IMG/VR virus record: IMGVR_UViG_3300025138_000026
Span: 1-64,000 of that record
Source of the DNA: a virus
Strand: one strand, 5' to 3'
DNA: 64,000 nucleotides
Part shown: piece by piece, positions 1 through 64,000 of the stretch
Layout: the number at the start of each line of letters is the position of its first letter
Position numbering within the stretch: position 1 is the first letter of the stretch
Notes under the pieces: model-generated
What the model saw: only the letters and a program-made list of their open reading frames with translations
What the model was told of the DNA's origin: nothing
Databases searched by the model: none
Program-made: the position numbers and the translations under genes

Positions 1-3000
1 GCCGTTCTTTAACCCTAAAAATATGTTATTGGTGTCGCTATCAGCGAAACTACTTATATTTCCAGAAACTCCTTGGTTTCCCTGTGATGCTACTGTGTAT
101 TTGCCGACTTGTAATAATCCCAAAGGACTAGTTGTTCCTATACCAACGTTGCCAGCGGAGGTAATACGCATTCTTTCTGCTGCGTTTACAGCAAAATTTA
201 ATGAGTCATTTGAATGGTCATAATCAATTTTTCCAATATTATCAGATTCGGTGTCTCCAAAGAATATTTGCGAGGCTCCATTGTTAGATGAAATTAAAAA
301 ATTAGTATCTCCAGAATCCCTATACAGTGTTAAGTCTTGAGCGGGACTAGTTGTTCCAATACCAACGTTGCCAGAAGAATTGATACGCATTCTTTCAGTG
401 CCACCAGTATCAAACCTCATGTAATTAGAAGAATTGTCGTATAAGATACGACCTCTCCAATCTGTTCCAGACGAAGAAAAATCAATAAATGATCCAGTAT
501 CTCCATTTAATTGAATATTACCATAATTGGAAGACCCAGAAGTATAAAGTCCCATTAGCACACCGTTGCCAGTTGGCGTGGTTGGTAAATTACCTGCGAC
601 ATGAAGAGAAGCTTGTGGACTCGTTGTTCCTATACCAACATTTCCCGCAGAGTCAATACGCAACCTTTCTACTACATTTGTACCTGCTCCAGTACCTCTT
701 GTTCCAAATGCTAGACTTGTATTGTAATTAGAGTTGTAGTTACCAATAGCGTGGATATATGCGCCAAGTTTATTAGTCCCTACGTTATTAGTATTAAAAC
801 CAATGCCCCATGTTTCACTTACTTCGGTAGCATCTCCATTTGTTAATAATAAGAAATTACTATCAAGTGTTGACGGGTCAGTGCTACTACTGTTATCAAA
901 TATTTCCAGTTTAGACGCTGGACCACTTGTTCCTATACCAATTTTGCCGTTAGGCACAACAACACTTCCTGATGTATTAAGTATAGTATTTGAACCTAAA
1001 CTATCTAAAGTTATAACAGCTCCTGCTGTCATAGACATTAGAGTTCTTGAGTTAGTTACTTCCTTAATGCTAAAAGTACTTGCATCTACTCTAAGCTCGT
1101 AAGGCAGATTACTACCTGTATCGGTTATTCTTAATGCAGCTGCAGATTTACTTATATATAAATCACCTGTTAAAGGTTTCCCTGACCCAGCTGTAAGTGG
1201 CAAGAAAGGACCGCCACTTCCTCCAACAGCATTATCAACGTAAGTTTTATTGGCAGCGTCTGTACCGTCTGTTACAGTATCTACCCCCTGTATCCTTCCT
1301 GTTCCACCTAATGTGATATCGCCGCCACTTACGGTTACATCACCTGCAAAGGTTGCGTTTAAATTAGTATCAAAATCTACATAAGAAGTTCCGTTTGATT
1401 TTTTTAAATTTAATGTATTACCACCATAAACAATACCGCCTGAATATACGGCTGTTGATGCTATAAGATTTGGAGCGCTTACATTACCTGCAAAAGTCGC
1501 ATTACCTGAACCATAGATGTTTCCATTAACTTCTAATTTATTACCACCTATAGCAGTAGAATCTGTATACCCTAAATAAACAACTCCATTGCTTTTAATT
1601 ATAGTGCCACCTGCAAAGGTTGCATTTTCTGATGAGTCTAAAGTTAAAGCAGTAGTATTACCTATTTTAAATAATATACTTGCAGATGCGCCACTATTTA
1701 AAGTTAAACTCTGACCACTTGAGAAGTAATCAGCGAAAACACCTTTTGCATTTATTTGTGTATCATCAAATCTTGCTCTTCCTACAACATGTAGTTTTGT
1801 AGCAGGACTAGTTGTTCCTATACCAACGTTGCCATTTTCCTGAACCCTAAAGAGTAAATTACCTCCAGAGGACCCAGTTCTGTTAGCTGCAATATCAAAT
1901 GTTCTGTCTGTCTGCGAGTCGTCGGAATCTATATTAAATATAAATCTTTGAGTTGAGTTGAATACAGCATTAACACCTCCAGAAACACTTAAAATACCGT
2001 TTGCCTCATATGTGGAATTGTTACTTGATAAATGTAATAGTGAGCTAGGACTAGTTGTTCCTATACCAACCTTACCGTCAGAAGCAATAAGCATTGCTGG
2101 GGCGTTATTGCCAGACAAGAATCTAATTTTACCTGATGCTGTGGTAGTCGCTATATCAAAAGTATTAGTTGTAGTAAAACCTAAATACCCTGCTCTAGAA
2201 GTGTTGTTACTTGCATAGTATTGTTGGTAAGCTTTAATATTATTTGCATCTGTAGTAGCAGTATCTGTGAATCTTAAGCACTCATCATCGGCTGTCGCTA
2301 CGTTTAATATAGCTGCTGGATTAGTTGTCCCTATGCCAACGTTACCAGAAGAATTAATGCGAACTTTTTCAGTATTAGTTCCATTTGTAATAGTTTGTAA
2401 TACTAAAGATCCGTCTTCTGTTGCGTTAGTATTATCATCTATGATTACTCCAATTCTCGCATAATCTTTAACTACGGAAGCTGAATTGATCCCTGCTATA
2501 TTAATTATTCCTGCAATACCACCCTCTGTACTCTGCGGTCTTAATACTCTTAATTGATCAGCGAAAGATACATTAGAAATTTCTAAGGCATTGCTAGGGC
2601 TTGTTGTTCCTATGCCGACATCGCCATTAGCTAATACCGATATGTTAGTAGATGCTGCTGTGTCCGCTCTTCCAAACGAGGCTATCGTCCCTTCTGCTAC
2701 CACATAAGCAGTAGTATCATTATCAGATACAGCTAGTTTGGCTCTATTGGTTCTAGATTTAATTTTGAGACCAACTTCTGCGCCGCCTTCTGAATTGAAG
2801 ATGGCAGTTTTTGTTTGTCCTGATGTGCTATTTCCAAGCTGTAATCCTACTGATGGCTCGGTTGCTCCTATACCAACGTTACCTGCATAGTCAATATTCA
2901 GAGCATCAATGGCATCGACTCTGAATGTATAACTATTATTTGTAGCAAACGTCCAAGGGTCATTATTTTGAGCGTTATCTGGTTGTAGGATGGATAATAC

Positions 3001-5691
3001 TCGGTCATCATTAGCGACTAGCTCAAATACTTTAGCTTCTGTCGTTGACGAACCTACTTTTACGGAGAGAGGAGCATCTGGACCCGTTGTTCCTATGCCT
3101 ACGTTACCGTCAGACCCTCTTGAGAAAATTGAAGCGCCACCATTATATCCAACACGGAAATCTATGTCTTGGTTTTCGTTGCCATTAAAATGAATTAAAT
3201 CTTGAGTTCCTTCAGAGAAATCTGCGAAGGTAAGTCCTCCAGCAGTAAACACAATACGATCACCAAAACCCTTCATGTGGGTATCAGGATCTCCTTGCCA
3301 TCCGTGTATACCGAAAGCTCCTTTGGCTAATACATCTTCAAACAATCCTGTAACGCCAGAAATATGTGGTCCCGTAGAAATGATTGAAGTTGTTGTTTCA
3401 TTCCCGCGATTAGTAACTGTCTGTAACGTATCTCCCTCTGGGGTTTCACCAGTAAGAACAGCGTTTCCATTTACATAAAGGGCGGTATTAGTATTCACAT
3501 AGACTCCATTAGCGAAGTCCATGACCATTGAGTTTGTCCCTGAAGATAAACTAGGGGTAGTGGTAGAATCGCTAAAAACAAATGCTCCATCATGGGTAGG
3601 CTGAACTTTAGAATAATTTCCTGCAGTTACAGCGTCATCTGCAGCTATATCCTGATATGCTCCTCCCAAGGTAACCGACCTTGATCCAGATATGATATTA
3701 TTATTACCGCCAGCTATTGAGCTTTGACCGCCACTAATTATATTAGAAACACCAGCCCCAATGAAATTGTAGCCCCCACCAACAGCTTGGAACCTAATTT
3801 CGTTAGATTCTCCTCCTCCTATTAAAGAAGACTTGTCTTTTATTATATTATTCTGACCTCCCCCAATTGTTGAGAAATTAGCTCCTACTGCATGGTTTGC
3901 AGTTCCTCCACCAATGAATGCTCGATCAGAATCTTCAATTTTATTAGAATCGCCTCCTCCAATAATTGCATAATCTGAACCAAATATATCGTTATTTAGT
4001 CCCCCGATACTTGAAGAATAACTTGAGCCAGTAATATCAATCCCTGTTCCTCCTCCAATGAAGTTATAGAAACCTCCTGAGATAGCATTATTAACCCCTG
4101 CGACAATAACATCAAAATTGCCACTAATGTGATTCCCTGAACCACCTAATATAGCAGATCCAGTTGCAGGAGAATTGTTAACGAGGCTACAGTCTATAGC
4201 ACTATAATCAGCAGAAGTCTGAGAAAATACATGCATTGTATCACTCTGAGCTGATTCAATCTTTGTTACTCCAGCACCCAATTTAAATTCGCCATTACTC
4301 TGATCTATCTCAATAGTATTGTCAGTATTACTGCCGAACTGAAGTTTGCCGTTGTTAGCATTTGAGGAGTCCTGTATCTTTACGTTTCCGTTTACATATA
4401 AAGAATAATTAGTATCAGGTGATGTTGTTCCAATTGCTGTATGGGTATTAAAGTAGTTACCAAAACTACTAGCAGTAAGCTTATTGACTGTAGTCTCACT
4501 TGAATCATTGACCTCGATTACTCCATTACAAGAAGAATCAGTCTTATATTCTTGAACTTTTTTTCCACCACACCAAACAGTAATAGCTTCATGATTAGTC
4601 GTATTTGTGACGACATTCAATGGCGCGGTTCCCACATCAACGCCGCTATTAATGGTTATATTGTGCGTTGTAAAAGAACCTGCACTAGTCGTATTTTCTA
4701 AATCACAACAACCTGTATCAACACTAATTGTAGGAGCGCAGGTATCTGTAGCATCAACGATTATCCCATCCCCAAAATTCAAACCTCTAAACTGAGCAGG
4801 GGTTTTCGTCCCATCGACATAGGCATTCCATTGAGCACCAGTACAGTTTATATCCTCAGATTTAATCTCTACAGTATCGCCCACTATAGAGATTTCAATG
4901 TTTTCTGCACCAGTTAGGGTTCTAAATTGGGCTGGATCAGTAGTTCCATCTACATATACTTTTCTACCTCCTCCGATATTTTGACCTGCAAACTCAGTAC
5001 CAGCCCCACCAGTGCTCCCACTTATCACGATGTAAGATGGTTCTTGAAAAACCTCAACTCCGCCTATGCCTCTTACCGCCCTAACTCTAACAGGATTAAA
5101 TTCTGCACCTTTTCCATCTTTAACTAAAACTTGCGCTCGATTTTCAATTCCAGTTGCACTTCCTTCTGCACCCAACTGCTTAAACTGTCTATCAGAGAGA
5201 AAAATATTGTTTCTTTGGGTATATTTTAAGAGTGATCCATTTTTTAACTGAAGAACAGGAAAATAACCTGTATAAGAAGCTTTTTCAACCTCATCTGCGA
5301 AAATAATTTGAGGAAACTCTGTTGATGGTTGATCACCGTCTGCATCAAAGCCTGTAAAAATAGCACTTTCTATTAGGAAATTAGAAGCACTTATCGATGC
5401 CTCTACATAGAATTTTTTGTCATGCTCTTTGCCCAACTCAAAAGACTGAGCCATTTGAGATATAGTGCATATACCAGTGTCCCCAATATCGTCAACTTGG
5501 GTTGCAGAAACCCTATTAAATATATAACCTTGGTTAAAATCAACTTTATAGCCCTCAAAATCTCCGTCATCACTATAACGGAATTCAATATTAGGATAAA
5601 ACGGATTAGTAGTTGGGACGACAAGTCCGTCTACAGACTCTTTTGAGGAAATGTCTGCATAAGCACTTCCTTCTTGGTTTTCTTCAGGCAT
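1..5691 (-). CDS. Giant tail fiber / adhesin-like protein (C-terminus beyond window)
   Basis: One uninterrupted minus-strand frame runs from the ATG at 5691 to the left edge, at least 1,897 codons, so the 3' end is missing. The N-terminus (about residues 1-200) begins MPEENQEGSAYADISSKES and has no signal peptide. Two VDGTxxPAQFRxL units follow at about 240-300. A block of IGGGxxNxI repeats similar to YadA-type trimeric adhesin heads covers about 515-680. Ten GNVGIGTTxP-type repeats, several preceded by ERMRI, fill the rest. A GDITLGG...IQGVDTVT...KTYVDN segment, common in phage fibers, sits around 1,450-1,490. Proteins of this kind usually trimerise, bind the host surface and often end in a Peptidase_S74 chaperone domain, which would lie outside the window. 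The start codon overlaps the stop of the 113-aa gene (TAATG). Receptor binding is inferred. Confidence 0.85.
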   Translation of the reverse strand, partial: MPEENQEGSAYADISSKESVDGLVVPTTNPFYPNIEFRYSDDGDFEGYKVDFNQGYIFNRVSATQVDDIGDTGICTISQMAQSFELGKEHDKKFYVEASISASNFLIESAIFTGFDADGDQPSTEFPQIIFADEVEKASYTGYFPVLQLKNGSLLKYTQRNNIFLSDRQFKQLGAEGSATGIENRAQVLVKDGKGAEFNPVRVRAVRGIGGVEVFQEPSYIVISGSTGGAGTEFAGQNIGGGRKVYVDGTTDPAQFRTLTGAENIEISIVGDTVEIKSEDINCTGAQWNAYVDGTKTPAQFRGLNFGDGIIVDATDTCAPTISVDTGCCDLENTTSAGSFTTHNITINSGVDVGTAPLNVVTNTTNHEAITVWCGGKKVQEYKTDSSCNGVIEVNDSSETTVNKLTASSFGNYFNTHTAIGTTSPDTNYSLYVNGNVKIQDSSNANNGKLQFGSNTDNTIEIDQSNGEFKLGAGVTKIESAQSDTMHVFSQTSADYSAIDCSLVNNSPATGSAILGGSGNHISGNFDVIVAGVNNAISGGFYNFIGGGTGIDITGSSYSSSIGGLNNDIFGSDYAIIGGGDSNKIEDSDRAFIGGGTANHAVGANFSTIGGGQNNIIKDKSSLIGGGESNEIRFQAVGGGYNFIGAGVSNIISGGQSSIAGGNNNIISGSRSVTLGGAYQDIAADDAVTAGNYSKVQPTHDGAFVFSDSTTTPSLSSGTNSMVMDFANGVYVNTNTALYVNGNAVLTGETPEGDTLQTVTNRGNETTTSIISTGPHISGVTGLFEDVLAKGAFGIHGWQGDPDTHMKGFGDRIVFTAGGLTFADFSEGTQDLIHFNGNENQDIDFRVGYNGGASIFSRGSDGNVGIGTTGPDAPLSVKVGSSTTEAKVFELVANDDRVLSILQPDNAQNNDPWTFATNNSYTFRVDAIDALNIDYAGNVGIGATEPSVGLQLGNSTSGQTKTAIFNSEGGAEVGLKIKSRTNRAKLAVSDNDTTAYVVAEGTIASFGRADTAASTNISVLANGDVGIGTTSPSNALEISNVSFADQLRVLRPQSTEGGIAGIINIAGINSASVVKDYARIGVIIDDNTNATEDGSLVLQTITNGTNTEKVRINSSGNVGIGTTNPAAILNVATADDECLRFTDTATTDANNIKAYQQYYASNNTSRAGYLGFTTTNTFDIATTTASGKIRFLSGNNAPAMLIASDGKVGIGTTSPSSLLHLSSNNSTYEANGILSVSGGVNAVFNSTQRFIFNIDSDDSQTDRTFDIAANRTGSSGGNLLFRVQENGNVGIGTTSPATKLHVVGRARFDDTQINAKGVFADYFSSGQSLTLNSGASASILFKIGNTTALTLDSSENATFAGGTIIKSNGVVYLGYTDSTAIGGNKLEVNGNIYGSGNATFAGNVSAPNLIASTAVYSGGIVYGGNTLNLKKSNGTSYVDFDTNLNATFAGDVTVSGGDITLGGTGRIQGVDTVTDGTDAANKTYVDNAVGGSGGPFLPLTAGSGKPLTGDLYISKSAAALRITDTGSNLPYELRVDASTFSIKEVTNSRTLMSMTAGAVITLDSLGSNTILNTSGSVVVPNGKIGIGTSGPASKLEIFDNSSSTDPSTLDSNFLLLTNGDATEVSETWGIGFNTNNVGTNKLGAYIHAIGNYNSNYNTSLAFGTRGTGAGTNVVERLRIDSAGNVGIGTTSPQASLHVAGNLPTTPTGNGVLMGLYTSGSSNYGNIQLNGDTGSFIDFSSSGTDWRGRILYDNSSNYMRFDTGGTERMRINSSGNVGIGTTSPAQDLTLYRDSGDTNFLISSNNGASQIFFGDTESDNIGKIDYDHSNDSLNFAVNAAERMRITSAGNVGIGTTSPLGLLQVGKYTVASQGNQGVSGNISSFADSDTNNIFLGLKNG
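125..3109 (-). repeat. Ten GxVGIGTTxP repeat units inside the fiber gene
   Basis: Ten copies of a coding motif (G-N/K-V/I-G-I-G-T/A-x-x-P, read on the minus strand) start near plus-strand positions 125, 343, 616, 920, 1804, 2046, 2317, 2595, 2853 and 3078. Spacing is irregular, roughly 220-880 bases, with unrelated sequence between. An eleventh, weaker copy (TAIGTTSPD) lies near 4430. The DNA is well conserved between copies, for example CCTATACCAACGTTGCC on the plus strand. These are protein-level beta-fiber repeats, and the conservation could also support recombination between units. Confidence 0.85.
3650..4150 (-). repeat. YadA-head-like IGGGxxNxI repeats in the fiber gene
   Basis: The translated minus strand shows about ten tandem units of roughly 14-17 residues with the pattern (S/A)xIGGGxxNxI, for example STIGGGQNNIIKD, SLIGGGESNEIR and AFIGGGTANHAVG. 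This periodicity is typical of the left-handed beta-roll heads of trimeric autotransporter adhesins (Hep/Hag or YadA-head repeats). Here it lies in a phage fiber upstream of the GIGTT repeats. No secretion anchor is visible. Confidence 0.7.
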
Positions 5692-6032
5692 TAATTTTTC
5701 TCCTCATAAAATGATTCTTGAGGGGAATTAGCTATATCACTGTCTATTTGAGCGATTACACCATCTCCATCAAGGTAAAATAAATGATCAAACAAATTAA
5801 AATGATTATAATTTAAAGGTTTAATCTCTTTCTCTGTATTTTCATTGTCAAAAGAATAAAAATATTTTATTCCTCCTCGTTTCAGAGAACCATCTGGCCA
5901 CAAATATTGCTTTTCTGCGAAATAACAGTCCTTTAAGTTGTTATTTGTCCAGACTTCAATATACGCGAAATCATTATCAAAGTCATGGCGCTTTGTTTCC
6001 AGTTTTACTACCTTTTTTACGATGGTCTTCAC
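5691..6032 (-). CDS. Hypothetical protein, 113 aa
   Basis: I do not recognise this 113-residue protein. It starts at a GTG (KTIVKKVVKLETKRHDF), is charged and rich in aromatic residues (FYSFDNENTEKE, FNLFDHLFYLDGDG), and has no signal peptide or membrane segment. Its stop overlaps the start of the giant fiber gene (TAATG), which suggests translational coupling and possibly a fiber-assembly or attachment role; that is inference. A sigma70-like promoter (TTGAAA, 17 nt, TATCAT) ends 7 nt upstream of the GTG, so the message may be leaderless. The GTG is preferred because no other start fits this promoter. Confidence 0.65.
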   Translation of the reverse strand: MKTIVKKVVKLETKRHDFDNDFAYIEVWTNNNLKDCYFAEKQYLWPDGSLKRGGIKYFYSFDNENTEKEIKPLNYNHFNLFDHLFYLDGDGVIAQIDSDIANSPQESFYEEKN

Positions 6033-6039
6033 TTTAATA

Positions 6040-6068
6040 ATGATATAAAATAATTACACTCATTTCAA
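6040..6068 (-). promoter_or_regulatory. Sigma70-like promoter for the fiber operon
   Basis: On the minus strand, TTGAAA (6063-6068) and TATCAT (6040-6045) are separated by 17 nt. The -10 ends 7 nt before the GTG start at 6032, which predicts an almost leaderless transcript. A GTGTAA box lies inside the spacer. It would drive the 113-aa gene and the giant fiber. Confidence 0.5.
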
Positions 6069-6097
6069 TTATTTGTATTGATATACGGTCCATCTAT

Positions 6098-6131
6098 AAA
6101 AAAACCATGGATTCCTCAGAACCCATGGTTT
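6098..6131 (-). terminator. Rho-independent terminator after the MPIPTP gene
   Basis: A perfect 9-bp stem (AAACCATGG at 6102-6110, CCATGGTTT at 6123-6131) is followed on the minus strand by seven T residues. It lies downstream of the gene ending at 6170 and upstream of the fiber operon promoter, so it separates the two units. Confidence 0.75.
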
Positions 6132-6169
6132 CTTTAAGAAACTCTACAAACTGTAGATTATCACTACCC

Positions 6170-7735
6170 TCATCCCTCGCTCCCCTTCGCTTTTTTCACT
6201 TGATCTTCTGTGGGAGCACCCTTTTCACCCTTCTTCCTCATTTTTTCTCCAGAGCCTCGCTTGATTCGCTCCCGTTTATTACGGATATTTTGCCACAGAC
6301 TACTATCAGACTTCTCTTTTTCTTTGAGAATCTCTTCGTGTCGCTTCATGAAAGCTTCGTGATTAGGCCCAGCCATATACACCGTCTTGCCTTCTTCTGA
6401 TTTATGAGTATGAACCCCCTTCAAACCCATTTTCTCAGCATCCTTCATGGCCTCCTCTTCACTATCAAAATAATGATCCATTGGATCTGGAGACCCATAT
6501 GAATACTTTTTATCTCCATAACCAGCCGTACTTTGCTTCTGCTTCTGCTTTTCCAATATCTCTTTCTGGAGCCAAGTGGGAAGTTTTTTCTGTTTATCTG
6601 TCAGGCCAGCTTCATTTTCCTCCATTAATGTCGCCCTATCTTTTTTGTACTGAACCGCGCAAACACTCATAGATTGATCCATATCCATGTCTTTAGTGTC
6701 AGTCATTTCTGCATCATTTTTCATGCAATGACTCATGTAAGACTTAAACATAGGTTTTTCACTATCCTCCATATTCATTCCGTATATCTTTTTCTTGTAT
6801 GCCGCTTTCGCGATATCTTGGTCGGCTTTTCTATAAGATTCTTTTACCTTTCCCCCCCTCATCATTTTAAGAAAGGTATTTACTCTAGCCATTGCCCATC
6901 CATGACGAGACATATTAGGACGATGAGATGAGCTAAAAGCTCCAGCACCCCTCCTGTAGACTCGCTTGAGCTGCCCCAATGTCACTTTTTTAGAAGATTT
7001 TTCATTATGCTTCTTGACCTTTTCCTTTAAAGAGTTGGTGGTTTTCTCACTAAATGTAATTTTACCGCCCTTTTTCGCAGCACTTCCTTTCTTGTTTTTC
7101 TTAGAACCCTTTCTTCTCTCACTTGGTTCCGCTGGAGTTTGAGCGCCACTCTTCGGGCCACTTCGCTTAGCTGATTCACTAAGCTCTGCTGCGTCCACTA
7201 ATGAAGGATTAATTGCCAGCAAGTCATCGTGATCAAAAAAGCTTTCTCCATCCCACTCATACTCTTCAGACCCCTTTGTCATTTGGGTAACACTTTTTTT
7301 GCTCCACATTTTACAAGACCAGTAGCGAGCCTTCCATTTCGGACCAGCGTTATCACAGTTGTGACGGCTTCTAAACGCCTTTCTCCTCTTGGGGTCATCT
7401 CTTTTAATCTCCATATTTGGATCTCCGAAATTCACCTTGACCACGTTTCCCTTCTCGTTTTTCACATAAACTGAGAATTTTTTTGGACCCTTCGGAGTTC
7501 TGAATGGCTTATTCAAAGTTTTATTTTCATTGGCAGCGTCATTAAAAAATAATTTTTTATCATCTCCTTGGCCTATTTCCACAGAAGCTGAAGATTCAGA
7601 GTCCTTGAAGATATTCATGCAAACAGCTACCCTTTGTTTATTGTCTTCAAATTCTCCTTTTTTAGTCAAATCGGATACGCAGCGACCCATGAAGTCGCCT
7701 CTTTTCTCATCATTTCTTGGGGTGGGAATCGGCAT
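6170..7735 (-). CDS. MPIPTP-start phage protein with Cys-motif domains
   Basis: From the ATG at 7735 the protein is 521 aa and begins MPIPTPRNDEKRGDFMGRCV, a start seen in many marine phage structural or head-processing proteins. The first about 45 residues carry an F-x-x-R-C...D-x-x-Q-R-x-A-V-C motif. A second, related Cys motif (YMSHCM...MSVCAVQYKKDR) lies in the C-terminal third. Between them are a basic domain with KPFRTP and NFGDPNMEIKRDDPKRRKAF, a lysine-rich linker, and a YRRGAGAFSSSHRP segment resembling small domains of unknown function in marine phages. The frame is open upstream to 7822, but that would overlap the neighbouring gene. A GTGTAA box sits 8 nt before the chosen ATG. The function is not known; a virion or DNA-associated role is guessed from its basic character. 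Confidence 0.7.
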   Translation of the reverse strand: MPIPTPRNDEKRGDFMGRCVSDLTKKGEFEDNKQRVAVCMNIFKDSESSASVEIGQGDDKKLFFNDAANENKTLNKPFRTPKGPKKFSVYVKNEKGNVVKVNFGDPNMEIKRDDPKRRKAFRSRHNCDNAGPKWKARYWSCKMWSKKSVTQMTKGSEEYEWDGESFFDHDDLLAINPSLVDAAELSESAKRSGPKSGAQTPAEPSERRKGSKKNKKGSAAKKGGKITFSEKTTNSLKEKVKKHNEKSSKKVTLGQLKRVYRRGAGAFSSSHRPNMSRHGWAMARVNTFLKMMRGGKVKESYRKADQDIAKAAYKKKIYGMNMEDSEKPMFKSYMSHCMKNDAEMTDTKDMDMDQSMSVCAVQYKKDRATLMEENEAGLTDKQKKLPTWLQKEILEKQKQKQSTAGYGDKKYSYGSPDPMDHYFDSEEEAMKDAEKMGLKGVHTHKSEEGKTVYMAGPNHEAFMKRHEEILKEKEKSDSSLWQNIRNKRERIKRGSGEKMRKKGEKGAPTEDQVKKAKGSEG

Positions 7736-7748
7736 ATTTATTATTACA

Positions 7749-8288
7749 CTACAATAATTGCATAGGGGAACGATATTCTTCATAAGGAAGAACCCAATGC
7801 TCACACGAAACAAACACCTCATTCAAGGCTACCATAGTCATTAAATCACTCCTGTTTTTCCGAGAATAACCTCGATGATAGCAATCTAAAGCTGATGAAA
7901 CCAACTCATCTAAATCGCAACACTCTTCAGTAAGATTAAAAAGATCCGAATTCTTGACACATAAGAAGAATAGACCAAAATCAAAAGCAATAAATTCTGG
8001 AGACCCACTAGAGTTGCACCAGCCTGATTTGCCCTGAACATTTTTTAATTCTAAAAGAATTAATCCGTGTCTATGAGAATCTTTTATCCCCTTCACATCA
8101 AAAGTTCTCCCATCAACAACAAAATCCACATGATTTATATCGTCTTTAGAAGATGTTTTTTTAATATCTAACCCTTTAAAAGAGCAAGAGTCATAAAACC
8201 TCCTTTCTCCAGAAGCCCCCAATTTCAAAGACTTAGCTATATGGTCACCACCAGACAACCCTTTGGCTTTATTAGATATATAACTCAT
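7749..8288 (-). CDS. Putative PD-(D/E)XK-type nuclease-like protein
   Basis: About 179 aa from the ATG at 8288, giving a 17-nt overlap with the HAD gene; the longer frame would overlap it by 65 nt. The core reads ASGERRFYDSC, then HVDFVVDGRTFDVKG, then LILLELKNVQGKSGW. The acidic residue in the first helix followed by D...D-V-K is compatible with a PD-(D/E)XK nuclease or Holliday-resolvase-like fold. No catalytic assignment is secure. It is the last gene of the heptose-type sugar operon, so it may be unrelated to its neighbours' pathway. Confidence 0.5.
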   Translation of the reverse strand: MSYISNKAKGLSGGDHIAKSLKLGASGERRFYDSCSFKGLDIKKTSSKDDINHVDFVVDGRTFDVKGIKDSHRHGLILLELKNVQGKSGWCNSSGSPEFIAFDFGLFFLCVKNSDLFNLTEECCDLDELVSSALDCYHRGYSRKNRSDLMTMVALNEVFVSCEHWVLPYEEYRSPMQLL

Positions 8289-8580
8289 CAAAAAATCTAT
8301 TCCCATTGTAAGCCTTGTCATCAATCCAAAAATCATATGATGGCTTATTCATACGAAGTTCTGTGTATTTTACACCCCATTCTTCAAGTTGATTTTTCGT
8401 AAGCTCAGACCAATCTTTACCAGAGTTCCCTCCTCTAGCGGTCCAATAAACTATTATATTCCCTTTCTTATGTAATTCGTTGAAATAAGAAATCCGACTA
8501 TGCATCGGTCTAGCTAATTCATAACGCCCTCTACTATCGGTACAAATTGTGCCGTCTATGTCTACAATGAATTTTTTCAT
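8272..8580 (-). CDS. Small HAD-family phosphatase
   Basis: A 102-aa protein with HAD motif I DIDGTICT near the N-terminus, motif II in YWTARGG and motifs III/IV in NKPSYDFWIDDKAYN. Such short HAD proteins are common in polysaccharide gene clusters and hydrolyse sugar phosphates. The neighbours are HldE-type enzymes, so a heptose phosphate substrate (the GmhB step) is possible. GmhB is usually nearly twice as long, so this is not an identification. The start ATG overlaps the stop of the FkbM gene by four nt (ATGA), indicating co-translation. Confidence 0.8.
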   Translation of the reverse strand: MKKFIVDIDGTICTDSRGRYELARPMHSRISYFNELHKKGNIIVYWTARGGNSGKDWSELTKNQLEEWGVKYTELRMNKPSYDFWIDDKAYNGNRFFDELYI

Positions 8581-9323
8581 GACACTATTACATTTTCTTC
8601 CGAGGGAAAATGAGTTTTTAATTTTTTGATTAACTGTTCTCTTTGCGTTTTCTCTCCATGTACTTCAATATGTACCCTTTTTATATTTTTACTAAAATCT
8701 CTATTATGTTCAAATAAATAATTAAATATGCCATACTCAGAACCCTCTACATCTACTTTTAAATAAGATATATTATTGATGTTATTTAAAACGTTTTTTA
8801 TATGAGTATTTTTAAACTCACCAATTTCTTCATGACTTTCGTCATTTAAATCTGACTCAATAAAACAAGACTCTCCTTGAGAAAGATTAGAAGAAAACTT
8901 TAAAGTAACATCCTCTGATGCTGTAACAGCTGTATTGTAAAATTTTATGTTTTGAATATTATTGATAAAACAATTTAAACGCAAGGTTTCTAAAGCGCGG
9001 ACACAAGGATCAAAAGAGTGAACCGTGCAATTTGGATATAAGGCCGCGCAAACAATTGATATTAACCCATAATTGCAACCCAAATCAATAATGTTGTTGC
9101 CATCTTCAATGTTCAAATCAAAAAAATTAAATTCATATTTACAAAGACCTGCCAGAGTACCAATGAATGTTTCATCCCCCTCTGGCAACATAACATGCAA
9201 TTGTTTTTTATACCCATCTTTGCGGGAAACTTCTAACTTACTAAGAAAAAAATGCTTATTAATTTCAAATTTAAAATTAGAATTTTGTTTCTTGAGTTTA
9301 GCCCAGTCAATTATCTCTGTCAT
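8577..9323 (-). CDS. FkbM-family SAM-dependent methyltransferase
   Basis: A 248-aa protein. The SAM-binding loop is NIIDLGCNYGLISI, followed by SFDPCVRALETLRLN, and the FkbM hallmark YLKVDVEGSEYGIF lies near residue 190. FkbM enzymes O-methylate sugars or similar groups. In this operon it could methylate a heptose-containing glycan on the virion or host surface; that is inference. It overlaps the adenylyltransferase gene by 17 nt upstream and the HAD gene by 4 nt downstream. Confidence 0.85.
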   Translation of the reverse strand: MTEIIDWAKLKKQNSNFKFEINKHFFLSKLEVSRKDGYKKQLHVMLPEGDETFIGTLAGLCKYEFNFFDLNIEDGNNIIDLGCNYGLISIVCAALYPNCTVHSFDPCVRALETLRLNCFINNIQNIKFYNTAVTASEDVTLKFSSNLSQGESCFIESDLNDESHEEIGEFKNTHIKNVLNNINNISYLKVDVEGSEYGIFNYLFEHNRDFSKNIKRVHIEVHGEKTQREQLIKKLKTHFPSEENVIVS

Positions 9324-9822
9324 TTGTCAAGTTTATTTTTTTTATTATATCTGTTGAGCTAATATTATCTACAAAGGGAATCACTTTTAAAATAGCCGAA
9401 CCCTTAGACTTCAGTTCTGACTTGTTTAAAGAGGTTTCATCATAATCACCTCCCTTACACCAAAAATCTGGCTGAAGTTCCCTTAGTTGTTTTGACACTG
9501 TTTTGGTATTAAAAATAAATACATAATCTACCGCCTCATGGCAAGCTACTGTATAAGCTCTCTGTTTAGCAGATAGAACAGGTCTACCTTCTCCCTTTAA
9601 GGATTTAACGCTAGAATCACTATTGATACCTACAACCAATTTTGAGTTTAAACTGCAGCAATTTTTCATCGCGCTCAAAAGGCTTGCGTGACCTGAATGA
9701 AATAAATCAAAACACCCATTTGTGAAAATAAAAAACTTTTTTATACCACACTTTTCTAACTCTCTTGCGAACTGCCTCTCCTTCTTGAGTTCTTCAAAGC
9801 TTAATATTTTTTTATGTCTCAT
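9307..9822 (-). CDS. hldE: HldE-type heptose 1-phosphate adenylyltransferase (stand-alone half)
   Basis: 171 aa from the ATG at 9822 (MRHKKILSFEEL), which overlaps the kinase stop by 4 nt (ATGA). The cytidylyltransferase-like nucleotide-binding signature TNGCFDLFHSGHASLL is clear, with VVGINSDSSVKSLKGEGRP and DFWCKGGDYDE following. This matches the C-terminal domain of HldE (RfaE), which makes ADP-D-glycero-beta-D-manno-heptose from heptose 1-phosphate and ATP. In most bacteria it is fused to the kinase; here the two are adjacent separate genes. The exact nucleotide and sugar are inferred from family and context. Confidence 0.85.
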   Translation of the reverse strand: MRHKKILSFEELKKERQFARELEKCGIKKFFIFTNGCFDLFHSGHASLLSAMKNCCSLNSKLVVGINSDSSVKSLKGEGRPVLSAKQRAYTVACHEAVDYVFIFNTKTVSKQLRELQPDFWCKGGDYDETSLNKSELKSKGSAILKVIPFVDNISSTDIIKKINLTNDRDN

Positions 9823-10565
9823 ATCGTAGTAACCCCCTTTTTCTTGATAACTTTTTGGCAACAATCCTGAGCTAATAGAATAGAGGTTCCTATATTTTTA
9901 GTAAGAGTATAAGAAAGAGAGAACGCAGAAAGAAATGTGTCTCCAGCCCCAGATACATCTCTAATATCAGAAGGGCTTTCAATTGGGTAGTCTCGCTCAT
10001 TATACCAACACCCCTTGGAAGCTTTAGTCACAATTAAATTGTCGCACATATACTTCCATCCATTCTCCTTGTATTCTTTTTCGTTTATTTTTATAAAAGA
10101 AAATAAACGAGCCCAATCTAGATTGCATTTTTTCTTGGTATCTAGGAAAGACAACTTAGCTCTACGACCTATTTCTTTTAATTGAACACTACTGAGAAAA
10201 CCTTTATTATAATCAGAAACAACTACTGCATCATATTCTTCTATATTATCTGGGAGATTGTAACAAAAAGGGTAAGTATCTGTATCGACCCTTAGAAACA
10301 TATGGTTTGATTGCTTATCAATATAGCGAGTCTTATGGCCTTCTGTCTCGTTAGTAACTAATTCTATTTCGTTTACAATAGGAGTTCCTTTGTGGATCTC
10401 CTTATCTACAGCCAACATATTTTTATAGACGTTATGGGCCATACCAAGATTATCATCACTGTATTCTGGAACAAATACAGGGGCAGGAGCTTCTGGACAA
10501 AGTCTTTTGGACTCCCCATAACAAAAACGATCACTACAGGTTTCCCCAATGACTAGCAATCTCAT
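9819..10565 (-). CDS. hldE: HldE-type heptose 7-phosphate kinase (PfkB family, stand-alone half)
   Basis: A 248-aa PfkB-family kinase. The start MRLLVIGETCSDRFCYGE and the C-terminal anion-hole motif DVSGAGDTFLSAF (about residue 203) match the N-terminal domain of HldE/RfaE, which phosphorylates D-glycero-D-manno-heptose 7-phosphate at O-1. It is shorter than the roughly 315-residue HldE kinase domain. It overlaps the cupin gene by four nt upstream and the adenylyltransferase by four nt downstream, so the HldE reactions are encoded as a coupled pair. The substrate is inferred. Confidence 0.83.
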   Translation of the reverse strand: MRLLVIGETCSDRFCYGESKRLCPEAPAPVFVPEYSDDNLGMAHNVYKNMLAVDKEIHKGTPIVNEIELVTNETEGHKTRYIDKQSNHMFLRVDTDTYPFCYNLPDNIEEYDAVVVSDYNKGFLSSVQLKEIGRRAKLSFLDTKKKCNLDWARLFSFIKINEKEYKENGWKYMCDNLIVTKASKGCWYNERDYPIESPSDIRDVSGAGDTFLSAFSLSYTLTKNIGTSILLAQDCCQKVIKKKGVTTI

Positions 10566-10936
10566 TTTTGAGAGTCTCCTTTCTCTACTCTGTATGAATC
10601 ATATTCGTGGTGTTCAGTACTTACCTCAAAAACACTAGCATCTTCTAAAGCAGTTAATTTGTGCGGAGTACAGGGTAGTAAATGAACAACATCTCCAGAT
10701 TCTAATTTTTTTTCTAACCGTTCTGCCTTTTTTAAATCAAAATATTCTAATTTTAATACCCCTTTAGTCACACACCAAGTCTCTTCTTTCTTGATGTGAT
10801 AGTGCATTGAAAAACTCGCCCCCTTATTAAAGCGCAAAATTTTACCGCAATATCTCTCGTTATTAATAATCCAAAGCTCATCTCCCCATCCTTTAGGGTG
10901 AACTTCAAGTCTAGAAAAAACAGGCTTAACACTCAT
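10562..10936 (-). CDS. Cupin-domain sugar-phosphate isomerase-like protein
   Basis: A 124-aa single cupin. KGWGDELWIINNERYCGKIL is followed by the metal motif H-x-H-x5-E (MHYHIKKEETW) and a later histidine in CTPHKLTALED. This resembles the cupin domain of type II mannose-6-phosphate isomerases, and similar short cupins sit next to HldE-like genes in other sugar clusters. It is the first gene of its operon. A strong sigma70-like promoter ends 7 nt before the ATG, so the transcript is predicted to be leaderless. The substrate is unknown. Confidence 0.75.
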   Translation of the reverse strand: MSVKPVFSRLEVHPKGWGDELWIINNERYCGKILRFNKGASFSMHYHIKKEETWCVTKGVLKLEYFDLKKAERLEKKLESGDVVHLLPCTPHKLTALEDASVFEVSTEHHEYDSYRVEKGDSQK

Positions 10937-10943
10937 TGAGAGT

Positions 10944-10971
10944 ATTATAGCCTGTTGAGATGATTATTCAA
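10944..10971 (-). promoter_or_regulatory. Sigma70-like promoter, leaderless, for the heptose operon
   Basis: On the minus strand, TTGAAT (10966-10971) and a perfect TATAAT (10944-10949) are separated by 16 nt. The -10 ends 7 nt upstream of the ATG at 10936, so transcription should start at or next to the initiation codon. No Shine-Dalgarno sequence can be present. Confidence 0.7.
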
Positions 10972-10987
10972 GGGTTATTTCAACCAA

Positions 10988-11170
10988 TCATTTCTGCTTG
11001 GCTTTACCGATATTTAACGCAGCCCAATCAATTGCCTTGTATACCTTAGATAAAAAAGTTCCTTCACGAGGAGTGGGGGTAGCTGCAGCGAGAGCGGAAG
11101 CAAAAGCGACAAAAGCTGTAACTACGCCGAACCAAGGGTTATCTTGAAATAATTGAAGAATAGAGTCCAT
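10988..11170 (-). CDS. Small membrane protein, holin-like
   Basis: 60 aa with one hydrophobic segment (WFGVVTAFVAFASALAAA, about residues 13-30), a TPTPREGT turn and an amphipathic, lysine-ending tail (AALNIGKAKQK). Its size and one-helix layout resemble small phage holin-like proteins and the 63-aa plus-strand protein at 14616-14807. It lies between the heptose operon and the GT9/lysis group. Holin function is inferred only; a separate, better holin candidate is at 13073-13387. A near-perfect TGTAATATA/TATATTACA dyad lies just upstream. Confidence 0.6.
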   Translation of the reverse strand: MDSILQLFQDNPWFGVVTAFVAFASALAAATPTPREGTFLSKVYKAIDWAALNIGKAKQK

Positions 11171-11180
11171 AATTTTGTGT

Positions 11181-11200
11181 TGTAATATAAATATATTACA
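11181..11200. promoter_or_regulatory. Dyad TGTAATATA-AA-TATATTACA upstream of the small membrane gene
   Basis: A 20-bp inverted repeat with 9-bp arms ends 10 bases from the start codon at 11170. It belongs to a set of TGTAA...TTACA dyads next to first genes of transcription units in this window. It could be an operator or an RNA hairpin in the leader. Confidence 0.45.
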
Positions 11201-11223
11201 CCGTTAGAAATATAACGGAAAAT

Positions 11224-12117
11224 TTATATTCTGTTATAAGAGTACATTCTGCCCATATCATACTCTTTAGTAGTAAAATACTGCCATCCGAAATCAACCC
11301 ATCCGAAAGATCCATTAATTCTTGCATTCAAAGGTTCAAATCTTTGAATTTCTTTCTCCATCCAATCTAAATCAGAGTTTAAAATAATTTTCTTATTTAT
11401 ATGCGGATAACAATTCGCAATATTCATCGGCCCACTGTTTATTCCAATAAAAATTGAGCTTTTAGCGATAATTTCAACGGAATCCCAAATATCAAGACCT
11501 CTTTTGTCAATAAATGGAGAAGAGTGGTCTCTAGAACTTCCAATTTGAATTATCTTATAATTGGAATATCTTTTCTTTATCGTATCTAAAACATGATCGG
11601 GGATAAATTGGCCCGTGCTTTTACTAGGTCCAACATGAATTGCTATTTGATCTCTACAGACTTCATTCGGATCTTCATATTTATACAATCTCGGCGCTCT
11701 AGGAATATTTAATTCAGGTTTTTGACCTGTATTAATAAAAAGTTTTTGAAAAATCCATGTATTCCTACTGCTAGCTATCTGGTGCTCAGCGTAAGCGGGA
11801 CACAAACTGTGTATAAGTATTTGGACATTTTTATCAAGTGTTTTATGTAAATTTGTCGATGCCTTTATGTCGGGATTTATCCAATCTATCTCATCGCAGT
11901 AAAGACAGGGAAATCCTGAACTCTCAAATTTTATTTGAAGGTCATCGCTGTGGTCTTCTCTTCTAAGAACGTATGGATTGTGATCAAAAATCCAAGATTT
12001 ATTTATGTCAACTACTTTTTTACCATACCATTTATAAATAGCTTCTGGCACTGAAGCCATTTGAACCCTATCTCCTACTCCATTGTAATCGACATCTATA
12101 AATATATCTCCTTTCAC
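11224..12117 (-). CDS. GT9 (heptosyltransferase-like) glycosyltransferase
   Basis: 297 aa, starting at a GTG that overlaps the upstream stop (GTGA). The C-terminal Rossmann domain contains IAIHVGPSKSTGQF and YKIIQIGSSRDHSSPF, then IAKSSIFIGINSGPMNIANC, the pattern by which GT9 ADP-heptose:LPS heptosyltransferases bind the nucleotide sugar. The N-terminal half (DVDYNGVGDRVQMASVPEAIYKWYG) fits the acceptor domain. With HldE and HldD homologues nearby, ADP-heptose is the natural donor candidate. The acceptor is unknown. Confidence 0.75.
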   Translation of the reverse strand: MKGDIFIDVDYNGVGDRVQMASVPEAIYKWYGKKVVDINKSWIFDHNPYVLRREDHSDDLQIKFESSGFPCLYCDEIDWINPDIKASTNLHKTLDKNVQILIHSLCPAYAEHQIASSRNTWIFQKLFINTGQKPELNIPRAPRLYKYEDPNEVCRDQIAIHVGPSKSTGQFIPDHVLDTIKKRYSNYKIIQIGSSRDHSSPFIDKRGLDIWDSVEIIAKSSIFIGINSGPMNIANCYPHINKKIILNSDLDWMEKEIQRFEPLNARINGSFGWVDFGWQYFTTKEYDMGRMYSYNRI

Positions 12118-12419
12118 GATGATAAGTCCACAAATATCGGAGCAATTTCCTCTAATTCTAGACTAATACGATCAATCTCAGAATTATCCATTTTTCTGGA
12201 AAATGTCTTTAGTTTTATTAACTCTTTTTCAAATTTGCAAAAAACCTTACCCTGAGGGAGATCTTCTTTTTTTTTATTATCAAAGATAAAAGTCTCAAAG
12301 ACTTCATAACGTATTGGATCAATACACTTCTCTATAGGATCAAAATTAGAAATACCTATGACATAATCAAAGATGTCATACCTGCTGACTTTGATTTTAG
12401 TTTTCTGCATCTGTAACAT
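12114..12419 (-). CDS. Hypothetical protein, 101 aa
   Basis: I do not recognise this 101-aa protein (MLQMQKTKIKVSRYDIFDYVIG...). It is charged, has no membrane segment, and ends in an acidic helix. Its stop overlaps the GTG start of the GT9 gene (GTGA), so the two are probably translated together. The start lies inside the palindrome CTGTAA-N7-TTACAG at 12411-12429. An internal ATG four codons in (MQKTK) is a possible alternative start. Confidence 0.6.
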   Translation of the reverse strand: MLQMQKTKIKVSRYDIFDYVIGISNFDPIEKCIDPIRYEVFETFIFDNKKKEDLPQGKVFCKFEKELIKLKTFSRKMDNSEIDRISLELEEIAPIFVDLSS

Positions 12420-12429
12420 TATATTACAG
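12411..12429. promoter_or_regulatory. Palindrome CTGTAACATTATATTACAG over a start codon
   Basis: A 19-bp inverted repeat with 6-bp arms (CTGTAA/TTACAG) overlaps the start codon of the 101-aa gene. It resembles the other TGTAA/TTACA dyads near first genes here and may be an operator or a translational hairpin. Confidence 0.4.
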
Positions 12430-12446
12430 GAGATAATGGAATTCTA

Positions 12447-13067
12447 TTAGATAATCCTAATTCTACTCCGAATACAAGAAACATGACGTTTCTTCTCCAA
12501 AACAGAACCTCCTTCTCTGCTGCCAGCTCCATTAGTATTCCCCTCAATCGTGGTAACATAACCACTGGAATCAACATCTTTAACTGCTAACCCAATATGA
12601 GAAAAAGTGAAAACAACTATATCTCCAGCTTTTATATCTTCATTTGTAGGCTTCCGCAACTCAACTCCTTTTGAGACTTGTTTCCTCGCCCAGTTTTCAA
12701 AATCCCAAGCTCCTGCTGTTTGAGGTCTTTTAAATGAAATATCTTCACCTTCAATAGCCTCCCTAACGAGCCAACAGATGAAGGCAGCGCACCAAGGCCA
12801 ACCTTTATCAGGGTCCAACCAAGTTGCAGCTTTATATACGTCAACCATTGGACCACAGTTACTACCGTCAACTTCCGATACCCCAATCTCTCCACGAGCT
12901 AAGTTAACCATTTTTTCTGAAACACTACTCCCAGAAACTTCTGTTTCGTCTGTAGATAACTTCGCCAATATAGCATTCCAAGTAACTGGGCCATCTGCTC
13001 CGTCAGCAGAAATCTCAAGTAATTTTTGAACAGTTTTAACAACTTCTTTTTTTGATTTAAAGTCCAT
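12447..13067 (-). CDS. Endolysin with peptidoglycan-binding and CHAP-like domains
   Basis: 206 aa. The N-terminus (KEVVKTVQKLLEISADGADG, then GPVTW) looks like a short PG_binding_1 repeat. Residues about 50-206 form a CHAP/NlpC-P60-type peptidase domain, with catalytic Cys93 in GWPWCAAFICW and His157 in FTFSHIGLAV, followed by an acidic/polar segment EGNTNG. It would cleave peptidoglycan cross-links at lysis. It lies 5 nt downstream of the holin candidate. No signal peptide is visible, so it depends on a holin for access to the wall. Confidence 0.85.
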   Translation of the reverse strand: MDFKSKKEVVKTVQKLLEISADGADGPVTWNAILAKLSTDETEVSGSSVSEKMVNLARGEIGVSEVDGSNCGPMVDVYKAATWLDPDKGWPWCAAFICWLVREAIEGEDISFKRPQTAGAWDFENWARKQVSKGVELRKPTNEDIKAGDIVVFTFSHIGLAVKDVDSSGYVTTIEGNTNGAGSREGGSVLEKKRHVSCIRSRIRII

Positions 13068-13072
13068 TTTAA

Positions 13073-13387
13073 TTATTTTTTAATGATTTTTTCAGGGTTT
13101 TTCGCATATTTTTTTGCTAATGCAATAAGACCATTAATGATTTCAGGACTAATTACACCAACAACCCCATAAGAAACAGCTTTAACTAAATCACTTATGG
13201 GAGCATCATGCAAAATAAACCATAAAATCATAGAGAGTATCGCTGCAGAACTAACGTTTTTTGCGAATTCCTTCCAACAGTATTCTACTTTGGAGTTTAG
13301 CATCCTAGCTATCATACCCGCAGCCCCAATTATTGGAATAACCCATCCGCCATCCATAAATTCTCTCATTAGATTTTTTAGGTCCAT
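13073..13387 (-). CDS. Holin (multi-TM, LydA-like)
   Basis: About 104 aa from the ATG at 13387 (MDLKNLMREFMDGGWVIP). Three hydrophobic stretches are visible: GGWVIPIIGAAGMIARML, AAILSMILWFIL, and AVSYGVVGVISPEIINGLIAL, with a basic tail (KKYAKNPEKIIKK). This arrangement resembles LydA/phage_holin_3-type holins, and the gene directly precedes the endolysin. The longer frame to 13480 would cross the divergent promoter region and is rejected. A TGTAA-N6-TTACA dyad abuts the start codon. Confidence 0.75.
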   Translation of the reverse strand: MDLKNLMREFMDGGWVIPIIGAAGMIARMLNSKVEYCWKEFAKNVSSAAILSMILWFILHDAPISDLVKAVSYGVVGVISPEIINGLIALAKKYAKNPEKIIKK

Positions 13388-13402
13388 GTAAATTAACTTA
13401 CA
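13387..13402. promoter_or_regulatory. TGTAA-N6-TTACA dyad in the divergent lysis/island gap
   Basis: An inverted repeat with 5-bp arms directly abuts the holin start in the short gap between divergent units (holin leftward, acidic protein rightward). GTGTAT also lies 10 nt before the plus-strand ATG at 13435. It is a candidate shared control site. Confidence 0.4.
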
Positions 13403-13434
13403 CAAAAAAAAGAAATATGTGTATGATTTATTAA

Positions 13435-14610
13435 ATGGGGGAACATCGCAAAAATCTTGCGGAAGCGGAAGCTTTCGCAAAAAAATACTGCAATCCAGAT
13501 GATAGCGAAATCATCTCTAATTTAGACCGCTATGCAAGAGAAACAGCATGGACTTTATTACAGAGAATTAAACACTTGGAACAAAAATCTTGTGTTTGTG
13601 AAGAATGTGGTAGTGAGGTGGAAGAAGAGGTTGAGGAAGAAGAAGTTAAAGTTGAAAAAAATAAAGGTCAGGAAGTGAAGGCTGAAACCACTGAGTCTTC
13701 TACTATGGATAAGTTGTCTGAGATAGCCGAGAAGAATAAGGATATTTTAGATAAAGCTGCAAAAGGTACTGTTGCTGCAGCCGCTGCTGGAGCAACAACC
13801 CAAACAGCAAGTGCCGCTACTGGTCTAAGTGCTTTTGTACAAGAGACGGTTCAAAAAGTAGGAACGATTGGAATAGCTGGCACTATGTCTATAGGTAGTG
13901 GAGCCTACTTCCAAGCCAAAACAACAAAAGAAAAAGGTACTGAGATAGCTGTTGTGGCAGAACAAGAGCACCAGATATTTTCTAATTTAAATGATTTTAC
14001 TGAGACAACAATTGGGTTTCAGCCTTTTGGTGGCGTTTCCGAGGCGATTGTAGAATATGCCGAAAAAGGTTATGGAGATGTCATTGGGACATCTGAAGAA
14101 GGTTACGAGGGGGGAGAAGAAGGAGAAGATGAAGGGTCTGTTGGCGAAGAGGGGGAAGGCGAAGCGTCTGACGAGGCCGAAGGAAATGAGGGCGAGCCTA
14201 AAGAAGAGAATAATGAAGAAACCGAAGGAGAAGCTGTTAAAGAAGAGGATTCTGTAGAAACTGAAGAAGAGGAAACAGAAGAATCCGAAGAAGAGGAAAC
14301 AGAAGAATCCGAAGAAGAGGAAACAGAAGAATCCGAAGAGGAATCTAAAGAGGAGTCTGAAGAAGAGAAAGAAGAGCAAGAAGGAGAAGAGAAAGAAGAG
14401 GAAGAAGGAGAAAAAGTGGAGGAAGAATCTGAAGAGGGTGAGCCTGAAGAAAAAGAGGAGCCTGAAGAACAGCCTGAAGAACAGTCTGAAGAGGGCGAAA
14501 AAGAAAAAACAGATATTGAGAATTCAGAAGAAACATTTGAACTAGAAGAAGATGATCAAGTCACACAAGTCCCTGATGTGATTAAACTCCCCAACATGAT
14601 AAGAAAATAG
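13435..14610 (+). CDS. Glu-rich low-complexity protein with a hydrophobic centre
   Basis: 391 aa. Residues 1-60 form a charged helical domain with a CVCEECGSEVEEE cysteine cluster. A small-residue, hydrophobic stretch (AAAAAGATTQTASAATG to IGIAGTMSIGSGAYF) around 115-165 could span or insert into a membrane. From about residue 220 the protein is extremely rich in Glu, with the 24-bp tandem repeat at 14263-14334 and runs of EEE, ending with a less acidic KLPNMIRK tail. I do not recognise a family. It is the first gene of a three-gene plus-strand island within minus-strand genes; an accessory (moron-like) role in the cell envelope is inferred. Confidence 0.75.
   Translation: MGEHRKNLAEAEAFAKKYCNPDDSEIISNLDRYARETAWTLLQRIKHLEQKSCVCEECGSEVEEEVEEEEVKVEKNKGQEVKAETTESSTMDKLSEIAEKNKDILDKAAKGTVAAAAAGATTQTASAATGLSAFVQETVQKVGTIGIAGTMSIGSGAYFQAKTTKEKGTEIAVVAEQEHQIFSNLNDFTETTIGFQPFGGVSEAIVEYAEKGYGDVIGTSEEGYEGGEEGEDEGSVGEEGEGEASDEAEGNEGEPKEENNEETEGEAVKEEDSVETEEEETEESEEEETEESEEEETEESEEESKEESEEEKEEQEGEEKEEEEGEKVEEESEEGEPEEKEEPEEQPEEQSEEGEKEKTDIENSEETFELEEDDQVTQVPDVIKLPNMIRK
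14263..14334 (+). repeat. 24-bp perfect tandem repeat x3 (EEEETEES)
   Basis: Three identical 24-bp units at 14263-14286, 14287-14310 and 14311-14334 encode EEEETEES each. Imperfect Glu-rich units continue downstream. Perfect identity at the DNA level suggests recent slippage expansion. Confidence 0.9.
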
Positions 14611-14615
14611 TTATT

Positions 14616-14807
14616 ATGGAAGATTTATTTGAAAAAATACTCGCTCCTTACATGGGGTCAATGCCTGAGTTTATTATTTCTATCTTGGGTTTATTGGGGA
14701 CGCTTTCTTACATTGTGCCTGAAAATAGTAAGCTGGGTAGGTTGTTAGGGAAGTTGACGGGGAATCTAACTAAACTCAAAAATTTTATACTGAAAAAGAA
14801 GAAATGA
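14616..14807 (+). CDS. Small membrane protein, 63 aa
   Basis: The single hydrophobic segment MPEFIISILGLLGTLSYIV (about residues 15-33) is followed by a basic amphipathic tail rich in Lys and Leu, ending KNFILKKKK. The layout resembles the 60-aa protein at 10988-11170, so the two may be distant relatives. It starts 5 nt after the acidic gene and overlaps the next gene by four nt (ATGA). The function is unknown; a holin-like or membrane-accessory role is possible. Confidence 0.65.
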   Translation: MEDLFEKILAPYMGSMPEFIISILGLLGTLSYIVPENSKLGRLLGKLTGNLTKLKNFILKKKK

Positions 14808-15634
14808 AGCGCACACTCATAACTTTACTTTCAATTATTTCTGTAGCTAAATCTGCCGTTATAATCTCTACAGGAGGTATAATACGTAAAATAGACCCAA
14901 CAGGGAACCCTACTATTAACCCTGTAATTAACCCTATAAGACCTACCTCGATTAGTAGTGAGGAAGTCGTAGACACATCTGAAAGCGAAGATAAAAAAGA
15001 AGATTCAATTATTACTTGGGATGCAGAAGAAGAGGATATTTATGATTTTTATGATGCTCCGAATTGGGACTTTTCAGAATCGGACTTGAAAGAGTTGGAT
15101 CGAGATTCTGCCATCACTAGCATACTAACCATAACAGATGCTAAAATACTTGAGGATAGCCCTTCTTACTCTAACATTGAAATTGGAAATGGGTTTTCAG
15201 TGACATTAAAATCTACGAATTTTACTTTCCAAAACAACAATGGTTTTACTGGAGTGAATGATGATGACGATGTTGTCTCTACTTTAAACATAACTGAAGG
15301 ATCGAGTATGAACGCTATGTTTTCTGCAATTGGAATGAAAATAAATGTAGATTCAACTAGTAGCTTGACGCTACGGGGAGCTGGAGACTCAATCAATAGT
15401 CAAATTGAAAGATCTATCGTTAACTTGTCTCCAAATGCTAAAATCACTTTAAATTCATTAGATCAGTTTGCAATACAAGGTGATGATATTTACTTAAATG
15501 GGGTATCTTTCTCCCAAAACCCTTCTATTTTAAAGTTTAATGGTAATACAGGCACTGCAATTCCAGAGGTCCATTTTATTTTTCTTGGTGCTATACCTAT
15601 AATTTTACTTTTAGGTAAACGCAAAACTTATTAG
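14804..15634 (+). CDS. Secreted protein with PEP-CTERM-like C-terminal sorting signal
   Basis: 276 aa. A typical signal peptide (MKRTLITLLSIISVAKSA) is followed by an acidic, Ser/Thr/Asn-rich secreted body (repeats such as NPTINPVINPIRP, then DVVSTLNITEGSS). The last 26 residues read AIPEVHFIFLGAIPIILLLG followed by KRKTY: a Pro-Glu motif, a hydrophobic helix and a basic end, the three parts of a PEP-CTERM exosortase signal, although V replaces the second P. If real, the product would be cleaved and anchored in the host envelope. It could act in surface change or superinfection exclusion; that is inference. A simple C-terminal membrane anchor is the alternative. Confidence 0.7.
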   Translation: MKRTLITLLSIISVAKSAVIISTGGIIRKIDPTGNPTINPVINPIRPTSISSEEVVDTSESEDKKEDSIITWDAEEEDIYDFYDAPNWDFSESDLKELDRDSAITSILTITDAKILEDSPSYSNIEIGNGFSVTLKSTNFTFQNNNGFTGVNDDDDVVSTLNITEGSSMNAMFSAIGMKINVDSTSSLTLRGAGDSINSQIERSIVNLSPNAKITLNSLDQFAIQGDDIYLNGVSFSQNPSILKFNGNTGTAIPEVHFIFLGAIPIILLLGKRKTY

Positions 15635-15646
15635 CCTAACTAAATA

Positions 15647-15686
15647 AATGAAAACACGATAGCTAAAAAGCTACCGTGTTTTCATT
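15647..15686. terminator. Bidirectional hairpin terminator
   Basis: An 18-bp stem with one mismatch (AATGAAAACACG... paired with ...CGTGTTTTCATT) and a 4-nt loop lies between the convergent genes ending at 15634 (+) and 15727 (-). Runs of A and T flank both arms, so it can serve both directions. Confidence 0.8.
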
Positions 15687-15726
15687 ACCTTGTTTTTATG
15701 AACTGATAAATCTCAGTAGATTGGAA

Positions 15727-15924
15727 TTAATCCGATACTACTTCTGCTTCTTCAGCAAACTTGGGTTCAGAATCAACTTCAGGGGGGGGAGAAGCCGCTT
15801 CGCGAACTTTATCCGCTAAGATTACACCAGCTTGAGCTACGTTCAAGCCTTGAGATTTAATCGCGATATCGATTAATTGCATAAGAGCATTAAGCTCTTC
15901 ATCACTAAATTCAATAGAGTTCAT
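15727..15924 (-). CDS. Small hypothetical protein, 65 aa
   Basis: A predicted helical protein (FSDEELNALMQLIDIAIKSQ) with an acidic, Pro-containing tail (SPPPEVDSEPKFAEEAE). Small helical proteins of this kind are common in marine phages, but I cannot give a function. It ends 40 bases from the bidirectional terminator. A TGTAAT box and an AT-rich stretch lie upstream. Confidence 0.6.
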   Translation of the reverse strand: MNSIEFSDEELNALMQLIDIAIKSQGLNVAQAGVILADKVREAASPPPEVDSEPKFAEEAEVVSD

Positions 15925-15978
15925 ATGTGATTATTATATGATTTATAGAATGTAATATCAACTATTTCTTAAAAGAAA

Positions 15979-16224
15979 TTAAGAAAAAGTGGAACCATCG
16001 CCCGTATACCTCAAGCCAGCATCATAAGGAGCTATATAAAGAGATTCTGGTTGGCCCAAATCTCTTATTTTTTTGTTGAATTCCCTACAGACATGTGCGT
16101 CTAAATCACTGCTAGAATAATCATTGTAAAGACCTGTTACTTCAACCCTATAACCAGTCCATGTTCCAGAAGTAATTGAGAAATTAGAGTGTATGTCTCC
16201 TTTTGTGTTATTTGGATCAGGCAT
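15979..16224 (-). CDS. Small hypothetical protein, 81 aa
   Basis: Begins MPDPNNTKGDIHSNFSITSG and is probably mostly beta-structured, ending YIAPYDAGLRYTGDGSTFS. Its Thr/Ser/Gly-rich composition would suit a small virion protein, but there is no recognisable domain. Upstream is an inverted AGTGTA...TACACT pair (16237-16259). Confidence 0.55.
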   Translation of the reverse strand: MPDPNNTKGDIHSNFSITSGTWTGYRVEVTGLYNDYSSSDLDAHVCREFNKKIRDLGQPESLYIAPYDAGLRYTGDGSTFS

Positions 16225-16236
16225 ATAAATTTAAAG

Positions 16237-16259
16237 TTAGTGTATATACAAGATCTACA
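16237..16259. promoter_or_regulatory. AGTGTA-N11-TACACT dyad
   Basis: An inverted repeat with 6-bp arms 13 bases upstream of the start codon at 16224. It belongs to the TGTAA/TTACA dyad family listed in the findings. Confidence 0.4.
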
Positions 16260-16270
16260 CTTAAAAAACT

Positions 16271-16540
16271 CTATTTCACGCTGGGAAAATAAAGCTGCCT
16301 CTCAAGTTTCCTAAATCTAGCATCAGAATGCCAAACTTCATCTGTCTGGGGGGTATATATACCTTTACTTGTCTGAACTGGAATCCCGTTCTGAAGACTT
16401 AGAGTAGAAGGTTGATAAATGTTTAAAGGATTTGTCTTCACTGATGAGTTGTTCCCGCAAGAGATCAGCCCTGTCAGCATCACCGTCATTAGACCTAATA
16501 TCTTCAATCTCTTGGATGATTTTTTTTCGTTTTTTTTCAT
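16271..16540 (-). CDS. Lipoprotein, candidate outer-membrane spanin (Rz1-like)
   Basis: 89 aa with a lipoprotein signal: basic KKNEKKSSKRLK start, hydrophobic ILGLMTVMLTG, and lipobox LISC at the cleavage site. The mature part is Asn/Ser/Pro-rich, as in o-spanins, and ends with a charged segment (HSDARFRKLERQLYF). Its coding sequence starts inside, and in a different frame from, the gene at 16365-16631, the nested layout of Rz/Rz1 pairs. It would be anchored in the outer membrane, which implies a Gram-negative host. Spanin function is inferred from signal and architecture only. Confidence 0.65.
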   Translation of the reverse strand: MKKNEKKSSKRLKILGLMTVMLTGLISCGNNSSVKTNPLNIYQPSTLSLQNGIPVQTSKGIYTPQTDEVWHSDARFRKLERQLYFPSVK

Positions 16541-16631
16541 GGTTATTTGTTAATTCAAAGAAGAATAGTTTATTCTTTAAAGTTAAATATAACTCTACTG
16601 ACTTTAATACTGATTTAACTAGAGAGAGCAT
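16365..16631 (-). CDS. Candidate inner-membrane spanin (Rz-like), overlapping the lipoprotein gene
   Basis: 88 aa in a different frame from the lipoprotein; the two share 16365-16540. The N-terminus (LSLVKSVLKSVELYLTLKNKLFFFEL) is amphipathic rather than a clear membrane span, and the rest is a charged helix likely to form a coiled coil (NHEKKRKKIIQEIEDIRSN, then DRADLLREQLISEDKSF). The nested arrangement with a lipoprotein suggests an Rz/Rz1 pair, but the weak N-terminal helix is a caveat. The ATG overlaps the end of hldD. Confidence 0.5.
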   Translation of the reverse strand: MLSLVKSVLKSVELYLTLKNKLFFFELTNNHEKKRKKIIQEIEDIRSNDGDADRADLLREQLISEDKSFKHLSTFYSKSSERDSSSDK

Positions 16632-17457
16632 TTAAATTTTCTTCTACATAATCCTTTACACTCTTCCATTTATAATCACCAATAACTTTCAACAACTTAG
16701 AGTTATTTGCTTTAGTAAATCTCTGATATTGTCCCACAAGCTGTTTCGGCATAGGTATTTCCTTGATTTCACATGTCATGTTTGATTGTATTATCTCAGC
16801 GACATCAGTAAACGAAATAGGATTGCCAGTTCCAACATTAAATATACCCGATTCATCTTTAAGAAGCATTTCGTAATGAATCTCACAAATATCATCGACA
16901 CAAACAAAATCCCTTTTTATCCTGTCGCTTTTTTCAAATAAACTTATCTCTCCGTCTTTGTAAGCTTGCTTAATAAACTTGGACACAGGACTCGCCTGAT
17001 CTCCCTTCTTATTTTCTCCTAAGCCATAAACATTAAAATACCTAAAACCTTGGTATGGATAATCTTGATTCAATAACCAGCAATCAAACATATATTTACT
17101 AAAGGCATACGGACTTATAGGTTTACAGAAGTCATCTTCATTAAAATTCCTTCCCACTCCATAAACAGAGGCGCTGCTTGCATACTGGAACTTAATATCT
17201 ACGCTCGCACATAGCTCAAATAGTTTTTTGGAAAATTCAAAATTCTGCTTGAGAATTTTCTTTAAATTTCTCTCTGTTGTGCTGGAATTTGCCCCAAGGT
17301 GAATAACAATATCTTGGTCAAGGACATTTGGCAACCCAACATCCCCAAGGTGAATATCAAATTTTGTTACATTATATCCCCTGTGAGATAAATAGGCGGC
17401 TAAATTGCCGCCTATGAATCCACCTGCGCCAGTAATTAATACTCTATTCGCTTTCAC
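16615..17457 (-). CDS. hldD: ADP-glycero-manno-heptose 6-epimerase (HldD/RfaD)
   Basis: 280 aa from the GTG at 17457 (VKANRVLITGAGGFIGG), which overlaps the upstream gene's end. It is an extended SDR with the NAD loop GAGGFIGG. Several segments match HldD: GANSSTTERN (E. coli GACSSTTEW), YASSASVYG, YAFSK, FRYFNVYGLGENKKGDQAS, KRDFVCVDD, SGIFNVGTG and MPKQLVGQYQRFTKA. HldD converts ADP-D-glycero-D-manno-heptose to the L-glycero form. With the HldE halves at 9307-10565 this gives most of an ADP-heptose route, although the genes are 6 kb apart. The upstream ATG at 17496 is less likely because the fold begins at residue 14. Confidence 0.9.
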   Translation of the reverse strand: MKANRVLITGAGGFIGGNLAAYLSHRGYNVTKFDIHLGDVGLPNVLDQDIVIHLGANSSTTERNLKKILKQNFEFSKKLFELCASVDIKFQYASSASVYGVGRNFNEDDFCKPISPYAFSKYMFDCWLLNQDYPYQGFRYFNVYGLGENKKGDQASPVSKFIKQAYKDGEISLFEKSDRIKRDFVCVDDICEIHYEMLLKDESGIFNVGTGNPISFTDVAEIIQSNMTCEIKEIPMPKQLVGQYQRFTKANNSKLLKVIGDYKWKSVKDYVEENLNALSS

Positions 17458-17890
17458 AATTACATCTACATCCACTATCAGAATTACATTCTTCAATAAG
17501 ATTCTTGATCAGTTGCTCGCTAAAATCAGATTCTTTAATCTTAGCTAGTTCTTTATTAAGACTCTCATCTCCAGTATCGTCTTCTAGATCAGATTTACAA
17601 AAGAAATCAAAGTTATCATGCAGAGTATAATGCTGAATAACCTCTACAACTAACTCATTATTTTTAAATGACTTACTTAAAGAATAAGAAGAATACCTAT
17701 TTACAGCGTTTTTCTTATTTTCAGTTTCAATTTCAGAATTAGTCAACTCTACTTTTCCTCCCTGACTTTTATATTTTTTTAAAACCCAGATTTTTTTAGC
17801 ATATTCCGTACCCTGTTGAAACTTGATATCAGCGTCAAAAGATAAACTGCGATATAACTCATCATCTAAAAACTCAACTATATAAGGCAT
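17444..17890 (-). CDS. Hypothetical acidic protein, 148 aa
   Basis: I do not recognise this protein. It begins MPYIVEFLDDELYRSLSFDAD, has a charged middle, an acidic C-terminal third (CKSDLEDDTGDESLNKEL) and a final Cys cluster (CNSDSGCRCNCESE) that could bind metal. It overlaps hldD. The element AGGTGTAAGACACTTATA immediately precedes the ATG, so the gene probably heads a transcription unit. Confidence 0.6.
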   Translation of the reverse strand: MPYIVEFLDDELYRSLSFDADIKFQQGTEYAKKIWVLKKYKSQGGKVELTNSEIETENKKNAVNRYSSYSLSKSFKNNELVVEVIQHYTLHDNFDFFCKSDLEDDTGDESLNKELAKIKESDFSEQLIKNLIEECNSDSGCRCNCESE

Positions 17891-17893
17891 TAT

Positions 17894-17904
17894 AAGTGTC
17901 TTAC
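17894..17904. promoter_or_regulatory. GTGT-CTT-ACAC dyad near a start codon
   Basis: A short inverted repeat just before the ATG at 17890; read on the minus strand it gives AGGTGTAAGACAC. The same ATAGGTGTAA string occurs before the tape measure gene start at 60154. Confidence 0.4.
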
Positions 17905-17906
17905 AC

Positions 17907-18134
17907 CTATTCTTCTAAATTACCATCTGTATTTTCAACTGATGCTGACTCAACTTTGGATTGAAGCTCCTCTAGAGCCGAAACCTTTTCTTCTTCCGAC
18001 ATCTGCTCTATATTCTGCTCTACTTCTTGAACAGCTAGATTGTGCATAATGTTAATAGCTTCCGCCAAAGTAATCCGAGAAACCATCTCAGAAGTCAAAA
18101 AAGACTTTAGCTTATTTGTGTCTTCTTTGGTCAT
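17907..18134 (-). CDS. Small acidic helical protein, 75 aa
   Basis: From the ATG at 18134 (MTKEDTNKLKSFLTSEMVSR) the product is a predicted helical, acidic protein with LNVAVQE-like and EEKVSALEELQSKVE coiled-coil character. The function is unknown. The start lies next to the upstream stop (TGATATG), and it is one of three very small genes packed after the Clp-type ATPase gene. Confidence 0.6.
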   Translation of the reverse strand: MTKEDTNKLKSFLTSEMVSRITLAEAINIMHNLAVQEVEQNIEQMSEEEKVSALEELQSKVESASVENTDGNLEE

Positions 18135-18135
18135 A

Positions 18136-18348
18136 TCAGTCTTTCTCTTTACTCGCGTAAATCCTAATATCTGGCTGGTTTGAACCCTTTTCTTTAAAAG
18201 AGTTTGGGAAACAGACAATTTTAAGCTCATTACCGTCTGCGTCCTTGATAGAACCACTATAGTAAGATTGCTTCTGACCGTCTACTCTCCAAAGAGCGCC
18301 TAATTCGCGCTGCTTCCATTCATCGTTTTGTTTAGTGTTTTCACTCAT
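18136..18348 (-). CDS. Small hypothetical protein, 70 aa
   Basis: From the ATG at 18348 (MSENTKQNDEWKQRELGALWR) the product is 70 aa, ending IRIYASKEKD. Its start overlaps the stop of the 57-aa gene (ATGAGTGA). The segment YYSGSIKDADGNELKIVCFPN suggests a small beta domain. In the longer frame to 18477 the N-terminus overlaps that gene out of frame, so the shorter start is preferred. Confidence 0.6.
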   Translation of the reverse strand: MSENTKQNDEWKQRELGALWRVDGQKQSYYSGSIKDADGNELKIVCFPNSFKEKGSNQPDIRIYASKEKD

Positions 18349-18514
18349 AATCTTTGTTTGTAAATCTTCCTTGAACGCTTTTCCAATATTCTTCGTCGCC
18401 CAACTCAATGTAACGTTTTTTCTGGATCTTGTAAAGCTTTTTTTGGATGTGGTTGCTATTTTTTTTGTCGTAGCCAATCAATTCACGTATTCTCTTAGCA
18501 GTGGAACCACTCAT
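18341..18514 (-). CDS. Small basic protein, 57 aa
   Basis: This short gene starts at the ATG at 18514 (MSGSTAKRIRELIGYDKKNS) and ends FTNKDYE. It is basic and helical (HIQKKLYKIQKKRYIELGDEE), which suggests nucleic-acid binding, but nothing more can be said. It follows the Clp ATPase gene by 14 nt and overlaps the next gene by 8 nt, consistent with co-translation. Confidence 0.6.
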   Translation of the reverse strand: MSGSTAKRIRELIGYDKKNSNHIQKKLYKIQKKRYIELGDEEYWKSVQGRFTNKDYE

Positions 18515-18528
18515 AATGTATGATCATG

Positions 18529-20853
18529 TTAGTGTCCACATTTTTCAACAAAAAGTTTAATGTTTTTCTCTCCAGATAAGACTCTTTCTGAAACAAATGG
18601 TGTTATTTCCGATAGGATCTTCTTGCTTAGAGCGTCTACTTTTACTTTCTCACTTTTAATTTGAGATACGATATCTTTAATATAATTAAAATTAAAAGTC
18701 AACTCTATATTATTGTCTTTTAATCTATTTTTTAATCTACTCAATTTAGACCAAAGCAATCTTCTTAGACCTTTGCTATCCAATTCTTTTAGAGAGAAGC
18801 ATTCATCTACAAGAGATAATATATCTGGGTGTATGACTAAATTGTCCTTATCTAACGTTGACTCTTGGAAACCCATAGATGATTGACTACTAGAAACAGC
18901 ACTTGTTAGGAATATTTTGCAATTTGTGAAATCAGCTATATCTCCATTACTCATTTGAAGCTGCCCATGCTTGAATATCTGATTAAATAAAGGAATGGAT
19001 ACTGGGCTAACTTTATGGAAATCATCTATAATTATCACACTATTCGGAGAAATTAAAACTTTTTCGCAAATAGATGTATTGTGTCCATCTGATGATGCTA
19101 TTTTATGAGCGGAATAAGAATCTGAAAAATGAACACCACTATAAGATAGTACATTTACTGAATTTTTATCCAAACTATCTTCAAGTAGCTCTACAAAATA
19201 AGATTTACCACTAAACCTTGACCCACTAACCACGAAACAATCTGGAGATGCGAAATTATCTGTCTTACGAATACCAAGTCCAGAAAGAATCATCTTCTCC
19301 CTTAAATTTTTAATAAATGTCTTTTGACCAATCAGGGATTCACTGATACAATCAAAAACTTTGTTTGTTATAGACCTATTATTTAGAGGATTTTTCTTGC
19401 GATCAAAGAAATCTCTTAGATGACAGAGCTTTACCTCTGGAGTTTTTTGAGAAACATCTCCTGTCCACTTCTCTAATGCACTGTTTAACTTCTCTAAAAG
19501 CTGTAGATGATCTTTTTCAGGATCTAGTGCTGCTGCCATAGCTTCTATTTGCTGATCTTTTATAGATGAATCTACCTCGTTATGGCTAACCTTTGATTGA
19601 GCACCGCAATGATCGATAATGTCAATCGCCTTATCTGGATAAAACTTATTCGGAATGTATTTCTCACAATAGTCTATAACATTATTTAAAAAACCGTCTG
19701 TATAAATAACCCCATGAAAGTCCTCATAATATGAAGTTATTGTAGGTAAGATCTCCTGCATCTGAAATTTAGATGGCTCACGAATTGAAATCCTCTCAAA
19801 CCTACGGTCAAGAGCTGAGTCTTTCTTAATCGTGTTCGTATACTCGTTAATCGTTGTGGCCCCAATACAACTAATTGTTCCGCGAGCCAACTCAGGCTTT
19901 AGTATATTTGAAGCTTCTAAGGAATTATTTGTAGCCCCTCCAGCCCCAACTAAGGTGTGAACTTCGTCAATAAATAAAACTAGATTAGTGTATTTCTTAG
20001 CTTCAGAAACAAAATCCTCTAAGCGCTTCTCAAACTGACCCCGATACTCTGTGCCAGCCACCATACTAGACAAACTAACAGAGTAAATAACTTTATTGGC
20101 TATTAGCTCTGGAGCATGTCCAGAAACTATTTTAGAAGCTAAACCCTCTACCAACGAGGTCTTACCTGTCCCAGCTGGCCCTACAAGTAATGCGTTTGGC
20201 TTTTTCTTCCTACAGAGCACTGTCGCGATCTCATCTATCTTCCCATCAAAATCAACAATAGTATCAAAATCTTCATTTAAAGCTTTTAAGTTTAAATTCT
20301 CAGCAAATTGAGATAGTATCTCGTTTTTAGAAAACATATCAATCCAATCCTCTGGAGTTTTAGCGGAAGAATCTACAAAATCACTGCCAAAATCAATATC
20401 TTTGACAATTAAAGATGATTCAGTAATAAAACCCAACACTACTTCTGCAGAAGCCTCGTCTCCTACAGGGAATAATTTTTTAATAACCTTCGGAGAATAA
20501 CCCTCTTCAAAGAAGACCATTAATATAACTTCTGGAGGTATATAGTCCAAAGAAAAACTATCCCTTGAAACTCTTTCCGCTTCTTGCAGGAGTTTTCTAA
20601 CCTCTGTTTTTAAAAATTTCTTCGTATACTTATTCTTTCTCTTTTTACTTAAAACCTTGCGAGACTCTTTTAAAAGATCTATTGGATCAACATCCACCTT
20701 CTTGAAAATAGAAGAGCAAGACTCACTTAAGTCATTGAGAAAACAGTGAAAAAACAAGTCTGTATCCGCTCCATTCCTATACAAAACATCACACAACTCT
20801 TCTGTCGTTTTGATGACACCCTCTATATGTGGGGTAAAAGGAAGATTAGTCAT
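18529..20853 (-). CDS. Clp-type AAA+ ATPase (ClpA/ClpB-like unfoldase)
   Basis: 774 aa. The N-terminus (FTPHIEGVIKTTEELCDVLYRNGADTD, about 6-32) resembles a Clp N-domain repeat. The first AAA+ module has Walker A LLVGPAGTGKTS (about 222-233), Walker B LFIDEVHTLVGAG and arginine finger DSALDRRFER (about 347). The second module has Walker A GSRFSGKS (about 544) but its Walker B reads IIIDDFHK, with D in place of the catalytic E, so it may be impaired in hydrolysis. No ClpP is seen. It lies beside the polymerase genes, and a strong Shine-Dalgarno (AAGGAGG) precedes its ATG inside the end of the polymerase gene. Remodelling of a replication or host protein is inferred. Confidence 0.85.
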   Translation of the reverse strand: MTNLPFTPHIEGVIKTTEELCDVLYRNGADTDLFFHCFLNDLSESCSSIFKKVDVDPIDLLKESRKVLSKKRKNKYTKKFLKTEVRKLLQEAERVSRDSFSLDYIPPEVILMVFFEEGYSPKVIKKLFPVGDEASAEVVLGFITESSLIVKDIDFGSDFVDSSAKTPEDWIDMFSKNEILSQFAENLNLKALNEDFDTIVDFDGKIDEIATVLCRKKKPNALLVGPAGTGKTSLVEGLASKIVSGHAPELIANKVIYSVSLSSMVAGTEYRGQFEKRLEDFVSEAKKYTNLVLFIDEVHTLVGAGGATNNSLEASNILKPELARGTISCIGATTINEYTNTIKKDSALDRRFERISIREPSKFQMQEILPTITSYYEDFHGVIYTDGFLNNVIDYCEKYIPNKFYPDKAIDIIDHCGAQSKVSHNEVDSSIKDQQIEAMAAALDPEKDHLQLLEKLNSALEKWTGDVSQKTPEVKLCHLRDFFDRKKNPLNNRSITNKVFDCISESLIGQKTFIKNLREKMILSGLGIRKTDNFASPDCFVVSGSRFSGKSYFVELLEDSLDKNSVNVLSYSGVHFSDSYSAHKIASSDGHNTSICEKVLISPNSVIIIDDFHKVSPVSIPLFNQIFKHGQLQMSNGDIADFTNCKIFLTSAVSSSQSSMGFQESTLDKDNLVIHPDILSLVDECFSLKELDSKGLRRLLWSKLSRLKNRLKDNNIELTFNFNYIKDIVSQIKSEKVKVDALSKKILSEITPFVSERVLSGEKNIKLFVEKCGH

Positions 20854-23407
20854 TTTTTACCTCCTTCAGTTTCATATATATATCCGTATTAATTGAATTG
20901 ATCTTATCCACAAAGTAAGCGTCACTACTTCTTGAACCATTTATAACAATAACTTGATTTTTGGCAATCTTTTCCCCACTTCCAAGAAAATTAGAAAGTT
21001 TCTGTTCCCTGCTATTATCCATAAATAAAAAATTCTTTGTCGCAGTGTTATCGCAAATTGTTAGTATCATATATTTATTATCATTGGATGATACTCTAAC
21101 AAAGAAATCTTTTACCTCCCCCACTACTTGAAAAGTCTCTCTTTCACTAAAAAACTCTAACTCTTTTATATCAACCAAAGAGGAAAACCTATCTATGAAG
21201 CAGTCACGTAGATTATGAGAATAACTATATCCTAGTAGGGTCGTTTCGTACCTCCAGTTTGAAAACATTTCATGCTTCCTATTCTGATTGTATATTTTCT
21301 TATAACCTGCGTATTTTTTCTCAAATGTCGTGAAACGTTTATCTTTCATTATCGGACGATTGTCATCCGCCAAGGTCTGACTCTTAACAACCTCTGATAT
21401 AGCATCTAAGATATCATAACCAAATCTTTCCCCCATCTTCACAAAGTTCCTCTTCTCTCTATCTGTTAATAGATTGAATGATTGAGCTTCCAAAACTAAG
21501 CGAGTCCTATTTGTTCCCGTATCATCCATTGTCCCAGCTTGTACAAGAGCCGCTAAAACAGAAATATTGATCCCACACTGCTTCGCTGCAAGAAAAACTT
21601 CATATTTATTATGAAATTTTTTCCCTCTGAAATCTATTAGGCTTTGTATGGATTTTAAAGAAATACCTTTAATACTATTTAATCCATACCTAATGTCTTT
21701 ACCCTCAATTTTAAAATTAAAATCGGATTTAAACAAACAAGGAGGTAGCATTTTGATACCAAAGTCTGCTAATTCTTCATTTACCCCAGATATTACTTCT
21801 AGTGGCTCTGGATCAAATTCAGAACACTCCAAGATTGAAAGGAAGAATTCCTGAGGATAAGTGTGTTTAAGATAAACTGTCTTAGCTGCTAAGTCGGCAT
21901 AAGCAAAGCTATGAGACTTGTTAAAAGAGTAATGAGACGCTGCAACCAGAGAATTCCAATAGAAGTCAGCTATTTCTTCAGTTAAACTTTTTGATTCGGC
22001 TGCATCATAAATTCTATCCTTCCACTTCGGCATTTCATCCACCTTTTTCTTTCCCACTATCCTTCTGAGAACCTCCGCTTCTTCAAGACTTAATCCAAAA
22101 ACATTGTGGGCAATTTGCATCAATTGCTCTTGATACAAGATAACATTTTTTGACCAAGATAAAATATCATCTAGCTCTGGATTTAAGTTTAATTCTGTAG
22201 GGTGGTCTTTCTGGTTCTTGTAAGAATCTACAAACTGTAGGGCTGCTGGTCTAGCAAGAGCGACAACATCTGAAAGCTCATTAATATCTACAGGTTTAAC
22301 TTTTTTACAAACTTTAAAGTTGGTCTCAGCTGAAATCTGGAACAATCCCATTGGGTGCTTGAAGTCTTGTAGTATATCGTAAATTAATTTATCATTTGGA
22401 TCAATATCCTCAAGGTCTACCTCTACTTTATCACATGTCTTGTGAGCAATAGTCAGTGTCCTTAGACCTAGAATATCAAACTTAACCATTAGATCTGCTA
22501 CGTCATTCATGTCGTATCCAGTAATTAGATCTCCGTCCTTAGTTCTTTGGAGAGGGACCATATCCTCAATTTTCTTAGAACAAATAGCAATCCCAGAGGG
22601 ATGAACCCCAGAGTTCTTAGGTAAACCCTCTACCTTCAAAGCATTTTCAAATGTTTTCTTGTGACTCTTAACCCAAGATTTAAAACTTTCCCCCTCCTCT
22701 CTCGCCTGATTCAAAGAAAAAACTTTTCCATGAATTTTAGGTATCATATCCGAAACTCTATTAGCTTCAATCTCTTTCGCTCCATCAAAGTATTTAGTGG
22801 CCTCTCTAATACAGAGCTTGGAGCTAAAAGTATTAAAGGTAAGTATTTTCGCTGTCCTGCCCTCGTGTTTCCTCTCGATATATTCTATGACCTTATGCCT
22901 TTGATCATAAGAGATATCAGAATCAACATCTGGGAGGAGGCTCCCAACAAGAAATTTATTACCCCTTTTGTCTTCAACCTTCTTTGCTCTTGATTTAGAC
23001 ACGAATCGCTCAAAAAAAAGATTATTAGGTATGGGGTCAATATTAGTAACTCCTAGCAAATATAAAACAAGAGAACCTGCAGCAGAACCTCGACCAGCAC
23101 CAGTGGGAATATCATTGTCATGGCAGAAATTAAGGACATCCCAGTTGAGTAAGATGTAATCTGTAAAATCCAAATCTACCAGAGTCTCTAACTCTTGTTG
23201 TGTTCTAGAAAAATAAACTTCTTTATTTTCGTACCGTACAATACCACGATCTTTTAATCCCTTCCTTGCAAGCTCATATAGGATCTCCTTATTCGTGCTA
23301 TCTAAATCCAGACCTAGCTCGTTTAACTTTGATTCGTTAACAACTGTTTTCGGAAGCTCAACTCCAGCTGGCTCGCAATCATCATATGGTGTGAAATCTT
23401 CAAACAT
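20846..23407 (-). CDS. dnaE: DNA polymerase III alpha (DnaE) polymerase core, PHP domain absent
   Basis: 853 aa of the C-family polymerase core. The palm/thumb motif GAGRGSAAGSLVLYLLG is at about 103-119, the catalytic acidic cluster LPDVDSDIS at 158-166 (D160, D162, D164), and DILGLRT at about 311. An LVQAGTMDD helix-hairpin-helix region and an OB-like domain complete the C-terminus. Cellular DnaE is about 1,160 aa and begins with a PHP domain; here the core begins right after the place where PHP would end, and a separate PHP gene lies two genes upstream. It replicates the phage genome. Its start overlaps the exonuclease stop (TAATG). Confidence 0.9.
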   Translation of the reverse strand: MFEDFTPYDDCEPAGVELPKTVVNESKLNELGLDLDSTNKEILYELARKGLKDRGIVRYENKEVYFSRTQQELETLVDLDFTDYILLNWDVLNFCHDNDIPTGAGRGSAAGSLVLYLLGVTNIDPIPNNLFFERFVSKSRAKKVEDKRGNKFLVGSLLPDVDSDISYDQRHKVIEYIERKHEGRTAKILTFNTFSSKLCIREATKYFDGAKEIEANRVSDMIPKIHGKVFSLNQAREEGESFKSWVKSHKKTFENALKVEGLPKNSGVHPSGIAICSKKIEDMVPLQRTKDGDLITGYDMNDVADLMVKFDILGLRTLTIAHKTCDKVEVDLEDIDPNDKLIYDILQDFKHPMGLFQISAETNFKVCKKVKPVDINELSDVVALARPAALQFVDSYKNQKDHPTELNLNPELDDILSWSKNVILYQEQLMQIAHNVFGLSLEEAEVLRRIVGKKKVDEMPKWKDRIYDAAESKSLTEEIADFYWNSLVAASHYSFNKSHSFAYADLAAKTVYLKHTYPQEFFLSILECSEFDPEPLEVISGVNEELADFGIKMLPPCLFKSDFNFKIEGKDIRYGLNSIKGISLKSIQSLIDFRGKKFHNKYEVFLAAKQCGINISVLAALVQAGTMDDTGTNRTRLVLEAQSFNLLTDREKRNFVKMGERFGYDILDAISEVVKSQTLADDNRPIMKDKRFTTFEKKYAGYKKIYNQNRKHEMFSNWRYETTLLGYSYSHNLRDCFIDRFSSLVDIKELEFFSERETFQVVGEVKDFFVRVSSNDNKYMILTICDNTATKNFLFMDNSREQKLSNFLGSGEKIAKNQVIVINGSRSSDAYFVDKINSINTDIYMKLKEVKND

Positions 23408-24021
23408 TATAAATTCATATGTTTCTTTAATTTTAAGAAAATTTCATAACACTTCTTGATATCATACATGGCATTATGAAGCTTTTCCTCCTCAAACTCT
23501 ATACCGAAAAATTTCAATAGCTGATTTTGTGAGACCTTAGCCTTAAGGCTTCGGTCATTAATAATCTTGTATTGCCAACTCAACATGTCACTCTTCGGCT
23601 TATCTAACTCTTCTCTATATGCTTTACCTAAAGCTCTTGTATCATAGATTCTAGGTAAATAAGAGTAATCAGGCTCTTGACTTAACATCCTCTGTAAGAG
23701 AGCCACCATATAAACATCAAAGCCAAGTAAGTTTTGTCCAACCACAATATATTGGGGGTCAAATAAGTAGCTTTCAAATTTAGACCAAACCTCTGAAAGC
23801 GATCTGGATTTTTTATTATAATGATCCCAGTTGAACCCCGTCATTTCTTTTACAACCTTCGGGATGTTAAGCTCTTTATGAGAGATGAATTCATCATGCT
23901 CTTCTAAAACTTTGTTGCCTTGGCAAATTATCCAAGACAGCTGCCAAGGTTTAGAGGAATGTAAATTTAAACCTTCGGTTTCTGTATCAAAGACTAGATA
24001 TTTTTGGTTACTTGGCAACAT
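23407..24021 (-). CDS. DnaQ-like 3'-5' exonuclease (DEDDh)
   Basis: 204 aa. Exo I is FDTETEG (Asp12, Glu14), Exo II is NLLGFD (Asp102), and Exo III is HNAMYD (His182, Asp187), the DEDDh arrangement of proofreading exonucleases. It lies between the PHP-domain gene and the polymerase gene, overlapping both by a few bases, so it very probably proofreads for the polymerase. The start follows the PHP gene's end by an overlap of 14 nt. Confidence 0.9.
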   Translation of the reverse strand: MLPSNQKYLVFDTETEGLNLHSSKPWQLSWIICQGNKVLEEHDEFISHKELNIPKVVKEMTGFNWDHYNKKSRSLSEVWSKFESYLFDPQYIVVGQNLLGFDVYMVALLQRMLSQEPDYSYLPRIYDTRALGKAYREELDKPKSDMLSWQYKIINDRSLKAKVSQNQLLKFFGIEFEEEKLHNAMYDIKKCYEIFLKLKKHMNL

Positions 24022-24706
24022 GTTCTAAAAAGGATTCGTATGAAAATTCATTGGAGCAAAAGTCGTCCAATCTTGGGTTACTGTAAGTCGGTACTCTGCC
24101 TTGTTTTCTACTGCAAACAGCTTTGTACATTTGGAATGCCTCAAAGTCTTCTTTGTCTCTGTAATAAATACTTTTCGCCTTCTCTGTTTTGACCTGAAGC
24201 TTCTTTAAAGCAGCACTAATTTGAAAATCAAATGGATGCTGGTTTGACTCTTCTATGTAAAAATGATCATAATTACTTAAGGAAAGTTCGCAAAGACCAA
24301 AGTGAAAAATATTATTGTAGACATAAGAGTCATAAAACGGGACTCCGATACTAACATCATCAAGCTCTGCGTCCCCCAACTCAGATAAATGTAAACAGTC
24401 TCCTTCACTAGTAAAGCACTTAGTATATAATTTCCTCACAACTGAGACTCCCTTGTTATTCTTTGGGAAAAACACTAGTTTGCTAGGTCTTTCAGACAGG
24501 TTTGATTGTACCACAGGTAATCTAACTCCATAAATCATGGGTATGCCGATTTCTAAGAAAGCTTTATTCACGACTCTAAACCCGTAGAAGTTATCCTCTA
24601 CCAGAATCATTTTATTTATGTCTCCTGATTGAGCAATCTCTACTAGATCCTCTACTCTTAAGAGAGATCTTCCTATGCTGAAGTTACTTTTGAATAACGG
24701 TATCAC
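24008..24706 (-). CDS. Separate DnaE PHP-domain protein (metal site degenerate)
   Basis: 232 aa. The start (LFKSNFSIGRSLLRVEDLVE...FLEIGIPMIYGVRLP) aligns with the N-terminal PHP domain of DnaE, whose usual opening is (V)HSxYS and ITDxxNLFG. The metal-binding His is a Lys here (K6) and TD is ED, so phosphoesterase activity is probably lost. The C-terminus (QGRVPTYSNPRLDDFCSNEFSYESFLEHVAK) fits the PHP/palm linker. It is followed by the exonuclease and polymerase genes, so it likely assembles with them as a scaffold. No homology search was possible. Confidence 0.75.
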   Translation of the reverse strand: MIPLFKSNFSIGRSLLRVEDLVEIAQSGDINKMILVEDNFYGFRVVNKAFLEIGIPMIYGVRLPVVQSNLSERPSKLVFFPKNNKGVSVVRKLYTKCFTSEGDCLHLSELGDAELDDVSIGVPFYDSYVYNNIFHFGLCELSLSNYDHFYIEESNQHPFDFQISAALKKLQVKTEKAKSIYYRDKEDFEAFQMYKAVCSRKQGRVPTYSNPRLDDFCSNEFSYESFLEHVAK

Positions 24707-24715
24707 TCTTGTAAA

Positions 24716-25756
24716 TTACAAAAGTTCTACTCGCTTGTCAAATGAAAAAGCAGGGCATCCTGCATATTTTAACTTTTTAATTTTGAGTCCTTCTCTAAGA
24801 CGATCTTGTAAGTCTTCCTTATTGTCAGATGAAGCAATAAATTTCCCTTCACCATCCTCTAGATGATAATAATCTCTCGCGAACTTAAATGGACAATACC
24901 ACATTGGATTACCATCCTTTTTCAGTTGGCCAGCAAAATCAGCTCTACCACAAACGATTCTACCCGCAAACCCTTCTTCTTTTTTAGGATATCCTTTCTC
25001 CCAAGCTAACCCACTTTTTCCAACTTTTTCACTAAAATTATTTATAACCTGTTGGACCTCAGTTAAAAAATACTCAAAGCCTTCTAAATCTAATTCCTCT
25101 AACGGCTCCATCTCTAAAAGACCTTCTCCGTTTAAATCAAATTTAAGGAATAAAAATTCCATTCGTCTCTTCAAATATTCTGGGTAAAGATACTTAACTG
25201 CAAGACAATACATATAATCCTGCATATTATCAGAATATTCTTTTCCCTCAAAAATGCTTTTTGAAGTTTTGAAATCTCGTATAACAGCGGTCTTTTTACG
25301 TTTAAATAAAAACAACTTGTCTATAAACCCTAGTATCCTATAATTTTTGTCGCCATCATTTACCTTGATATCAAAATCTTTTTCTGAAATAGACTCAGTC
25401 GGCTTACTATCCGTATCTCCAAAAAAATCATAATTTAAACCCTCAACAGTCATTTTGTTGATAAGGTCCATGTTTTCAAAGTCATCTATCTCGTACTTTT
25501 TGGCATAAGCATCGACCATCCTTTTGATTGAAGGGCTGACATTTATATCTTGAGCCTTAAGAATCGCCTTGTAATGCTTCCTATGGCGAGGGTTTCCTAG
25601 ATTTTCAAATACTGCATGGCATATTGTTCCTCTCAAAGATCCATGATTAGACTTATCAGGGAGTCTCAAGTGGTATTTGCACCAATATTGCCAAGAACAT
25701 GTCTGTAACGTCTTAATTCGTGACGCTGACAGGGGTTTATTATCAAAAGTCTCCAT
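24716..25756 (-). CDS. RecB-like PD-(D/E)XK nuclease
   Basis: 346 aa. The start LSASRIKTLQTCSWQYWCKYHL (about 8-29), GTICHAVFENLG (helix with His), ILGFIDKLFLF (Asp) and AVIRDFKTSK (Asp-x-Lys) are in the right order for a RecB/Cas4-type PDDEXK_1 nuclease. Cys residues in the N-terminal segment and at CGRADF, WYCPFKFARDYYHL and AGCPAF recall the iron-sulfur cluster of AddB/Cas4 nucleases but are not in a standard spacing. It lies between primase and PHP genes and is probably a replication or recombination nuclease. Confidence 0.8.
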   Translation of the reverse strand: METFDNKPLSASRIKTLQTCSWQYWCKYHLRLPDKSNHGSLRGTICHAVFENLGNPRHRKHYKAILKAQDINVSPSIKRMVDAYAKKYEIDDFENMDLINKMTVEGLNYDFFGDTDSKPTESISEKDFDIKVNDGDKNYRILGFIDKLFLFKRKKTAVIRDFKTSKSIFEGKEYSDNMQDYMYCLAVKYLYPEYLKRRMEFLFLKFDLNGEGLLEMEPLEELDLEGFEYFLTEVQQVINNFSEKVGKSGLAWEKGYPKKEEGFAGRIVCGRADFAGQLKKDGNPMWYCPFKFARDYYHLEDGEGKFIASSDNKEDLQDRLREGLKIKKLKYAGCPAFSFDKRVELL

Positions 25757-26789
25757 AATAGAATGAGTTTTTCTTCACTAATTTATTTAGTGATGAGGAA
25801 AAACTTTTATTAACTCCTTTTTTATCCATGTCTCTCGCAATCTTTAAAACATGGGACATCGAGTTTTGATGTTGTTTATTATAACACTCAGTCGTGTATT
25901 TTTCTATTTGGATTTGATCCATCTCCCCAAAATCATTTTCTTCTGGGGGAATAAAATATACTTTATCAAAGTCTATTGAATCTACTAATTTAAAGACAGA
26001 CTTAATAGCCCCCTCAAACCCCCTGTTAACAGAAGACGTTTGATCATTATTAAATGATATAAAAATCTTTTTAATAGGTAAGAGGGCCAATCTAGATATA
26101 AAAGTCGGAGATATATTAAGGCCAAAAGAAACTAAAACATTTTTTACCCCCTTTTCATAAAGAGATAAGCAGTCTCCTACAGACTCTACAATATGGACTG
26201 ATTCTTTCTCCATTATAGCATCTCTAACTGAATCTATATTATAATATGGGAATAACCAATTAGAAGACTTCCCCATATGTAACCACTTGGGCCTACTATC
26301 TTGTGTTACCTTCCTACCAGAGAAACCATGGATACGTCCGTCTTTTCTAAAAATAGGAAATATAACTCTCTGATACATTTTACCAGACATAGCTAAACCA
26401 CACTTAAAATCCTCAAGGGTCTCCCTACTAATCCCTTTTTCTAAATAAAAATCGTAATGAGGAACAAGCTTTCTTAATGCCCGTTCTGGATATGTTTTTT
26501 CCTCTTTCAAAAGATATTTCTGTTTAATTCTCTCTCCTATACTTACACCATTATCTTTCAGATAATGGTTCACGGCCTTATCATCATTCGTGTTTAAAGT
26601 CTTTTTCAGTAGAGCCTCAAACGGCATAAATTGAGACTCCTCGACATAATCTTTCCAGACTCCAGTGTCTTTGTATATTTGAAGAGCTGTAGAATTATCT
26701 CCAGATCTGTAAACCGCATTCGTTCTCCAGTATGACCCATGGTCTTTCAGTCGATAACCAAGATTTTCAAGAACCTCTTTGTAGTTCAT
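25743..26789 (-). CDS. dnaG: DnaG-like primase
   Basis: 348 aa. The N-terminal region (YRLKDHGSYWRTNAVYRSGDNS, then IYKDTGVWKDY) parallels the DnaG zinc-binding domain but has none of its cysteines. The core has a TOPRIM domain: VHIVESVGDCLSLYEKGVKNVLVSFGLN (Glu202 and GD at 205-206) and the second motif IFISFNNDQ, where Asn-Asn-Asp replaces the usual DxD. It overlaps the nuclease and helicase genes. It would synthesise RNA primers for the DnaB/DnaE replisome. Confidence 0.8.
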   Translation of the reverse strand: MNYKEVLENLGYRLKDHGSYWRTNAVYRSGDNSTALQIYKDTGVWKDYVEESQFMPFEALLKKTLNTNDDKAVNHYLKDNGVSIGERIKQKYLLKEEKTYPERALRKLVPHYDFYLEKGISRETLEDFKCGLAMSGKMYQRVIFPIFRKDGRIHGFSGRKVTQDSRPKWLHMGKSSNWLFPYYNIDSVRDAIMEKESVHIVESVGDCLSLYEKGVKNVLVSFGLNISPTFISRLALLPIKKIFISFNNDQTSSVNRGFEGAIKSVFKLVDSIDFDKVYFIPPEENDFGEMDQIQIEKYTTECYNKQHQNSMSHVLKIARDMDKKGVNKSFSSSLNKLVKKNSFYYGDF

Positions 26790-28315
26790 TACATCGGTAT
26801 TTGTTCCAAATCATTTTGGCGAACCTCAATTCCTCCCCCATTAGATGAATTTACAATATCTTGCAAGTCTCCACACTCATCAATCCTAAAGTTTTCTAAC
26901 TTAAGGTTAACAAAGTTTTGCCTCTTCGTCCCATCTGGCATCTCTACAGGATGGATAGCTCGTAAAGCATCTCTTCCTAAATGCCTAGCCTTTAAATTAA
27001 TAAGCTTATGAGTACCAAAATTAGAACCCTCGTCATGGATCTCTTCTGCCACCTTCCTCCTAAGCAAGAACAAATGTGAACAGAACTGGGTAATTCCATC
27101 TGAAAGAGAGACTACGCTCTCATCATCAACAATAGCTCCCGCATTTCTATTATTCGTAATGCCAAGTCTATTAGACTGAACCGAAGTTAACATAGAAACA
27201 CATGGTTTTCCATCAAAGGATAAATCTCTATGAATTGTCTGTTTAAATTTATGGACTAAATAAGAGACTTGCTGCCAACCATCTACCTTGCCAATACTTC
27301 CAAAATCACTCTTGATGTAATCAAAACTAAATATTAAACGGTTTCCTCTTCCTATTTTTGAGAAATAGAACCTCTTTAATAAAGAACACATTTCGTCAGG
27401 TGATAACCCTGCGACATTTTCATAATAAAATTCCATGTCCTTTATCTTTCCCCAAGCCGACCTAACTTTCTCGACAACCTCCTCTACACTCCAGTCTTTG
27501 TAAGCTGTTGTTCTCCACTTCCCTGTTTGCAAGAGCCATACTGGAATGCCTGTCATAGCGGAGCACTGCCTGAAAATTAATTCATCTTCACTCATCTCTC
27601 CATTATCAAAATGGAGAACTGGAACCCCATGCTCTGCAGAAACCTTTGTTGTATAATCCATACAAAAGTTTGTCTTACCAACTCCAGACCTAGCTACAAT
27701 AACAGAAATATTACCCGCTAGAAGTAGAGATCCATACATCTCATTAACTCTTGGGTGAGGTCCAAGCATTCCGAAATCTTCAACAGGATTATTCCCCCTG
27801 TCCTCTACAAGCTCTTCCATCATATCAAACAAATTGACTGGTCCAGCCTCTGTCATTTCAAAATCCTTAATGTTCTGATTATAGATTTGATCTGACTGCT
27901 CAACAATATCTCCATATTTAAGATTTGGATCTGCCTTTTTAACAAAATCAGCTACATTTTTACAGCTATTATAAATTTCTCTACGAGCTGTAAACTTTTT
28001 CAACTCCCGAACAGAACTTAAAAAGATATTCTCTGTGATCTTGTAGAAGGCAAGTGAATAAATATACTCTGCAACATCGACACTATCGGGGAATGTTGCC
28101 TTCAATTGATTAATTCTTTGAACTAAAATCGTTTCATCAATATTCTCTGCATTATTCAATGCGTTCTTAAGTAGCTTAAATATAGATACATTAACCTTTG
28201 AATCATCAGAATAAAAATCTCTCTCATTTAAAAAACTAGAGATTTCCTCCCACTTATGCTGGTGTTGAAGAACACCACTTAAAACCTTCTTTTCTAAATC
28301 AAATGAATGGATCAT
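26789..28315 (-). CDS. dnaB: DnaB-like replicative helicase
   Basis: 508 aa with a DnaB N-terminal domain (DLEKKVLSGVLQH, about 5-17) and a RecA-fold helicase core: Walker A VIVARSGVGKTNF (about 206-218), then VLHFDNGEMSEDEL and LTSVQSNRLG. It unwinds the phage fork with the neighbouring primase. The start overlaps the stop of the 78-aa gene by four nt, and its stop overlaps the primase start (TAATG). Confidence 0.9.
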   Translation of the reverse strand: MIHSFDLEKKVLSGVLQHQHKWEEISSFLNERDFYSDDSKVNVSIFKLLKNALNNAENIDETILVQRINQLKATFPDSVDVAEYIYSLAFYKITENIFLSSVRELKKFTARREIYNSCKNVADFVKKADPNLKYGDIVEQSDQIYNQNIKDFEMTEAGPVNLFDMMEELVEDRGNNPVEDFGMLGPHPRVNEMYGSLLLAGNISVIVARSGVGKTNFCMDYTTKVSAEHGVPVLHFDNGEMSEDELIFRQCSAMTGIPVWLLQTGKWRTTAYKDWSVEEVVEKVRSAWGKIKDMEFYYENVAGLSPDEMCSLLKRFYFSKIGRGNRLIFSFDYIKSDFGSIGKVDGWQQVSYLVHKFKQTIHRDLSFDGKPCVSMLTSVQSNRLGITNNRNAGAIVDDESVVSLSDGITQFCSHLFLLRRKVAEEIHDEGSNFGTHKLINLKARHLGRDALRAIHPVEMPDGTKRQNFVNLKLENFRIDECGDLQDIVNSSNGGGIEVRQNDLEQIPM

Positions 28316-28548
28316 ATGGAAATATCGTCATCTTTTTTAGTCATTGCTATCTCTATCAACTTGCTAAGAGCCATATCTACACAAGGATTTTCTGTTTTAG
28401 TTGTAACTGTTGGACAACCATCTTTATTAACGTAAATTAACATAAACCCTCTATTACCGCCATTCACAGACCCAGTTGAGTCATAAATCTTATCCAACAA
28501 AGATTGTGGGATATTGTCAGCAGGATCTTCTTCTTCAAGGTAACTCAT
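28312..28548 (-). CDS. Small hypothetical protein, 78 aa
   Basis: I do not recognise this acidic protein (MSYLEEEDPADNIPQSLLDK...). The middle (GFMLIYVNKDGCPTVTTKTENPC) may be a small beta domain. It lies between the DnaB gene and a PD-(D/E)XK endonuclease gene with overlaps at both ends, so a replication-linked role is plausible but unproven. Confidence 0.6.
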   Translation of the reverse strand: MSYLEEEDPADNIPQSLLDKIYDSTGSVNGGNRGFMLIYVNKDGCPTVTTKTENPCVDMALSKLIEIAMTKKDDDISI

Positions 28549-28961
28549 TTTAAAAGTTTTATTAAATTCTTTGGGTAGTTTTCTGAGTCCATAATTTCTG
28601 ATTCTAGAACTCTAATTAATTTTATATTATTAATATCACAAAAATATTCCTTCTTCTCATCCCTGTTTAATTGACGAAGGAAATTCTGCCTTGAATTAGA
28701 ATGGAAAAATTTGTTATACTTATAGTGTTGATTTCCATCAACCTCAATTGCAATATTGAGTGTTGCATTAAAGAAGTCAAGAGTCATTCTTGTTCCTGCG
28801 ACAGGAAATTCTTCAAAAACGACATCCGCAAACCAATATGGTTTAATATTATTTTTTACATCTTTCTGTATGCCACTCCTACACTTTGACTCCCAGTCGA
28901 TCAAATACTTGGTAATATTTTTAATCTTCTTCTCTCTACCATTTGCACACAAGAAAGTCAT
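28545..28961 (-). CDS. Small PD-(D/E)XK endonuclease (DUF559/Vsr-like)
   Basis: 138 aa with TLDFFNATLNIAIEVDGNQHYKYN (about 62-85), the Asp...Glu-x-Asp-Gly-x-x-His pattern of Vsr- and DUF559-like endonucleases, followed by RDEKKEYFCDINNIKLIRV. It probably nicks or cuts DNA during replication, recombination or repair. It overlaps the recombinase gene (ATGA) upstream and the 78-aa gene downstream, within the replication operon. Confidence 0.75.
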   Translation of the reverse strand: MTFLCANGREKKIKNITKYLIDWESKCRSGIQKDVKNNIKPYWFADVVFEEFPVAGTRMTLDFFNATLNIAIEVDGNQHYKYNKFFHSNSRQNFLRQLNRDEKKEYFCDINNIKLIRVLESEIMDSENYPKNLIKLLK

Positions 28962-30097
28962 ACTAATTTTTTATTTAAGATATTATCTCTTACAAAATCT
29001 GTCAATAAAGACGTTACCTTTTCATCATTTTCCAAAAACTCGTAGAACGCACGACTACCCTGATAAGACTCTTTGAAATCGATTTTTTTGCTAGTAAGGT
29101 ATCCCTTCAACTCTTCATCAAGCTTAATCCAAGCTCCAGCTTTTTCTAAATAGCCCCACATAAGAAGCATTTCTACAATCTCCCTCTCTATCCAAATAGA
29201 CTTGCCATCCATGCGTCCATGTTTAATTGGGTAACTAACTACTTGGCCTGTAGATTCATTTGTTGATTTCAAAATAGCGACCTTAGCAAGATGTCCATAA
29301 ATCTTGTTATCTGGAGTTATCTGTTCATTAGGTTTTTCTAAAATCTTGTCAGACTTGTTCTGCTTCAAAAATTGAAGAATCCAATCTGGATAATGGAGAA
29401 TAGCATTACCTCCGCTACTGTTTGTTTGGTTATTTGGATCTGCTTTAGCGTATTGACTAACATTAATTGAGCTACGAACTTGAGAAATCATAATACACAT
29501 ATGCCCGAATTTACTCATTCCCAAGCTAACCCGTCTTAAAAAATCAGAACACATCAACGCTCCTCCTGCGACCTTTCTCGCGTCAGAAGAACTTTTTTCT
29601 AGATCTTCTTTGCTTATTAGACCGTCCATACTATCGATTACGATACAAAACTTTTCTTGATCATGGTTATTCTTCAATAACCCCCTCAAAAAATCTACCA
29701 CAGTATCTGTAATATTACACTCCCACACCAAACAAGTTCCAGTTACCCAATCTTCTGGATTGTTAACAAATTTAATTCCAGCTCTATTCCTTATGTCTTC
29801 ACTGAGGCGACCCTCTGCCATTACGAACAATCCTTTTGAGTTTTTTACTCCCTTCATCATATTATGCATTACATGTAATGCTTCGTTCGTTTTGCCTCCC
29901 TCGTTGGCTCCAATGAATCTATGTAAGCCTGAACCCAACCCTCCCCCTAAAACCTTATCAAGAATCATAGATCCGCTAGACACAAGATATTGCTCAGCGG
30001 CTTCTTCAAAATTAAGGTGATACTCTTGGTTTGACTTAAAGTATGCTTCTGTATATTCCTTTGAACTATTTAAGTTCTTGCTCTTCTTTTTACTCAT
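28958..30097 (-). CDS. recA: RecA/UvsX-like recombinase
   Basis: 379 aa. Walker A is FIGANEGGKTNEA (about 62-74) and the Walker B-like strand is FCIVIDSMDGL (about 150-160). CIMISQVRSSINV and QTNSSGGNAILHYPDWILQF match the L1/L2 and DNA-binding region of RecA-fold proteins. It catalyses strand exchange and probably works with the neighbouring nucleases. It overlaps the zinc-ribbon gene by eight nt and the endonuclease gene by four nt. Confidence 0.88.
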   Translation of the reverse strand: MSKKKSKNLNSSKEYTEAYFKSNQEYHLNFEEAAEQYLVSSGSMILDKVLGGGLGSGLHRFIGANEGGKTNEALHVMHNMMKGVKNSKGLFVMAEGRLSEDIRNRAGIKFVNNPEDWVTGTCLVWECNITDTVVDFLRGLLKNNHDQEKFCIVIDSMDGLISKEDLEKSSSDARKVAGGALMCSDFLRRVSLGMSKFGHMCIMISQVRSSINVSQYAKADPNNQTNSSGGNAILHYPDWILQFLKQNKSDKILEKPNEQITPDNKIYGHLAKVAILKSTNESTGQVVSYPIKHGRMDGKSIWIEREIVEMLLMWGYLEKAGAWIKLDEELKGYLTSKKIDFKESYQGSRAFYEFLENDEKVTSLLTDFVRDNILNKKLV

Positions 30098-30533
30098 TTA
30101 AAAAATCTTTTAAGGTTTTCTTCTTCGTCTCTAAGATATCTTCTCCCGCTTTCTCCTTCGTGTCAATAAATTTATCCTTATCTGGAGGCTTATAATAAAA
30201 TTCCTTATGCTTCTTAAGTAAATACTCCTTGCCCTCTCTAGTTAAAAAGTATTTTATTGTATTTTTAAATAAAAACGGCGGTTTCACCTTCTCTAAAAAA
30301 TCTAGATCGTTATTAAATTGATTAAAGACTGTCGTTGCTGCATGCATCTCCATGCGCCAATCTGTAGCCTTAGAGCCACCTAACATTCTTTTCACAAAGT
30401 CTCTCCGATCTTTAAAAAAAGGTTTCGGAGCCTTCTTCTTGGTAGGCTTAAATATGTAACCACATTCACATGAGCCTGCTCTAGCTCCAACTAGGACACT
30501 ACATGAAGGACAGGTCTTTTTACCTCTAGGCAT
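30090..30533 (-). CDS. Zinc-ribbon protein, 147 aa
   Basis: The N-terminus CPSCSVLVGARAGSCECGYIF is a four-cysteine zinc ribbon (C-x2-C...C-x-C). The rest is very basic and aromatic (KPFFKDRRDFVKRMLGG, ending TKKKTLKDFLNE). Similar ribbon proteins occur in phage replication clusters and may be transcription or DNA-binding factors. It overlaps the RecA gene, so it may support recombination or expression; that is inference. Confidence 0.65.
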   Translation of the reverse strand: MPRGKKTCPSCSVLVGARAGSCECGYIFKPTKKKAPKPFFKDRRDFVKRMLGGSKATDWRMEMHAATTVFNQFNNDLDFLEKVKPPFLFKNTIKYFLTREGKEYLLKKHKEFYYKPPDKDKFIDTKEKAGEDILETKKKTLKDFLNE

Positions 30534-30536
30534 GGA

Positions 30537-31571
30537 TTAAACCATACTCAACTTCAAATCATTGTCAACCATTTTTCTTACGAGACCAATAAAGTCTGTT
30601 TTAGGCTTCCAACCCAAGTGCCTTCTAGCCTCCGAAGAATCACCCCAAAGAACTTCTACTTCAGCGGGTCGATAGAAATCTGGATTAATTTTCATTAGGG
30701 TCCGACCTTCATGTAAATATTTTTCCTCCACACCCTTTCCAACCCACTTGCACTCTTCTACAGCGAAGCCAGCGAAGTTAAACGCTTGTTCTACGAACTC
30801 TCTAATAGTATGAGTTTCATTAGAGGATAGAACATATTCCTTAGGCTCTTCTTGGCTCAGCATTAGCCAAATACCTTCTACGAAGTCCTCAGAATCACTC
30901 CAATCTCTTTTCGCGTCAATATTCCCCAACTCAAGAGGTTTAAAATCATTTAAAATATACTCTTTTTTAATGCGAGCTACATTCTTTGTGATCTTACGAG
31001 TAACAAACTCTTCACCACGACGAGTCCCTTCATGATTAAATAACCAGCCCTGTACAGCAAACAAGTCGTAAGAGTCTCTCCAGACTTTCACCATATGCCT
31101 CGCGCTAGCCTTAGAAACCCCATATGGGCTTCTTGGGCGCAGAGGATGAAGTTCTGACTGGGGAGAATATAAAACGTCCCCAAACTCTTCTGAGGAGCCA
31201 GCATTATAATAACGACAATTAGGGCAATGCTTCCTTATAGCTTCCAACTGGTATAAAACAGCCATTGTGTTCGTTTCCATGTGATTGACTGGCATCTTCC
31301 AGCTAACCCCGACAAAAGAATTAGCAGCAAAGTTAATAAAATAATCTGGCTTCTCTTCTGAAATCACAAGATCTGTATTTGCTTGGTCTGCAACATCAAG
31401 ATCAATTAATTTAAATCTAGGATTATCCTTAAGATGAGAAATATTCTCATGGTTTTTGACACTAAGGCGGCGGACTCCCGCAATAATAGTATGTTCCGTA
31501 TTCTCCAAAAGATAGTCTGTCATGAAACTACCGTCTTGACCTGTAACTCCTGTAATTATTACTTTTTTCAT
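30537..31571 (-). CDS. gmd: GDP-mannose 4,6-dehydratase
   Basis: 344 aa extended SDR. The NADP loop is ITGVTGQDGSFM (about 5-16); NAGSSEEFGD, RSPYGVSKAS (Tyr-x3-Lys) and NHEGTRRGEEFVTRKIT are standard Gmd segments, and the substrate region runs through DWSDSEDFVEG. It makes GDP-4-keto-6-deoxy-mannose, the shared precursor of GDP-fucose, perosamine and 3,6-dideoxy sugars. The next enzyme is a ColD-like PLP protein, favouring a 3,6-dideoxyhexose route. Confidence 0.92.
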   Translation of the reverse strand: MKKVIITGVTGQDGSFMTDYLLENTEHTIIAGVRRLSVKNHENISHLKDNPRFKLIDLDVADQANTDLVISEEKPDYFINFAANSFVGVSWKMPVNHMETNTMAVLYQLEAIRKHCPNCRYYNAGSSEEFGDVLYSPQSELHPLRPRSPYGVSKASARHMVKVWRDSYDLFAVQGWLFNHEGTRRGEEFVTRKITKNVARIKKEYILNDFKPLELGNIDAKRDWSDSEDFVEGIWLMLSQEEPKEYVLSSNETHTIREFVEQAFNFAGFAVEECKWVGKGVEEKYLHEGRTLMKINPDFYRPAEVEVLWGDSSEARRHLGWKPKTDFIGLVRKMVDNDLKLSMV

Positions 31572-32729
31572 TTAAATATTATTTAATTTAGAAACCAGTT
31601 TTTCAATTTTTGTTTCTCTTAAATTATGGAAAAGGCCCACGTAAAAGCCATTGTGATGTAGATTAATCGAGTTGACATAGTCAATTCCATCTTGGAAAAA
31701 CTCTTTATAGCAAGTTTGATAGCCTAAAAATCCAGATATAATAGGTCTGTATTCTATATCTAGATCTTCACATATACTCAATGCTTTCTTTTTTTTATTA
31801 CCTTTACATATAATAGGCAGACAAAATGGAACATGTTCTCCGTCTTCTAATTCAGAAGGTAAGTAAAATTTACTTAAGTCTAGCTTTGATTTAAATACAT
31901 TATACAATTTCTTTCTAGATTCCGTGTATTTCTGCACTCTTTTCAGATCGAGCATACCAACAAAAGCATTGAAATCTGAGTTTCTAAAATTATTACCGAG
32001 AGTATGGAAATCAAAAAGACTGTCCACTAATTTGTTCTCATAGCTAGAGGTATCTATATTGTAAGCCTTTAAACTCCTAACCATGCCATGATTTCTGTTG
32101 ATTAGATAATATTCATATTCCTTTTTTGAATTAGTGAATATAAAGCCACCCTCAATAGATTGTATTTGATGACCAAAGTAAGTTGAGGTTGTAGACGTAA
32201 AAAACGAAGATACATTTCTGTTATTATAAGTGCCAAATGTATTTTCACAATTATCAAAATTTATATTTACTCCATATTTTCTTTGCAACCTCTGATATTC
32301 GCTCATTTTCGGCGTAAATCCAATCAGTGAAGTTGGGAAAACACAAGCTATTCTGTCTTTATTCTCGATAATGAAATCTTCCAGTTTAGATAAATCCATA
32401 GAAAAATCAGACAAGCACACATCAATAAATTTAGGATTGAACCCCGCTTTAATCCAAGGAGAACAAGATGTCTGCCAAGTAGTTGAGGGTAATACTATAA
32501 TATCCCTATCTTTACAAATAGATTTTTGATAATCTGCCAAAAGAGAATTGGCAGTAGACCCGCTTGAAACATAAACAGAATATTTGCACCCTACATAATC
32601 TGCCATTTTGGATTCAAACTCTTTAACTCTATCTCCTTGAGTCCATCTATTAGCAGGATTCAATATAAATTTGCAGATCTTGAGCCGATCTAAAAAAGAA
32701 AAATTATTAATATTTAAAGGCCAATTCAT
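31572..32729 (-). CDS. DegT-family PLP enzyme with His for Lys (ColD-like 3-dehydratase)
   Basis: 385 aa of the DegT/DnrJ/EryC1 family. Asp159 (NINFDNCENTFGT) fits the Asp that holds PLP's pyridine nitrogen. At the place of the PLP-binding lysine (usual SxxxxKxxxxGEGG) the protein has TYFGHQIQSIEGG, with His187. Histidine at this place defines GDP-4-keto-6-deoxy-mannose 3-dehydratase (ColD; catalytic His188) and the E1 dehydratases, not aminotransferases. It directly follows gmd, so a product on the way to colitose or a similar 3,6-dideoxyhexose is likely. Confidence 0.8.
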   Translation of the reverse strand: MNWPLNINNFSFLDRLKICKFILNPANRWTQGDRVKEFESKMADYVGCKYSVYVSSGSTANSLLADYQKSICKDRDIIVLPSTTWQTSCSPWIKAGFNPKFIDVCLSDFSMDLSKLEDFIIENKDRIACVFPTSLIGFTPKMSEYQRLQRKYGVNINFDNCENTFGTYNNRNVSSFFTSTTSTYFGHQIQSIEGGFIFTNSKKEYEYYLINRNHGMVRSLKAYNIDTSSYENKLVDSLFDFHTLGNNFRNSDFNAFVGMLDLKRVQKYTESRKKLYNVFKSKLDLSKFYLPSELEDGEHVPFCLPIICKGNKKKKALSICEDLDIEYRPIISGFLGYQTCYKEFFQDGIDYVNSINLHHNGFYVGLFHNLRETKIEKLVSKLNNI

Positions 32730-33661
32730 AATTTATTATATTGTTCTATTATATTTCTAGCTATAGATACTTTGCTAAACCTATTCTTATATTCATCACT
32801 AAATTTATCTACAAAATCTTTACAATTTTTGTTCCATATTGGATCATTTATTAATTTAGCTATCTTGTCTGAGCAAGCAGGAACAGAGATACCTGACCAA
32901 AATTCTTCACTTGTTGGGTCGTCATCGCAAACAATTATTTTTGTTCGTGCTACAACTGATTCCAAAGCTGGTAAACCGACTGATTTAAATGCAGAAGGAA
33001 AAAATATATATTCTACAGAGTTGTAAAGAATATTTAAAATTTCATCACTAACTATACCATAATAATTTCCAAACCTTGGATTTTCTGAACCCACTACAGC
33101 CAAAGATTGAGCAGTATCTCCTGACTTTATAATAGTATCTGAAACAATATTGAATCTTTTATTTGGATCGTTGGCCCTGCCCACATAAAGATATTTGTAA
33201 TTATCTCCATTTTGATTTTTTATTTTATCATTATCATCTATATCTAGATATGAAACTTCTTTAATTGGATTATAAATAACTTCACTCTGTAGGCCACACC
33301 AGTTCAATATCTGCCACTGCACTTCCTTGCATATGCATGTTATTAAATCACAATCTTTTAATTTTTTCTTCAGATCTGAGGGGTCATAGTTTCTACCATA
33401 CGGGTTATCTATATAAGGATATCTAGAAATATCGTAGTTCCTGCCATCAATACAATGAGGAGGCAAATCTAAAACATTGTAAATAATTTTAGCTTTAGAA
33501 TTTTTTATCCTAAAATCTGAGTCATAAGATGATGGATCATTGCAGTAGATTATATCAGCGTCTTCCACCCTTGTTATATTGCACCCAAATTCTATAAAAC
33601 CTTCTCTTATCCTATCTATTTGATTTATGTAGTGCTCAGCTCCAGCGCAGTAAATATTCAT
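32726..33661 (-). CDS. GT4-type glycosyltransferase
   Basis: 311 aa, GT-B type. YLYVGRANDPNKRFNIV (about 160-176) is the nucleotide-binding start of the C-terminal domain, and FFPSAFKSVGLPALESVVA carries the E-x7-E-like donor-binding helix. The start lies 2 nt from the upstream gene and the stop overlaps the ColD-like gene. It probably transfers a sugar made by the adjacent GDP-sugar enzymes. The acceptor is unknown. Confidence 0.8.
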   Translation of the reverse strand: MNIYCAGAEHYINQIDRIREGFIEFGCNITRVEDADIIYCNDPSSYDSDFRIKNSKAKIIYNVLDLPPHCIDGRNYDISRYPYIDNPYGRNYDPSDLKKKLKDCDLITCICKEVQWQILNWCGLQSEVIYNPIKEVSYLDIDDNDKIKNQNGDNYKYLYVGRANDPNKRFNIVSDTIIKSGDTAQSLAVVGSENPRFGNYYGIVSDEILNILYNSVEYIFFPSAFKSVGLPALESVVARTKIIVCDDDPTSEEFWSGISVPACSDKIAKLINDPIWNKNCKDFVDKFSDEYKNRFSKVSIARNIIEQYNKL

Positions 33662-33662
33662 T

Positions 33663-34424
33663 TTAAATTATTTTAATCTCTGGTTTAATTTGATTGAATC
33701 TACAATAGAAATCGTCGTTAAAACATAATTTGTTTTTTTCTTGATCCCATTTATATGAACAAACTCCATTATATCTTTTTAGCTGATATTCCACTTTTGC
33801 TTTCAAAAACTCATCGGAACCAATCCAAGAATAATGATCAGGAAAACAACTTTCTTTAGGAATTTGCGAGACAGAAAGGCTTTTATAATCTACAAGATTA
33901 TTATCGATATTATAAGCAACATCATTTTCATAATAAAAATGACTAAGAGATGTTTTCCCATTAACTTTCGTAGAGAAAATTCTCGGAGGATTAAAATCTT
34001 CTATATATTGATTTTTTGAAAAAACAAAATTTTTAAAGTTTATTTTATATGTCTGACTCTTGGGATTTTCTTTTATATATTGGATAGCTTTCTTTATATC
34101 TTCTTCTGAATAAAACTCATCTTGATCTAATAGCCATATATAATCAAGATCGTAAGCCATTAAATGTTGTAGAGGAGAGTTTCTAGAAAAAGAATCATTT
34201 GATTCCTTACCCAAACAAATGTAATCTACAAAACCTCTATGCTCTTTCAATAACTGCATGGGAGTTTCTGTATCATCAATATCCCATCCGCACTCAACAT
34301 ACTGAGGATACTGATAACTTGAAACAGCAACTTTATTTATCTCTGGTATATTTTTCCAATTTTCTAAACACCTATTTGTGTATTGAGGAAATCCATAAAA
34401 ATTGCACAGTAACCCTATTTTCAT
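33663..34424 (-). CDS. GT2-like glycosyltransferase, 253 aa
   Basis: From the ATG at 34424 (MKIGLLCNFYGFPQYTNRC), which overlaps the upstream stop by four nt. IWLLDQDEFYSEED contains a DxDE motif near residue 105, the metal-binding place of GT-A enzymes. The rest is aromatic and asparagine-rich. The donor and acceptor are not identified. It is one of four consecutive GT-like genes. Confidence 0.65.
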   Translation of the reverse strand: MKIGLLCNFYGFPQYTNRCLENWKNIPEINKVAVSSYQYPQYVECGWDIDDTETPMQLLKEHRGFVDYICLGKESNDSFSRNSPLQHLMAYDLDYIWLLDQDEFYSEEDIKKAIQYIKENPKSQTYKINFKNFVFSKNQYIEDFNPPRIFSTKVNGKTSLSHFYYENDVAYNIDNNLVDYKSLSVSQIPKESCFPDHYSWIGSDEFLKAKVEYQLKRYNGVCSYKWDQEKNKLCFNDDFYCRFNQIKPEIKII

Positions 34425-35215
34425 ACTTTTTCCCAAAGTTTTAATCCATGTTTAACCCTACCTCTGGCTTTTAATTCTTCTTCTGTAACATCGTGTGTAT
34501 TAGGATCTCCTCCTGTTGCCTCCACCCAAAAACTATGCCAGAATTTATTAACTTTAAGTCTTTCTTTTAAATCTACATAACCTAAATGATATACAAAAGG
34601 CGCACCACTTAAGCAATATTGGAGAGCTTTCTTTTCATCATTAAAATCACAGAGAGGGTAAGTTTGAAGTAGCTCTCCTTTATCATTAATTAACTCGTCA
34701 GTACTAGTCTTATTATAATCTGGTCTACCATCTTTCTTTATGGCGAAATTGACTGGACCCCTTTTTAAGCCTCTTTTATGGATATACCATTTAGCAGCTA
34801 TGTCTATATAATGATCATAATCTCCATATAAATTTATAACAGGAACAAAGAAAGAAGCATAATCATCAGAAGAAAGAAGTTGTTCTCCCAGATCTTCAAT
34901 TATAAACTTCTCTCCTCCTAAACGTTCGTCTAGATTTTGTTGTATTAGCAAATCTCCAGAACAAGCTTGAAGAGCTAAGTCTTCAGTTTTGCCGTAACAA
35001 TATGGATCATCGTAAGGAATATTTACAGAAATAACTTTTAAGTTATAATTTTTCTCTTCTCCATACTTCCTAATAACAGACTCTGTATCATCAACACTTT
35101 TATTAACTGCAATACAAACTTCATCTGCGTAATAAAACCAGTTATCTAAAGCATCCTTGTGATCAAATGCTTTATCTAAAATATTGAACGCCGTTGAGTA
35201 TATGCTAATTTTCAT
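34421..35215 (-). CDS. GT2-like glycosyltransferase, 264 aa
   Basis: MKISIYSTAFNILDKAFDHKDALDNWF opens a GT-A-like fold. ADEVCIAVNKSVDDTESVIR and LIQQNLDERLGGEKF give the usual acidic cluster, with the NLDER motif in the place of DxD. The C-terminal half has SLxxPLC-like aromatic segments and FVYHLGYVDLKERLK. It overlaps the next gene by four nt. Sugar specificity is unknown. Confidence 0.65.
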   Translation of the reverse strand: MKISIYSTAFNILDKAFDHKDALDNWFYYADEVCIAVNKSVDDTESVIRKYGEEKNYNLKVISVNIPYDDPYCYGKTEDLALQACSGDLLIQQNLDERLGGEKFIIEDLGEQLLSSDDYASFFVPVINLYGDYDHYIDIAAKWYIHKRGLKRGPVNFAIKKDGRPDYNKTSTDELINDKGELLQTYPLCDFNDEKKALQYCLSGAPFVYHLGYVDLKERLKVNKFWHSFWVEATGGDPNTHDVTEEELKARGRVKHGLKLWEKV

Positions 35216-35217
35216 TA

Positions 35218-36060
35218 TTAAAATTTAATTTGCTTGAAGCAGTTAAAATCATGTTTATCTATAAATCCTTCTTTTTGTTCTTGTATATTGTATCTATACC
35301 AATCATTTAAAAATTTGTCAAAATTTATACACTCTTTTATTTCATCATTTAACCTAAATCTAAAACACTCTTCTACAGAAGATATACAAAAAGGATTTAA
35401 ACCCTCTTTTTTAATAAGCTCTATTAATCTATTGCGGTTTTCATATCTTTTATTTACTAATTCTAAATCGTCTTCAAATCCCAATAAAAGATGATTGGTG
35501 TTATAAAAAAAATAATATTTAAAATTATGATTAATAAAGTGCAAGGGGTCTTGTCTTTTTTCTTCTCTAATATTTTTTTGATAACCTTCTTCCCAAAAAG
35601 GTTGATTTGATAACTCAATTGATTTATTGACTCCGACAATACCTTCGTGAGGATTATTCACAAAAGCAGTTCGTTCATTAAATTTAAATAATAATCTTTT
35701 GTTATGCAGATATACTCCATTTACTCCCGAATAATCTAGATGGCCGCAAATGTGTTTCAATTTGCATGTAAAATCTGGAGAAAGTCTCTCCAAAGTATCT
35801 ATTGTAAGAAACCAATCGCCAACTTGCATCCGACTCTGAAATAACGAGTGATTCCTACTGAAGTCTAACCTATTACACCATTTGGTATAAATTATTTCTC
35901 CCTGACCCTTTACGCTTTCCAGATAATCTGCACCATCATCTTTAGGATAATGAAAGGTCCAAATCAAACCATCAAAGTGATCTTTAATTGGCTCAATCAA
36001 TTCTTGAAGATCTTGTTTATGACCTTCTGTAGTTATACCTATTAACCAAAGTTTATTCAT
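35218..36060 (-). CDS. Glycosyltransferase-like protein, 280 aa
   Basis: MNKLWLIGITTEGHKQDLQELIE is followed by DGLIWTFHYPKDDGADYL and FLTIDTLERLSPDF, similar in form to GT-A proteins in phage sugar clusters but with a weak DxD (TIDTLE). Many aromatic residues follow. It overlaps the upstream gene by four nt. Assigned as GT-like from its place among GT genes and overall form only. Confidence 0.5.
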   Translation of the reverse strand: MNKLWLIGITTEGHKQDLQELIEPIKDHFDGLIWTFHYPKDDGADYLESVKGQGEIIYTKWCNRLDFSRNHSLFQSRMQVGDWFLTIDTLERLSPDFTCKLKHICGHLDYSGVNGVYLHNKRLLFKFNERTAFVNNPHEGIVGVNKSIELSNQPFWEEGYQKNIREEKRQDPLHFINHNFKYYFFYNTNHLLLGFEDDLELVNKRYENRNRLIELIKKEGLNPFCISSVEECFRFRLNDEIKECINFDKFLNDWYRYNIQEQKEGFIDKHDFNCFKQIKF

Positions 36061-36791
36061 CCTATATGTTCAGAGTATAATTTTTCTGGATTAAAGAAAG
36101 AAAACGGAGTATTGCTATTGCTCATGGGTTTCAAAAGATCTCCAGACATCAACTCACAATGATAAGATCCAAGTTTATCTAAATGTTGTTGAGCCGCCTT
36201 CCACGCAATAAATATTTCGTTAGTCCTACTAATATTAGGTTGGAAAGTAAAGGTGGGGCCATATTGAGTATAATTTATAGCTTGAGTTAAAATATCTCCA
36301 GTCTCGTTATTATGATCTCCATCTGGAGGTCCATATTCTTTACCCCGATTAAATCTAACACAAAGTTGGTCAGGATTATTGTCCAGAAATTCTAAGCTTT
36401 CTTCAAGGACTTCATTTAAAGATATTTTTGAATTGATCAACCAATCGTCTTCCAACCACAAAGAATATTTTTGTTTTCTAACTTCTTGATCAGAATACGC
36501 TTTATAAATATCCTTGAAATAACCAGCCGAGTGAGATAAATGATTTTCACTGTGATGCACAATCGACTCTTTAGTCTCGATGACTCTTATACCATACACA
36601 CAGCAGAAAGATTTTATTTTGTCTGCTACTGATTCCTCTTCGTCTCTAGTCTTTAAATGTAAAACTTTGTTTGAGAAAAGATTGGGATCTACTTTTTTAA
36701 ATAGATCTTCAATAACATCTCTGTAAGTATGCTGACCACCATGACCCATGGTAGTGCTAAATAAGATTAAATTTAACGGTAGTTTTTTCAT
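36057..36791 (-). CDS. GT2-like glycosyltransferase, 244 aa
   Basis: MKKLPLNLILFSTTMGHGGQHTYRDVIE begins a GT-A-like domain; YSLWLEDDWLINSK (about 109-122) supplies the acidic EDD motif. FNRGKEYGPPDGDHNN may form part of the acceptor site. It is the first gene of the glycosyltransferase cluster and starts 4 nt after a strong hairpin (36795-36831). Confidence 0.65.
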   Translation of the reverse strand: MKKLPLNLILFSTTMGHGGQHTYRDVIEDLFKKVDPNLFSNKVLHLKTRDEEESVADKIKSFCCVYGIRVIETKESIVHHSENHLSHSAGYFKDIYKAYSDQEVRKQKYSLWLEDDWLINSKISLNEVLEESLEFLDNNPDQLCVRFNRGKEYGPPDGDHNNETGDILTQAINYTQYGPTFTFQPNISRTNEIFIAWKAAQQHLDKLGSYHCELMSGDLLKPMSNSNTPFSFFNPEKLYSEHIG

Positions 36792-36794
36792 AAA

Positions 36795-36831
36795 CCTCTG
36801 GGCCTTGTATGGAAAAGTTAAGACCCAGAGG
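36795..36831 (-). promoter_or_regulatory. Hairpin immediately before a start codon
   Basis: A 12-bp stem with one mismatch (CCTCTGGGCCTT at 36795-36806 with AAGACCCAGAGG at 36820-36831) ends 3 nt from the ATG at 36791 on the minus strand. A U-tract is not convincing, so it may be a weak terminator or attenuator, or a structure that hides the ribosome site. Confidence 0.55.
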
Positions 36832-36899
36832 CTACTATGACCTCAAGGAGGCAAATCCTTGACCTCCCTTATTGTATTGAGAAAATTATCTAAAATCAA

Positions 36900-37016
36900 C
36901 TAATCTTCGGCAATATGTTCGTTTATTTTGCCCAAAATATAAGCTAAAGTCTCATCATATTCTAATTCAACATTTTCAATGTCTTCCTTCTCAATTATAG
37001 GTTCTGCAATAGTCAT
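36900..37016 (-). CDS. Small acidic protein, 38 aa
   Basis: The minus-strand frame from the ATG at 37016 reads MTIAEPIIEKEDIENVELEY then DETLAYILGKINEHIAED. It is acidic and helical. It lies between nrdA and the glycosyltransferase cluster and explains most of this 260-base gap. GTGTAG lies 12 nt before the ATG. The function is unknown, and the reality of so short a gene is not certain. Confidence 0.5.
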   Translation of the reverse strand: MTIAEPIIEKEDIENVELEYDETLAYILGKINEHIAED

Positions 37017-37054
37017 AGTAATGACTATCTACACTAAAATATATATATCGGAAA

Positions 37055-38698
37055 TTAACCCTCACACGATTTGCATTGCATCAAGGATCTTGAAAGCTCT
37101 TGACTTGGATTAGCGCTCCTTTGGTAATACAAGCCTTTTACTCCATTTTCCCAAGCATAAATCATAAGTTGATTAACTTCTTTCGCAGGAGTATTTGGGG
37201 GTATCATTAAATTTAATGATTGTCCTTGATCTAAATATTTCTGCCTCTGGGCAGCTTGAATAACAACTTCTTTCTGAGAAATCTCTTCAAATGTCTTAAA
37301 TATACCCTTATCATCATCAGACATAAAGCTCAAATTTTGAACAGATCCTCCTGTTTTAAGTATACTCAACCAGACTTCGTCATTATCTTTCCCATATTCT
37401 CGTAATACATTTTTCAAGTAAGGGTTCTTGTAAGTGAATTTCCCCTTAGCCAAATTCTTGACAAAATAATTTGAATTCAAGGGTTCAATAGAAGGAGATA
37501 CTTGACCCAAAATAAAAGAACTACTGGTTGTCGGAGCTATAGCTAGAGTAGTTGTATTTCTGCGACCGTAATCTTTAGCATACAAGGGACCGCCTAAAAT
37601 GTTAAAAAGATCCCCTGTTGCTTTGTCACTAGATTTTCTAATCTTTTTGAATATAGAACTATTAGCTAGCTTGGCCTCCATACTCTCAAAAGTAATACTC
37701 TTACTCTGTAGGTAAGAGTGCCAACCAAGGACTCCCATGCCTAAAGCCCTGTGCCGTTTAGCGAAATTATGAGAAGATTCCATAAATGGAATATCTTTAG
37801 TTTTAATAATATACTCTTCCATTACCGCATCGAGAAACATAGTCAAAACCTCAATAGCGTCAGTTTTAATAATTTCATCCCATTGAACTAGATTAAGGGA
37901 AGACAAACAACAAACAAAGGATTCATCTTCTTTTGAAGGAAGGCTTATCTCATTACAAAGATTAGAAGCGAATATCTCCATCGCATTATCTTTGTAACAG
38001 TCTGGGGCTTGATTATTAGCAGTATCTTTGAAAAATAAATATGGGTATCCCGTTTCAAACCTTTTTTTAATTACTGAAGCCCAGATCTGACGTTTATCTG
38101 AATCTCCATCAATCATAGATTTCATCCAATCATCTCCAACAGTAATCCCAAAAGACATCTCTTGGATTGCATTACCCTCACTCCTTATACGCAAAAATTC
38201 TTTGATATCAGGATGATCAATAGGTAAATAAGCAGCGAAAGAACCCCTACGGACATTACCTTGAGAAACTACAGCTGCCACCTTATCAAAAAGTTCCATA
38301 AAATGGACTGCCCCAGAAGATTCCCCACCTGAATTTATTTTAGCTCCCCTACCACGGAGTTCTCCAAAATAAGCTGAAGTCCCAGAACCGTGTTTGGTTT
38401 GCATTCCAACCTCACTTTGCTTTGACAAAATTCCATCCATTCTGTCAGGAACATATACCCCATTACAAGAAATAGGGAGACCCCTCTTCCTCCCGAAATT
38501 AGACCAAACAGGAGAAGCGAGGGAATAAAACCCTTGCTTCATATAAGAAATGAATTTATCAGAAAATCCCTCAATACCCAAATATCCTTGGGCAGTATTA
38601 GCTATATCTTCAATCCTTTCTTCTGGAGTTTCTCCTTTTAAATAGCCCCTTTCAAGGAAAATCCTTGAATCTTCATTTAGCCAATAGTATTCAGTCAT
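37055..38698 (-). CDS. nrdA: Ribonucleotide reductase large subunit (class I)
   Basis: 547 aa, short and without an ATP cone. The radical-site motif is SNLCNEISLP (Asn246, Cys248, Glu250), the redox Cys is in PISCNG (Cys78) with a CC pair around 263, TTTLAIAPTTSSS and GLYYQRSANPSQE follow, and the C-terminal redox tail is CKSCEG. It reduces ribonucleotides to supply the phage polymerase. The nrdB gene ends immediately upstream (0 nt gap). Confidence 0.93.
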   Translation of the reverse strand: MTEYYWLNEDSRIFLERGYLKGETPEERIEDIANTAQGYLGIEGFSDKFISYMKQGFYSLASPVWSNFGRKRGLPISCNGVYVPDRMDGILSKQSEVGMQTKHGSGTSAYFGELRGRGAKINSGGESSGAVHFMELFDKVAAVVSQGNVRRGSFAAYLPIDHPDIKEFLRIRSEGNAIQEMSFGITVGDDWMKSMIDGDSDKRQIWASVIKKRFETGYPYLFFKDTANNQAPDCYKDNAMEIFASNLCNEISLPSKEDESFVCCLSSLNLVQWDEIIKTDAIEVLTMFLDAVMEEYIIKTKDIPFMESSHNFAKRHRALGMGVLGWHSYLQSKSITFESMEAKLANSSIFKKIRKSSDKATGDLFNILGGPLYAKDYGRRNTTTLAIAPTTSSSFILGQVSPSIEPLNSNYFVKNLAKGKFTYKNPYLKNVLREYGKDNDEVWLSILKTGGSVQNLSFMSDDDKGIFKTFEEISQKEVVIQAAQRQKYLDQGQSLNLMIPPNTPAKEVNQLMIYAWENGVKGLYYQRSANPSQELSRSLMQCKSCEG

Positions 38699-39670
38699 TT
38701 AGAATAAGTCGTCTGCATTATAAGTCTGAGAATTTTTTGAGTATTCTACAGGTCGGGAATAAAAAAAGTCCGTGGCATTGTTCCCAAGTAACTCCTCTTC
38801 AAACCAGATTGTATCTTTTAGCAGGTTTTTGTCAACTTCAAAAGGTTGTTTAAAACCAATTTGTTGCATGGACTCATTAATTCTATTTTTAATGAACTCT
38901 TTCAATACAATAGCATTCAACCCTTTTTGACGAATTCCGTTGATCATCCAATCAATAATCTTACTTTCAGCTTCAAAAGCACATACTGCTTCTTGAGCTA
39001 TTTTTTCCCCAAGCTCTTCATCAAAAAATTCTGGGTGTTCTTCCCGAATAGTATTAATCAGCTTCATGCCTACGAGAGCGTGAATATTCTCTTCATTCCT
39101 TGTATACTTCACTTGCTGGTCAGTATCTTTTAAGACATTTTTGTTACGAGCAAACCAGTTTATCACGTAAAATTGAGAAAACAACGATACATTCTCTACA
39201 AAAAGAGTGAATAGGATTAAAGCATAAACATATTGCTTCTTGTTATTTTTGTAAAACTTGTGTGTATATTTACGCAAATAGTTTACTCGACCCTGTATGA
39301 AGTCTAGCTTAAGATTTTCTTCAAAAACCTCTTCTAGTCCGAGTACCTCAAGGAGTCTCTCATAAGCATTATTGTGAATAACTTCAACATTGGCCATAAC
39401 AAAGCCCAAATCACTAAGAGACGGATGAGGTAAATTATCACCTAATTTACTCCAAAATTTCTTAACAGCTACCTCAATTTGACCAATCGCTGAAAGAGTT
39501 CTTATAATAATCTCTTTTTCTTGATCGTCTAAAACCACGTTAAAGTCTTGAATATCTGAAGCAAAACTGAATTCTTTATCAGTCCAGAACCCATTATGCA
39601 TTGCCTCGATAAATTCTCCCGCCCATGAATAATGGTCAGGCTTTCTGGAAATTTGTTCGTCAAAGATCAT
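38699..39670 (-). CDS. nrdB: Ribonucleotide reductase small subunit (class I)
   Basis: 323 aa R2 fold. Metal ligands and the radical Tyr are in place: Glu66 (IGQIEVAVKKFW), Glu96 and His99 with Tyr103 (VEVIHNNAYERLL), a later Glu in LFVENVSLFSQF, and EENIHALVG. The C-terminus (SQTYNADDLF) is the usual NrdA-docking tail. It forms an operon with nrdA and is preceded by a good sigma70-like promoter. Confidence 0.93.
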   Translation of the reverse strand: MIFDEQISRKPDHYSWAGEFIEAMHNGFWTDKEFSFASDIQDFNVVLDDQEKEIIIRTLSAIGQIEVAVKKFWSKLGDNLPHPSLSDLGFVMANVEVIHNNAYERLLEVLGLEEVFEENLKLDFIQGRVNYLRKYTHKFYKNNKKQYVYALILFTLFVENVSLFSQFYVINWFARNKNVLKDTDQQVKYTRNEENIHALVGMKLINTIREEHPEFFDEELGEKIAQEAVCAFEAESKIIDWMINGIRQKGLNAIVLKEFIKNRINESMQQIGFKQPFEVDKNLLKDTIWFEEELLGNNATDFFYSRPVEYSKNSQTYNADDLF

Positions 39671-39672
39671 CT

Positions 39673-39684
39673 TGTAATTTTACA
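39673..39684. promoter_or_regulatory. TGTAA-TT-TTACA dyad before nrdB
   Basis: A 12-bp inverted repeat with 5-bp arms next to the nrdB ATG and overlapping the predicted transcription start. It is one of the recurrent TGTAA/TTACA dyads and a candidate operator. Confidence 0.45.
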
Positions 39685-39685
39685 C

Positions 39686-39714
39686 AGAATATCGCCTCGT
39701 CAGAACTGAGTCAA
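39686..39714 (-). promoter_or_regulatory. Sigma70-like promoter for nrdB-nrdA
   Basis: TTGACT (39709-39714) and TATTCT (39686-39691) are separated by 17 nt on the minus strand. The start codon lies at 39670, so a very short leader of about 9 nt is expected. The dyad TGTAA-TT-TTACA lies between -10 and the ATG. Confidence 0.6.
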
Positions 39715-39760
39715 CTCTATTTTTAATAAAAAGAGCAAAGCTCATTTAAATTAATATAAA

Positions 39761-39821
39761 CGTATGGGTAACGTATGGAATATTATTTAAATACGTATCC
39801 CATACGAGCGTTTCCAATACG
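39761..39821. repeat. Four CGTATKGG half-sites in the divergent control region
   Basis: The sequence CGTATGGG at 39761-39768 and CGTATGGA at 39772-39779 are direct copies. CCCATACG at 39799-39806 (inside the palindrome CGTATCCCATACG, 39794-39806) and TCCAATACG at 39813-39821 are inverted copies. They lie in the 251-base gap between nrdB (leftward) and the sigma factor gene (rightward). Such an arrangement suits operator sites or origin iterons. A short GAGC-TTT-GCTC hairpin followed by T5 on the minus strand lies nearby (about 39728-39743). No further gene is seen in this gap. Confidence 0.75.
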
Positions 39822-39921
39822 ATATATTTCTTATATTAAGATAAGATTCTAGCCTGTCAAGAACAAAATTTTATGAGATTTTACTTGATTTTTTTGACTT
39901 TTTACTTATAGTAAGAAAAAA

Positions 39922-40518
39922 GTGATCAATAATCTCTCAGATTCCGATTTAACTGTATTAATTAGAGAAGATAATGACGAAATAGCCTTGAACGAGCTAA
40001 TCTCTAGACATTCAGGTATTTACGTTGACATGCTTAAAAAGTTTGGTTCAAATTGCCTGACCAGAAATCAAGTCTGCGATATAATGGGCGAAAAAGATTA
40101 TGTAATCTACAAAGCTGCTCTAGAATATGATGAAAATAGGGCTAAGTTTTCCACTCATTTGGCAAATAAGACGAAATATATGTGCCTTACTCAGAAGACT
40201 AAAAACAAGAATAATAGGGTCACTTCAAATTTTGATGAAATACAATTTTGTCAAAAAGACAAGAGTCACACTCCAGACCAGTCTTGTAATATGAATGATT
40301 CGTTTTCTAGGATCATTAATCTGATTGAAAAACATCAAGATAGCCGCTTAAAAATAATCTTTCACGAGAGGTATTTTTGTGGTAAGAGGGGCAAATTAAA
40401 ACCTTGGAAGGAAGTTGCTGATATATTAAATCTCTCAGCACAAGGTTGCATAAATATTCATGACAAAGCAGTGTTAGAATTAAATCAAAAAATAGATAAT
40501 GAAAAGATTAAATTTTGA
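39922..40518 (+). CDS. Sigma70-family RNA polymerase sigma factor
   Basis: 198 aa, GTG start (INNLSDSDLTVLIREDNDE). Region 2-like sequence runs through ALNELISRHSGIYVDM and YKAALEYDENRAKFSTHLANKTKYM; a region 4-like HTH lies in WKEVADILNLSAQGCINIHDKAVLEL near the C-terminus. The two regions match a small, ECF-sized sigma factor. It may direct host RNA polymerase to phage promoters, perhaps those with the recurrent GTGTAA boxes. The first gene of the rightward unit, it overlaps the next gene by 20 nt. Confidence 0.8.
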   Translation: MINNLSDSDLTVLIREDNDEIALNELISRHSGIYVDMLKKFGSNCLTRNQVCDIMGEKDYVIYKAALEYDENRAKFSTHLANKTKYMCLTQKTKNKNNRVTSNFDEIQFCQKDKSHTPDQSCNMNDSFSRIINLIEKHQDSRLKIIFHERYFCGKRGKLKPWKEVADILNLSAQGCINIHDKAVLELNQKIDNEKIKF

Positions 40519-41584
40519 AGGGCCAATAAACTCACTCAGTTTAGGGAATGTAACAGTAAATATTCTAAGAGAACTAAAAGAAAGAGACCTTGAAATATCC
40601 TTCTTTCCCGTAGGAGATAAAGGTGATTTTTCCGCTTACGACAAAATATCCAAAGATTTCCAGCAATGGGTTAGTAATATTTCAGCTACTAGACTTAAAA
40701 AATTAGACAAAAATACGCCATCCTTAAAAGTTTGGCATATTAATGGTTCAGAAAAAGTTCTGCCTAATCAATTCCTTTATACTTTTTATGAACTTGATTC
40801 CCCTACGGAAGAAGAAGTAAATATAGTCAAACTACAAAAACATGTATTTTTCTCATCATCAGAAGCCTCGCAAGCCTTCAAAGACAAAGGCTGCAATAAT
40901 GTTAGTCATGTCCCTCTTGGTTTTGATCAGGATTTCCAAGAAACGAAAAAAGAATATCTAAAGGATACAATCCATTTTGGTTTAGTGGGTAAATTTGAAA
41001 GAAGGAAAAATACTCAGGCTATTATAAAATTGTGGACTCAGAAATTTGGTAATAACCCCAAATATCAATTATCCTGTCTTGTCGCGAACCCATTTTTAAA
41101 TGGAGACCAAATGAATCAAGCGATTAATAATTCTCTTAGTGGGCAAACTTGGTCAAACATTAATTTTTTACCTCACTTAAAAACAAATTCTGAAGTAAAC
41201 GATTTTACAAATTCAATTGATATCGATCTTTCTGGACTTTCAAATGGAGAAGGTTGGAATCTTCCCGCTTTCAATGCAACAGCTCTTGGTAAATGGTCTG
41301 TAGTTAGCAATTGTTCCTCCCATAAAGATTGGGCAACGGAAGATAATAGTATTCTTGTAGATCCAATTGGCAAACAACCTTGTTATGATAACTTCTTTTT
41401 TAAAGAAGGGATGCCTTTTAATCAGGGAGAATATTATAAATTAAATGCAGATGATATTGAAAAAGGTTTTGACAAAGCCCTAGAGAAAGTGGGACAAAAA
41501 AACACAGATGGGACAAAATTGCGCGACATGTTTACATATTCTAAGAGCGTAGATGCTATTTTATCTCGTATCTATGAGGATTAG
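40499..41584 (+). CDS. GT4-like glycosyltransferase, 361 aa
   Basis: The N-terminal domain (MKRLNFEGPINSLSLGNVTV) and FGLVGKFERRKNTQAIIKLW (about 161-180) followed by LSNGEGWNLPAFNATALGKW (E-x-G-W...P-x-x-E-x-x-A-like donor helix) are typical of GT4 enzymes. KVWHINGSEKVLPNQ suggests a Trp-lined pocket. It overlaps the sigma gene by 20 nt and precedes Hsp20. The acceptor is unknown. Confidence 0.75.
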   Translation: MKRLNFEGPINSLSLGNVTVNILRELKERDLEISFFPVGDKGDFSAYDKISKDFQQWVSNISATRLKKLDKNTPSLKVWHINGSEKVLPNQFLYTFYELDSPTEEEVNIVKLQKHVFFSSSEASQAFKDKGCNNVSHVPLGFDQDFQETKKEYLKDTIHFGLVGKFERRKNTQAIIKLWTQKFGNNPKYQLSCLVANPFLNGDQMNQAINNSLSGQTWSNINFLPHLKTNSEVNDFTNSIDIDLSGLSNGEGWNLPAFNATALGKWSVVSNCSSHKDWATEDNSILVDPIGKQPCYDNFFFKEGMPFNQGEYYKLNADDIEKGFDKALEKVGQKNTDGTKLRDMFTYSKSVDAILSRIYED

Positions 41585-41616
41585 ATCCTTGGCATGAGTT
41601 GTGTTATATAGTAAAT

Positions 41617-41904
41617 ATGAATTACTCATATAATACAAATAAAACTGAAATTAAAGACAACGGAGACGATTATATCGCCCAATTTGAACTAGCAGGTTTC
41701 TCAAAAAAAGACCTTGATGTTACAGCTACAAATTCAAAATTAATCATTGATGCGAAGAATGAAGATAGACAAAGTCATTTTAAATTAAATTTATATGGAA
41801 TTGTTTCTATTGAAAATATAGTATCAAATATGAAGAACGGTCTTCTTACAGTAACTCTTCCCAAAAAGAGTGTAATAGGACGAAGAAAAATAGAAGTTAT
41901 ATAA
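41617..41904 (+). CDS. Hsp20 / alpha-crystallin small heat-shock protein
   Basis: About 95 aa from the ATG at 41617 (MNYSYNTNKTEIKDNGDDY). The alpha-crystallin domain has YIAQFELAGFSKKDLDVTAT, NSKLIIDAKNEDR and the closing NGLLTVTLPKKS. It would keep phage or host proteins soluble during infection, as small Hsps do in cyanophages. A GTGTTA box lies 10 nt upstream of the ATG. The stop overlaps the next start. Confidence 0.85.
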   Translation: MNYSYNTNKTEIKDNGDDYIAQFELAGFSKKDLDVTATNSKLIIDAKNEDRQSHFKLNLYGIVSIENIVSNMKNGLLTVTLPKKSVIGRRKIEVI

Positions 41905-42284
41905 TGTCAATATACCTATATAAACACCCCACGAAAGACGAGTATGAAGAGGTTATTCAGGGAATGAATGACCCCCATACTTTCTCAAAAGATGGAGAGG
42001 AATGGCGAAGAGTATTCACAGTTCCACATGCCTCGATATCAAGTAACGATGACCCTTTTAACTCTAACGCCTTCGTCGAGAAGACAGGTAAAATGAAGGG
42101 TACTGTGGGAGATATGATGAGCTATTCTGAAGAGTTGAGCCAGAAACGAGCAGATAAACATGGAGGACAAGACCCCGTTAAGACTAAACACTTCAAAGAC
42201 TACGAAAGGGACATCGGCAAAAAGCACATTGCAGATAAGCAAACTAGTTTTGAGAATAAATCAATAAAGATTGATATGGATTAA
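41904..42284 (+). CDS. FmdB-like small protein without the zinc cysteines
   Basis: 126 aa. MSIYLYKHPTKDEYEEVIQGMNDP, then EEWRRVFTVPHASI, follows the FmdB/CxxC regulatory domain (MPxYEYxCxxC...RxFT), but no Cys is present. The C-terminal part (KRADKHGGQDPVKTKHF) is basic and resembles phage tail or head proteins that carry FmdB domains. It overlaps the Hsp20 gene by one nt (TAATG) and the minus-strand fiber gene by four nt at the convergent end. Confidence 0.65.
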   Translation: MSIYLYKHPTKDEYEEVIQGMNDPHTFSKDGEEWRRVFTVPHASISSNDDPFNSNAFVEKTGKMKGTVGDMMSYSEELSQKRADKHGGQDPVKTKHFKDYERDIGKKHIADKQTSFENKSIKIDMD

Positions 42285-43117
42285 ATGGAGGTTAAACCGA
42301 TTCCAGCCCAACTCCCTCCAATAAATACACATAAAGTAGATCCTGAAATCGCTAATGCTCCAGTTGCTTCCACTGAAGGAGAACCATCAGAAGAACCCAT
42401 ACTATTACCTAACCATTTAGGGAGGGCAAATCCCGTCTGATATCTTACAATGCCCGTTACAGTGTGAGGACCGTTAAACATTTCTTCATTGACAATGGTG
42501 CTGCCGCTTAATACCGCATCGCTCAAAACATCTAATTGACCACTAAATATGCCAGTTCCGTCTACACTTAAGCTCTGTTGGAAATAAGTGTCTCCACCTT
42601 GGAAGAAATGACCAGAACTAAATTTCGCATATAAGGCGTCTTGCTGACTTACGGTAATTGAGTTTGTAGTTAGGTTATCTTTTAAGACGACACTACCCGT
42701 TGCAGTTTCAGTAAACGTTATACCATGCCCAGCTAAGCAAACATTTTCTTGACTTCCCGTTCTGAATTCTACAGAATCTGCGCGAAAAACAGCATTATTA
42801 ATCCCGCTAATGCTACTGTCATTGCATGAAATTGCAAAATTATTATATGCGTTTAGTCCATCTCCTATTTCAGTATCACTACCTAGAAACAAAAAGTTTC
42901 CACTATTTGTATTATAGATGTTATCGATTTTCTGAGCAAAACTTGCAATTGATTTACCGTTATTAGTCAAATCTCCTGTAAAAGAAAAATCACCTGTCAA
43001 GTTCCTAGAAACATTGATTTGAACTCCCGTATTTGTTTGAGTTATATTTAGATCTCCAGAATCACTAAAGAAAGTGTGCAATTGGATCTGTTCAGGTTGA
43101 ATTTTATTAAAAGCCAT
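42281..43117 (-). CDS. Fiber- or spike-like structural protein, 278 aa
   Basis: A minus-strand gene within a plus-strand cluster. The body is Asn/Ser/Gly/Thr-rich with beta-solenoid-like segments (NLTGDFSFTGDLTNNGKS, FLGSDTEIGDGLNAYNNF, TGIFSGQLDVLSDAVLSGS) typical of phage fibers; it ends with a small hydrophobic domain (GALAISGSTLCVFIGGSWAG). No GIGTT repeats are present. A sigma70-like promoter (TTGAAT, 17 nt, GATAAT) lies at 43128-43156, overlapping the SSB-like start. A short accessory fiber is inferred. Confidence 0.75.
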   Translation of the reverse strand: MAFNKIQPEQIQLHTFFSDSGDLNITQTNTGVQINVSRNLTGDFSFTGDLTNNGKSIASFAQKIDNIYNTNSGNFLFLGSDTEIGDGLNAYNNFAISCNDSSISGINNAVFRADSVEFRTGSQENVCLAGHGITFTETATGSVVLKDNLTTNSITVSQQDALYAKFSSGHFFQGGDTYFQQSLSVDGTGIFSGQLDVLSDAVLSGSTIVNEEMFNGPHTVTGIVRYQTGFALPKWLGNSMGSSDGSPSVEATGALAISGSTLCVFIGGSWAGIGLTSI

Positions 43118-43127
43118 GATACAATAG

Positions 43128-43156
43128 ATTATCTTCTATAAATTACACAAATTCAA
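43128..43156 (-). promoter_or_regulatory. Sigma70-like promoter for the isolated fiber gene
   Basis: On the minus strand, TTGAAT (43151-43156) and GATAAT (43128-43133) are separated by 17 nt. The -10 ends 10 nt before the ATG at 43117. The -35 overlaps the ATG of the divergent SSB-like gene, so the two may interfere. Confidence 0.55.
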
Positions 43157-43749
43157 TGAAATTTACTCTTTATAAGCCAAACTCTAAAAATGCAGGATCT
43201 GCATTCAGTTTTGATATCGCAAAAGACAAGAAGGGAAATGCAGTTATGTACGTCTCTATGATTCAACAACATAGCTGGAATGATCAAACTAAAAGCGGGT
43301 CTTTTAAAGAAAATGCTAAAAATCCAGAAAAGTCTGGAACCATTAAGTTAACAGCTAATGAAGCTGGAGAAATTTTATCTTCACTAAAAACCAGAATCCC
43401 TTTTGTAGCATTCCATAGACGGGATAAAGACACTACGATCATTAAATTCACCCCTTGGGACAAAAAAAGAAAAATCATGAATAAAAATGGGGAAGAATGG
43501 CTTGAAACCCCTGCATTTGGGTTCACGGTAACGAGAAATTCTTCTCAGATATTCAAGCTTCCTCTAGAAGCTGGAGAAACAGAAGTTCTTGGAGAACTAA
43601 TGAAAAAGTATATTTTAGACTCTTTTTTTGTCGCTGACGCTTATCAGAATCAAAAACCCAAATACGAAAAGAAAGAATACGAAAAAAAACAATACGAAGA
43701 GCCAAAACAAGAGGTAACTGAAGACGAAGATGACGGAGTCCCATTCTAA
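43156..43749 (+). CDS. Single-stranded DNA-binding protein-like
   Basis: 197 aa. A beta-rich core (KFTLYKPNSKNAGSAFSFDI through NSSQIFKLPLEAGETEVLG) is followed by a charged, disordered tail (KPKYEKKEYEKKQYEEPKQE) and the terminal acidic motif DEDDGVPF, which mirrors the DDDIPF end of bacterial SSB. This tail normally recruits replication and repair proteins. The core is not an obvious OB fold by eye. It overlaps the GT4/GT9 gene by 20 nt. Confidence 0.75.
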   Translation: MKFTLYKPNSKNAGSAFSFDIAKDKKGNAVMYVSMIQQHSWNDQTKSGSFKENAKNPEKSGTIKLTANEAGEILSSLKTRIPFVAFHRRDKDTTIIKFTPWDKKRKIMNKNGEEWLETPAFGFTVTRNSSQIFKLPLEAGETEVLGELMKKYILDSFFVADAYQNQKPKYEKKEYEKKQYEEPKQEVTEDEDDGVPF

Positions 43750-45445
43750 AAAACTAAGGGTCTTAATACACTCTAATCATAGCAGACTTGTTACGGGGTT
43801 TGGGAAAAATGCTAAAAATATTTTGTTAGCATTACATAATGACCCACACATTGAAGTGATTGAAGCTGGAAATGGCGCGAAATTTGGAGCCGACTTACTG
43901 ACTCCTTGGGAGTCTTATGGGACTCACCCCAGTGATCCATCATTCTTAAGATCAATCCGAGGGGACGGGCCGAAAGAAAGAATGGCTCAATATGGTTACT
44001 ATACGATAGATGAAATTGTAGAAAAATCTAAACCAGATGTATATCTTGGGATTGAAGATATTTGGGCCTTTGCCGAATATCACAAAAAACCTTGGTGGAA
44101 TAAAATTAACAAAGTTCTTTGGACGACTTTAGATAGCCTCCCGATATTGGATCAAGCAAAACAAATGGAGCCTCACTGTGATAAGATGTTAGTGTGGGCA
44201 TCATTTGCAGAGGAAGAAATGAAGAAGCTTGGACACAAAAATGTAGAGACAATTCATGGTGCTGTCGATTACTCTCATTTCAAACCAATGGATTATAGAT
44301 CTGCTGTAAGAAAGAGATTTGGTTTAGACTCAAGTTATGTAATAGGATTTGTTTTCAAGAACCAATTGAGGAAATCAGTACCGAATCTTTTAGAAGGATT
44401 TAAGATTTTCAAAGAAGAAAACCCGAATGTTAATGCAAAATTACTATTGCATACAGATTGGGGGGAAACATCTCATGGCTGGGACATACCAAGGTATCTT
44501 AAAGAAATGGATATTGATCAGGATGATGTATTGTCCACTTACCTTTGCCATGCTTGTGATTATTACCACATTGCACCTTATCAAGGAGAAGACAAGGACT
44601 GTCCACGTTGTAAAAAAGAAAAATCGTTTAAAACTAAAAATAGCGCAAAGGGGATTAATGAAAAACAGTTGAACGAACTCTATAATTGTATGGACGTTTA
44701 TTGTCATCCATTTACAAGCGGAGGGCAAGAGTTACCGATTCAAGAGGCTAAAGCAGCGGGTCTAGTGACTTTAGTCACGGAATATTCCTGTGGAACAGAT
44801 TCGTGCTATGAACATCAAGGAGGAATCCCTCTTAAATGGAATTCATATAGAGAACCCAGCACCCAGTTTATTAAAGCATCGACTTGTCCGAAGGATATAG
44901 CTGCAAAGTTAAAAATGGCGCGAGGGATGACAGAAGTTGATACTATGGTTCTAGCGGAGAAGGGGATAGAATACGTAAAGAAGGAGTTTTCAGTACAATC
45001 TACAGTAGAAAAACTGAAGAAAGTCCTATTAAACCTAAAAAAACCCGAAGTTAAAGAAGAAGAGGCTAAAGACTCCCCCAAGACTTTAGGGATTGAAGAT
45101 GTATTAGGCGATGAAGGCATTTCTAATAGAATCGCCGTTGTTCTTCCTGAATCAGCTGGAGATATTCTCATCCTAAATTCTTTAATGAAAAATCTTAAAG
45201 ATTTATATCCAGAAAAAAATATATACGTATTTACTAAACCCCAGTTTTATCAAATGATTGAGGATAATCCAAGCGTTCATAAAATCCTTCCATATCAAGA
45301 TAGTCTTCAAAACCTATTAATGCTAGAAGGGAAGGGAGACCATCAGGGGTATTTTGACATGGCTTTTTTACCTAATATCGGGACGCAAAAACATTTAAAC
45401 TATCTTCATAACGGTAAAGATAAAACACAATTTGAGTTACGATGA
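43730..45445 (+). CDS. GT4 glycosyltransferase with zinc ribbon, fused to N-half of a GT9 enzyme
   Basis: 571 aa. Residues about 10-410 are a GT4-like domain (RVLIHSNHSRLVTGFGKNAK...VYCHPFTSGGQELPIQEAKAAGLVTLVT) that contains a four-Cys zinc ribbon, CHACDYYHIAP...DCPRCKKEK (about 280-305). After a charged linker (KKPEVKEEEAKDSPKT), about 460-571 is the N-terminal Rossmann half of a GT9 heptosyltransferase (RIAVVLPESAGDILILNSL, ENPSVHKILPY). The C-terminal half is in the next gene. Overlap with the next gene is 4 nt (ATGA). Sugar donor is probably ADP-heptose for the GT9 part; the acceptor is unknown. Confidence 0.75.
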   Translation: MTESHSKKLRVLIHSNHSRLVTGFGKNAKNILLALHNDPHIEVIEAGNGAKFGADLLTPWESYGTHPSDPSFLRSIRGDGPKERMAQYGYYTIDEIVEKSKPDVYLGIEDIWAFAEYHKKPWWNKINKVLWTTLDSLPILDQAKQMEPHCDKMLVWASFAEEEMKKLGHKNVETIHGAVDYSHFKPMDYRSAVRKRFGLDSSYVIGFVFKNQLRKSVPNLLEGFKIFKEENPNVNAKLLLHTDWGETSHGWDIPRYLKEMDIDQDDVLSTYLCHACDYYHIAPYQGEDKDCPRCKKEKSFKTKNSAKGINEKQLNELYNCMDVYCHPFTSGGQELPIQEAKAAGLVTLVTEYSCGTDSCYEHQGGIPLKWNSYREPSTQFIKASTCPKDIAAKLKMARGMTEVDTMVLAEKGIEYVKKEFSVQSTVEKLKKVLLNLKKPEVKEEEAKDSPKTLGIEDVLGDEGISNRIAVVLPESAGDILILNSLMKNLKDLYPEKNIYVFTKPQFYQMIEDNPSVHKILPYQDSLQNLLMLEGKGDHQGYFDMAFLPNIGTQKHLNYLHNGKDKTQFELR

Positions 45446-46572
45446 GCCATCTAGCAGAGGAATACGCCAAATCATGCGGAGTAAAGATTGGTAAACCAGT
45501 ATTGAATCCTCATTATTTCCCAGTTTTATACGATAAGTATATTACAATTCATAATGACAAGAAAGTTCAGGCGAAAGAATATGACATGTGGGTTGATGTT
45601 GTTGAACTTCTTAAAACGCATTTGGGAGATATTAAAATCATCCAAGTCGGAGCTAAAGGAGAAAAAACAATTGACGGCGTAGATGCTCATATGCCCACAG
45701 AAACTCTGAAGCAATCTGCATATATTATAAAAAACTCTCTGGGACATGTCGGGATTGATAGCGTCCCTGTTCACATAGCTTCTGCATTAGATAAGCCCGT
45801 TGTAGGTATCTATGCTCACACATATGCAGACACATGTTCTCCGCTTTGGAATGATAAAACAAAAGCGATAACAATTGAATCAGATAGGGGTGGAAAAAAA
45901 CCCTCATTTTCTTTAGAGGAAAATCCAAAAACAATTAATTTCATAAAACCAGAGGAGATCGCTCAAGCTGTTCTTGATGTTTTAGAGATCGATGAAAAAG
46001 TTGTTCATGAAACTATTTTCATTGGGGGTAATTATAAGTCAGATTTTTACGAGGTTGTACCGATAAAGCGCACAAATATTGTGTCTGATCATATCGATGT
46101 AAGGATGGACTACGCTCATAACGAAGAAGTCCTGTATCATATTCTACAAAGAAATAAAGTTGAAGTTACTACTTCAAAACCCATTAGCGAGAGCCTGATT
46201 AAATCCAAGAGAATAAAAAAGTTAATATATAAAGCGGATTTGTTTGATCTTGATTTCTGTAAACTTGTAAAAGATCAGGGTATACCCACTATCACAATAT
46301 GCACCTCTTCAGATAACCTCACTGAAGAAAGATCAAAAAACTTTGATCAGCTAATTAATTATCTAGATACTGAGGCTATTATTGAGAATAATAAAAAAAG
46401 GATTGATATCGACGATTTTAATACAATTAAAATTAAAAGTAATAAAAAAATTGTTTGTGGAGACGAGATTTATCCTAGCTATTTTGATTTAAATGAACGA
46501 AAAAATTTAGATCATTTTTATCTTGACTTAGAATTTTTTAGAGTTTACCGTGAGCCACATGAGCAAGAATAG
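45442..46572 (+). CDS. C-terminal half of a GT9 heptosyltransferase plus extra domain
   Basis: 376 aa. Residues 1-175 (DKYITIHNDKKVQAKEYDMW, IKIIQVGAKGEKTIDGVDAH, IKNSLGHVGIDSVPVHIASA, DKPVVGIYA) match the C-terminal donor-binding Rossmann domain of GT9 enzymes; the N-terminal half is at the end of the previous gene. Residues 190-376 are an unknown domain with a charged helix-strand pattern. The ATG overlaps the previous stop by four nt, so the two halves are likely co-translated and pair as one enzyme. Confidence 0.75.
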   Translation: MSHLAEEYAKSCGVKIGKPVLNPHYFPVLYDKYITIHNDKKVQAKEYDMWVDVVELLKTHLGDIKIIQVGAKGEKTIDGVDAHMPTETLKQSAYIIKNSLGHVGIDSVPVHIASALDKPVVGIYAHTYADTCSPLWNDKTKAITIESDRGGKKPSFSLEENPKTINFIKPEEIAQAVLDVLEIDEKVVHETIFIGGNYKSDFYEVVPIKRTNIVSDHIDVRMDYAHNEEVLYHILQRNKVEVTTSKPISESLIKSKRIKKLIYKADLFDLDFCKLVKDQGIPTITICTSSDNLTEERSKNFDQLINYLDTEAIIENNKKRIDIDDFNTIKIKSNKKIVCGDEIYPSYFDLNERKNLDHFYLDLEFFRVYREPHEQE

Positions 46573-47332
46573 TGTTTACGGTCCAGATATTTACAAAAGA
46601 AACGAGCACGGCCTTTTAGAGAATGCTTCGTATTGTTTTAATGAAGACGGATCTGTTGATTGGAGATCCATGATCAAAGACGATTTCCTTTATCCTAATA
46701 AAGGTTGGTTTGAAGCAAGAAAGAAGCCTGTCCCAAGCTCTACTGATGGATTGAAAGATAATCAACTCCTAATCATGCTTGGAGGCATTAAAGAACTAGC
46801 CAAGCTAAGAGGTTTTGAATCAGTGTCATTTGAAACAGAGAACATTTCCGATGGATATGTCAAAGCAACTTGTAGAATTATTTGGGGAAAGAATTACGAA
46901 AGCTCTGGAATCAACACAATTTACGAAGATGTCGCCAATGCCTCATTAGATAATACGGATGATTTTTGCGCTAAATTCCTAGAGACTATTGCTTGTAATA
47001 GGGCTTTTGTTCGTTGTGTCCGTAATTTCTTAAATATCCATATCGTAGGGGCAGACGAGATTGATAAGTCAAAAGGAGCGAATAATTCTAATAGTGTGGA
47101 ATATGATGCCTCTAGTGACTCAGTAATGCTCCCATTAACCCCCTCAGGATCGCTCCAGAAGGCTTTGAACGAGAATCATGGAGTAAAGTCCTTTGAGGAG
47201 TTTAAAACGTTTCTAAGGTCATTGTGGAAGAAGGAGTCTTACCGAAATGAAGAGGCCGCGAATTGGATGTCTTATGAGGACATCCCAGCCAAAGAATGCA
47301 GGAAATTGATGGCAATCTGCAAAAAATCATAG
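46559..47332 (+). CDS. Hypothetical protein, possible single-strand annealing or ssDNA-processing protein
   Basis: About 257 aa from the ATG at 46559 (MSKNSVYGPDIYKRNEHGLL). The region DGLKDNQLLIMLGGIKELAK, then GYVKATCRIIWG..., and FLETIACNRAFVRCVRNFLN resembles the Rad52/Erf pattern in which an alanine/asparagine-arginine helix follows a beta sheet, but the match is weak and I would not rely on it. It is the last gene of the plus-strand unit, after an SSB-like gene, and it ends where the tail genes converge. Confidence 0.5.
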   Translation: MSKNSVYGPDIYKRNEHGLLENASYCFNEDGSVDWRSMIKDDFLYPNKGWFEARKKPVPSSTDGLKDNQLLIMLGGIKELAKLRGFESVSFETENISDGYVKATCRIIWGKNYESSGINTIYEDVANASLDNTDDFCAKFLETIACNRAFVRCVRNFLNIHIVGADEIDKSKGANNSNSVEYDASSDSVMLPLTPSGSLQKALNENHGVKSFEEFKTFLRSLWKKESYRNEEAANWMSYEDIPAKECRKLMAICKKS

Positions 47333-49822
47333 ACCTAGAGTGTTCCTCTGTCTCGCATTAAAGGAGCTTGGAAGCATTGATTTCGGAGTCAGCGCCTCCA
47401 TTCCTTCTGTAATCTGGAAACCTTGATCTGGTGGAATTAGCTTTATCGTAGACTCACTCACTGTAGTTGTAATACCATCTGGACCGATAGAGATAGAAAC
47501 AGAATTCATTGTTGGAGAAAACTCTGGGATCTGAAGGCCATAGAAAGTCCTACTAGAAGATTCAGGCTTATCAAAGCGATTACGGTATTTACCTCTAATT
47601 TTTTGGAGAACCTTCATTTCTGCAGTTGAACCAGAAGCAGATGATAGACTGAGCTTGTTTAACATATTATGAGGTGGGCTTTCAATTGAATTATATTTCA
47701 AATCATAACGATCAAAAAGTTCAGCGATCTTCTGATCGTCTTCTGAAGCTTCTGCCAATTCATCGTCTTCAGCTTCTTCTCCATCTTCGCTTGTTTTATT
47801 GACCCGTGTCTTACTTCGTTTATAGGTTAATCGTAAAGTCGTTTTTTTCTTTATGGCTCTATAATAATTGTCAATTGATTGATTCATCAAATGTTTCATT
47901 CCCTCAACAAGAGTTTTATCGATAAGGTTGTTGGGGAAAGTTGGTCCACCTACAAGTAATCCTTCTGTGTGATTAGGATCTTCATAAATTTCATAATATT
48001 CCTGCAAAGGAGAAAAATCTACCTTCGCATCTTTTTGAACTATTTTCTGATTGTTCGTGGATTTAACTCTTTCTAACTTAGGTATAGACCTAATAGCTAT
48101 GAAATGATGCTCATGAGTGCTTTTTGCTGGGACTCCTCCAATACGATTTTCTGCTTGAGTCAAATTAGCTAGACCTTTGACTGTCACATCTTGGTCTATG
48201 CCCAAAGAGTCAAAAAAGTCTGTTATGGGGGATAATTCCGAAATTTCGTTTATTTTATCAGAGGCTTTTAAAGGACCAACAACATTGACATTGTTACTAT
48301 TTGAGAACTCCATTCTCTCTACCTTATATTCTGAATAGCCATTTGAAATGTAAATACCTCCAGCTATTTGATAAAATAATTTCAGAAAGCTATATAATTG
48401 ACTTCCATGGGGTCTAGGCATTTTTTTAAGATCGGTTCCTTCAAAGTGTTGGAATCTCACATACTTAAATTTGTTTGTGATCCTATTCATATTAAGAAGA
48501 GATGTTTTCTTCGCTTCTTTTTTCGCTTCTGCATCGTTAATAGCGAATACTGCTCTGTATTTTTCATCAGCATCTCCCCCATGCTCTTCTAGGAAAGGAA
48601 TTAGTGGTAGAGCAGTTCCTTCTGGATTTAAAACAGGTTCATAATCATATAGTTTACTTAAATCAAACGGATGATCATTTAATTTTTCTTTACCAAAAAC
48701 TTCATTTTTCAAAGCTTTATTTTTAGCTATTGCAGTTGCGAAATAGGTAAATTTATCAAAAACATCAACACTTTCCTCCTGATCAAACAAACTGAAAAAA
48801 GCAGCCAAAACAGTTCTAGATGCTTTTTTATGTATCCCTAGAGTCTCAAATCGACATCTTTTAAAGAAAATCGGTCTAGGTCTATCGTCATCTTTAGGAT
48901 TGTTTGAATCTTTTTCTGTAGATCCATTATAAACGTTAACTATTTTATTAGAAACGATACTCTCAGTGAAAGATGCACTTACAATATCGGAATTGGTTGT
49001 ATCTGTATAATTATCAATTGGTATTTGACTAGCTATTTCACTGTTAATTAAGTTAATACTTCCATTTCTAGGGTCTACATACCAATAATAACCCAAATAA
49101 CTTGCTATACTACTAACAACACTACTTAGAGTGCCACTGGTCTCAAATAAAGTATTATTGCTTGAGGGTAATCCATTTATAGATATGCCAACACTATTTA
49201 AAGCTGATCTAAAATCAGAAAGGGTATAACCAAATTTCAAATCGTATTGAGATAAATCTGGAGCAGCCTTATAAGTGCCATTTACAAACTCAGTGTTTAA
49301 ACTAAGATCTTCTTTTAATTTCTTATTGTGATAGACAAGGCTAATCTTAACTCCTTGAAAGTTGGCTGCAGACTCTACATTATAAACTTTTCCCATGTAG
49401 ATAACAGACCCTTCAACTCTTGGTCCCTGAGATCTAAAAGATGTTAGGGGAGTATTTGCAACCTCTGTAAAATATGGAACTGGACCTTCAAAATCACTAC
49501 CTCCATTTGGACCAGAATTGATACCCCGAACTAAAACCACATAAGATTCTAAAAGTAAGGACGTTCTATCCACATACCTTCTGGTGATCGCTTTTTTTGT
49601 AGGGCCAGCCGAAGTAGTTTTCTGAGTGCAGATAAAATTACCAAGCATCTCAGTAATTTTAGGATTAGAAAAGTTATTGATCTCACCTAGCCCACCGACG
49701 ACAATGCCCAAATCTTCCCCAGTCTCTACAGATTTGGGGTTCAAGAAAGAAGTTACAGACGCTGTGTGACCTCCTCCAGCGTTTGTAAAATTCAAATCTA
49801 CTTTTGTTATGCCTTCTCTCAT
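47327..49822 (-). CDS. Tail hub / baseplate-like protein, 831 aa
   Basis: MREGITKVDLNFTNAGGGHTASVTSF begins a large beta-rich structural protein. FGYTLSDFRSALNSVGISING, then SVVSSIASYLGYYWYVDPRN and GSINLINSEIASQIPIDNY (about 210-270), resembles the hub domains of tail-tip or baseplate proteins. A charged, coiled-coil-like stretch (EEAEDDELAEASEDDQKIAEL) follows and the C-terminus is beta-rich. It is the last gene of the tail operon, as expected for a tail-tip component. The exact homologue is unknown. Confidence 0.65.
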   Translation of the reverse strand: MREGITKVDLNFTNAGGGHTASVTSFLNPKSVETGEDLGIVVGGLGEINNFSNPKITEMLGNFICTQKTTSAGPTKKAITRRYVDRTSLLLESYVVLVRGINSGPNGGSDFEGPVPYFTEVANTPLTSFRSQGPRVEGSVIYMGKVYNVESAANFQGVKISLVYHNKKLKEDLSLNTEFVNGTYKAAPDLSQYDLKFGYTLSDFRSALNSVGISINGLPSSNNTLFETSGTLSSVVSSIASYLGYYWYVDPRNGSINLINSEIASQIPIDNYTDTTNSDIVSASFTESIVSNKIVNVYNGSTEKDSNNPKDDDRPRPIFFKRCRFETLGIHKKASRTVLAAFFSLFDQEESVDVFDKFTYFATAIAKNKALKNEVFGKEKLNDHPFDLSKLYDYEPVLNPEGTALPLIPFLEEHGGDADEKYRAVFAINDAEAKKEAKKTSLLNMNRITNKFKYVRFQHFEGTDLKKMPRPHGSQLYSFLKLFYQIAGGIYISNGYSEYKVERMEFSNSNNVNVVGPLKASDKINEISELSPITDFFDSLGIDQDVTVKGLANLTQAENRIGGVPAKSTHEHHFIAIRSIPKLERVKSTNNQKIVQKDAKVDFSPLQEYYEIYEDPNHTEGLLVGGPTFPNNLIDKTLVEGMKHLMNQSIDNYYRAIKKKTTLRLTYKRSKTRVNKTSEDGEEAEDDELAEASEDDQKIAELFDRYDLKYNSIESPPHNMLNKLSLSSASGSTAEMKVLQKIRGKYRNRFDKPESSSRTFYGLQIPEFSPTMNSVSISIGPDGITTTVSESTIKLIPPDQGFQITEGMEALTPKSMLPSSFNARQRNTLGL

Positions 49823-50679
49823 AAAATAATATCTTCTACTAATGTTTTTACAGTGAACTCATTCCCCTCGATAGATCCACTAATCAAAGCATTAACTCCT
49901 GACTTTATTATACTTACACCTGTATAAAGCTCTAGATAGTTAGATTGAAGCTCTGAGACTCCATTAATATAATAATTTGTTCTTTTCTCTATAAATCCAG
50001 AACCAAAAACATCAGGATTTACCCCTGTTACAGAGTCTGACCTAAATCTCTTCTTGTAAGCAGAGTATTTAAATTTATTTTTATTATTTGTTGTGACTAC
50101 ACCTCCGACATTTTGGGCTTCTGATCCAGCTCCTCCAAAAAGAGGTATGAAATTAGACTCTGTCCCAACAGAAACTCCAACGCCAACACCAGAATAAACC
50201 TTTTGACCATTTAAAAAATAATCACAATCTGAGAAACTAACCGACCCCACAGAATTTACGATGGAAGCTTTTAAAGTTTCCCCTAAATCACCTGTCGCAG
50301 CAATTATCCCAGAGCCAGAAACTAGATTATAAGAAATATCATCCGAAGCATTTGCTGGAGTGGTCTGATCAAAAAATATCCTACTCTTATCAATCGGATC
50401 ACTCTCCTCATCTTTAATAAAGAAATCTCCAGTATTTATTTGGTAAGATATTTCATTAATCGCTAACCCAGTTATCGGAATCTCCTGAGTTAAAGTTTGC
50501 CCATTTAAAGATAATTGAAATCTCCGATCCTCAAGAGATACTCTTCGGTCATAATAAACGATGTCTTGAGACCCCGCTACATCTTTATTTAATAAAAGAA
50601 AATTATCTGTATGCAAATCCAAGGAAGAGCATCCAGAAATCGTAGCGTCACCAGTAAATATAACAGAGTCGTAAATCAT
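49819..50679 (-). CDS. Tail-associated structural protein, 286 aa
   Basis: MIYDSVIFTGDATISGCSSL opens a beta-rich, Gly/Ser/Asn-rich protein (SGVGVGVSVGTESNFIPLFGG; YINGVSELQSNYLELYTGVS). It overlaps the hub-like gene and the 462-aa gene by four nt each, so it belongs to the same tail unit. No domain was recognised. A tail-tip or distal-tail role is inferred from its position. Confidence 0.55.
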   Translation of the reverse strand: MIYDSVIFTGDATISGCSSLDLHTDNFLLLNKDVAGSQDIVYYDRRVSLEDRRFQLSLNGQTLTQEIPITGLAINEISYQINTGDFFIKDEESDPIDKSRIFFDQTTPANASDDISYNLVSGSGIIAATGDLGETLKASIVNSVGSVSFSDCDYFLNGQKVYSGVGVGVSVGTESNFIPLFGGAGSEAQNVGGVVTTNNKNKFKYSAYKKRFRSDSVTGVNPDVFGSGFIEKRTNYYINGVSELQSNYLELYTGVSIIKSGVNALISGSIEGNEFTVKTLVEDIIL

Positions 50680-52064
50680 ATCCTATCTCCTAAATAATAA
50701 ATGTAATCTTTCTTCAAGTATTCTCCACTTACGTCCATTCTAATTCCTGAATCATTAGACTTGGGGGTATCTATTACAGTCTCATACATAGGCTCTTGAA
50801 TAACTCCACTTATTTTATCCAAAAACCCTGTTTGTATTCTAGACCCAAATAACTGAACAGAAACAGTAGCGGCTCCAGATATACCCCTTTGTTCTATATA
50901 CTCTGCTACTGCTCCCTCGACATCTTGTAATCCCAAGGTATCAAATGCAGAAGTGTCTCCAGTCGGCAAGTATTGATAACCAGAATCTGGATGTAGAAAC
51001 CCGACCTCTTCTTTTACAAACCCAGTTACTTGGTTTACATCAAAAGATCTATAAATAAAATATCTATCACCCTCTCCCGTGTTAGTATTTGAATCAAAAG
51101 AGAAGTTTCCTGTAAGCATCCCTCTTCCCGTAGACAGGTTAAGACTTCCAGTATTCTCATAGTCGTACCCAGTTATACCCGTTTCATAAACTGTGGTTTG
51201 ATGATATCCTGTAATTCTAGTCTCCGTTGTAGCTGATTCAGAAGAGGTGAAGTAATTTCCTATCATTCCACTACCCAGACCAAATATAGTATTAGGAGAA
51301 ATATAACCCGACAGTAAAGCGAAGGAATTTAGGCTTACATTAGAAGTCTTAAATTCTCCGTTTGTCCCTCTAAAATATTGATTAGAACCCCCGATGTAAA
51401 AATCTTCATTATTAGCGATAAAAGATGTGTCAACATTGAAATCATCCTTATCAATTTGTTGATTGAAGAAATCATATTTGCACATGGTGACTTGATTAAA
51501 TCCAAGGGAAAAACTAATTATGTTTCTTTTAGATAATTCTAAATCACTAGAAGTATATATGAAATCCCCGTCTTTGCCAAACCCTTGGTAAAAAAGCTTC
51601 CCCCTATCTGTTATGCCGAAATTAAATCCTTTTGCTCCTGTTATAACTTGATCATTGATAGTTGTTGAACTCTTCTCAAGAGAACCAAATAATACGCAAT
51701 CATTCACTTCTCCATTAAATTCAAAGTCCATGATAACAGAGCAGTTAGAATAAGGCAGTGTCTCAGTACCTGTAATTTGCAAGTTTGATTCAGACAAGTC
51801 GGCTTTATCATTAATTAAAAATGTTCCTGTAGTTAGCTGTTTAGCCCCTGCATTTGTGGTAGAACCTAACCCAACTACAATTCCGCTATATATTCCTGTA
51901 TCATTTGCTGGCTCGCAATTTTCTATAACAGAATATTTGGTTCCTGCTCTATTATCAATTCCAATATGCCTACCACTAAGCCCAGAAAAATCATAAAAGA
52001 CAAGTAAGTCATTATTATTTCCTAATGATTCTGTTAAAGAGTAATTTAAACCTTTTTCGCTCAT
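50676..52064 (-). CDS. Tail structural protein, 462 aa
   Basis: The protein (MSEKGLNYSLTESLGNNNDL) contains a LamG/concanavalin-like segment (CSVIMDFEFNGEVNDCVLFG to RNIISFSLGFNQVTMCKY) and many SG/TG turns (ETGITGYDYENTGSLNLSTG). Such domains in tail proteins often bind sugars. It overlaps the 286-aa gene by four nt and lies 1 nt from the 534-aa gene. The function is inferred. Confidence 0.55.
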   Translation of the reverse strand: MSEKGLNYSLTESLGNNNDLLVFYDFSGLSGRHIGIDNRAGTKYSVIENCEPANDTGIYSGIVVGLGSTTNAGAKQLTTGTFLINDKADLSESNLQITGTETLPYSNCSVIMDFEFNGEVNDCVLFGSLEKSSTTINDQVITGAKGFNFGITDRGKLFYQGFGKDGDFIYTSSDLELSKRNIISFSLGFNQVTMCKYDFFNQQIDKDDFNVDTSFIANNEDFYIGGSNQYFRGTNGEFKTSNVSLNSFALLSGYISPNTIFGLGSGMIGNYFTSSESATTETRITGYHQTTVYETGITGYDYENTGSLNLSTGRGMLTGNFSFDSNTNTGEGDRYFIYRSFDVNQVTGFVKEEVGFLHPDSGYQYLPTGDTSAFDTLGLQDVEGAVAEYIEQRGISGAATVSVQLFGSRIQTGFLDKISGVIQEPMYETVIDTPKSNDSGIRMDVSGEYLKKDYIYYLGDRI

Positions 52065-52065
52065 A

Positions 52066-53670
52066 TTAATAGTATCTACTTACATTATAAGAAATAGAAT
52101 TGTCATTTAAACTACTTGACTCAGAAAATATATATACTCCTGTCATATATCCACTCACAACATCCTTTAGTTCTTGCAACTGTCCTGTGGAGGCTTCACA
52201 AACAGCAGACGCAGAAAACTCTCCTGCACTACGGTTATTTATTTTTTGTTTTGCAAACCCCCCTAAACTTGGAACTATTCCACTTCGCTCCAATGGTTGT
52301 TTATCAGTTAAAGTAACTTTTAAACCCGTCAGGGTTCCATTAGAAAGATCTGGCCTATTATCAAATTCTAATGAGTAATTAATTATACTATCAGATGGAT
52401 TTTTAGAAATGGACCTACTAAGCGGCTCAGGGTTAATATAGTCTCCACTTATATAGTATCCAGTTGCATACCCTGTAAAGTCTTGCAAAGCCTCAATAGC
52501 TAAATTTAAAAACCCAGACCCAGTAGCTATCCCACTATATTGCTCATCTATTTCAATAAACCTTTGCCCAGTAGCTGGGTCTCCAGTAGGGATAACTTCA
52601 AAAGGAGAATTATATTTAAATTCTCCCTGAATTGAAACTTTAACTTTTGAATCATCTTTGCTAGCATTCACAGAAGAATTTCTCTTATGTGAAACATTTC
52701 CGACTTGGTCTGTATTTTCAGGGTCAGAGAATACATAGGAAAAGTTAATAACATTAGTTCCTGTATCTATATCATAAGATACTGTTTTCGGACCTCTATC
52801 CATAAAGGTATAGATTCCGCTTTCATAATCAGATAGGGAAGATGCGATGGCGTTAACTGCAATTTCTTGAGCTTGAGATGCTGTAAATAGTCCTGTAGTC
52901 ACAAGACCCTCCGAGTTTCTAATGGAGTCAAAGTCCCCTTGAATACTAGCGTTAACGTTCACGCTTAAACCAGCTTCTTTCTCGTAAGATATAGAACAGT
53001 TTGATGAAAAAACTCCAGATAAGCCAGTCTTCATATACTCGCTTGAGTTATAACGATAAGTTTCTTGCAGCCCGTAGATATTCTGGCTCTTGTCTATATT
53101 CTCTGTCCTAGACATCAAATAGCCTGTCGCTCCAGTCAAAAATAGACTTAAATCACGATAACCTGTTGTTCTACCAGTGACGAAGTGTCTAGCATTTACC
53201 AATGGAGAGGTCGCATCAACTTTTAACCCTTGTGCCGAAACATTGTGGCTAGCCTCTACCACACGACCATCTTGTTCATTAAAAGACCAAGTATCGGTAG
53301 GATTATTTATTCCAAAAAATTCAGAAAAGTCTTCCGATTTATAACAGCTAAAAGATACAGAATAAGGCAAGACAGTACTCAAATCAGAATCGGAAAAAGA
53401 AATTGTCTCAGGCTTTGCTTGTGTAAAAGTCTTATTACCTGCGTCATGAGAAACAGTAAGAGTTTCAAATGTTGACATTAAACCACTAACCATTTGCATC
53501 TTCTGCAAGTGTAAACCACTTAAATTTTCTCCAGTTAAGTTGCCTACGAGTTCAACCGTATTTCTAAAGTGGTCAGCCTTGCCTCCAAGGTAAACAGGCT
53601 CAACCCCTTGTCCAACGAAAGGGAAAGGAGTTGGGAAAGTATAAGTTCCATATGTAATTTGTTCAGACAT
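52066..53670 (-). CDS. Tail structural protein with repeated beta units, 534 aa
   Basis: MSEQITYGTYTFPTPFPFVGQG starts a beta-rich protein with at least three similar units, each a helix followed by (D/S)Y-x-(S/T)G-x-Y and strands: VNAIASSLSDYESGIYTF, NLAIEALQDFTGYATGYYIS and LQELKDVVSGYMTGVYIF. A fiber or tail-tip subunit is probable. Its general pattern matches that of the preceding 515-aa gene, so the pair may be an old duplication. The stop is 1 nt from the 462-aa gene start. Confidence 0.55.
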   Translation of the reverse strand: MSEQITYGTYTFPTPFPFVGQGVEPVYLGGKADHFRNTVELVGNLTGENLSGLHLQKMQMVSGLMSTFETLTVSHDAGNKTFTQAKPETISFSDSDLSTVLPYSVSFSCYKSEDFSEFFGINNPTDTWSFNEQDGRVVEASHNVSAQGLKVDATSPLVNARHFVTGRTTGYRDLSLFLTGATGYLMSRTENIDKSQNIYGLQETYRYNSSEYMKTGLSGVFSSNCSISYEKEAGLSVNVNASIQGDFDSIRNSEGLVTTGLFTASQAQEIAVNAIASSLSDYESGIYTFMDRGPKTVSYDIDTGTNVINFSYVFSDPENTDQVGNVSHKRNSSVNASKDDSKVKVSIQGEFKYNSPFEVIPTGDPATGQRFIEIDEQYSGIATGSGFLNLAIEALQDFTGYATGYYISGDYINPEPLSRSISKNPSDSIINYSLEFDNRPDLSNGTLTGLKVTLTDKQPLERSGIVPSLGGFAKQKINNRSAGEFSASAVCEASTGQLQELKDVVSGYMTGVYIFSESSSLNDNSISYNVSRYY

Positions 53671-55217
53671 TACTCTTCAATAAATAAATAAGTTAAGTTT
53701 CTAGTAGCTTTCCCGTCCCCTAGGTTTAGACTTGTTGTATCCGAGGTAATATGAATAACATCCTCATCAACCAATTCATTTAATTCCGCAGTTTTTGATT
53801 GCAAAATTTCTTTGGCTTTGAGTATTCCTGCACTTTGACTAACTGTAGCTTCAGCTGACACGCTCGCTTGTCCGACAGTTTTTAGATTACTCTGTACAAT
53901 CTGATCTGTTAAATCTTCTAAATTTAAAAATTTCTCCAATCTATTAATTTGATTTGTTTTATTTAAAGTCTTTTTAAATTTAAGTAATCCATCGTCAGAT
54001 GATTGATATGCATCATCACTAGTGAATACTACACTCTCAGTAATCTTTCCCTCGGTTTTTAAGAAGTTTGTTGACCTACTCTTTTCAAAAAATTGAAATG
54101 TAGGATGAAATAATCTACGAATTTTTAATGAATATAGAGGCTGCTCGTTTCCCCAAGAAGCCCTAGTATTTTTAAATTTATCTATATTGTTCTTTCCATC
54201 CGATACGTATTCTATAGATAATGAATAACTTATAAATCTTCCATCTTTACTCTCAGTTCCAGAATATGATATCACATTCTCTTGAGATTTTTTGGGATCT
54301 GTTGAAAAAGAAAGGGAGATAGTTGCTTTATTTCCGTCTGTAGAGACTGCTTTAGATATAGAGTGTGGGTTGCCAAATTCAACTTGTTCTTCAGCCTTCT
54401 TCGCGTCAATAATATTTGCTATAGCTGCATTGATAACATTTTCAGAATCTAATCTAAGAGAAGTAAGATCTATATTTATAGTTTTGTTTAAGTAACCTCT
54501 TTCATCAATACTCAAGTTTTGAGTCTCTTTTTTACTGACCTTATTTGCATCATCAACTATTGAAGAATTCACATTCTCCTCTAAAGAAACGCTTAGCCCA
54601 ATAAGATCATAAGTCTCACTTATCAAGCCCCGAAAATTATTGCTAATTTTAGCGTTTTCAGATATTCCATCTTCTTGATAACCAAAGTCAGGTCTATTCC
54701 CGAAATAATAATTAGTTAAAAAGGTCTTGGCATTATTGAGAAATTGATCTCCCGCATCTTGAATATATGTTAAGGATATCTTTCTACTTGAGCTGTAATC
54801 AGAGCCATTTCTAGAGAAATCATAAGACTCAGAAAAACTAGATATTGCATGAGGGTTTGGAATGTATTTTGCAAACTCAGAAGAAGAATAATCATCTAAT
54901 CTTCTATACTCTTCTATTGTAACAGATACAACTTCAGATCCTACTAGAGTCCCAGCATCAAAACTATATGAAGTTATTTGACCATTTATATAATCATCAG
55001 CTCCGATTCTTGCTGTAATGTTTGGCCTGTTGTAGGCGCTTTCAATAGCGTCCCTGCCTTTAACTAAAGTAGTGTCTTCTTGTTCAATATTAATATCAGA
55101 AACGTCAATCTGATAAGATCCAACAACCTTATAGCCAAATAGCTCCTCAGTGTTCAGATAAGAATATTCTATCTGAACCGAAGAAGTTAAAACATTTGTT
55201 ACTATTAAGCTAGCCAT
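53670..55217 (-). CDS. Tail structural protein, 515 aa
   Basis: MASLIVTNVLTSSVQIEYSYLNTEELFGYKV opens a long beta-rich protein. NAAIANIIDAKKAEEQVEFGNP and VSAEATVSQSAGILKAKEIL are helical units between beta parts. It lies directly downstream of the tape measure gene, the usual place for distal-tail proteins, and shares a start/stop base with the next gene. No specific family is recognised. Confidence 0.55.
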   Translation of the reverse strand: MASLIVTNVLTSSVQIEYSYLNTEELFGYKVVGSYQIDVSDINIEQEDTTLVKGRDAIESAYNRPNITARIGADDYINGQITSYSFDAGTLVGSEVVSVTIEEYRRLDDYSSSEFAKYIPNPHAISSFSESYDFSRNGSDYSSSRKISLTYIQDAGDQFLNNAKTFLTNYYFGNRPDFGYQEDGISENAKISNNFRGLISETYDLIGLSVSLEENVNSSIVDDANKVSKKETQNLSIDERGYLNKTINIDLTSLRLDSENVINAAIANIIDAKKAEEQVEFGNPHSISKAVSTDGNKATISLSFSTDPKKSQENVISYSGTESKDGRFISYSLSIEYVSDGKNNIDKFKNTRASWGNEQPLYSLKIRRLFHPTFQFFEKSRSTNFLKTEGKITESVVFTSDDAYQSSDDGLLKFKKTLNKTNQINRLEKFLNLEDLTDQIVQSNLKTVGQASVSAEATVSQSAGILKAKEILQSKTAELNELVDEDVIHITSDTTSLNLGDGKATRNLTYLFIEE

Positions 55218-55234
55218 TTTAAATTTTATTATCT

Positions 55235-58200
55235 TTACTCAAGATCTGTTTCTGTAGTAAGCTTCCCAACTTTCAACTTTAAGGAGGCTAACTCTTTAGT
55301 TAATGTAGTTATTAAGGCTTTCTGAGTTGATACAAATTCAGCGTTTGTCTCAATTAAACCACTTGTGTCAACAACTGTTTGAGTTATCTTGGCTGAAAAT
55401 TTATTTAAATTAGCTACATTTGCAGCTGCATTGTTCATTTCATCCAACAAGCTATTTATATTCTTAGCTAACCCAGCAGTATCTGCGTCCGTTTCTAATC
55501 TTTTGTAATTTTCTTTTGTTATCTCAAGTTGTCTTCTTAAATCTTCTTGAGTTTTAGTCAATTCATCTATCGCTTTTTTCTCTGACATCCCTTCTCCAGC
55601 AAGGAGATCGTCAACAACACTCTCCCCTTTGTAACCTCCTTTTCTAGCTGCTCTTTCTAGCGCCTCTCTAGACTCTTTATCCCCGAAATAAACTCTAGCT
55701 CTGGATTTAGCTCCCATAGCCCCCTCTCCAGAAAATATTTTAGAAAGTTCAGGCGCTAGTTTCTTAATTAGTTCAGAGAAGTTTTGAGTCAACCCTGCAT
55801 TCTCTCCACCCTGCTGAACAGCGGCTTGCATTTGAGCTAATTTACGGACCTCTTCTCTTGTCATTTCAAAAGTCCCTCCTCTTCTTTCTACAGCAGACTT
55901 CCTAGCTTGGATATCTTTTGTAAAAGCTCTTAGATTGGTCATAGAGTCCATTAAGAAATTCAATGATCCCCCCCCTTTATTTCCCGCTACGGCTTTTTGA
56001 ATAAAGTTTTCTGAAGCTTGAACTTCTTTTTCTTTTAGTTTTGATTTTTGCTTCTCTATATCTAATATACCTTTTTCAAGAGCTACCATTTTATTCTTAA
56101 ATGAAATAGCCGACTTATTCACAATTGAATCAAAGTTTTCTCCAGCTGAAGTTACAGCATCCTGAAGCCCCTTTAAATCTTCTTCCGAAATTCCAGATCC
56201 AAACTTATTGGCTTCATCAAATTGTTTTTGAGCTATTGCTTTTTCATTTCTGGCTGCATTAATATCCCTAAACATTAAGTTTTGTTCAGAGGCTAATCCT
56301 ACAGCGCCAGCGAAGGGACCAGAGACAGATTCAGATAACTGGGTTCTTAGTGTACCCTGAGTTTGCTCTGATTTAATTCTATCACCCACAAGAGCGCCCA
56401 TAGCTAGAGCTTCTCTAGCCTTAGCTAACTTAAAACTTGCGACTCCTATAGCATCATTTGCCTTAATTATGTTTTCTTGATTTTTTAGTTCTGCCTTTTC
56501 GGTTAAGAATCTAGTACCCGCTAGCCTCATCGCAGCTTGATTTAAATTATGTTGAACTATTTCTCTCTCTTTATCCGAAATCTCTTCTCCCCTTTTGCCC
56601 CGCTCAAGGATTTCTGTTTTGGCTGCTAAAGCTGCTGAATAAGCGTTTTCAAGACCTACAGAGGCTGCAAAACCATCTGACTGTTTAACAAATTCTAAAT
56701 TCTTTTTTACTTCTTCATTAAATGTAGATACGTCAAAATCTAAAACTCCAGATTCTCTAGCCTCTCTAGAGGAAGCCTGTTTCCTAAGCTTTACTTCTTG
56801 GTCTGCTCCTTCAGAGTCTCCTAATTTGCCGCCTAAGTATCCTCCTATTGCTCCCCCTATAATAGTCCCAACAACAGGTACTACAGAACCAATCAGTCCA
56901 CCTATCAAAGCTCCACCCGTAGAGCCAGCGGCACTTTTATATCTCTCGTCTTTTTGAGACTGTTCTAAATCTTTATCAAAGAAAGCTGAACCAGCTTGAA
57001 ATGCTCCCACCCCAATTGCTCCGACAGTTCCGAGTCTTTTAGCCGCCACACCCGCTTGAGAACCCTTCATTGCAGCTTGTGGGCCAAGTCCCATTTTTCT
57101 AAACTTGCCATAATCTCTCATTTGAGACATCTGACCCTTTCCTCCTCTTCCTAGATTGCCCAGAAAACCTGTTGAAGCAGCACCTCCTAAACCAGCTCCT
57201 CCTCCCAAAAGGAATTTCCCAGCTGCACCAGCCCCCCCTCCAGTAACGAGATTTAGGGTACTTAAAGTTATTAGTGCGTTAGCTGCTATTGAAGCACCCT
57301 CTGCTAGACTCTGCATTGCTGATTTTGCTCCTACTCTAGCCTTGCCTTCTTCTTTAATAGCTTTGATGCCAGATTTTATGTCTGCATAACTTTTTTTACT
57401 TTGTTTTAAAGATTCTATTTCCTCTGAAGTACTAGCATCTACAGCGTTTTTATTTTGTTCGTAACTTGATGTTACGCCTCCCAAGATACCTTGTAGTGAG
57501 AAAAGACCAATCATTAATGCACCAGTCGGACCAGTTTCGCCGCCTCCACCAGTATCCCCTTTAGCCCCTTTAGCCCCTTTAGTCCCTTTAGCAAACTTAG
57601 GCATATAGCCTCCAGCAAAACTTTTCTTAGAAAACTTGGGCCTCTTAACCGTAGTATATCTCCCTTGGTTAGCTAATTTTTTAGCAAAACTAGAATAACT
57701 ATTCTTTCCAGCATTCTCCTTATAATCATACAGGTTTGTCGCTTGGTTTTTAACTCCAAACATGGTGTTAACATCTTTGCGTTTCTCTCCACTAACCCCC
57801 TTAATATCAAAATCTCCCCCATCGACCTTTCGGGCTGGACTAATTCCTAATCCAACATTAACAGCAGCTTCAAATGCCGCGCCAACAACTCCTCTGAGTG
57901 CTCCTTTACCACCACCCTGTCTTTGTAGCATTTTGCTAATTTGAGATGGTTTAGGCTTACCTAGAATAGGATTTAACGATCCAGCATAGTTTGCTGCACT
58001 TGTAGTAACCCCTCTTGTTATATTCTTCCTCAGTCTTTCGTCTTGAGGGTTGGCTGCTCCATCAACAGTTTCTGGAACCTTGGGTCCATAAACACCCAAT
58101 CCCGCCCCGTATTCAAACCCCATGTTCTTACCCTTGAATTTAAATCTACCTCTAGTCCCCTTATTTATTCTAGAGGTTTTACCTATATTCGGAACAAGCA

Positions 58201-60154
58201 TAGCTGATCCAGTAGGATTAACTTGAATTACATCCTCCATTTTTTGAGTAGGCGCAACCTTCGGGGCTGCTCCGAATCTACTACTGGCAGCAGCTCCACT
58301 ATATCCAGCATCTATAGCTTGTTGCCTAGTTGTTATATCTGTCCTATTCTTGAGGGGAGATAAAAACCCTCTGTTATATTTGGGTAGATTTCCTCCAGCA
58401 TACATGGGGATAACAGCAGAATTTCCTCCTGCAAAATTAGGTATCTCTACCTCATTGTCATTCATGACAAATCTACGGCCACCAATAGTCCCCTTACCGA
58501 AATGAGCTTGCACATTATTAGGAGCGCCAAGCATTCTAGCGGTAGCCTCTTCCTCCATAAATCCAGAAGCATAACGCTTGCCCCGCCGACCCTTAAAAGT
58601 CCCAGAAGTAGCACTAAACCCAGTAACACCTTTCGCGGCAGCAGAGGTCGCAATTTGCCTCACCAACTGGGCTTGTCGCTCCAAAAGTTTGTTTTCGCTC
58701 CTTATAGCATTTAAAACTAATTGTTCTTTTTGGGCTTGAGTTATTGTCGAGCTTGTAATTGCATTTCTAAGGCTTTCATCCTTTTGCAGCAAACCGACGA
58801 TCCCCCCTTCAATATTTTTAATCCTCTCTGTCTGGGTTCCAATCGCGAACAAGGATTTTAATCCGTCTCCAGCGAACCTAGCGACTAATTTGAAAATCTT
58901 AATAAAAGCAGCTGTAAAGATGACTACAGCGGGGCCACTCAGGAAACTACCTATGGCTTTAAACAATCCTTTAATAAACGTATTGCCCTTATCTGGATCA
59001 AGAGCCTTATCCAAAAACTCTGTAAACTTATTGGCTAAACCAATTAGGTTTTGTAGAAGAGGCCCAAAAGTAATTGTCCCTATCTTTTCAGAAAGACTGG
59101 TTAAACCCTGAACAAGTACATTTATTTGAGATGATATTGATTTGCTTAACTCTGCGTTCTTTTGAAAAGCTTCATTTGTGGCTTGAGAGGCTGTTCTCGC
59201 TGCACTGGCAAATATAGAAGTATCAGAACCCAAGTCTTTTAAAGCAGCACTAACAACGTTAATTTGGAATACGCCACCTGCGAGTTCTTTGATTTGAGAA
59301 GCCACAGTTGGATCGGAGACATTCTGCAAGGCTACAGATAAAGCGTTGAGTTTTTGAATTCCTGTTTGAGTCGCATCAATTTCAACCCCCAACTCTTTAA
59401 GTTTGTCAATTGTACTTCCCCTAGATATTCTAGTGAAAATAGATTTAAATGCGTTACCAATAACCGCTCCTCCCCTAGCTGTCTTTTGTTCTACAGCTGT
59501 CACAAGCCCCAAGAGCTGATCAAAACTAACTCCAGCATCCTCCGCTGTAGATCCAGCACGACTAAATGCCTCTGCCAAATCCTGAGCAGATACAGCGAAA
59601 GCTGTGTCAACAGCAACCAATTTATTAACGATTTGATTTGCGTTTAATCCAGCAGATGCAAACCCGTTAATCGCAGCAGTGAGGGCTTTAACAGATTTCT
59701 CTGCATCTAATCCAGAGATTCTCGTTAGGACTAAAGACGCTTTTAGTCTTTTAGCGGTCTCTTCTGCGCTTAGACCTTGCCTAGCTAATTCAGCAGCACC
59801 ATCTGCAACGGTCGCAAATGATTGGCCAGTTTCTTTTGCAACCTTAAATATTGAATTCCTAAATTTATTGAATGTCGCGTCAGTAGCTTGAAAAATAGAG
59901 TTTATTTCAATTAATCGTTTTTCTACTTCAATAGTTGAAGAAACTAATTTTTTAAAAGATTGAGTTACTCCGTTTAGAACGGCGGTAGTAGCTCCAAATG
60001 CAAAGACACGAGCCGTGGAAGCATCCAGAGATTTCTGGAACTCCGAGGCTTGTCCCGTGATTCTCCCTAAAGCCTGTTGAACCTGCTTCGTAGAAGAATT
60101 CAGGCTCTGCGGGTTTAGAGAGACATTTAGGGATGCATTTAGACTGGTAGCCAT
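55235..60154 (-). CDS. Tape measure protein (TP901 type), 1,639 aa
   Basis: The N-terminus (ATSLNASLNVSLNPQSLNSS; LTAAINGFASAGLNANQIVN; ELARQGLSAEETAKRL, about 60-200) is a TP901-type tape-measure domain. A hydrophobic stretch follows at about 410-450 (FIKGLFKAIGSFLSGPAVVIFTAAF); FAGG...MPKFA repeats lie around 580-850; a GTKGAKGAKGDTG collagen-like run sits near 852-870; a Gly-zipper (GGALIGGLIGSVVPVVGTII) near 1,080; and coiled coil from about 1,130 to the end. The tape sets tail length: at about 0.15 nm per residue, roughly 245 nm (inference). A GTGTAAATTACAC palindrome precedes the ATG. Confidence 0.9.
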   Translation of the reverse strand: MATSLNASLNVSLNPQSLNSSTKQVQQALGRITGQASEFQKSLDASTARVFAFGATTAVLNGVTQSFKKLVSSTIEVEKRLIEINSIFQATDATFNKFRNSIFKVAKETGQSFATVADGAAELARQGLSAEETAKRLKASLVLTRISGLDAEKSVKALTAAINGFASAGLNANQIVNKLVAVDTAFAVSAQDLAEAFSRAGSTAEDAGVSFDQLLGLVTAVEQKTARGGAVIGNAFKSIFTRISRGSTIDKLKELGVEIDATQTGIQKLNALSVALQNVSDPTVASQIKELAGGVFQINVVSAALKDLGSDTSIFASAARTASQATNEAFQKNAELSKSISSQINVLVQGLTSLSEKIGTITFGPLLQNLIGLANKFTEFLDKALDPDKGNTFIKGLFKAIGSFLSGPAVVIFTAAFIKIFKLVARFAGDGLKSLFAIGTQTERIKNIEGGIVGLLQKDESLRNAITSSTITQAQKEQLVLNAIRSENKLLERQAQLVRQIATSAAAKGVTGFSATSGTFKGRRGKRYASGFMEEEATARMLGAPNNVQAHFGKGTIGGRRFVMNDNEVEIPNFAGGNSAVIPMYAGGNLPKYNRGFLSPLKNRTDITTRQQAIDAGYSGAAASSRFGAAPKVAPTQKMEDVIQVNPTGSAMLVPNIGKTSRINKGTRGRFKFKGKNMGFEYGAGLGVYGPKVPETVDGAANPQDERLRKNITRGVTTSAANYAGSLNPILGKPKPSQISKMLQRQGGGKGALRGVVGAAFEAAVNVGLGISPARKVDGGDFDIKGVSGEKRKDVNTMFGVKNQATNLYDYKENAGKNSYSSFAKKLANQGRYTTVKRPKFSKKSFAGGYMPKFAKGTKGAKGAKGDTGGGGETGPTGALMIGLFSLQGILGGVTSSYEQNKNAVDASTSEEIESLKQSKKSYADIKSGIKAIKEEGKARVGAKSAMQSLAEGASIAANALITLSTLNLVTGGGAGAAGKFLLGGGAGLGGAASTGFLGNLGRGGKGQMSQMRDYGKFRKMGLGPQAAMKGSQAGVAAKRLGTVGAIGVGAFQAGSAFFDKDLEQSQKDERYKSAAGSTGGALIGGLIGSVVPVVGTIIGGAIGGYLGGKLGDSEGADQEVKLRKQASSREARESGVLDFDVSTFNEEVKKNLEFVKQSDGFAASVGLENAYSAALAAKTEILERGKRGEEISDKEREIVQHNLNQAAMRLAGTRFLTEKAELKNQENIIKANDAIGVASFKLAKAREALAMGALVGDRIKSEQTQGTLRTQLSESVSGPFAGAVGLASEQNLMFRDINAARNEKAIAQKQFDEANKFGSGISEEDLKGLQDAVTSAGENFDSIVNKSAISFKNKMVALEKGILDIEKQKSKLKEKEVQASENFIQKAVAGNKGGGSLNFLMDSMTNLRAFTKDIQARKSAVERRGGTFEMTREEVRKLAQMQAAVQQGGENAGLTQNFSELIKKLAPELSKIFSGEGAMGAKSRARVYFGDKESREALERAARKGGYKGESVVDDLLAGEGMSEKKAIDELTKTQEDLRRQLEITKENYKRLETDADTAGLAKNINSLLDEMNNAAANVANLNKFSAKITQTVVDTSGLIETNAEFVSTQKALITTLTKELASLKLKVGKLTTETDLE

Positions 60155-60157
60155 ATA

Positions 60158-60170
60158 GTGTAATTTACAC
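60158..60170. promoter_or_regulatory. Perfect GTGTAA-T-TTACAC palindrome before the tape measure gene
   Basis: A 13-bp perfect palindrome lies 4-16 nt before the ATG at 60154, in the 19-nt gap after the 289-aa gene. It has the clearest form of the recurrent GTGTAA/TTACAC dyads. Confidence 0.5.
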
Positions 60171-60173
60171 CTA

Positions 60174-61043
60174 TCAGCTTAAAAAGTCCTCTGCTTTAAG
60201 TTCTCCCCCTCTTACTTGAGATTTACGTCTTAGATCATCTAGACCATGAGAAACCTTTGTGTCCTTCTCTTCTTTCTCCTCGTAATTCATCATTCTTACT
60301 GGGTCTCCATAAATTTCCTCGGGTATTCTTGTGTTTTTAATCTTATTTAATAACCCATTGGAGACTACGATTAGATATTTTTGAAAGTTTGTTATATCCT
60401 CAAATGTCTTACCCAAGAGCGTTAAAGGATTCCCATCTTGAGCAGAGAATAAATCAAAAAACCCACCAAAATAAGAGGCTTTTAATATTGATTCTCGATT
60501 ATTGAGTTCCCCATACCTAGAGAACATAGCTGTAGTAAAAACAAGCTCTTGCTCTTGAGTCGGAGATTCTGTAAAATCTAAATCCATAAAAATAGACTGT
60601 TTAAACATCCTCTTAACTCTTTTTACTTCAGATAAGTGCTCCGCACTATAAGAAGTTATATTGGCTCTTTTAACCCTGATTTCTTTGAGTTCGTCTTCTT
60701 GACTATCTATCTGCCTCTTGAATATTTCCTTTTGCTTGGGATCTTCAATCTTACCGAAAGCTGTAAGTGATTTTTTTATAGTCCACTCTAAGGACTTTAT
60801 TTTATCCTCTTTCTGCACTGACCAAGACTTTCTTTTAATAGCGGTCTCAACTAGATCTTTCTCGGTCTTAATACCTGATTTTATAGATCGACTAATATCA
60901 AGCTCTTGTAGGTTATCTAATTCAAGAAGTTCAAGCACAGTAAAGTGCTTGAAATAGCATTGACTATCAGAACTTGTTAAAACACTGTATCCACGAACTA
61001 TGTCTAATAAGTCAATAGAGTATTTATTCTCCTTGTTGTTCAT
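60174..61043 (-). CDS. Tail assembly chaperone-like protein, 289 aa
   Basis: Charged, helical and without membrane segments (MNNKENKYSIDLLDIVRGYSVL; QRQIDSQEDELKEIRVKRAN-like coiled coil; SHGLDDLRRKSQVRGGELK). It lies directly before the tape measure gene and overlaps the previous gene by 20 nt, which is the place of tail assembly chaperones in tailed phages. A frameshift link between the two is possible but no slippery sequence was identified. The call rests on position. Confidence 0.55.
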   Translation of the reverse strand: MNNKENKYSIDLLDIVRGYSVLTSSDSQCYFKHFTVLELLELDNLQELDISRSIKSGIKTEKDLVETAIKRKSWSVQKEDKIKSLEWTIKKSLTAFGKIEDPKQKEIFKRQIDSQEDELKEIRVKRANITSYSAEHLSEVKRVKRMFKQSIFMDLDFTESPTQEQELVFTTAMFSRYGELNNRESILKASYFGGFFDLFSAQDGNPLTLLGKTFEDITNFQKYLIVVSNGLLNKIKNTRIPEEIYGDPVRMMNYEEKEEKDTKVSHGLDDLRRKSQVRGGELKAEDFLS

Positions 61044-61836
61044 CTAAAGCTTCTGCTTCAGGTTCAAACAGGTCTTTTAGAGCTTCATCAATTGATTTCT
61101 GATCATTGCCCATTTTATTATACCAAATACTAGCAACCCTAATAAGCTTCTCAAAACACTCGTCGTAAATCTTTTTGGCTCTTAAGAATGTAGCGTCTTC
61201 AATGTCTTCGTCTTCAGCTTCTTGTAGTCTAATCAAGAACATCCGTTTTTGCTCAAATTCGTCTCCTTCAAAAATATCAAACAAATCTTTCTTGTCATTG
61301 ATACTATCTTCAAAATAAGAGAAGTTTAACACCAGCCACTCAATAACTTTTATCTCAGCTTTTGAGTCTGCAGTTTGACTGAATTGAGACCTTAGAGAAG
61401 TTTCATATTCATGTAGTTGAACTCTAGTATGCGTGAACAGTTTTTTAGCTTCTTCTAACTGCTCTTTTTGCTCTTCAGACAAATCTTTTGCACCAGCAAA
61501 AAACTCAATTGTTCTTGAGGATTCCATATTATCAATGATAATCTGGTTCATGGCTTCTTGGGACGTTTTAGAAGTAAGCCCGCCCATGTCTCCAAGTTTC
61601 TTAGACAGCATAGCTTTAGTTAAAAATCCAGCGTTAATATATTCGTTGTATTTCTGCCCGTAGAAGAACTCGGCGTCTTCAAGGTCTAGAATAGATGGCT
61701 TCCGAAAAACAATTCTATTCTTAATGGTGTTTTTTACTTTTTTAGTAGTTTCAACTGGACCATTTTTAGTTTTTTTGACATGAGGAACCTCTTTCTCAAT
61801 GGTTCTCTTTACATCAAACGAGTATAGCTCTTTCAT
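61024..61836 (-). CDS. Tail assembly chaperone-like protein, 270 aa
   Basis: MKELYSFDVKRTIEKEVPHVKK, then IVFRKPSILDLEDAEFFYGQ and KYNEYINAGFLTKAMLSKKL, is helical and acidic (LRAKKIYDECFEKLIRVASI; C-terminus FEPEAEALDEQQGE). It is the first of two overlapping genes between the tail-tube-like genes and the tape measure, so it probably guides the tape during tail assembly. The next gene starts within its last 20 nt in another frame. Confidence 0.55.
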   Translation of the reverse strand: MKELYSFDVKRTIEKEVPHVKKTKNGPVETTKKVKNTIKNRIVFRKPSILDLEDAEFFYGQKYNEYINAGFLTKAMLSKKLGDMGGLTSKTSQEAMNQIIIDNMESSRTIEFFAGAKDLSEEQKEQLEEAKKLFTHTRVQLHEYETSLRSQFSQTADSKAEIKVIEWLVLNFSYFEDSINDKKDLFDIFEGDEFEQKRMFLIRLQEAEDEDIEDATFLRAKKIYDECFEKLIRVASIWYNKMGNDQKSIDEALKDLFEPEAEALDEQQGE

Positions 61837-61867
61837 GTATATTATTATATAAATATACAGAAAAAAA

Positions 61868-62269
61868 TCAACTTATACAACCTGTGGCCTCTAAAGAAAG
61901 TACCGAGTCCCCATGTTTAGTGAACATAACTAGATTTGACCTTCCATTCAAAACGCTATCTCCCGTCACATCTAATCCATTAGCTATTAAAATATCATCT
62001 TTATAATAAGAAAACGTGGAGTTTAGAAAATCATGATGTATTTCAAGGTCAAAGGGGACTCCGCTTCTATAACCCCCAAAGAAATTACCACTTTGGTCAA
62101 ATATATAACCTTCCGCTCCAGAAAACGTCATTAAGTTAGCTGTTTTAAAACCTCCGTCTATACCTGTCTCCATAATGGAAAACTCAAAACCACTGATAGG
62201 AGAATCAATCGTTACATCTACATTGTAGATACAATTTTTATAATTTGGTAGGTTTCCGCTAGTAATCAT
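61868..62269 (-). CDS. Hypothetical tail-region protein, 133 aa
   Basis: MITSGNLPNYKNCIYNVDVT opens a beta-rich protein (SPISGFEFSIMETGIDGGFK, FGGYRSGVPFDLEIHHDF). I do not recognise a family. It overlaps the tail-tube-like gene by four nt and precedes the chaperone-like genes; it could be a tail-completion or minor tail protein. Confidence 0.55.
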   Translation of the reverse strand: MITSGNLPNYKNCIYNVDVTIDSPISGFEFSIMETGIDGGFKTANLMTFSGAEGYIFDQSGNFFGGYRSGVPFDLEIHHDFLNSTFSYYKDDILIANGLDVTGDSVLNGRSNLVMFTKHGDSVLSLEATGCIS

Positions 62270-63111
62270 TTTATTATTGGGAAATAGTAAGAGAAACTTA
62301 CAGAAGTATTATCGTCTAGAGAAGTCGATTCCTCAACAGATTCTAAACAACAGCCACTTGTAGTAAAATCTAAAATAGATTCATTGTCTCTACCTTTTAA
62401 GTCGATAGTAATCACCCCGCTTTCGCAAACTAGACTGGAAATATTAATTCCAGTAACATCTGTCTTTAAAACATTAAAATTAAGACTCCCCTGAGCTGGC
62501 ATCTGAGGATATCTGTATTGAGGGACTCTAGTACCCAACCTAGTTACAGGAGTCTTTTGAAGAGAAACTGATATAGAAAAATCTTGTATATTTAAGCCAG
62601 TAGTATCTATTCCTTCGTCGCCGTTAGAAGATGTGTAGATCTCGATATCTTCAGGTCTAAAGAACCCGTCAAATATATCGTTAGATTCACTTGTTAAAGC
62701 TCCAGCGTTAGTAAAAATAGCTCCATCTCCCTCGTAAGAAGAAGATCCCTTAACAATATCCCCCACAGATCCATTAATAGAATAAGATGTTAAAGCTGCT
62801 CCAGAAATAGTGGTCACACCAACAGAGTCCTTTGCTTTAAATTCAAAAAAACCAGTAGATAAAAAACCTGACTTCATATTTTGGTAGCTGTAAATAGGGT
62901 CAATCCCAGTAGCTCCAGTTGTTAAATTAACGTCATAGGTTAATGTGGTAGATTGGTTGGAGGTTAATATTCTGTCTACAGAGTGGGAAGCTCCTAATCT
63001 TTGGATATCAACAACACTCTTAGGAGATGAAATAGATAGCGAGGTTACAGAAGGAATCCGCTGATCATCTACAAAAAGCTGAACATCACTAGAATGAATC
63101 CTATCTGGCAT
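62266..63111 (-). CDS. Tail-tube-like protein, 281 aa
   Basis: MPDRIHSSDVQLFVDDQRIPSVTSLSIS starts a beta-rich protein with the segments RPEDIEIY, FSISVSLQKTPVTRLG, QGSLNFNVL and SLDDNTSVSFSYYFP that match the same order in the neighbouring protein at 63175-64000. Both fit a tail-tube or major-tail fold. A GTGTAAAC box sits 8 nt before the ATG, just after a terminator, so it starts a new transcription unit. Confidence 0.65.
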   Translation of the reverse strand: MPDRIHSSDVQLFVDDQRIPSVTSLSISSPKSVVDIQRLGASHSVDRILTSNQSTTLTYDVNLTTGATGIDPIYSYQNMKSGFLSTGFFEFKAKDSVGVTTISGAALTSYSINGSVGDIVKGSSSYEGDGAIFTNAGALTSESNDIFDGFFRPEDIEIYTSSNGDEGIDTTGLNIQDFSISVSLQKTPVTRLGTRVPQYRYPQMPAQGSLNFNVLKTDVTGINISSLVCESGVITIDLKGRDNESILDFTTSGCCLESVEESTSLDDNTSVSFSYYFPIIK

Positions 63112-63125
63112 ATAGTAGTTTACAC

Positions 63126-63155
63126 AAAAAAGCCCCGCATTCCTGCGAGGCTTTT
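63126..63155 (-). terminator. Terminator between the two tail-tube-like genes
   Basis: The stem pairs AAAAAGCC-x-CGCA with TGCG-x-GGCTTTTTT across a 4-nt loop (GGAA), with a run of T on the minus strand. It follows the stop at 63175 and precedes the next gene's GTGTAA box, isolating the major tail-tube-like gene from the downstream tail operon. Confidence 0.8.
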
Positions 63156-63174
63156 TCTAGATATAATAGTTATA

Positions 63175-64000
63175 TTAAGACCCAGCTCCGTCTTCCGAGG
63201 AATAAGGTGATATGGTATTGTTCTTTTTATACATGAATCCTTCTCCAAATTTTTGAGAAGCAGTAGTGCTATATACATCAGGTTGATTTGCATTAATTCC
63301 AGAGTAAAAGAATCCTTGATCAGTTTGGTTTACTCCTCCAACCTGAGTGGAGAATGTCAATTCAATTGATTCATTATCATCTAAGCCTTGAGAGAATCCC
63401 TGTGAATCCATCACAGCCTTCTGCATAGTGTATTGATGTTTAGTTTTCCCGTCACTTCCCTTTACGGTAAGAGAGATATTTGTCGTCTCATTTCCAGCGT
63501 TTCCAGTCAAGATCTTATCTATTTGACCTGATTGAATATTTTTGAGCAGCGCACTCACAGACATGGTGACGTTGATTGGGAAATCCAAGGGCTTAGCAAC
63601 AGCCTTGGCTGATCCTAGGGCTTCAATAGGAGTCCTAGAAAGAGGGACTTCAATAGAAGCACTCTGAACATGCATATCTCCGAGATCAGTTCCTCCAAAA
63701 GAAAATTCTTCTGTGGAAAAAGCTAGAGTTACATCTTCTGGGCGTAGAACAAGAACATCCATATTACCTGTACTAGGAGTACCAAGCATAAATTGACCCG
63801 TATCTGCGCGGCCACCAGCTCTATTCAAAGATGGGTTATAAAGGCCAGAACTTGTTGTATCAAATGTAATGTTTTCTGCAGTTCCATCAATATCTACCCT
63901 TGGGATCTCTCCAACAGCAAAGTTAACAGAATAACTCTCAAAGTTACAGTTCCCGAGAGAAACAACATCATGACCAGCTCTTTCCGCTGTAGAGAATCTC
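63175..64000 (-). CDS. Major tail-tube-like protein (N-terminus beyond window)
   Basis: The frame is open to the right edge, so the start is missing and at least 275 codons are seen. The visible part (AERAGHDVVSLGNCNFESYS, then VNFAVGEIPRVDIDG) resembles phage tail-tube proteins; later RPEDVTLAF, ASIEVPLSRTPIEALG, PLDFPINVTMSVSAL and SQGLDDNESIELTFSTQ match the order seen in the 281-aa neighbour. The gene ends in a strong terminator, which would allow a high level of expression for a major tail protein. Confidence 0.7.
   Translation of the reverse strand, partial: RFSTAERAGHDVVSLGNCNFESYSVNFAVGEIPRVDIDGTAENITFDTTSSGLYNPSLNRAGGRADTGQFMLGTPSTGNMDVLVLRPEDVTLAFSTEEFSFGGTDLGDMHVQSASIEVPLSRTPIEALGSAKAVAKPLDFPINVTMSVSALLKNIQSGQIDKILTGNAGNETTNISLTVKGSDGKTKHQYTMQKAVMDSQGFSQGLDDNESIELTFSTQVGGVNQTDQGFFYSGINANQPDVYSTTASQKFGEGFMYKKNNTISPYSSEDGAGS

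Follow-up and report, generated by a model that had tools for sequence, protein, structure and literature searches.

The genome of an uncultured marine phage encodes an exported protein, P0001, whose C-terminal tail is by descent a PEP-CTERM sorting tail, as judged from sequence comparisons. The encoding gene resides in a stretch of 64,000 nucleotides, hereafter called the window, that corresponds to positions 1 to 64,000 of IMG/VR virus record IMGVR_UViG_3300025138_000026, a contig of 79,643 bp that carries phage genes for terminase-like and tape-measure proteins, ribonucleotide reductase, a recombinase, and DNA polymerase III. This origin of the tail is supported by a bacterial homolog of the protein, by phage relatives that retain the residues IPEP, and by purifying selection on IPE. 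By strict criteria, namely a PEP motif and a score above a model cut-off, P0001 is not a member of the PEP-CTERM class. Because its tail nevertheless shares descent with PEP-CTERM tails, we call the protein a PEP-CTERM-derived variant.

Architecture of the exported protein

A sequence-only reading of the window had described a signal peptide, a body rich in Ser, Thr, and Asn, and a tail composed of IPE followed by hydrophobic and basic segments, and the 276-aa ORF fits this description exactly. The same reading noted V in place of P as the third motif residue, and this was confirmed in the tail, which reads TGTAIPEVHFIFLGAIPIILLLGKRKTY and can be divided into TAIPE, then V, then HFIFLGAIPIILLLGKRKTY. 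The features of the protein, in window coordinates, are as follows.

14804..15634, + strand: P0001, phage PEP-CTERM-derived exported protein, 276 aa (ORF and translation); 38 distinct family sequences in viral contigs
14804..14857, + strand: predicted signal peptide MKRTLITLLSIISVAKSA; hydrophobic window at residues 4-23, cut likely near AKS/A, no lipobox Cys
14858..15553, + strand: exported body; a variable acidic N-terminal part, then a likely beta-solenoid domain (about residues 105-250)
15554..15568, + strand: invariant T-A-I-P-E motif (residues 251-255) that starts the sorting-type tail; pN 0.000, pS 0.486; collinear with bacterial TATAIPEP
15569..15571, + strand: third motif position; V256 in P0001, A/S/I/V/P/T/M/F in relatives; pN/pS 0.8
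15572..15613, + strand: hydrophobic tail helix, residues 257-270; helix at 258-275 in the structure model, Kyte-Doolittle maximum 2.64
15614..15631, + strand: basic C-terminal end GKRKTY; KKRA, RRRR, KKRRL, and similar in relatives

Hydropathy analysis identifies hydrophobic segments at residues 4-23 and at about 252-273 only and, together with an alignment of the N-termini of the family, indicates an N-terminal signal peptide and no membrane helix besides that of the tail. Inspection of the sequence found no Cys anywhere in P0001, and hence no lipobox. Ser, Thr, and Asn together make up 31% of the body, compared to a mean of 19% and a maximum of 29% for 49 other CDS of the phage. Lys and Arg account for 6.0% of the body, which is below the value for every one of these other CDS (mean 12.4%).

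This organization resembles that of proteins handled by the PEP-CTERM/exosortase system (EpsH; PF07589, TIGR02595, PF09721; Haft et al. 2006, PMC1569441), in which a signal peptide leads the protein to the inner membrane, a C-terminal helix anchors it there, and a Cys/Arg/His exosortase recognizes the motif at the outer face. The shared features include the signal peptide, the scarcity of basic residues in the body that is typical of PEP-CTERM proteins (PMC1569441), a PE motif, a helix of about 15 residues, and a basic end at the very C-terminus. In addition, a homologous tail occurs in a bacterium that carries an exosortase. P0001 differs from the known system in being encoded by a phage, within a three-gene operon rather than as a single gene, and its tail reaches no curated model. 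Moreover, the third motif residue is not Pro in 35 of the 38 family sequences.

The structure model of P0001 is a low-confidence right-handed beta-helix. When the model was compared to known structures with VIA-align, the matches were right-handed beta-helices, including pertactin (Z 9.6) and antigen 43 (Z 8.3). A Foldseek search with the model returned nothing at an E value of 0.001 or better, and a PDB sequence search with the protein gave no meaningful match. Given the low quality of the model (mean pLDDT 54), we conclude from it only that the predicted fold of the body is likely a beta-solenoid.

A bacterial homolog with a canonical tail

An initial scan of bacterial genomes with patterns, which were too strict, detected no homolog. 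A profile built from 24 phage sequences succeeded when later searched in 387 Verrucomicrobiota genomes. The body matched a secreted sialate-esterase-like protein of genome G476 (E = 6.3e-12, phage residues 160-252), with 39% identity over 93 aa (BLASTP). With a joint profile, the same domain was recognized in two sulfatases from the class of G476 (genomes G687 and G664), with E values down to 1.3e-23.

The joint profile also recovered a stand-alone copy of the domain, encoded where a G687 contig begins, with the C-terminus NGVSFADDTSILTFSGNTATAIPEPATLGLIGMFGGGLFVIRRKLMM. Its tail, ...FSGNTATAIPEPATLGLIGMFGGGLFVIRRKLMM, is collinear with the phage sequence ...FNGNTGTAIPEVHFIFLGAIPIILLLGKRKTY, and no gap interrupts the alignment across the junction between domain and tail. 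This bacterial tail scores 20.9 bits with PF07589 and 20.6 bits with TIGR02595, and thus lies above both curated cut-offs (20.7 and 16 bits, respectively). This collinear homolog with a canonical tail shows that the P0001 tail and true PEP-CTERM tails descend from a common source. In the other bacterial copies the domain forms the N-terminal part of an exported enzyme, whereas the phage protein consists only of the domain and the tail. These enzyme-fused copies continue after the domain with unrelated sequence (TATAVGTPPP, TATATTNG, and TAIAGTYEG). Since the tailless copies end the domain with TATAVGT, TATATTN, and TAIAGTY and have no PE, the Pro-Glu pair must be part of the tail and not of the domain.

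The phage profile also gave weak matches to the tail regions of Verrucomicrobiota proteins. Several of these are PEP-CTERM ends (AIPEPSTLAF..., AIPEPSVPLL..., AIPEPGSFFV..., VPEARVVFLGAIGVLLLLRRRRG, and VPEAGSMILSALGFIFILRRRRL), and VPEA variants occur among them. By 16S comparison, the three genomes with homologs fall into a single deep group, which stands at about 82% from the loci of named Opitutales and Verrucomicrobiales. We take this group to belong probably to the Kiritimatiellales/Pontiellaceae, judging from the 16S distance and the sulfatases.

Conservation of Ile-Pro-Glu in the phage family

Scans of viral contigs yielded 38 distinct family sequences, all of them in uncultured virus contigs of IMG/VR. 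At the sensitivity used, no family member was found in 50,697 phage records, and the major capsid protein has no relative among isolated phages. A three-part tail test, which calls for a PE motif, a hydrophobic stretch, and a basic end, is passed by 36 of the 38 family members and by 24 of 28 bacterial PEP-CTERM tails. In comparison, just one of 2,292 other ORF ends from these phage contigs and one of 10,000 shuffled tails pass.

Among full-length members of the family, TAIPE has undergone no amino-acid change (pN 0.000 versus pS 0.486). The pN/pS ratio is 0.80 for the residue after IPE, 0.37 for the tail helix, 0.60 for the basic end, and 0.12-0.27 for the body. These contrasts indicate that selection holds Ile-Pro-Glu exactly, but the remainder of the tail only in kind. 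The residue that follows IPE in the 38 sequences is A in 14, S and I in 6 each, V in 5, P in 3, T in 2, and M and F in 1 each. P0001 has Pro-Glu-Val rather than the Pro-Glu-Pro that is nearly invariant in PEP-CTERM tails, and IPEP is retained in three relatives (L237/L255, L234/L269, and L249). Separately, the same tails are found on diverged bodies (e.g., L003 and L020), a pattern suggestive of recombination between these phages at the IPE junction.

Sorting tails with a third residue other than Pro are also known from PEF-CTERM and PEFG-CTERM, as well as from VPEID-CTERM and VPDSG-CTERM. Each of these has its own fixed motif, whereas the third position of the phage tail is free.

Scores with PEP-CTERM models

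The sequence-only reading had proposed that the last 30 residues be searched against PEP-CTERM HMMs. When P0001, its isolated tail, and 24 relatives were compared to Pfam, NCBIfam, and PHROGs, no PEP-CTERM model matched the P0001 tail. The reading's proposal of a PEP-CTERM-like signal gained support from the bacterial canonical tail, the IPEP relatives, and selection on IPE, but not from HMMs.

Relatives with IPEP score higher. L237 reaches 14.7 bits with PF07589, and L249 reaches 20.0 bits with PF07589 and 13.2 bits with TIGR02595, all under the cut-offs. The NCBIfam exosortase-dependent XDP1 model matches a tail fragment of L249 (E = 6.7e-6) and full-length L237 (E = 4.1e-4), and TIGR03024 and TIGR04296 each touch one family member weakly (E 0.45 and 2.4). 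We also constructed our own PEP-CTERM model from 27 Verrucomicrobiota tails. With this model the IPEP members outrank almost all phage ORF ends, and the tail of P0001 stays in the noise, so tail similarity alone could not decide its identity. A profile-profile comparison aligned phage and canonical tails in register but weakly (P = 0.014).

Exosortases and candidate hosts

Exosortase (PF09721) is encoded in all three genomes with a homolog (G687, G476, and G664), in 7 of the 7 searched genomes with either a homolog or a similar tail, and in 37 of 52 sampled Opitutales genomes. Our own model search of the phage contigs found no exosortase. Host assignment, for which the sequence-only reading had suggested CRISPR spacers, was attempted in the 387 Verrucomicrobiota genomes by a 20-kb DNA comparison, which gave no clear spacer or prophage match, and by a terminase-based search, which found no relative. 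The GC content of the phage is 36%, versus 54-62% at the bacterial loci that carry homologs.

A conserved three-gene operon

The P0001-type gene is always the last of a three-gene operon, following genes for a Glu-rich protein and for a 63-aa membrane protein. The operon and its surroundings comprise the following features.

12447..13067, - strand: neighboring CHAP endolysin (Pfam CHAP 1.8e-8; PHROG endolysin 8.6e-15)
13073..13480, - strand: neighboring small holin-like membrane protein, divergent to the operon (PHROG holin E 0.046, weak)
13435..14610, + strand: 391-aa Glu-rich protein, operon gene 1; 42-89% identity over long matches
14616..14807, + strand: 63-aa single-helix membrane protein with a basic tail; the end of its ORF and the PEP gene start overlap (ATGA)
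15647..15686, no strand assigned: hairpin with an 18-bp stem, a possible terminator after the operon (scored on the - strand)

Every locus of sufficient length has the same gene order. Because this order holds where outer neighbors differ, we consider the operon, and not the flanking lysis genes, to be the unit. In almost every locus compared, the gene for the highly conserved 63-aa protein (67-100% identity) starts 188 nt before the PEP gene.

Several other observations concern this part of the window. The Glu-rich protein combines a Cys-x-x-Cys pair with an acidic tail of low complexity, and is kept with the PEP gene in relatives. The 63-aa protein resembles another single-helix protein of about 60 aa (10988-11170, - strand) in its helix, Pro-containing turn, and basic amphipathic end, and the two may be distant, holin-like paralogs. 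Sugar genes are located at 8577-10936 and 16615-17496 (- strand), one of them heptose-epimerase-like (TIGR02197, E 2e-65). By eye, the set also includes a sugar kinase and cytidylyltransferase-like, cupin, and methyltransferase-like proteins, and the phage may synthesize or modify ADP-heptose. An 853-aa protein of the DNA polymerase III alpha type (20846-23407, - strand) adjoins a Clp-like ATPase (18529-20853).

Proposed function and alternative explanations

We consider it probable that P0001 is a surface protein that was taken from Verrucomicrobiota-like bacteria and that is still sorted by a host exosortase via a relaxed signal. The protein would be exported by the Sec pathway, would adopt a beta-solenoid fold once outside the cytoplasm, and would remain tethered to the inner membrane through its C-terminal helix. 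A host exosortase would then recognize Ile-Pro-Glu in the tail and cut off the helix, after which the body could be passed to the cell surface or to exopolysaccharide. Relative to the classical signal, the phage version would keep I-P-E and leave the third residue free, perhaps because I-P-E is all that the cognate exosortase reads. Ala at this position is not unusual, as VPEA tails in exosortase-bearing Verrucomicrobiota show. The likely use would be an altered surface of the infected cell, for instance for the exclusion of other phages, and a surface beta-solenoid could mask receptors.

The main uncertainty is whether the tail, although derived from PEP-CTERM, now functions as a mere membrane anchor because exosortases do not act on it without the second Pro. 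The protein would then stay on the periplasmic side of the inner membrane, anchored there, where together with the 63-aa protein it perhaps blocks the entry of DNA from other phages. Such a role would agree with the failure of HMMs to match the tail, the widespread loss of the second Pro, and the strict pairing of the gene with that of a small membrane protein. A simple anchor, however, leaves unexplained a fully conserved I-P-E beside a free residue and a variable helix. Furthermore, tails with Ala at the third position (VPEA) are present in exosortase-bearing Verrucomicrobiota, and the one in G440 scores 26.1 bits with PF07589. We regard the anchor explanation, the main rival, as rather unlikely. 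Alternatively, P0001 might be a decoy, an abundant and poor substrate that occupies the host exosortase and leaves host surface proteins unsorted during infection. Retention of IPE with relaxation of the rest might be seen in a substrate that is bound but poorly processed. Strong constraint on the body (pN/pS 0.12 to 0.27) exceeds the needs of a decoy tail, and among the explanations weighed here this one seems to us the least probable.

Only marginally more credible is a role in lysis. One-piece phage spanins, such as T1 gp11, are exported, beta-rich proteins with a C-terminal helix that are encoded near lysis genes. P0001 could similarly bridge the periplasm between both membranes, given that endolysin and holin-like genes adjoin the operon and that the predicted periplasmic body is beta-rich and followed by a C-terminal helix. 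However, P0001 is much longer than these spanins, and it has no lipoprotein signal and no Cys for attachment to the outer membrane. Transcription of the operon is directed away from the lysis genes, and other genes flank it in other contigs. Its body shares homology with a domain that occurs in sulfatases and an esterase exported by bacteria, rather than with spanins. On the basis of the missing lipobox, we rejected the spanin assignment.

Canonical PEP-CTERM tails in other viral contigs

If the signal of P0001 works as proposed for host-exosortase sorting, the phage borrows a bacterial surface-sorting machine. Its family would then constitute a natural experiment on the motif residues, in which P and E are kept and the second P is free. 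It would also offer a route to the roles of exosortase-sorted proteins, such as phage exclusion, and would point to Verrucomicrobiota-like hosts for this uncultured marine phage group.

In the papers searched, there was no published phage-encoded PEP-CTERM protein, and none was detected among the 50,697 phage records at the sensitivity used. A scan of IMG/VR for canonical tails identified 49 further contigs that encode PEP-CTERM-tailed proteins, and the 25 examined are unrelated to the P0001 family. Some of these contigs may be prophage flanks. In the examples checked, the canonical-tail gene immediately precedes a phage DNA polymerase gene (L270) or lies near HNH endonuclease genes (L300 and L310) or a homing endonuclease gene (L283). 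This setting suggests that phages may generally make use of the sorting system. It is conceivable, at somewhat less than even chances, that phages of exosortase-bearing bacteria widely sort their own proteins via the host PEP-CTERM machine, and that the marine group does so with a minimal I-P-E for which the second Pro is dispensable. Examples that combine a signal peptide with a canonical tail include L270 (4509-5114), L283, L285, L288, L290, L300, L308, L310, and L311, among others.
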